From positions 1 through 20,284 of IMG/VR virus record IMGVR_UViG_3300031758_000717: 20,284 nt of DNA. The stretch is one strand, 5' to 3'. The notes below the pieces were generated by a model, which ran no database searches, was not told where the DNA came from, and saw only the letters and a list, made by a program, of their open reading frames with translations. Source of the DNA: a virus. Shown here piece by piece: positions 1-20,284 of this stretch (position 1 is its first letter; every line of letters starts with the position of its first letter). The position numbers and the translations under genes are program-made.

Positions 1-232
1 CGGCCTCACTGAGCGCCAGGCACACCGCCAGCAGGCAGGCCAGCCTGACCATCCGGCCGCCCAGGTACGTGCCCACAGCGGCCAGGGTCGCCATGGTCGC
101 CAGGGTGACGTTGGCGCCGACGTTCCACACGTCAGCCTCGGCGGTCAGCGGCGCCAGCCACCACCCGAAGTGGCCGAGCCCGACCACGGCCAGCAAGCCG
201 CACGCCAGCCGGGCGTCCTGGATGCGCGTCAT
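1..232 (-). CDS. Multi-pass membrane protein, partial (holin candidate)
   Basis: A frame starting at the ATG within the ATGA overlap (stop of the 57-aa gene) runs off the left edge after 77 codons. It encodes MTRIQDARLACGLLAVVGLG..., with three hydrophobic stretches: about 8-27 (containing GHFGWWLAPL), 41-60 (ANVTLATMATLAAVGTYLGG) and 63-77 (MVRLACLLAVCLAL). Three close transmembrane helices in the gene following the tail module fit a class I holin, but also other small phage membrane proteins. The C-terminus is missing, so the topology is incomplete. Confidence 0.5.
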   Translation of the reverse strand, partial: MTRIQDARLACGLLAVVGLGHFGWWLAPLTAEADVWNVGANVTLATMATLAAVGTYLGGRMVRLACLLAVCLALSEA

Positions 233-402
233 CGCGGCACGCGCGGCCGCGGCCCGGCCAGGAAGGGCACCACCTCGCGCACCGTCTGCACCATCGTGCG
301 GTCGCCGCGCAGGCGGTAGCACGCGACCGCGACGCCGGCCACAACGCCGATCGCGAACACGGCCAGGGCAGCGAACAACGTGGCAATAAATTCTGGGTTC
401 AT
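229..402 (-). CDS. Small single-pass membrane protein (57 aa)
   Basis: This small gene begins MNPEFIATLFAALAVFAIGV and has one transmembrane segment (about 6-28), then a basic region (CYRLRGDR) and a short amphipathic helix (TMVQTVREVVPFLAG) ending in a Pro/Arg tail. AAGGGA lies about 10 bases before the ATG, and the gene begins 16 bases after the gpJ-like stop. Its stop overlaps the next start as ATGA. The position after the tail tip gene, where lysis genes often begin, and the N-out/basic-in topology would fit a pinholin- or holin-like or spanin-related protein, but no family is recognised. It is too short to be caught by usual gene-length filters. Confidence 0.6.
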   Translation of the reverse strand: MNPEFIATLFAALAVFAIGVVAGVAVACYRLRGDRTMVQTVREVVPFLAGPRPRVPR

Positions 403-418
403 GGTCTCGATTTCCCTT

Positions 419-3136
419 CTATCGCTTGAGCTGCTGCACGCGGACGGTCAGCCGGTCCACCGTCAGCACGCCCTCCAGCTTTTGCGCGTAAATGCGCCAG
501 GTGTACGAGACACCCGACACGATTGACCGATCGCGCAGCGCAGCCAGACTTGCGCGGCGCACCACGTCGGTGCCCGGCTGAGGCACCTGGGCGTAGTCCT
601 CGACCAGCTCTTCGCCCGCCTCGAAAGTGGCATCGCCGTCCCAGTCGACCGCCAGCCGTAGCTGGCAGAAGAGCTGCCCCGGAACGATTCCGCCCGCCCC
701 GGAGTAGGAGACGCCAACAGCAGCGAAGAACGCCGCCTGGCCTGTCATCTCTGCGGTGAATGCGACCTCGCCCAGGTAGGTCCAGCGCGAGGTGGTCGCG
801 TAGTTGGTGTTCGGCACACCTTCGGCACCGGTCACGGTGACTGCGGTGACCTCCAGCACCGTCGTCGCCGACGTCGCCCCCGGTGCAATCCCACCCGTGC
901 CCGGGCGCGTGTCTTGCCACACGCCGCTGACGCGCAGGTATCTCCGCTCCCCATCGTCGCTGTCGATCCACTCGTCGCCGTCCAGCACATCCGCATCGGC
1001 CGGGGCGCCGGCCTGGCGGAAGGTCTTCGGCCCACGACGCACTGCCACGACGTGCAGCACTGCAGCAGACCATGGGCCCCGCACGAACGGGCTCAGCTGC
1101 ACGAACCGCGCGCGGAAGAGGTACGCCCGCCCGCCGCGCAGGCCGGGGATCACGGCTCGGCTGCCGCTGCCGTGTTCCTCCCAGATCAGCCAGTCGCCCG
1201 TGGGCAATGCCTCGTCGATGGGCCAGTATTGAACCTCGACCCGACCGCTGATGCGGATGCTGGCCACCGTCGCGGCGGTCCACGTCACCAAGACCCGCGA
1301 CACCACGCTGGCATCCAGCAGCCCCGAAGTGCCGCTGACCACCGCCAGCCCGGCCAGGGTCGGCACAACGGAAGGGTCCCGGATGCTGCCGTTGGGCGCC
1401 GGGTCACGCCCGACGAGCTCGGACAGCGGCGTCCAGATCGCCGCGCTGACCTCGGCCGTTTGCAGCATGACGCCGCCCTCGAGCGACCACTGCCAGCCCG
1501 TGACCTCGTGCGTGACCCCGGTCATCAGCCGCGGCAGGTCGACGTCGAGGACGTCGAAAAGCTCCAGCTTGTACGCCTGCAGGCCGCAGGTCCATTGCCC
1601 GGTCAGGCTGGCCTGCGCCTGGCGGATCTCGATGCTGGCCAGGTGCTGGGCATGCGCGATGTGCGACACGCCGGGATATTCGACCTCGCGCAGGTACTCG
1701 CCCTGCGCCGCGATCAGCACCGGATCCGACACGCTCGGAAAGGGCAGCAGCTGGTAGCGCTGCGCCGAGTCAATGCACTTGCCGGCCACGCGGTTGCACG
1801 CAGACTCGCGCGCAGTACCAGCAGCCAAGCGCACCCAGGGCTCGTTGCCGGGCTGGCCGGACTCGTCGACCACCTGCATCACCCAGCCTTCGTCCAGCGT
1901 GGCCACCGGCGTGGCCAGGGCGCCAGCCCGCACGCGCCAGACTCCGCCGGCCCAGCCCTGGCGGCCGGCCATCGTCTCGAGCAGGTCGTCCAGCACGGTG
2001 GCCGGCTCGGCGTCGCTGCGGATCGCGTGGTGGCACCGGTAACGCGGCAGCGTCACGACCGTGGGCGAGCCACCGGCCGGGCGCAGCGTGAAGTCGGTGC
2101 TGATGTCGCAGGTGTTGGCGGCCGCCTGCCAGTCGCTGATGCGCAGGTCTGCTGCCGCCAGGTCCAGCCCATGGGGCCAGAGGGCGTAGCGCAACGTGCA
2201 CAGCGCGCTGTTGTCGGACCAGGCCCAGGTCGCAGGGTCTGCAATGCGGTGCGAGCCGCTGCCGCCAGCCTGCGTGCCATCCAGCCGCGGGTCGTAGCAG
2301 CGCGCGCCACGCATCAGGGCGGTGACGTTCGGCCGGCCCTGGGGGAAGATGTCCGGGTCGTACAGCACATCGACCACGGCGCAGGCGATGCCTGCAAAGC
2401 GATCTGTCAGCGCGATCTTGCCCGGGTACTCGGCCGCCATGTCGAAGCCGACGTTCTGCGATGCCGTACCCGTGTACGCGCGGATGCGCACCAGCGCGCC
2501 GCTCGTGTCGGTGGAGTAGGTCAGCCGGTACGGCAGATCCGCCGTGCCCCCGGAAATGCTGGCTGTCAGGCCGGTGACCCCGACCGTCACCGGCACGGCC
2601 GTTTCGCCGTCCGTCCCCGCCAGCAGCACCTGAACCGCTGCAGCGCTGCCGCTCACGTAGTTGGAAGGCAGGGCCACCGATGCCGTCCCAGACCCCGACA
2701 GCGTGCCCGTCGCCACCGTGGAGTCGGTCGACGCCTTGCGCCAGCGACTGGTGGTGACCCACCCGCTGCCGTCCAGGCTGACCGGCTGGTCGTCCAGATA
2801 CCAGCCTTCGAACGCGTCGATCTCGTGGCCGGCGAAGCTGACGATCATGGTCAGTTTTTCGCTGTTGGCACCGCTCACCCACCGGCGCCTCACGCCCTCG
2901 ACCGCGCGCACCCGGCCCAGCACCAGGGTGCGGGGCGCATCCGCCTGCAGGTCGACCATCTCGAGGCGGTCTTGCAGGCTGTCATTCAGTCGGCGGATCT
3001 GCTCGCGCCGAAACCGCCGCGCCTGCCGGCGCTGGTCGTCGGCCTTCAGCGCAGTGCCGGCGAGGATCAGGTATGGGTTGCCGAAGTAGGTCCCGACCAG
3101 TTGCAGGCCAGTGCCGATGAGGTCGCGCAAGCTCAT
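419..3136 (-). CDS. Tail tip / host specificity protein, gpJ-like
   Basis: The 905-aa protein is the central tail fibre-hub that contacts the host receptor. The N-terminus matches gpJ-like proteins: QDRLEMVDLQADAPRTLVLGRVRAVEGVRRRWVSG, then LTMIVSFAGHEIDAFEGWYLDD. A hub region follows (CHHAIRSDAEPATVLDDLLETMAGRQGWAGGVWRVRAG), then a fibronectin type III-like stretch near 590-700 (VLVTWTAATVASIRISGRVEVQYW ... GGRAYLFRARFVQLSPF). The C-terminal 150 residues (WTYLGEVAFTAEMTGQAAFFAAVGVSYSG ... VQQLKR) form a beta domain likely to bind the receptor. It is shorter than lambda J (1132 aa). The ATG is 7 bases after the previous stop, with a GGAG site. Receptor identity is unknown. Confidence 0.88.
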   Translation of the reverse strand: MSLRDLIGTGLQLVGTYFGNPYLILAGTALKADDQRRQARRFRREQIRRLNDSLQDRLEMVDLQADAPRTLVLGRVRAVEGVRRRWVSGANSEKLTMIVSFAGHEIDAFEGWYLDDQPVSLDGSGWVTTSRWRKASTDSTVATGTLSGSGTASVALPSNYVSGSAAAVQVLLAGTDGETAVPVTVGVTGLTASISGGTADLPYRLTYSTDTSGALVRIRAYTGTASQNVGFDMAAEYPGKIALTDRFAGIACAVVDVLYDPDIFPQGRPNVTALMRGARCYDPRLDGTQAGGSGSHRIADPATWAWSDNSALCTLRYALWPHGLDLAAADLRISDWQAAANTCDISTDFTLRPAGGSPTVVTLPRYRCHHAIRSDAEPATVLDDLLETMAGRQGWAGGVWRVRAGALATPVATLDEGWVMQVVDESGQPGNEPWVRLAAGTARESACNRVAGKCIDSAQRYQLLPFPSVSDPVLIAAQGEYLREVEYPGVSHIAHAQHLASIEIRQAQASLTGQWTCGLQAYKLELFDVLDVDLPRLMTGVTHEVTGWQWSLEGGVMLQTAEVSAAIWTPLSELVGRDPAPNGSIRDPSVVPTLAGLAVVSGTSGLLDASVVSRVLVTWTAATVASIRISGRVEVQYWPIDEALPTGDWLIWEEHGSGSRAVIPGLRGGRAYLFRARFVQLSPFVRGPWSAAVLHVVAVRRGPKTFRQAGAPADADVLDGDEWIDSDDGERRYLRVSGVWQDTRPGTGGIAPGATSATTVLEVTAVTVTGAEGVPNTNYATTSRWTYLGEVAFTAEMTGQAAFFAAVGVSYSGAGGIVPGQLFCQLRLAVDWDGDATFEAGEELVEDYAQVPQPGTDVVRRASLAALRDRSIVSGVSYTWRIYAQKLEGVLTVDRLTVRVQQLKR

Positions 3137-3143
3137 GGCGCCA

Positions 3144-3722
3144 TCACTCCGGCTGCCGGAAGTAGCTGGCCGCCGGCCACACCAGCGGCGGCGCGTCGGT
3201 CATTGGGTCGACGTCGAGCGAGGTGTCGCCGGAGTAGAGCCGCTGCTGCTCGGTGTTGGTGTACCGGGTCGGCTTGCGGCGCATGGCGCGCACGCCGCGG
3301 TGCTCGCAGCGCAGCGTCACCGCGCCGGACGGGCCATCGGCAATCTCGCGCGACTCGACAGTGCCGCTCCACAACACCAGCGCGTCGGGCACCGCGCCGG
3401 TCGCCGGGTCGACAAGCCCCTCGAGCACCCGCACGGCCGCACCGTCGATGGCGTCATCCAGACCGCCCGCGATCTGCGCATCGGTCACCGCGGGCAGCAC
3501 GATCTCAAGCCCGGGCAAGCCCGCTGCGTCGTGCGAGATCACCGTCGCGCCGACCAGGTCAGGCAGCCAGGTGTAGCCGCCATAGACGATGGGGATGCCG
3601 GCCGGCGTCAGACGCTGCGGCACGGTCGGATGCAGCACCTCGATCAGCTGCACCAGGCCGATCTGCTCGCCGGCGATCGCGCGGTCCAGCAAGGCCTGCG
3701 CGGACACGTTGAGCGTGCGCAT
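3144..3722 (-). CDS. Minor tail protein (DUF2163-like tail tip component)
   Basis: A 192-aa protein encoded between the CBM-bearing tail protein and the gpJ-like protein. It contains LVQLIEVLHPTVPQRLTPAG ... YGGYTWLPDLVGATVISHD, an evaluating-strand layout LEIVLPAVTDAQIAG, AVRVLEGLVDPATGAVPDALVLWSGTVES, and the end pattern RKPTRYTNTEQQRLYSGDTSLDVDP ... VWPAASYF, which recurs in DUF2163-type minor tail proteins. The start is inside a TGATG junction with the upstream gene. A longer frame to 4232 only adds antisense-like sequence. Such proteins link the distal tube to the tail tip hub. Family name is by eye. Confidence 0.68.
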   Translation of the reverse strand: MRTLNVSAQALLDRAIAGEQIGLVQLIEVLHPTVPQRLTPAGIPIVYGGYTWLPDLVGATVISHDAAGLPGLEIVLPAVTDAQIAGGLDDAIDGAAVRVLEGLVDPATGAVPDALVLWSGTVESREIADGPSGAVTLRCEHRGVRAMRRKPTRYTNTEQQRLYSGDTSLDVDPMTDAPPLVWPAASYFRQPE

Positions 3723-4855
3723 CAAAAGACCTCGACGAACGACAGCGCGATCTCGCCCTGCACCAGGCCTGGGCTGTAGGCCACTCCGGCCGAGTCGTCG
3801 ACGAGCTGAAACGTGCCCGTCGGCCGCGACAGCGTGACCGGTGCGGCATTGGCGATGGCCTTGCGCGCCGGCAGGACGAGAGCACAGGACGCGGCGGTCC
3901 CGGCATCGGTGAACTGGACATCTGCCGCGAGCTGATGCAGGACCCCGCCGATGCCCAGCCAGTCGCCCGCGCGCAGCACCGGGGAGCCTGCGAATGCGGT
4001 CGCCGCGCCGGCCTGCTCGAACTGCCAGTCGTCCAGGTTGATCTGCGCGATGCCAGCCACCGGATTGGCCTGGGCCCAGACGTAGGCGCGCACGCTGGCG
4101 GCGTCGACCGGCGCCGTTGCGGTGTGCGTCAGCCGCGCGGTGCTCAGCGGCGCCGTGACCGTGGTCTGGGCGTTGCCGAGCACCGTGGTGCCATCGGCAG
4201 CCATCCAGTCCCAGTACAGGCGCAGACCGCACGCGGTGGCCGACAAGACCGACACCGCCATGGTGTACGGCCGCCCGGGGATGATGCCGGCCATGTCCTG
4301 ACGGACACCGATGGCGTCCCCGGATGCCGTGCCCAGCGTCGCGGCCGTGATGCGCTGCGACCGCAACCCGGTGGCGCCCGGCAGCGGCGGGCCGATCTCA
4401 TACGTCACCGCACCGGTGGACCCGGTGATGTAAGACTGCATGTGGTCGGCGCGCCCGTTGGCATCGGTGTCGACCTCGAAGCTGCCGCCGAGCATCAGGC
4501 TCGGGGCGGGCCTGGCGCCGGTCAACGCGATCGCGCTCGCGCCGGCCGCCACAGCACCGGACACCAGCAGCGCACCGCTGGCATTGCCCTGCGGAAACGG
4601 CCGGTGGAAAGCCGGCAGCCGCACCCAGTCTCCAGACGCCGCGAGGCTCGCCAGCCACGCCTCCCGCTCGGCAACGAGGCGGCGGTCGATGGCGGGCGGC
4701 AGCGTCATACTGATCAGCAACCGATGCCCGAGGTGCGACAGCGTCTCCCGCTGAGTCGAATAGGCAGACCGCCACGCGCTGCGCGGCGCCTGCACCGACG
4801 GGCTGAGGGCGCGCGGCATCCAGTGGGTGCCTGATGGCCAATCACGCGTCGGCAT
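3722..4855 (-). CDS. Minor tail protein with inserted carbohydrate-binding-like (CBM4/9-type) domain
   Basis: The 377-aa protein follows the tape measure, in the distal-tail/baseplate position. Residues 1-115 (WMPRALSPSVQAPRSAWRSAYSTQ ... LPPAIDRRLVAEREAWLASL) and 290-377 (VLRAGDWLGIGGVLHQLAADVQF, VTLSRPTGTFQLVDD) form one minor tail family scaffold. Between them, about 118-281, sits a beta-sandwich resembling carbohydrate-binding modules: GGSFEVDTDANGRADHM, with a D-x-D-x-N-G-x-x-D calcium-type loop at 129-137, then GLRSQRITAA, IIPGRPYTMAVSVLS and LDDWQFEQ. The start ATG is 2 bases after the tape measure stop. The stop shares one base with the next ATG (TGATG). Glycan binding at the tail tip is inferred. 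Confidence 0.7.
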   Translation of the reverse strand: MPTRDWPSGTHWMPRALSPSVQAPRSAWRSAYSTQRETLSHLGHRLLISMTLPPAIDRRLVAEREAWLASLAASGDWVRLPAFHRPFPQGNASGALLVSGAVAAGASAIALTGARPAPSLMLGGSFEVDTDANGRADHMQSYITGSTGAVTYEIGPPLPGATGLRSQRITAATLGTASGDAIGVRQDMAGIIPGRPYTMAVSVLSATACGLRLYWDWMAADGTTVLGNAQTTVTAPLSTARLTHTATAPVDAASVRAYVWAQANPVAGIAQINLDDWQFEQAGAATAFAGSPVLRAGDWLGIGGVLHQLAADVQFTDAGTAASCALVLPARKAIANAAPVTLSRPTGTFQLVDDSAGVAYSPGLVQGEIALSFVEVF

Positions 4856-4857
4856 GG

Positions 4858-6891
4858 TCAGGACCCCATGCCCAGCGCGAGGTTGCGCTGGCGGTCGCGC
4901 TCGAAGCGCTGGAGCGCCCGCGCGATCTGCTGCTCGACGCCGGGCACCGCGCCGCCGTTGATGGTGATGCGGTAGGTTGTGCCGCCGGAGCCGGACATTG
5001 CGGCCTGCGTGTCGGCGGCAGACATCACGCGGCCGGCCCGGTCGGGCACGAAGATTTCGCGCCGGCCCTGCTCGCCGACCATGTACGGCCGGCCGGCCTG
5101 CACGGGCCCGCCGGTTGCACGCCCGCCCAGACCGCCCAGCCACGAGACGAAGGTGCCGATGGCGCCGCCGACCTGGCCAGTCTTGCCGAACGAATCGCCG
5201 AACAGCCACGTATTCAGCCGCGCGGCGGCAGCCTGGGCGATCATCCGCTGCACCGTGTCCTGCCACAACTGCCCGATGCCGCGGAAGTTGCCCGCGAGCA
5301 CACGCTGGAGCGATTCGCCCAGCGTGTCCTGGATGTTGGAGGCCGCCTGCTGGGCAAAATCGCTGACCGCGTCGGCGGTTTTTTCGACCGCGGGCGCCAG
5401 GGCCGCGAACTCCTGGGCCAGCGTCTCGACTGCGCGCCCGAAGTCCTCAGCCGACAGGCGCCCGGCGTTGTACTCCTCGCTGACGCGCCGGGCGAGTGTC
5501 GCCAGTTGCTCCTGCCGGGCACCTTGGCTGCTGGTGATCAGGCGCTCGATCTCGGACGCCTCCTGCGCCTGCTGACGGCGCAGCGCCTGCGCGGCCTCGA
5601 TGCCGTTGCGCTCTTCCTCTGCCGCCTCGGCCTTGAGCTTGGCCAACTGGTCGACGCCGCGCGCCTCAGTCAACAGGAGCTGGCGCTGCTGTTCCGTCAG
5701 GCCCTTGATGGAGCCGCTGGCGATGTCGACGCGCGTTTGCTCTTCCCGGCTGAGATCCAGGGTGGCGATCTGCGCTGCGCGCAACTGCTCGAGGTAGCGC
5801 TCGAAGTCGGTCAGCTTGGCCGCGTTGGCGGTGGGCCCGGCCTGCGGGATCAGCAGCGATCGCGTACCGGCGGCAGGGGCGCCACCACCGGAGGCGGCCG
5901 CCGGGTTGTTGGCTCTGCTTTGCACGCCCAGCACTCGCCGCTCGAAGTCCTCAAGCTCGGCGCGCGCCCTCTTGGCGTCTTCAGTGACCGCCTCGCTGAT
6001 CGCACGGAAGCCCGAGAAGTTCAGACGGCTCAAGGCGTTGGCCTGTGCGAGCCAGGCGCCGATCTCGCGGCCGATGCCGGCGAACACGAACGCCACATTC
6101 GCGCCCAGCACCACGACGGACTGCAGCGCGATCGACACGCCAGCCGCTACCGCAGAAAACGCCGAGCCTGATGTCGTGGAGTTGGTGAAGGCGCCGGCGA
6201 TGTTGTTCAGCGCCGGCAGCAGATCGGCTGCCAGATCACGCCCGGCCTGCGACGCATTGGCACGCAGCGCGGCCAGGTTCTTGGAGTAGACATCGGCCTG
6301 AGCCGCCTGCTCGGACGTGTTGCGGGCGACCAGCTGGCCTGCGTCGGCCAGGTCGCGCAGGAACGGCGCGACCTCACCGATGGAGCGGCCGAACAGCTGC
6401 TGCGCCGCCCGCGCTGCCTCGCCATCGACCGCGACCGACTGGAACGCCTTGGCCGTGGCCAGCAGCGCCTCGGCCGGGTCCTGCTTGCGCAGCTCTGCGA
6501 CGCTGAGCCCCAGTGCCTTGAAGATTTGCTCGGCCTCACTGCCGGCGCGTGCACCCGCCAGGGTCTGGTTGAACTTGAGCAGGGCACCGCGGACGGTGTC
6601 GAACTCGGCGCCCGTGCTTTCGGCGACCGCCCGCAGCGCGCTGAGGTTCTCGATGCTGGCGCCGGTGGCGTCGCTCAGGTCGTTGAGTGCGTCCAGGCTG
6701 TCGATGCTGCCCTGAACGAACGCGCCCAGGCCCGTGGCCGCCAGCGCCCCGGCAATCGCGCCGCCAAGCCCGACGAAGCGCCCGGCCAGGGCTTGCGCCT
6801 CGCCCTGCAGGCCGGCCAGCCGCGCCTTGGCCGACGAGAACGCGGCGCCGGTCAGGTCGACCGCGGTGATGGAAATCTTGGCCTGGGTCAT
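4858..6891 (-). CDS. Tape measure protein (lambda gpH-like)
   Basis: The 677-aa protein spans the tail lumen and sets tail length. It has an N-terminal helical region with a glycine/alanine hydrophobic stretch (VGLGGAIAGALAATGLGAFVQ, about 40-60), a second hydrophobic block near 240-280 (VSIALQSVVVLGANVAFVFAG), long coiled-coil-like segments rich in Gln/Glu/Arg (about 370-470), and the siphovirus C-terminal signature at 589-622 (GGRATGGPVQAGRPYMVGEQ and IFVPDRAGRVM). By the usual proportion of about 0.15 nm per residue the tail would be near 100 nm; this is an estimate. It starts in an ATGA overlap with the T-like gene. No lytic transglycosylase or peptidase motif was recognised inside it. 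Confidence 0.95.
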   Translation of the reverse strand: MTQAKISITAVDLTGAAFSSAKARLAGLQGEAQALAGRFVGLGGAIAGALAATGLGAFVQGSIDSLDALNDLSDATGASIENLSALRAVAESTGAEFDTVRGALLKFNQTLAGARAGSEAEQIFKALGLSVAELRKQDPAEALLATAKAFQSVAVDGEAARAAQQLFGRSIGEVAPFLRDLADAGQLVARNTSEQAAQADVYSKNLAALRANASQAGRDLAADLLPALNNIAGAFTNSTTSGSAFSAVAAGVSIALQSVVVLGANVAFVFAGIGREIGAWLAQANALSRLNFSGFRAISEAVTEDAKRARAELEDFERRVLGVQSRANNPAAASGGGAPAAGTRSLLIPQAGPTANAAKLTDFERYLEQLRAAQIATLDLSREEQTRVDIASGSIKGLTEQQRQLLLTEARGVDQLAKLKAEAAEEERNGIEAAQALRRQQAQEASEIERLITSSQGARQEQLATLARRVSEEYNAGRLSAEDFGRAVETLAQEFAALAPAVEKTADAVSDFAQQAASNIQDTLGESLQRVLAGNFRGIGQLWQDTVQRMIAQAAAARLNTWLFGDSFGKTGQVGGAIGTFVSWLGGLGGRATGGPVQAGRPYMVGEQGRREIFVPDRAGRVMSAADTQAAMSGSGGTTYRITINGGAVPGVEQQIARALQRFERDRQRNLALGMGS

Positions 6892-7229
6892 CGCGCAGGG
6901 ACGAATGCGTCCTCGATGGCAGACACTTCAAGCTTCAGCTGACGCGCCAGGTCTTCAGCCGACTCAGACGCCCCAGCAGCCCTGGGCTTGGACTGCCAGG
7001 GGTCAGCAGGCAGGAAGTCCAAGATCGACCAGGCCCCGCTGCGCCCGCCCGGCAACTGCAACGGCCCGTTGGCGTGCGCGGCGAGCACGTCCGCATGGCG
7101 CGCGCGGTCCCATGCGGGGCCGCAGCGCTCAAGGTCCAGGAACGTCAGCCACTGCATGAACTCGCAGGCGCTCATGGAGCGCTGGATCTCGGAGACGGTG
7201 CGCCCGAGCGCCAGCGCGATCATGTGCAT
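6888..7229 (-). CDS. Tail assembly protein T-like (DUF4035), expressed mainly as G-T frameshift product
   Basis: The frame encodes 113 aa from the ATG at 7229, but is open upstream to the slippery site, so the natural product is probably the GT fusion. The sequence HMIALALGRTVSEIQRSMSACEFMQWLTFLDLERCGP follows the DUF4035/gpT pattern (ALGRTV-E, S-EF-W, L-GP), with later Ala/Asn residues (HADVLAAHANG). The C-terminal half is polar and acidic. In lambda the T domain contacts tube protein and recruits it to the tape-measure complex. The stop overlaps the tape measure start as ATGA. Independent initiation at 7229 lacks a clear ribosome site. Confidence 0.82.
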   Translation of the reverse strand: MHMIALALGRTVSEIQRSMSACEFMQWLTFLDLERCGPAWDRARHADVLAAHANGPLQLPGGRSGAWSILDFLPADPWQSKPRAAGASESAEDLARQLKLEVSAIEDAFVPAR

Positions 7230-7246
7230 GCTGCGGCGCTCGGGCG

Positions 7247-7621
7247 TCAGGGCTTTGGGCCGGCGGCCTCAGAGGTCTGCCCGCTGAGGCGCATGGCCGC
7301 TTCGAACAGTGAGAACGCGGCCGACGCGTGCCGGCGCATGAAGGCCTGCCACTGCGGCGCGGCATACACCGGCAGGCCGTCGGCAGCCAGCACGCACATG
7401 CCCAACAGGAGCGGCAGCAGCTCGGCGTTCATCGCGGCCGCGCGGAGATCGGCGTCTTCATAGGCCGCCGCACGCTTTTCGGCCGCGCGCTGCTCGGCCA
7501 GGAAGCGCAGCAGCTGCGCCATGTCCATGCCGCGGACCTGGACCGAGCCGCCGAGCTCCGGGACTTCAACAGTCTCGGCCGGCAGCTCGATGGAAGGGAC
7601 GTCAGAGCGATCGATCAGCAT
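7247..7621 (-). CDS. Tail assembly chaperone, gpG-like
   Basis: A 124-aa helical protein between the tube and tape-measure genes. In lambda, gpG and its frameshift product gpGT chaperone the tape measure while tube subunits polymerise. Visible features are an N-terminal beta segment (IELPAETVEVPELGGSVQVRGMDM), then long helices (AQLLRFLAEQRAAEKRAAAYEDADLRA and following) and FMRRHASAAFSLFEAAMRLSG near the end. The last codons are CCA AAG CCC TGA, containing the slippery heptamer described at 7253-7259. The ATG lies just after the tube stop with no strong ribosome site. Role is assigned by position, fold type and the frameshift. Confidence 0.85.
   Translation of the reverse strand: MLIDRSDVPSIELPAETVEVPELGGSVQVRGMDMAQLLRFLAEQRAAEKRAAAYEDADLRAAAMNAELLPLLLGMCVLAADGLPVYAAPQWQAFMRRHASAAFSLFEAAMRLSGQTSEAAGPKP
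7253..7259 (-). other. Programmed -1 frameshift site (CCCAAAG) producing a G-T fusion
   Basis: The sense strand reads GGC CCA AAG CCC TGA in the gpG frame, so C CCA AAG is a perfect X-XXY-YYZ heptamer two codons before the stop. Slipping back one base continues as ALTPERRSMHMIALALGRT, directly into the downstream gpT-like frame, with no stop in between. The predicted fusion spans 7621 to 6888 and is 244 aa (123 from G, 121 from T). The frame relationship (-1) and heptamer are directly visible; slippage itself is inferred from lambda G/GT, whose heptamer is GGGAAAG. Confidence 0.85.
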
Positions 7622-7626
7622 GGCGG

Positions 7627-8277
7627 TCAGCTGGTGTAGATCGTCGGCACGGCCAGGAAGGTCAGGTCGATCTGGCCGCGCAGGGTGTCGTCCTGAATGG
7701 TCGGCACGTCCTGGAAGGACCAGTAGGCGTTGGCCACCAGGATGACGCCGTTGGGGTAGATGAACCGCACCGCCGCGGGCGTTGCCGCATCGCTGGCCGC
7801 GCGGACCGCAGCAACGTAGGAAAGCGCCGGGTCGAAGAACAGCGGCAGCTGCACCGACACCGGGCTGCGGCGCGTGGGGATCTGCTTGTCCAGCACGTCC
7901 TCCAGCGTGGTGATGTCGGCGAACTGCTGCTCGCCCCCGCTGACGCTGATGTCTTTGGTGATCTGGCCGATGGTCGTCCAGGTCGTGACTTCGCGCACCG
8001 AGCCGGTGCCGCTGCCCGACGGGAAGCGCGCGGTGCTCTGCGTGTCAATGCCGGCCAGCGTGACGTCGTTGGTGGCGACCACCGAGGCCCGCGCGACCCG
8101 ACCATTGGCACGCGCCCAGCCGGAGGTGATCTCGACGTAGTCGTTGACGGCCACGCCGTGACTGGCCTCCAGCGTCGCCACGGCGTTGCTGGCGTTGGTC
8201 AGAGCCGTCATCGACCGCACCGGGCCATACGCGGAAGCGATGGCCACAGTGGTGCCGACTGCGAGGGTGATGGCCAT
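7627..8277 (-). CDS. Major tail tube protein
   Basis: The 216-aa product forms the stacked rings of the tail tube. It shows the layout of the lambda gpV-type tube domain: an N-terminal VGTTVAIASAYG segment, a strand-rich DYVEITSGWARANGRVARASVV, then EVTTWTTIGQITKDISVSGGEQQFADITTLED and a C-terminal FIYPNGVILVANAYWSFQDVPTIQDDTLRGQIDLTFLA, with the ending typical of tube proteins. A strong AAGGAG site precedes the ATG. The gene sits directly before the tail assembly chaperones, as in lambda (V-G-T). No additional Ig-like C-terminal decoration domain is present. Confidence 0.88.
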   Translation of the reverse strand: MAITLAVGTTVAIASAYGPVRSMTALTNASNAVATLEASHGVAVNDYVEITSGWARANGRVARASVVATNDVTLAGIDTQSTARFPSGSGTGSVREVTTWTTIGQITKDISVSGGEQQFADITTLEDVLDKQIPTRRSPVSVQLPLFFDPALSYVAAVRAASDAATPAAVRFIYPNGVILVANAYWSFQDVPTIQDDTLRGQIDLTFLAVPTIYTS

Positions 8278-8304
8278 GGTGGCGCTCCTTGCTTGGTGTT
8301 GCGA

Positions 8305-8715
8305 TCAGACCAGCGCCTCGGGGGCGCCGGCCAGGGTGTGGAAGGTGGCCGCCAGCGTCAGGGTGACGCGACCGACCGTCGCTTGATTGGCAGCGTCCAG
8401 CTCGCGCGCGATGCCGATGAGCTCCAGCCCGTGCGGCACCGGTGCGGCGAACAACGCCGTCAGAGCGGCCGCAGCGATGCTGTGCATGACGTCGTCGACG
8501 TCGGCCGTCGCGCTGACCGTGGCCTCGCAGGCGACCGTGAGCCGGTGACGCTGCACACGGTCCAGCGTGTCGGTGACCACATCCTCGTCGGACGCGAGCA
8601 CGCGCCAGGCGGGCAGCACGTCCAGCGGATGCCCGCGCGAGGTGTGCACGCCGCCGGCAGCCGCCGGCACCCGTGCAGCGATGGCGTCGATGACTTGAGC
8701 AGCGGCCAGCGCCAT
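8305..8715 (-). CDS. Putative tail terminator (gpU-like)
   Basis: A 136-aa alpha/beta protein lying between the joining protein and the tail tube protein, the usual place of the tail terminator/completion protein, which caps the tube and fixes tail length. It begins with an amphipathic helix (AAAQVIDAIAARVPAAAGGV), then HPLDVLPAWRVLASDED and a strand RHRLTVACEATVSA followed by a helix (DDVMHSIAAAALTALFAA), the order seen in gpU/DUF3168-type proteins. A GGAG site inside the preceding gene serves its ATG, which is only 3 bases after that gene's stop. No diagnostic motif exists, so a gpZ-like completion protein is possible. Confidence 0.6.
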   Translation of the reverse strand: MALAAAQVIDAIAARVPAAAGGVHTSRGHPLDVLPAWRVLASDEDVVTDTLDRVQRHRLTVACEATVSATADVDDVMHSIAAAALTALFAAPVPHGLELIGIARELDAANQATVGRVTLTLAATFHTLAGAPEALV

Positions 8716-8718
8716 GGG

Positions 8719-8991
8719 TCAGCTCCGGGCCAGGACCAGGCGACGCAGGACGCTGTCCGGCGGCTCGTCCAGAACCTGGCGAACGGTGTAGTTGACGGAG
8801 CGCGCAACGACGGCAGAGCCGACCACGGCGACAACCGTCGAAGGCACCAGCACCGACGGCGCCTGCTGCAGGACGTCGCCGAGCTGGAGCTCTGTGGACA
8901 GGTCGAAGATGGCCGTCGTGGGCACATAGTCCACCGTGATCTCTTCGCCGAAGTCGGCGAAGTAGACGGTGACGTCGTCGACAAGCGGCAT
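8719..8991 (-). CDS. Head-tail joining protein, gpFII-like
   Basis: A 90-aa beta-rich protein between capsid and tail genes, where lambda places gpFII, which attaches the tail to the filled head. The sequence starts VDDVTVYFADFGEEITVDY and ends with the pattern NYTVRQVLDEPPDSVLRRLVLARS, typical of the gpFII/head-tail stopper group (a Y-x-V-R strand, then a variable turn, then a final L-x-L strand). I chose ATG 8991, 26 bases after the capsid stop; a longer frame to 9222 reads through the capsid gene antisense to sense and is unlikely. The ribosome site is weak. Family assignment rests on pattern and position. Confidence 0.7.
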   Translation of the reverse strand: MPLVDDVTVYFADFGEEITVDYVPTTAIFDLSTELQLGDVLQQAPSVLVPSTVVAVVGSAVVARSVNYTVRQVLDEPPDSVLRRLVLARS

Positions 8992-9017
8992 GGTCGCTGC
9001 GTGACGCTGTTCTTGCG

Positions 9018-9965
9018 TCAGGCCATCGTGGCCAGGCAGGCCCGCTGCCAGTAGCCGTAGCCGACACCGCGCCAGGCGTCGATGCCGAACTGCCAGGCGT
9101 CGTTGTCGAACTCGAACTCGCTGCCTTCCGCCTTGGCCTTGAGTTCGGCCTCGGTTTCGGTCTGGCGGATGAGCGCCTTGATCGGGCTGTCGGTGCGGAA
9201 GACCGCGATCTTGGTCGTCCACGTCAGCCGCGGATTCATGCCGACAGACACCTGGAACCCCATGTTGTTGGGGTTGAAGTTGTTGGGCAGCGCTGCGCTG
9301 GACATGGTCGACACCGCCGCCAGGGCTGCGGGGTACAGCGGCGCGGGCACCATGACAGTGAACTGGCTGGCGCCTTCGTTCATGGGCTCGCCACGGTCGT
9401 CCTTGAAGCCCAGGATGGCCGAGATGCAGCGCAGGATCACCTGCTGCATCGACTCCATCGACGGCGCCGCGGCCGTGCCGGCCGTGACCACCGGCAGCGT
9501 GCTGAGCGTGATGGCCAGGTCGTTGCTCTGGGTGCCGCTGTCGCCTTCGCTGTGGTCGGTGTCGAAGAAGAACTGGCCGTCATAGCAGGCGGTCGTTTCG
9601 CCGGCCAGGATCAGGTCGCTGAGCAGGCTGCCCCAGTGCGTGACGCCACGGTCGGCAAACTCGGCGACGCGCGCCTGGATCTGCGGCGTCTTGTCGCGGC
9701 GCGCGTCGCGCACGGCGATCTCGAGCGTCGCCTCGTAGTGCTTGTTGATGATCGTGACGCCCTGGCCGCTGAAGCCCTTGGCCTGGCGACCGCCGATCCA
9801 TTCCCGCATCGCCGGGCTCTGGCCCAGGAAGTTGTATGTTTCGCTCGCCTGGTCGGAGCTGAACAGGTTGGAGACGCCGGGCAGCCACAGGCCGCTGCGG
9901 TCGGCCTCCAGGCGTGCGAAGTACATGCCCATGATGGCGCGCGACGAGAGGAGAGACTGGTCCAT
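9018..9965 (-). CDS. Major capsid protein, Mu gpT-like
   Basis: The 315-aa product builds the icosahedral shell. It matches Mu gpT in several ordered blocks: YNFLGQSPAMREWIGGR at 44-60, the NKHYEATLEIAVRDARRD strand and hairpin, SLLSDLILAG, and the hallmark CYDGQFFFDTDH at 127-138. It ends with FGIDAWRGVGYGYWQRA, comparable to the gpT motif around AAGYGFWQ. Length is near that of gpT (305 aa). A good AAAGGA ribosome site precedes the ATG. Mu gpT adopts the HK97 fold. It is combined here with a lambda-type portal and terminase, a mosaic arrangement. No N-terminal delta domain is visible, consistent with a separate scaffold. Confidence 0.93.
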   Translation of the reverse strand: MDQSLLSSRAIMGMYFARLEADRSGLWLPGVSNLFSSDQASETYNFLGQSPAMREWIGGRQAKGFSGQGVTIINKHYEATLEIAVRDARRDKTPQIQARVAEFADRGVTHWGSLLSDLILAGETTACYDGQFFFDTDHSEGDSGTQSNDLAITLSTLPVVTAGTAAAPSMESMQQVILRCISAILGFKDDRGEPMNEGASQFTVMVPAPLYPAALAAVSTMSSAALPNNFNPNNMGFQVSVGMNPRLTWTTKIAVFRTDSPIKALIRQTETEAELKAKAEGSEFEFDNDAWQFGIDAWRGVGYGYWQRACLATMA

Positions 9966-10020
9966 GGCAATGGTCCTTTGAGTGGTGTTGGTGCTGTAGG
10001 TGCTGACCGGCGTCTGGCGC

Positions 10021-10791
10021 TCAGGCCTCGCGCGCCCAGGTGCCGCGCATCGACGTCACGACGTAGCCGTCGGCGTCTCCCAGATCCAGTTGCACCAAGT
10101 CGCCGCGGCGGGCGGTGGCCTTGGTGTTGATCAGGTCCTTGTTGTCAGCGCCGGTGATGTCAGGGCCGAGGATCATGTCGGCCGCCGCAGGGCTGAGCGT
10201 CACGGCCACCGCGCCGAACGCGCCGCCGTTGACCACCACGCAGCCGCCCAGGCCGTCGGCAATCGCCGGCAGCGTAATGACGAAAGCGTCGGTGTCGACC
10301 CAGAAGAGCTTGCCGGTGTCCTGCGCGTCCAGCGTCTTGTTGGCGCTCAGCGTTTCGCGAACGGTCCACGCGTGGAACGGGTCGCGCTGGCCTGCGGCGT
10401 CGAAGTCCACAACCACCACACCCGCGGAGACGCAGCGCTTGACGAAACCCACGAACACGCCGCCGACCGGGCTGAAGCTGAACGTGTCGTCGTCACTCGC
10501 GTACACCGGCTGGCGGATGTCGGTGATCACGGCCCCGCTGACCGGCAGCTGGATCTCGCCCTTGCCGTAGACCTCGACGGTCCTGGCTGCGGCCGCTCCG
10601 GCCGAGTTGTCGGACGTGCGCTCGGCGAAGCCGATGAACAGGTCGCCGTTCTGCAGCGGCCGGGCGTGACCAGTGCTGACAACCACGCCGACAGCGGCGC
10701 CTTCATAGATGATGTCCGATGCGATCATCGGCACTTCGTTGCGGGAACCCAGTTCAAACTGGCGCGGCTTGTTGGCTGCGAGGGTGGGCAT
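10021..10791 (-). CDS. Capsid cement/decoration protein
   Basis: A 256-aa protein between protease and major capsid genes, the place of lambda gpD. Residues 1-131 form the cement domain, with GAAVG (31-35), GDLFIGFAE (49-57) and VYASDDDTF (96-104), which is also present in the fibre at 14308-15402. Residues 140-256 are a second beta domain (KLFWVDTDAFVITLPAIADG, VVVNGGAFGAVAVTLSPAA, ARRGDLVQLDLGDADGYVV) probably exposed on the capsid exterior. It has a good AAAGGA site before the ATG. Decoration proteins stabilise the expanded shell against DNA pressure; that role is inferred from position and domain pattern. It is longer than gpD (110 aa) because of the extra domain. Confidence 0.75.
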   Translation of the reverse strand: MPTLAANKPRQFELGSRNEVPMIASDIIYEGAAVGVVVSTGHARPLQNGDLFIGFAERTSDNSAGAAAARTVEVYGKGEIQLPVSGAVITDIRQPVYASDDDTFSFSPVGGVFVGFVKRCVSAGVVVVDFDAAGQRDPFHAWTVRETLSANKTLDAQDTGKLFWVDTDAFVITLPAIADGLGGCVVVNGGAFGAVAVTLSPAAADMILGPDITGADNKDLINTKATARRGDLVQLDLGDADGYVVTSMRGTWAREA

Positions 10792-10823
10792 GGTGGTTTC
10801 CTTTGCGTTGGGGTCCGTTGGGC

Positions 10824-11312
10824 TCAGGCGGCCTTGGACAGGCGCTTCACGCGGCCCGACTCTTCGGCGCGAGTGAAGGCGACGTATGAGGCGAGGTCGC
10901 CGAACTCCTGGCGCACGGCGGCGTCACGGTCCCAGCGCGACTTGCAGCGGTCCGCCAGCGGCAGGGCAGCCTCAGCCTGCGCATCGGCCTGCGCCAGCGC
11001 TGCAGCGTTGGGCACGACCGCGGGAGCCGCGGCACTGGCCACCGGGGCGGGCGCATCGGCGGCCAGGCTGCCGGCAGCCGTGGCGCGCAGCTGGCGCTCG
11101 GCATTCAGCACGGCCAGGGCGGCCTCGGGGCCGGTGGTCTTGCCATCGGCCTTGAGCTTGGCGATCAGGGCGTCATGGCCCGGCAGGGCCTGGCCCTCGA
11201 CGGCCAGCATGCGCTCACGCTCTGCAAGCGCGCCGGCGGCGTGGCCCTCGGCCAGGATGGCACGCAGCAGGTCGGGGCTTTGCGCCTGCAGTTCTTCACG
11301 GGTGATCGGCAT
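10824..11312 (-). CDS. Nested scaffold protein from internal in-frame start (Nu3-like)
   Basis: Within the protease frame, codon 303 is an ATG preceded by AAAGGAACAGTCGCC, a strong ribosome binding site at good spacing and of the same type as those before the decoration and capsid genes. It would give a separate 162-aa protein identical to the protease C-terminus: MPITREELQAQSPDLLRA, a coiled, Ala/Glu/Leu-rich body, an Ala/Pro linker and a basic end (RVKRLSKAA), the composition of a capsid scaffold. Lambda C/Nu3 and Mu I/Z use the same arrangement. The start signal is directly visible; expression and the scaffold role are inferred. Confidence 0.75.
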   Translation of the reverse strand: MPITREELQAQSPDLLRAILAEGHAAGALAERERMLAVEGQALPGHDALIAKLKADGKTTGPEAALAVLNAERQLRATAAGSLAADAPAPVASAAAPAVVPNAAALAQADAQAEAALPLADRCKSRWDRDAAVRQEFGDLASYVAFTRAEESGRVKRLSKAA

Positions 11313-12218
11313 GGCGACTGTTCCTTTGACTGATGTGGGGGTAGGTGCTGGCATGCGGGCCGAGCGCGCGGCACCGGCGCTGCTGCGGTCGCGGTTGAGC
11401 TGTTCGACCAGCTGCTCGAGCGTGGCAACACCGTCCACAAGCCCGGCTGCAATGGCCTGCTGCCCGATGAAGACACGGCCGTCGGCCATGTCGGAAAGAA
11501 CCTTGTCCGCGGTCGTGCCGAGGTGGCTCGCCACGTCCTGCACAAAGAGGCTGTAGGTGTAGTCGACGCGGTCCTGCAGCGTCGCGCGGTCTTCCTGGCT
11601 CAGCGGCGCGTATTCGTTGCCGACGGTCTTGAATCGGCCGGCGCTGATCAGCGTGGTCTTGACGCCGCGCGCCTGCTCGGCGGCCGACACGTCCATGTGC
11701 CGCGCCACGACGCCGATGCTGCCTACGATAGTGGTCGCGTCGCTGATGTAGCGGGCCTGCGCGGCCGAGCCGTACCAATACGCTGCAGAGGCCATGGTCC
11801 CGGTGGCCAGCGTGACGATGGGTTTTTGCTCACCGGCTTGGCGCACGAGCGAGGCCAGGGCCTGCGTGCCGTCGACGGTGCCGCCGGGGCTGTCGATCGC
11901 CAGGATGATGCTGTGCACGGCCTGGTCGTTGAGCGCGGCGCGCAGATCGCGGCCGATCAGCTCAGTGCTGACGCCGCCGGACACCTGCGACAGCAGGTTC
12001 ATCTTGCGCGCGGACACTCCCTCGATGGGCAGCACGGCCACGCCGTCGACGATGTCGTATCCCTTGGGCTCGTTGGCCAGCGGCCGGCCCAGGCGCTGCT
12101 CAATGGCCGCGATGTCGATTTTTTCGCCGCGCAAGTGCGTGGCGTAGATCGACTGCAGCTCCAGCAGCTTGTCGGGCTGGATGGCCCAGGGCGCGGTGAT
12201 GATGTCGAGGAGCTTCAT
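10824..12218 (-). CDS. Head maturation protease, S49 (SppA/gpC-like) family, with C-terminal scaffold region
   Basis: The 464-aa protein cleaves scaffold and portal during capsid maturation. The S49 core spans about 55-270: AIDSPGG at 108-113, the nucleophile Ser144 in TMASAAYWYG, GSIGV at 166-170, and the general-base Lys197 in AGRFKTVGNEYAPLS, the Ser/Lys dyad of single-domain phage forms. Residues about 300-464 are an Ala/Glu-rich helical scaffold-like tail, as in lambda gpC/Nu3. I chose ATG 12218; the longer frame from a TTG at 12251 begins next to the dyad element and adds nothing family-like. No clear Shine-Dalgarno sequence precedes the ATG. It is the first gene after dyad copy A, so this site may drive the capsid block. 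Confidence 0.9.
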   Translation of the reverse strand: MKLLDIITAPWAIQPDKLLELQSIYATHLRGEKIDIAAIEQRLGRPLANEPKGYDIVDGVAVLPIEGVSARKMNLLSQVSGGVSTELIGRDLRAALNDQAVHSIILAIDSPGGTVDGTQALASLVRQAGEQKPIVTLATGTMASAAYWYGSAAQARYISDATTIVGSIGVVARHMDVSAAEQARGVKTTLISAGRFKTVGNEYAPLSQEDRATLQDRVDYTYSLFVQDVASHLGTTADKVLSDMADGRVFIGQQAIAAGLVDGVATLEQLVEQLNRDRSSAGAARSARMPAPTPTSVKGTVAMPITREELQAQSPDLLRAILAEGHAAGALAERERMLAVEGQALPGHDALIAKLKADGKTTGPEAALAVLNAERQLRATAAGSLAADAPAPVASAAAPAVVPNAAALAQADAQAEAALPLADRCKSRWDRDAAVRQEFGDLASYVAFTRAEESGRVKRLSKAA

Positions 12219-12251
12219 GGCGGCAGCGTGTGCGCCAAGAATGCCGCGCAA

Positions 12252-12282
12252 GCTGTGCCACGATCAGGGGGGGAGTGGCACA
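12252..12282. promoter_or_regulatory. Dyad element, copy A (putative operator/promoter)
   Basis: Identical over 31 bases to 17361-17391, with arms TGTGCCAC and GTGGCACA at 12254-12282. It lies in the 107-base gap (12219-12325) between the 661-aa gene and the head protease, 35 bases before the protease ATG. Flanking bases differ from copy B, apart from a nearby GCGC motif on the downstream side in both. Conservation of the spacer as well as the arms argues for sequence-specific recognition, or for a recent duplication. Nothing else recognisable is in this gap. Confidence 0.6.
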
Positions 12283-12325
12283 ACGCGCCCCGACTGGTCG
12301 CGCTTGAGCATGCCGTCCCGTCTGT

Positions 12326-14311
12326 TCAAGACTCGATCAGGATCACCGCCCAGACCGAAAGCGTGGGCAGCGTCAGCAACAGCCCGGTCGGCCCTGCAGC
12401 GGCCGACAGTTCCTGCGGCGCCAGGCCCGGCTCGAACCATCGCACGCGACTGACCTCGCGGCTAGGCAGCGCCCACTGCTGCACCCGCAGCGTGAGGCCC
12501 GCGCGGGTCACCCCGTCCATGTTGACGATGTGCAGCACAGTCGCGCCAGGCTTGGTGCGCGGGATCACGAACACGTCGGTAAAGGTGCCGGTCAGTTTTG
12601 CGACCGACCACTGCGCCCAGCTGCTCACCGGCTGCTGCGCGAGGGTGCGGTAGTTCGGCAGCGTGGACAGCGCGCCCGTTACCGCGCTCGGGGTGGAGCA
12701 GTCGATCACCCGGATCGCCTGGGCCTCCAGGTCGGTGCGCCGCGGATAACCCCCATTTAGCGGGTACATGATCGCCGGCACCGCGTTGCGCAGGCACATC
12801 TCGGCCCAGCCCAGGATCCCGTTCGAAGTGACTGCGCGGTTGTCGTTGGTCTCGACGTCGCAGAGCAGCGCCAGGGCCCCGTTGTCGACGGTGCCGTCGA
12901 AGAGGAACGTGTAGGTCGCCACGAACGTGTTCATCGTGAGGAACCCGTCGCCAGGCTCGGCAAACCAGCGCTCTTGCTGGCCCGCAGCCGTTGGCTCGCA
13001 GTAAGTGTCGCAGGGGTACAGAGGCCTGCCGCCTAGCGCCCAGCAGAGCGCGTACTGTTGCAGGAGGACGGTGACTTGCTGCGGCCTGGTGCTTGAGTAG
13101 GTCTCGTCGTTGCGCATCGGCTGCAAGTGCGGCGCCCAGTCGGCGCCACCGCCCGTCACGGTCTTGCCGTTGCACCACAGCAGCGTGTAGCGCTGCGCGT
13201 AATCCAGGGGTGTGCCCTCCGCGACCCGGGTGGTCCACGCGTCAGCGTCGGTCTCATGCATGCCGACGCTGAACGCGCGCACCAGGTAGCCGTTGTAGTC
13301 GCGCCGAAAGAGCGGGTTGTAGACGTTGCCACTGATGTAGCGAATCGCGGACGGGTATGCGTCCCGCAGTGCCTCGTGGAAGGCGACGCCACCAGCCCTC
13401 AAGTGGGCCATGAAGGAGTTCCACGAGGCCTCGGTGTTGTAGTTGGTCGACCAGTTGCTGGTGGTCGTGGCCCAATCCTTGATGGCCCAGTTCCACACGT
13501 CCTGCGTGATGCTGGCGGGCGGGCCCTGCATCACGGAGACGTAGTTCGGGTTGAAGCCGGCCAGTGTCTCGCTGTCGAAGGGGCCGCCGGTGCGAGACGT
13601 ATCGCGCGCCCGTAGCGCCGAGAGATCGGGCACCGGGTCATCGAAGTGCGCAGCCGTGCCCGAGGTCAGCGCTGCGGCTTCGGCGCGCTTGAGCGCCAAA
13701 TACCCTGCGCGACGGCTGGCCCCGAACGCTCGCTCGCTCGGCATGAGCCACGCCACCGGCACCGGCTGGCCATCCCACGACGTCGCCGCAGCGGTCGGGG
13801 ACGCGACCCGATCGACCAGCCCGTTGATGGTCTCCTGCACCGAGATGCCGGCCGCCAGAAACGCGTTGCCCATCGCGGGCGCACCGCCCGGGTAGTACCA
13901 CACCAGGTCGGTGGCGCTGGCGGCCTGGGCGTAGCTGAGCGGGTCGATGCGAAACGCTGTGGCCGTGGCCGGCACCGTCTCGCCGCCGCCCGAAAACGAG
14001 ACCGTCACCGCACCGGTGGAACCCTGCCCGTGTTGCAGCACAGCGATCGACCGCACGCCGTTTCCTCGCATACGCGCAACCGCCTGCACCCCTGACAGGC
14101 CCGGCCCTGTGACCGTGACCGTCGGCACCCCCGAGTACGTGCCGGGCGTGTCGACCCGGATCCAGGTGACCTGTCCGATGTCCCGCGGCTGCAGGAACCG
14201 GATCAGCCGGGCCGACAACGGCAACTTCAGCGGCTGCGGAACCGCCGGCTGTCCAGCCAGCGTCAGCGCAGCAGCAACAGGCGCTGGAGTCCTGACGGGC
14301 AGGATGCTCAC
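12326..14311 (-). CDS. Large unidentified virion-associated protein, possibly a glycoside hydrolase
   Basis: I cannot name a family for this 661-aa protein. Residues about 57-107 carry a phage-fibre repeat unit (TYSGVPTVTVTGPG ... VTVSFSGGG). The long middle (about 125-575) is rich in Trp/Tyr with Asp/Glu-containing strand ends (DVWNWAIKDW, LLCDVETND, IMYPLNGGYP), resembling a barrel-type carbohydrate-active enzyme. Residues about 575-660 look like the beta-sandwich that closes many glycosidases (VLHIVNMDG ... LTLRVQQW ... VWAVILIE). The start is GTG in a GTGA overlap with the preceding fibre gene and has no good Shine-Dalgarno site, so it depends on coupling. There is no signal peptide. It ends just before dyad copy A. 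Catalytic residues cannot be assigned; a glycan-binding spike without catalysis is the alternative. Confidence 0.45.
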   Translation of the reverse strand: MSILPVRTPAPVAAALTLAGQPAVPQPLKLPLSARLIRFLQPRDIGQVTWIRVDTPGTYSGVPTVTVTGPGLSGVQAVARMRGNGVRSIAVLQHGQGSTGAVTVSFSGGGETVPATATAFRIDPLSYAQAASATDLVWYYPGGAPAMGNAFLAAGISVQETINGLVDRVASPTAAATSWDGQPVPVAWLMPSERAFGASRRAGYLALKRAEAAALTSGTAAHFDDPVPDLSALRARDTSRTGGPFDSETLAGFNPNYVSVMQGPPASITQDVWNWAIKDWATTTSNWSTNYNTEASWNSFMAHLRAGGVAFHEALRDAYPSAIRYISGNVYNPLFRRDYNGYLVRAFSVGMHETDADAWTTRVAEGTPLDYAQRYTLLWCNGKTVTGGGADWAPHLQPMRNDETYSSTRPQQVTVLLQQYALCWALGGRPLYPCDTYCEPTAAGQQERWFAEPGDGFLTMNTFVATYTFLFDGTVDNGALALLCDVETNDNRAVTSNGILGWAEMCLRNAVPAIMYPLNGGYPRRTDLEAQAIRVIDCSTPSAVTGALSTLPNYRTLAQQPVSSWAQWSVAKLTGTFTDVFVIPRTKPGATVLHIVNMDGVTRAGLTLRVQQWALPSREVSRVRWFEPGLAPQELSAAAGPTGLLLTLPTLSVWAVILIES

Positions 14312-15402
14312 GGCAGCAGGGTCAGGCGCTGGTAAGTGAGAAGAGGCGCGTCAACGACCGTTGCCGGCGTGGGGACGCCAGTCATGGTGGTGCTGAGCCC
14401 GATGAACCAAGGGGTCGTGCTGATGTTGATGATCGTCGCAGTGACATCAGGGTTGGCGGACGTCGTCGAAAGGCCGTTCCACGAAGGGGCTGCGCTGTTT
14501 GCGCCGAGTCCGCGGGTCGTGGTGTTGGACTGAACCCGGATCCACTTCTCGAAGCCACAGCCGCCATCTACCGTTGCCGTGATGGTGCTCGACAGATTTG
14601 CCTGCAGGATCGCCGAATCTCCGATGACACCACCGGCGCCGAGGCGGATGCTGGTGCCACCTGTGCCGTAGGTGTCGGTCACCCCGTTCTTGGCAAGTCC
14701 GAAGTGGTAAACGAGGATGTCGCCAGCCTGGATGAATCCGGCCGGGTATGGACCCAGGCCGCCGAGATACTGGTCGGCCTGTTGCGCGACGCCGGTCAGA
14801 ATGTTTCCGTTCTCACCGATCAGCGTCGGAAAAAGCACCTTCCAGCGGGTGCCGTTCCACTGAAGATGAACCCCGTTCGGACCAATGTCGGTGACGAAAA
14901 TCGGCTGGTACAGATACGGGCTTGTCGGCCTGGTGGCCCACGTCACCGTGGACGTGATCTGCAACTGAGTCGCAAGCACCTCCGCCGCTGACAGGCGCTT
15001 CAAGCCACCGGAGAAGGCAACGACAGCCTGGCCTGCGGCTGGAACCCGAACGATTTCGCCGACGAGGGTGCTTCCGGTCAGCGCAAACGTGTCGTCGTCG
15101 CTGGCGAAGACACTGTCGCCGACGTTGATGGCGTTCACCGTGGCCACCGGCAGCTGCGCCTGACCGTGGGTCAGCAGCGCCACCGATGTGGGCGTGGCTC
15201 CGGTGACGTCGCGGGTGCTGGTCGCCCCGGCCTCTGCAAATCCGGCGAACAGATCGCCGGCCACCACGGGGCGCGCGCGACCGGTGCTGGCGTCGATGCC
15301 AACCGCCGCGCCCTGAAAGACGGTCGTCCCGGAGGCCAGCTGCAGGCTGTTGCGGTGGCGGACGTCGGTGTAGCTGCGGGACTTGTTGCTGGTGAGAGGC
15401 AT
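14308..15402 (-). CDS. Capsid-cement-domain protein fused to a fibre-like C-terminal domain (putative head fibre)
   Basis: The 364-aa product is two modules. Residues 1-133 are a paralogue of the capsid cement protein at 10021-10791; shared blocks are GAAVG, STGxARP, GDLFxGFAE, QLPV and VxASDDDTF in the same order. Residues 134-364 are unrelated to that paralogue: a linker with WATRPTSPYLYQPIFVTDIG and LQWNGTRWKV (a phage fibre/spike-type beta unit) and then a Gly/Thr/Ser-rich beta domain (SIRLGAGGVIGDSA, VQSNTTTRGLG). The ATG at 15402 has a strong AGGAG site; a longer upstream frame is antisense-like and rejected. The stop overlaps the next start as GTGA. Inferred role: a decoration protein that anchors to the shell and displays an outer domain. 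The unit lies unusually between portal and protease. Confidence 0.7.
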   Translation of the reverse strand: MPLTSNKSRSYTDVRHRNSLQLASGTTVFQGAAVGIDASTGRARPVVAGDLFAGFAEAGATSTRDVTGATPTSVALLTHGQAQLPVATVNAINVGDSVFASDDDTFALTGSTLVGEIVRVPAAGQAVVAFSGGLKRLSAAEVLATQLQITSTVTWATRPTSPYLYQPIFVTDIGPNGVHLQWNGTRWKVLFPTLIGENGNILTGVAQQADQYLGGLGPYPAGFIQAGDILVYHFGLAKNGVTDTYGTGGTSIRLGAGGVIGDSAILQANLSSTITATVDGGCGFEKWIRVQSNTTTRGLGANSAAPSWNGLSTTSANPDVTATIINISTTPWFIGLSTTMTGVPTPATVVDAPLLTYQRLTLLP

Positions 15403-15428
15403 GCTCTGCGCTCCTGTGTGATGGTTGA

Positions 15429-17087
15429 TCAGCGCCCGGATAGCGCGCGACGCAAACCAGCAGGCGGCGGTGCGGTTTGCTCGTCGTCGTCGACCGGCGG
15501 CTGCGATGGCAGCGTGGGCGCTTGTGCAGCGCCGGGCACGCTGAAACCGGCCTCCTTTCGCGCTGTGGCCTCCTTGACCTGCTGCCGGTGCTTGGTTTCC
15601 CAGTCGACTCCGTCGTGCAGCAGGCTTTCTGCCTCGAGCGTGCTGGTGCCAAGGGCGACACGGTCGCGGGCGGCCCCGACTTCCTTGGCCGGGTCGATGC
15701 TGCCGGGCCCGTCCCCGACCCACTGCGACTGGCACCAGGCCGCGCGCACGACGGGGTCGGCAAAGAACCCTGGAGCACTGATGCGGCCTTCGGCCACCTC
15801 GTCGGCCAGCCACAGCTCATAGACCGGCTGGCAGAGCGCCCCGGCGATCCAGCTGCGCCAGCCCATGAAGCTGCGCCAGGCCATCAGCAGCGCACCGCGC
15901 GCAGCGCTGTAGCTGGACTGGAAGTGCATCACCAGCACTTCGTAAGGCATGCCGACGGCCATGCCGATCTGCCGCATGCAGCTGGTCGTAAAGGCGTCGA
16001 ACTCGGCATTGGGCCGGCCCGGGTTGTGGCTGACGGGTTCCTCGCCGGGAAGAAGGTTGATGACCTTGCCGGCCTCGATCTCGCCCGACCAGCTGCTGGA
16101 TTTGTCGACGATCTTGGCGCGGGAGTCCTCGTCGAAAAGGTCCTGGAACGCTTCGGGGTCCATGCGCAGGAAAACAGCCATCAGCGCAGACGTCACCGCC
16201 GCCGAGAGCTCGGCCTCGGAATAGCGCGTGAGCTGCTTGATGGGCTCGATCACGGGCGCCAGCAAGGGCACGCCGCGGCGCAGCCCAGGGCGCAGCTGGC
16301 GGTACAGGTGCAGCACGTTGCGGCGGCCAGTGCTGCTGCCACGCGCGGCGATGGTGGTCCAAGTGCGGGAACCCCGCGCCAGCGTATCGTTCGGGTAATG
16401 GCTGCAGACGTGGTAGGCAATGGCCTCGCCGGTGGCAGCGCTGCATTCGACCCCGTCGGTCATGGTGTCCGTGTTGGCGCGCAGGCCCGGGTTGCACAGG
16501 CGGTCGGCCTCGACCAATTGAAGCGCCAGCCGAGTGCGGCCGTCGCGGGCCACGCGGGGCGTGATGACGAGCAGGTCGCCACGACTGAGCACGCCGCGCA
16601 GGGCCACGTCCTGGATGGCATAGAAGTCCAGGTTGCGCGCCAGGTCGCAGTCGGTCGATTCAGCCCAGGCGCGCCAGCGGCGCTTGGCGTCCTTCTGCCA
16701 GGCCTGGGCGTCCTCTTCGCTCAGCCCCAAAAACTCGGCGTCGATCTGCGGATTGCAGGCCAGGCCGGTGCCGACGACGTTGGCACAGTGGCTGTTGACG
16801 ACGCTGGCTGCCACGGGCGCATTGCGCTCAAGGTCTGCGCAGCGGTCGCGCAGCGTGGGCAGGTCGGCAATGACGTCCGATTCAGGTGACCCGCCTGACG
16901 TGCGCCAGCTCGACAGCGAGGCCTTGTCCTTGCGTGCGCCCTGGTATCCACCCAGCACCGCGAGCTGCTGACGCGCGACCAGCCGGCGGGCGGCAGCGCG
17001 GGGCGCGACGTAGCCGATCGCGCGGTCAAGCAGTGTTGCGGCAGCGGCCGGGATGTTGCGGCGCTTGGGGTCGGAAGGCTCGCGCAT
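15429..17087 (-). CDS. Portal protein, lambda gpB family
   Basis: The 552-aa product forms the dodecameric ring at one capsid vertex through which DNA enters and to which the connector attaches. Characteristic gpB-type segments are visible: an N-terminal SLSSWRTSGGSPESD region followed by LRDRCADLERNAPVAASVVNSHCANVVGTGL, a RGVLSRGDLLVITPR strand, HLYRQLRPGLRRGVPLLAPVIE (the tunnel-loop/wing region), and the conserved QSSYSAARGALLMAWRSF helix. The last 45 residues are Pro/Asp-rich and probably flexible. Length is close to lambda gpB (533 aa). The start lacks a good Shine-Dalgarno sequence, so translation probably depends on coupling to the gene just upstream. It is intact. Confidence 0.95.
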   Translation of the reverse strand: MREPSDPKRRNIPAAAATLLDRAIGYVAPRAAARRLVARQQLAVLGGYQGARKDKASLSSWRTSGGSPESDVIADLPTLRDRCADLERNAPVAASVVNSHCANVVGTGLACNPQIDAEFLGLSEEDAQAWQKDAKRRWRAWAESTDCDLARNLDFYAIQDVALRGVLSRGDLLVITPRVARDGRTRLALQLVEADRLCNPGLRANTDTMTDGVECSAATGEAIAYHVCSHYPNDTLARGSRTWTTIAARGSSTGRRNVLHLYRQLRPGLRRGVPLLAPVIEPIKQLTRYSEAELSAAVTSALMAVFLRMDPEAFQDLFDEDSRAKIVDKSSSWSGEIEAGKVINLLPGEEPVSHNPGRPNAEFDAFTTSCMRQIGMAVGMPYEVLVMHFQSSYSAARGALLMAWRSFMGWRSWIAGALCQPVYELWLADEVAEGRISAPGFFADPVVRAAWCQSQWVGDGPGSIDPAKEVGAARDRVALGTSTLEAESLLHDGVDWETKHRQQVKEATARKEAGFSVPGAAQAPTLPSQPPVDDDEQTAPPPAGLRRALSGR

Positions 17088-17092
17088 GTCGG

Positions 17093-17320
17093 TCAGCGCG
17101 CCGGGACAACGGTGCGGCCACGGCTCCGGCCTTGCGTGCGGTTGCTGAGCTGCACCACGCGGGAATTCCAGCTTTCCAGGCCGGCGCGGATCTCGGCCAG
17201 GTCCGCCCTGGTCACACTGCGCCCGCCGATGCTGTATGCCTGGCCCGAAAGCACGGCAGATTCGGCGGCAAGGTAGGCCGCCAGCTGCGCTTCAGCTTGC
17301 TGCAGGGTGATCCCGGCCAT
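17093..17320 (-). CDS. Head-tail joining protein, gpW-like / DUF6148
   Basis: A 75-aa protein in the place of lambda gpW, between terminase and portal. gpW plugs the portal after packaging and begins the head-tail connector. The sequence has a helical start (TLQQAEAQLAAYLAAESAV), a short beta turn with QAYSIGGRSVTRADLAEIR, then a second helix (AGLESWNSRVV) and a basic tail; this helix-hairpin-helix layout and the SIGGR-xxxRADL core are characteristic of the DUF6148/gpW-like group. The ATG has a clear GGAG ribosome binding site (TTGGAGAGTCACGA). It is the first gene after dyad copy B. Its stop is 5 bases upstream of the portal start. Function is inferred from size, position and fold pattern. 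Confidence 0.75.
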   Translation of the reverse strand: MAGITLQQAEAQLAAYLAAESAVLSGQAYSIGGRSVTRADLAEIRAGLESWNSRVVQLSNRTQGRSRGRTVVPAR

Positions 17321-17360
17321 TCGTGACTCTCCAATGCGTGCGGGTCAGTTTGCGCAGAAC

Positions 17361-17391
17361 GCTGTGCCACGATCAGGGGGGGAGTGGCACA
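17361..17391. promoter_or_regulatory. Dyad element, copy B (putative operator/promoter)
   Basis: A 31-base element identical to 12252-12282. It contains perfect inverted arms TGTGCCAC and GTGGCACA (17363-17391) around a 13-base spacer with a run of seven G (C on the transcribed-sense strand). Arm centres are 21 bp apart, two helical turns, as expected for a dimeric protein. It sits in the 84-base gap between the Mor-like gene and the gpW-like gene, ending 42 bases before the latter's ATG. No obvious sigma-70 -35/-10 pair follows it, which would suit an activator-dependent promoter. A transcribed RNA hairpin is the alternative. Confidence 0.6.
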
Positions 17392-17404
17392 GCCGGCAGG
17401 CCGG

Positions 17405-17683
17405 TCAGGGCTTGCTGATCAGTCGGTACAGAGTGCGACGGCTGATGCCATGGCGCTGGGCGACGGTGCCGACGTTGGGCTGTCGGTCGAGGTCTCGCCG
17501 GATGGCGACCGGGTCTGGCCGGTCGGCTGCGCAGGTCTTGGCGATGTACGGGATGGTCTGGCCGCCCCACTCCCGCCGCGCCTCGCGCTCGACGGTGAGC
17601 GCCAGCTCCTGCGTGATGCTCTCTTCGTGCGCGATCATTCTGTCGATCACCCAGCGGATGATGTCGTTGCTCCCGGCTTTCAT
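17405..17683 (-). CDS. Mor-family transcription activator-like protein
   Basis: A 92-aa basic DNA-binding protein. Residues 40-47 (GGQTIPYI) match the GGxxVYIP strand of Mu Mor and C. Residues 58-90 follow the Mor C-terminal pattern: a helix (VAIRRDLDRQPN), then a helix-turn-helix (VGTVAQRHGISRRTLYRLI), aligning with Mor ELTTRYGVTFNTVYKAI. It is shorter than Mor (129 aa), lacking much of the N-terminal dimerisation arm. It starts in an ATGA overlap with the large terminase stop. Mor and C activate middle and late promoters of Mu by binding dyad sites. Immediately downstream (17363-17391) lies a perfect dyad repeated upstream of the protease gene, an obvious candidate target. The family call is made by eye on motif order; activator function is inferred, and a packaging accessory role is the alternative. 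Confidence 0.7.
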   Translation of the reverse strand: MKAGSNDIIRWVIDRMIAHEESITQELALTVEREARREWGGQTIPYIAKTCAADRPDPVAIRRDLDRQPNVGTVAQRHGISRRTLYRLISKP

Positions 17684-19722
17684 CGGTTGCGGGCTCCGGG
17701 TCGGCTGGAGAAGCGGGCGCTGCTGCTCAGGGAGACGCGACCGTCGCTGGATACCGGGGACGCTCGCGGGGCAGCCGCGGTTATGGCCGGCACATCGCCG
17801 GTGCCCTGAACCGATGCCGCGAACAGGTCACTCGTCGCAGGCTGCACAGCCTCCTCAAGCCGATCCCACTCCCGTGCGGTGCGGCTATGCAGTCCAAGAG
17901 CCTCAGCACAGAACATGGCGTACACCGTGCAGTCCAGCGGCTCGTTGCGGCGACCGGGCGGGTTGACCCAACGGTAATCAAGACCTCGCGCGGTTCGAAC
18001 GGGCACGCGGCTTTCCGCTGTCAACCCGGTGTAGAACGCCGCAGGCAGTTCCTGGCTGAAGTGAACGTACCCCGGGCCTGGCTTGGCCACCGCCAGTCGC
18101 CCGTGCAGCGTGTCCTTGGCCGTGTCGGTGCCAACGAACCAAAGGCGGACGCCGCGCTTGAGTACTCGGCCGCGCCAGTTGACATCGACAACGCTTGCCT
18201 TGCCTTTGATCGGCCGGCCGGATTGGCTCTCGCCCCGGATCGCAAACACTCGGCGGCGCTCGCGCGTGCGGCAGTAGTTGTACGCCTGGTGTGTGAAGTG
18301 GCCCATCGTGTCGACGGCGGCCGCTTCGATCTTGAGCAGCTGGCCGCTCGCGTGCTGGAATGGCGTCGCCAGATAAGGGTCGAGCTTCTCGGCCCACTCG
18401 GCCTCTTCGGCCGGGTTGCCGTAGATCACGCTGTAGTCGACGGCCCACATTTCCTCGCCGCGGCCGATCGCCCAGGTCACGCACTCCCAACGGTCGTCCT
18501 GCGTGTCAATTCCGCTGACCAGCACCAAGCCGCCCATCGGGACGCTGAATCGCTTGTAGGGCTCCGCGCGGCGCTGAAGCGCGTGCTCGTCGGCCTTCTC
18601 GAACTTCTCTTCCCAAAGCTCGCCCAGCGTCTCGTTGACAAAGGTCATCAGCGGGCCGCTTTGCCCTTCTTTGGCTTTGCGACTTGCTTCGAGGAACTCG
18701 CGCACGATGTCCTGCCAGTCGCGCTGCGGGCTGTACGCGGTCCAGACGTGGAAGGCCACATGCCGCGGCGGCAGACGCGGCTGGGCGGCGTCATCGCGCC
18801 ACACGCTGTCCTGCCCGTACCGGTAACCCCCGCACCGACTCACCCAGGCCCCAGCACCGTAGGCCGCGAGGTACTGGCTCTGGGTCATCGGCTCGAGGCA
18901 GTGGGGGCAGACATGCCGCACCGGCGACGCATCGCCGCCAAGCCCGCCACCCTTGAAGCCGTGGCGGAGGTCCTTGCCACCCCACTCCAGAGGGTGCTCG
19001 GCCTGGCAGTGCGGGCAGGCAACGTGATACCGCAGCACCGCCTCGGCGTTGGCCTCCCGGGTCTCAATGTGGTCCAGACCTTTGATGCGCGGGGTGCTTA
19101 CAGCGATCAGCTTCGGGAACGCTGCGCCTTCCAATCGCCCGCGCGCGCCCTCGATCGGGTCGATCGACTTCTCGACAACAGTGTCGAACGCACTGGCCTC
19201 GTCCAGCATGGCCACGGACACGGTGATGCGCCGGTACGCCCGCGCTGCCTTGCCGCCCAGGGTGTGCAACACGCTTCCCATGAACTGCTTGAGCTTCAGG
19301 GTGTCGTCCTTGCCCTTCAGCAGCACCGGCGCCATCGCCGGCACGTCTCGCAGCATGGGGTCGACCTCAGCCTTGACGAAGCTGTCCCGGTCGTCGTCCG
19401 TTGGCTGCCAGAGAGCCTGCTTGCGCCGGCGGTGCGCAGCGTTGTAGGCGATGAACGCCAGGAGGGTCTTGGTGTAGCCGACGCGCTTGGACTTGCGCAC
19501 GGTCACCTCGGCAATGGCGTCATTGCTGAAGGCGTCCATCCAGCCGCGCTGGAAAGGGTAGGCGTCCCACTGGCCCTGGCTGTGGCTGCTTTCTGCCGAA
19601 AGCCGGAAGTGCTTGGCGGCCCACTCGCTGAGTGACATCGGAGGCTCGGCACGAAGCGGCGCCAGGCCGGACACAACGGCCTGATGCACCGCTCGCTGCG
19701 TTTCAGTCGGCGCGCGGCTCAT
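17680..19722 (-). CDS. Terminase large subunit, GpA family (ATPase/nuclease)
   Basis: This is the packaging motor and endonuclease that cuts concatemeric DNA and pumps it through the portal. The 680-aa protein has the full GpA architecture: a Walker A-like loop at 77-86 (KSKRVGYTKT), a Walker B DEAS at 174-177, two CPHC pairs (236-239 and 272-275) likely binding a metal, and nuclease-domain motifs GIDTQDD (404-410), DTMGHFT (471-477) and NEPLDC near 593-598. I chose the ATG at 19722, since its MSRAPTETQRAV start fits the family; an ATG at 19791 gives 23 extra unrelated residues inside the small terminase gene. The stop overlaps the next start as ATGA. The Ser/Arg-rich last 40 residues look disordered. 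All key motifs seem intact. Confidence 0.95.
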   Translation of the reverse strand: MSRAPTETQRAVHQAVVSGLAPLRAEPPMSLSEWAAKHFRLSAESSHSQGQWDAYPFQRGWMDAFSNDAIAEVTVRKSKRVGYTKTLLAFIAYNAAHRRRKQALWQPTDDDRDSFVKAEVDPMLRDVPAMAPVLLKGKDDTLKLKQFMGSVLHTLGGKAARAYRRITVSVAMLDEASAFDTVVEKSIDPIEGARGRLEGAAFPKLIAVSTPRIKGLDHIETREANAEAVLRYHVACPHCQAEHPLEWGGKDLRHGFKGGGLGGDASPVRHVCPHCLEPMTQSQYLAAYGAGAWVSRCGGYRYGQDSVWRDDAAQPRLPPRHVAFHVWTAYSPQRDWQDIVREFLEASRKAKEGQSGPLMTFVNETLGELWEEKFEKADEHALQRRAEPYKRFSVPMGGLVLVSGIDTQDDRWECVTWAIGRGEEMWAVDYSVIYGNPAEEAEWAEKLDPYLATPFQHASGQLLKIEAAAVDTMGHFTHQAYNYCRTRERRRVFAIRGESQSGRPIKGKASVVDVNWRGRVLKRGVRLWFVGTDTAKDTLHGRLAVAKPGPGYVHFSQELPAAFYTGLTAESRVPVRTARGLDYRWVNPPGRRNEPLDCTVYAMFCAEALGLHSRTAREWDRLEEAVQPATSDLFAASVQGTGDVPAITAAAPRASPVSSDGRVSLSSSARFSSRPGARNR

Positions 19723-20227
19723 CTTCGAAATCCGGCGCGGCGTCATCGTCGACCACGGATAGGGACTCGCGGACCAGCTCAGCAGTCGCACGCGCCCACT
19801 CGTTTCGTGCGGCAGCGATGACGGCCATCACCTGGTCGACCGCGGGCTGCGGTAGGTCGGGCATGGTCTTGCGCAGCAGACCGGGCAAATGCTCGAATCG
19901 GTCGGCGACGGACTGGCTGGCGCTCGCGAGCACTTCGGCCAGCAGGGTCACGGCGGCGTACTCGCCACGCAGTACCTGATTCTTGATCTCGTTGCCCTCG
20001 CGCTGGCTGCGGGCCAGTGCAGCACGCTCCTGCGCCAGGTCGAGCGGCCCTTCGCTGAAACGCCCGGCAGCTTGCTCCCTCAGTCGGCCGCAGTAGGCCA
20101 GCAACCACTCGGCCGCCGTGCCGCCTTCGGCCAAAACTCCAGCACGCACCAGCTCGCTGACGGCCTGTTGACTGATGCCAACGGCCTCACCGAACAATGC
20201 CTGACTGACGGGCACCTGAGGGGTCAC
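19703..20227 (-). CDS. Terminase small subunit, Nu1-like DNA packaging protein
   Basis: The 174-aa product is the DNA-recognition subunit of the packaging motor: it binds the viral concatemer near the packaging site and recruits the large subunit. Residues about 5-50 form a winged helix-turn-helix of Nu1 type (VSQALFGEAVGISQQAVSEL). A helical charged middle (RSQREGNEIKNQVLRGEY) and a helical C-terminus with an acidic tail follow, matching the usual size and layout of the Nu1 family. The start is GTG, preceded by a G-rich Shine-Dalgarno sequence about 7 bases upstream, and it overlaps the stop of the upstream frame. The 3' end overlaps the large terminase start by 20 bases, so the two are translationally linked. 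Family assignment is confident; the specific binding site is not visible. Confidence 0.85.
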   Translation of the reverse strand: MTPQVPVSQALFGEAVGISQQAVSELVRAGVLAEGGTAAEWLLAYCGRLREQAAGRFSEGPLDLAQERAALARSQREGNEIKNQVLRGEYAAVTLLAEVLASASQSVADRFEHLPGLLRKTMPDLPQPAVDQVMAVIAAARNEWARATAELVRESLSVVDDDAAPDFEDEPRAD

Positions 20228-20284
20228 CGCACAACCCCCCTACAAAACTCGTTGAACAGTCGAATCTCGCGGTCGATTCGTACC
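20224..20284 (-). CDS. C-terminal end of an unidentified upstream gene (partial)
   Basis: Reading from the right edge on the minus strand, one frame stays open and ends in IDREIRLFNEFCRGVVR followed by TGA. That TGA overlaps the GTG start of the small terminase gene in a GTGA junction, the same coupling seen elsewhere in this operon, which is the main reason to believe it is a real gene end. Only about 19 codons are visible, so no family can be named. Genes in this position in related phages are often small hypothetical or late-regulator genes; that is context only. Confidence 0.4.
   Translation of the reverse strand, partial: VRIDREIRLFNEFCRGVVR

Follow-up and report, generated by a model that had tools for sequence, protein, structure and literature searches.

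What purpose could the same 31 bases serve when they occur, as a perfect dyad, at two distant places inside one late gene cluster? The window analyzed here is the whole of a linear virus record of 20,284 bp. It carries this perfect repeat at 12252-12282 and 17361-17391, as the earlier note had observed. The dyad arms (TGTGCCAC/GTGGCACA) lie 21 bp apart, start to start, and those of the copy at the higher coordinates extend to 10 bp (17361-17393). The longest direct repeat in 60 window-sized Markov-1 sequences was 18 nt at most, against the 31 nt observed, which places the repeat far beyond chance. A search of the window allowing up to 3 mismatches returned no third copy, again in agreement with the note (shuffled sequences gave a mean of 0.27 matches), and none was found in contigs of relatives of about 37 to 42 kb. 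The reading that we develop below, and consider very probable, is that a single small Mor/C-like activator, encoded by the phage, acts on both copies as its late promoters, and that they head the portal and the capsid blocks of the operon.

The late genes of the window are all on the minus strand, and in order of transcription they are TerS, TerL, a 92-aa regulator, the first element, a gpW-like gene, portal, two accessory genes of 367 and 661 codons, the second element, an S49 protease, a decoration-like gene and a Mu gpT-like capsid gene (Table 1). The gaps that hold the elements measure 84 nt (between the Mor-like and gpW genes) and 107 nt (between the 661-aa ORF and the protease gene). They are the largest between TerS and the major capsid gene, the next being 55 nt. 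The note had placed the copy at 12252 beside the Mor-like gene; this is wrong, as the adjoining copy is that at 17361-17391, the first in transcription order. Both copies do lie shortly upstream of the gpW and protease ATG codons, but the distances are 40 bases (gpW, ATG 17320) and 33 bases (protease, ATG 12218) instead of the 35-42 given before. The protease start is likely ATG 12218, since the alternative TTG, at 12251, would lie ahead of the point where transcription is predicted to begin. Each promoter block contains one of two decoration-like paralogues (both phrog_1731), and the one in the portal block has an extra C-terminal domain. The 661-aa protein had no Pfam or NCBIfam match, and a weak tail-fibre PHROG was its sole match. 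The same phage, at an identity of at least 99.9%, is represented by two IMG/VR contigs and by a single contig in the bin of a Rubrivivax MAG. In L222, a MAG contig (JAJTGU010000016.1, 99.9% identical to window positions 13875-18283), the stop codon of the Mor-like gene reads Trp and the ORF continues through the element, either as a variant or as an assembly error.

Table 1. Coordinates of genes, repeated elements and predicted promoter features in the window
Feature	Position	Strand	Remarks
Terminase large subunit	17680..19791	-	PF20454/PF05876; upstream of regulator and both elements
Mor/C-like regulator, 92 aa, C-terminal helix-turn-helix	17408..17683	-	Putative specificity residues S81 and R83 in HGI-S-R-R-TLYR
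Element copy 1, dyad of candidate promoter P_gpW	17361..17393	-	Half-sites GTGCCA 17390-17385 and TGGCAC 17369-17364, separated by a C-run core
Core T, first base of P_gpW -35 position	17375	-	Constant 23-nt distance from the -10 among relatives
Predicted -10 box CAAACT, P_gpW	17347..17352	-	TANNNT offset rule; predicted start near 17340
gpW-like head-tail joining protein (DUF6148)	17093..17320	-	PF19645 E 6e-11, phrog_118; first gene past P_gpW
Portal protein	15429..17087	-	PF05136 E 1e-93
367-aa accessory protein, decoration-protein-like N-terminus	14308..15411	-	phrog_1731 E 2e-11; portal/protease interval
661-aa accessory protein	12326..14311	-	Weak tail-fibre PHROG E 5e-4; portal/protease interval
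Element copy 2, dyad of candidate promoter P_prot	12252..12282	-	Half-sites GTGCCA 12281-12276 and TGGCAC 12260-12255
Predicted -10 box CATTCT, P_prot	12238..12243	-	Same offset rule; predicted start near 12231
Head maturation protease (S49)	10824..12218	-	PF01343 E 1e-33; first gene past P_prot
Decoration-like structural protein	10021..10791	-	phrog_1731 E 3e-19; downstream of P_prot
Major capsid protein (Mu gpT-like)	9018..9965	-	PF10124 E 2e-34; downstream of P_prot

Comparison with 80 portal-based loci of relatives revealed that the places of the element are conserved and its arms are not. Near relatives do not carry the exact element of the window and instead have a repeated dyad of their own at the same two places. 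A search for any imperfect dyad that is repeated downstream of the Mor-like gene, in which no arm sequence was assumed and the core motif raised the score without being required, recovered 38 related phages with differing arms. Each of them carries two concordant copies with phage-specific arms, the first upstream of gpW (38/38) and the second upstream of the protease gene (37/38). In almost every relative the Mor-like gene is flanked by TerL and gpW. In seven loci (L028, L029, L030, L032, L034, L035 and L198) this gene is at its usual place and the dyad is absent; here a -10-like hexamer (TAGAAT, TACAAT, AAAATC) follows the Mor-like stop codon almost directly, and any site would therefore sit inside the 3' end of the gene. 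In another group (L162, L164, L172, L210, L213 and L214) the right half-site of the gpW copy is degenerate, reading GTTGCA or GTTGAA and not GTCTCA, despite a perfect protease copy, and the two promoters of these phages may differ in strength.

The distance between copies in the 38 phages ranges from 1.9 to 7.9 kb depending on insertions after the portal gene, and identical copies flanking a variable segment that gains accessory genes could suggest a recombination linker, or the footprint of a mobile element, at module borders. We regard this explanation as very unlikely, given that the copies persist without insertion at the 1.9 kb spacing, that their arms track residues in the helix of the regulator, and that their register to a -10 box is fixed (both described below). 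Homologous repeats may nonetheless aid exchange secondarily.

The geometry of the copies indicates that they are promoters. We aligned 75 copies by the T in their conserved CCCT or CCTT core and scanned offsets from 5 to 69. A TANNNT -10 box occurred at exactly +23 in 47 of the 75 copies and in at most 4 at any other offset; A at -11 was present in 62/75 and T at -7 in 66/75. The +23 offset makes the core T the first base of the -35 position and leaves a spacer of 17 bp, and this fixed register argues for a promoter of the sigma70 type at each copy of the element. One half-site then occupies about -50 to -45 and the other about -29 to -24, with arms 18-21 bp apart that straddle -35. The -35 position was unlike TTGACA in the copies read, as is expected of an activator-dependent promoter. 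Note that the -10 boxes of the window itself (CAAACT, CATTCT) are weak, which counts against our explanation. Predicted leaders are about 20 nt for gpW and about 13 nt for the protease transcript.

Since the element folds as an 8-10 bp hairpin (z about -3) with arm pairing that covaries across phages, it could act instead as an RNA structure in the late transcript, in antitermination, processing or translational control. This alternative has very little probability in our estimate. A hairpin cannot explain the fixed 23-nt register to the -10 box or the residue-base code, and the pairing arm of copy 1 has been lost in L162, L164, L172, L181, L210, L213 and L214, which retain the left arm, the core and the -10. 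Moreover, the predicted start is downstream of the hairpin, which would consequently be absent from the transcript of that very promoter. Three other candidates were rejected. A terminator lacks a U-tract 3' of the hairpin in the sequences read. The right-arm TGGCAC recalls the -24 box of a sigma54 promoter, but the relatives do not conserve this arm sequence, and the -10 is of sigma70 type at a fixed register. Loops of the CCTCCCTTA kind resemble the 16S tail, as an anti-Shine-Dalgarno mimic would, in a few phages, but the C-run of the window does not.

If the copies are late promoters, a candidate for the protein that reads them is encoded directly upstream of the first. Its assignment to the Mor family in the earlier note holds: a profile of 26 homologues searched against the PDB best matches Mu Mor (1rr7), collinearly over 72 aa and with an E of 5e-4. 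The Pfam Mor model (PF08765) scores the window protein alone at E 0.02 (15.3 bits, below the cutoff of 24.9) and 8 of the 26 homologues at E up to 0.05, the best at 6.2e-7. Late transcriptional activator PHROGs are matched by up to 12 of the 26. In terms of sequence, membership in the Mor/C family (PF08765) therefore appears remote but consistent. The Mor/C fold has a dimerisation part at the N-terminus, a GG with a strand, and an HTH at the C-terminus. The AlphaFold monomer of the 92-aa protein (pLDDT 89) aligns with Mu C (9l0x) over 89 residues with a Z of 5.8, a value in the range of the common HTH fold, and an rmsd of 3.6; Mu C has the best Z score among matches spanning the whole protein. 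The top Foldseek match is Mor (1rr7), but with an E of 0.35, and the structural scores alone are modest. The recognition helix of the model comprises residues 82-90, and residues 81 and 83 are therefore at its N-terminus. The N-terminus of an HTH recognition helix is a usual place of base-contacting residues.

A tblastn search of the Mor-like protein against 50,697 sequenced phage records returned no match, and the group therefore has little or no annotated representation in those records. A distant blastn search against sequenced phages gave patchy matches only. The Mor-like profile matched 2 + 2 of 399 + 369 bacterial genomes, with limited scoring depth, indicating few prophages.

The two variable positions of the helix covary with the bases of the half-sites. 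A half-site was assigned in 62 phages, 61 of them usable. Arg at the second position (S-R-X-T-L-Y-R) accompanies G at half-site position 3 in 11/11 phages, against 2/50 otherwise (Fisher 1.9e-10), and His at the first position accompanies GTCGC in 6/6, against 0/55 (p 1.8e-8). On a tree built with both variable positions masked, the Arg/GTG association represents 7-9 phylogenetically independent switches and the His association 4-5, none contrary in either case. The pattern had already been noticed when 24 of the 62 half-sites, as well as four corrected automated ones, were read by eye; we therefore repeated the test on automated arm calls only, which gave p values of 6e-5 (Arg) and 0.005 (His). 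We also scanned 2.9 million viral contigs from the DNA side, with arms, core and -10 and no protein reference. New GTGCCA promoters were accompanied by Arg in 4/4 cases, and new GTCTCA promoters by Ala or Ser in 31/31 and by Arg in 0/31; at the level of sequence, the Arg rule is confirmed on new phages. The GTCGC scan returned one new true case (L236), in which the helix reads SRGH and the first position is not His, and the His rule is consequently not confirmed out of sample.

Several phages depart from these rules. L204 (SRST) has GTGCCA and is counted against the code. L017 and L119 are exceptions of another kind, with an 'Ala' helix and everted GTGAGAC arms (TGAGAC...GTCTCA, not GTCTCA...TGAGAC) in both copies, at an unchanged -10 register. 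L236 and L293 belong to the same contig (IMGVR_UViG_3300021417_000007) and represent one phage, with copies armed GTCGC and GTCTC and a helix SRGHFY. Finally, L229 (G744) combines the helix AKTTLYR with a GTTCCA-type dyad and is possibly a fourth specificity.

Covariation and register together suggest that the 92-aa protein binds the dyad, and the comparative evidence points to recognition by the Mor-like protein at sigma70 promoters with a -10 and without a -35. Binding by this protein is predicted; a host regulator might in principle occupy the same late promoters. We consider this the least probable of the explanations, in view of the residue-base covariation across 62 phages and in the DNA-first scans, and of the near absence of the element from relatives without a Mor-like gene. 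Relatives that keep the element and lack the gene had been named as the finding that would refute a role of the protein. Using one strict pattern, which overlooks degenerate copies, the element was found in 12/29 loci having the Mor-like gene and in only 2/49 portal relatives without a detected one in the locus (Fisher 6e-5). Both of these are explained by the end of the locus or contig: the contig of L033 does contain a Mor-like gene, at a more distant position, and the contig of L008 begins inside the portal gene. A recheck of 20 element-bearing contigs in which no nearby gene had been seen turned up a Mor-like gene in 8. The others are mostly short fragments, with the exceptions of G788 (66 kb) and G799 (31 kb); neither of these element-bearing contigs yielded a Mor-like match, which counts against our explanation.

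These observations are compatible with the following scheme for the two late promoters. The 92-aa protein would be expressed at the end of the operon that serves packaging (terminase), its first supply presumably coming from an upstream promoter. Host RNA polymerase would contact a weak -10 located 17 bp downstream of a non-TTGACA core at the place of the -35, and initiation would be enabled when the 92-aa protein occupies both half-sites as a symmetric assembly. P_gpW would then start the gpW-portal block, with any accessory genes past portal, and P_prot would restart transcription at the protease, decoration and capsid genes, where many more protein copies are probably needed.

The sign of regulation is drawn from Mu, and most likely the Mor-like protein activates both promoters. 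The main competing explanation, which we hold to be improbable though less so than those above, is that the dyad is an operator through which the Mor-like protein represses both promoters, or acts as a dual regulator, so that portal and capsid are expressed only late. Both the -35 position and the 5' part of the spacer are covered by the site, a usual location for a repressor, and some relatives have fair -10 boxes (e.g., TAGAGT, TACACT). In contrast, the -10 boxes of the window are weak and the -35 position fits activator dependence, and Mu Mor and C, the nearest relatives of solved structure, act as activators (PMC4390567, PMC4461284).

With activation of two promoters by one protein, what was a repeat without a name would become a predicted late regulon of two promoters, allowing the prediction of expression in phages represented by metagenomes only. 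A transcription factor that has changed repeatedly in concert with its two target sites also constitutes a compact natural experiment on the evolution of protein-DNA specificity. For example, the window (Arg, GTGCCA) and a 64% identical relative, L006 (Ala, GTCTCA), offer a natural contrast of one residue with one or two bases.

How does this system compare with those already described? In phages P2 and P4, one phage activator (Ogr or Delta) serves several dyad-containing late promoters that divide the morphogenesis genes, a likeness to the present case. Ogr, however, carries a zinc finger, and its sites are near -55. The 92-aa protein, in contrast, has a single Cys and a C-terminal HTH without an Ogr-type cysteine zinc-finger motif, and no site lies near -55.

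The resemblance to Mu is closer. The Mor dimer of Mu binds a dyad that has a G/C-rich spacer and replaces the missing -35 contact (PMC4390567), and our protein shares with Mor a collinear profile match that includes the GG-x-V-Y-I stretch and the HTH. However, the Mu site consists of 5-bp repeats in 16 bp centered at -43.5, at one promoter of middle genes, whereas the sites described here span about 27-29 bp and are centered near -37. Arms 18-21 bp apart straddle the -35, unlike those of the Mor site, so the Mu mechanism may not carry over unchanged. The 16-bp/-43.5 geometry is a feature of Mu Mor and not of the whole family, and this limits our claim to a variant. Mu C, also a small phage-encoded HTH protein of the Mor/C family, drives four late promoters with a dyad and a nonconsensus -35 (Plys, PI, PP and Pmom), one of which heads gene I of head synthesis (PMC4461284). 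The earlier proposal of a Mor-like cognate binder and two block-heading promoters is thus upheld by comparative evidence, but its claim that such an arrangement was not known from Mu is mistaken: the principle, in which a single phage activator serves several internal late promoters, is already known there. In contrast to Mu C, the present system has its two promoters within an operon for packaging and portal genes of the lambda/gpW type, arms that embrace a C-rich core, and a regulator encoded between terminase and gpW with marginal similarity to the Mu proteins. What is new is the site geometry, this genomic setting, the specificity code and the phage group; our literature search, of partial coverage, recovered the Mu work and no description of the group. 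Whether we face a widespread undescribed family of late promoters in uncultivated lambda/gpW-type phages is, in our judgment, evenly balanced. Such a family would combine a Mor-like activator, half-sites two helical turns apart around the -35 in an architecture unlike that of Mu, and a two-position recognition-helix code whose repeated switches were accompanied by changes in both promoters.
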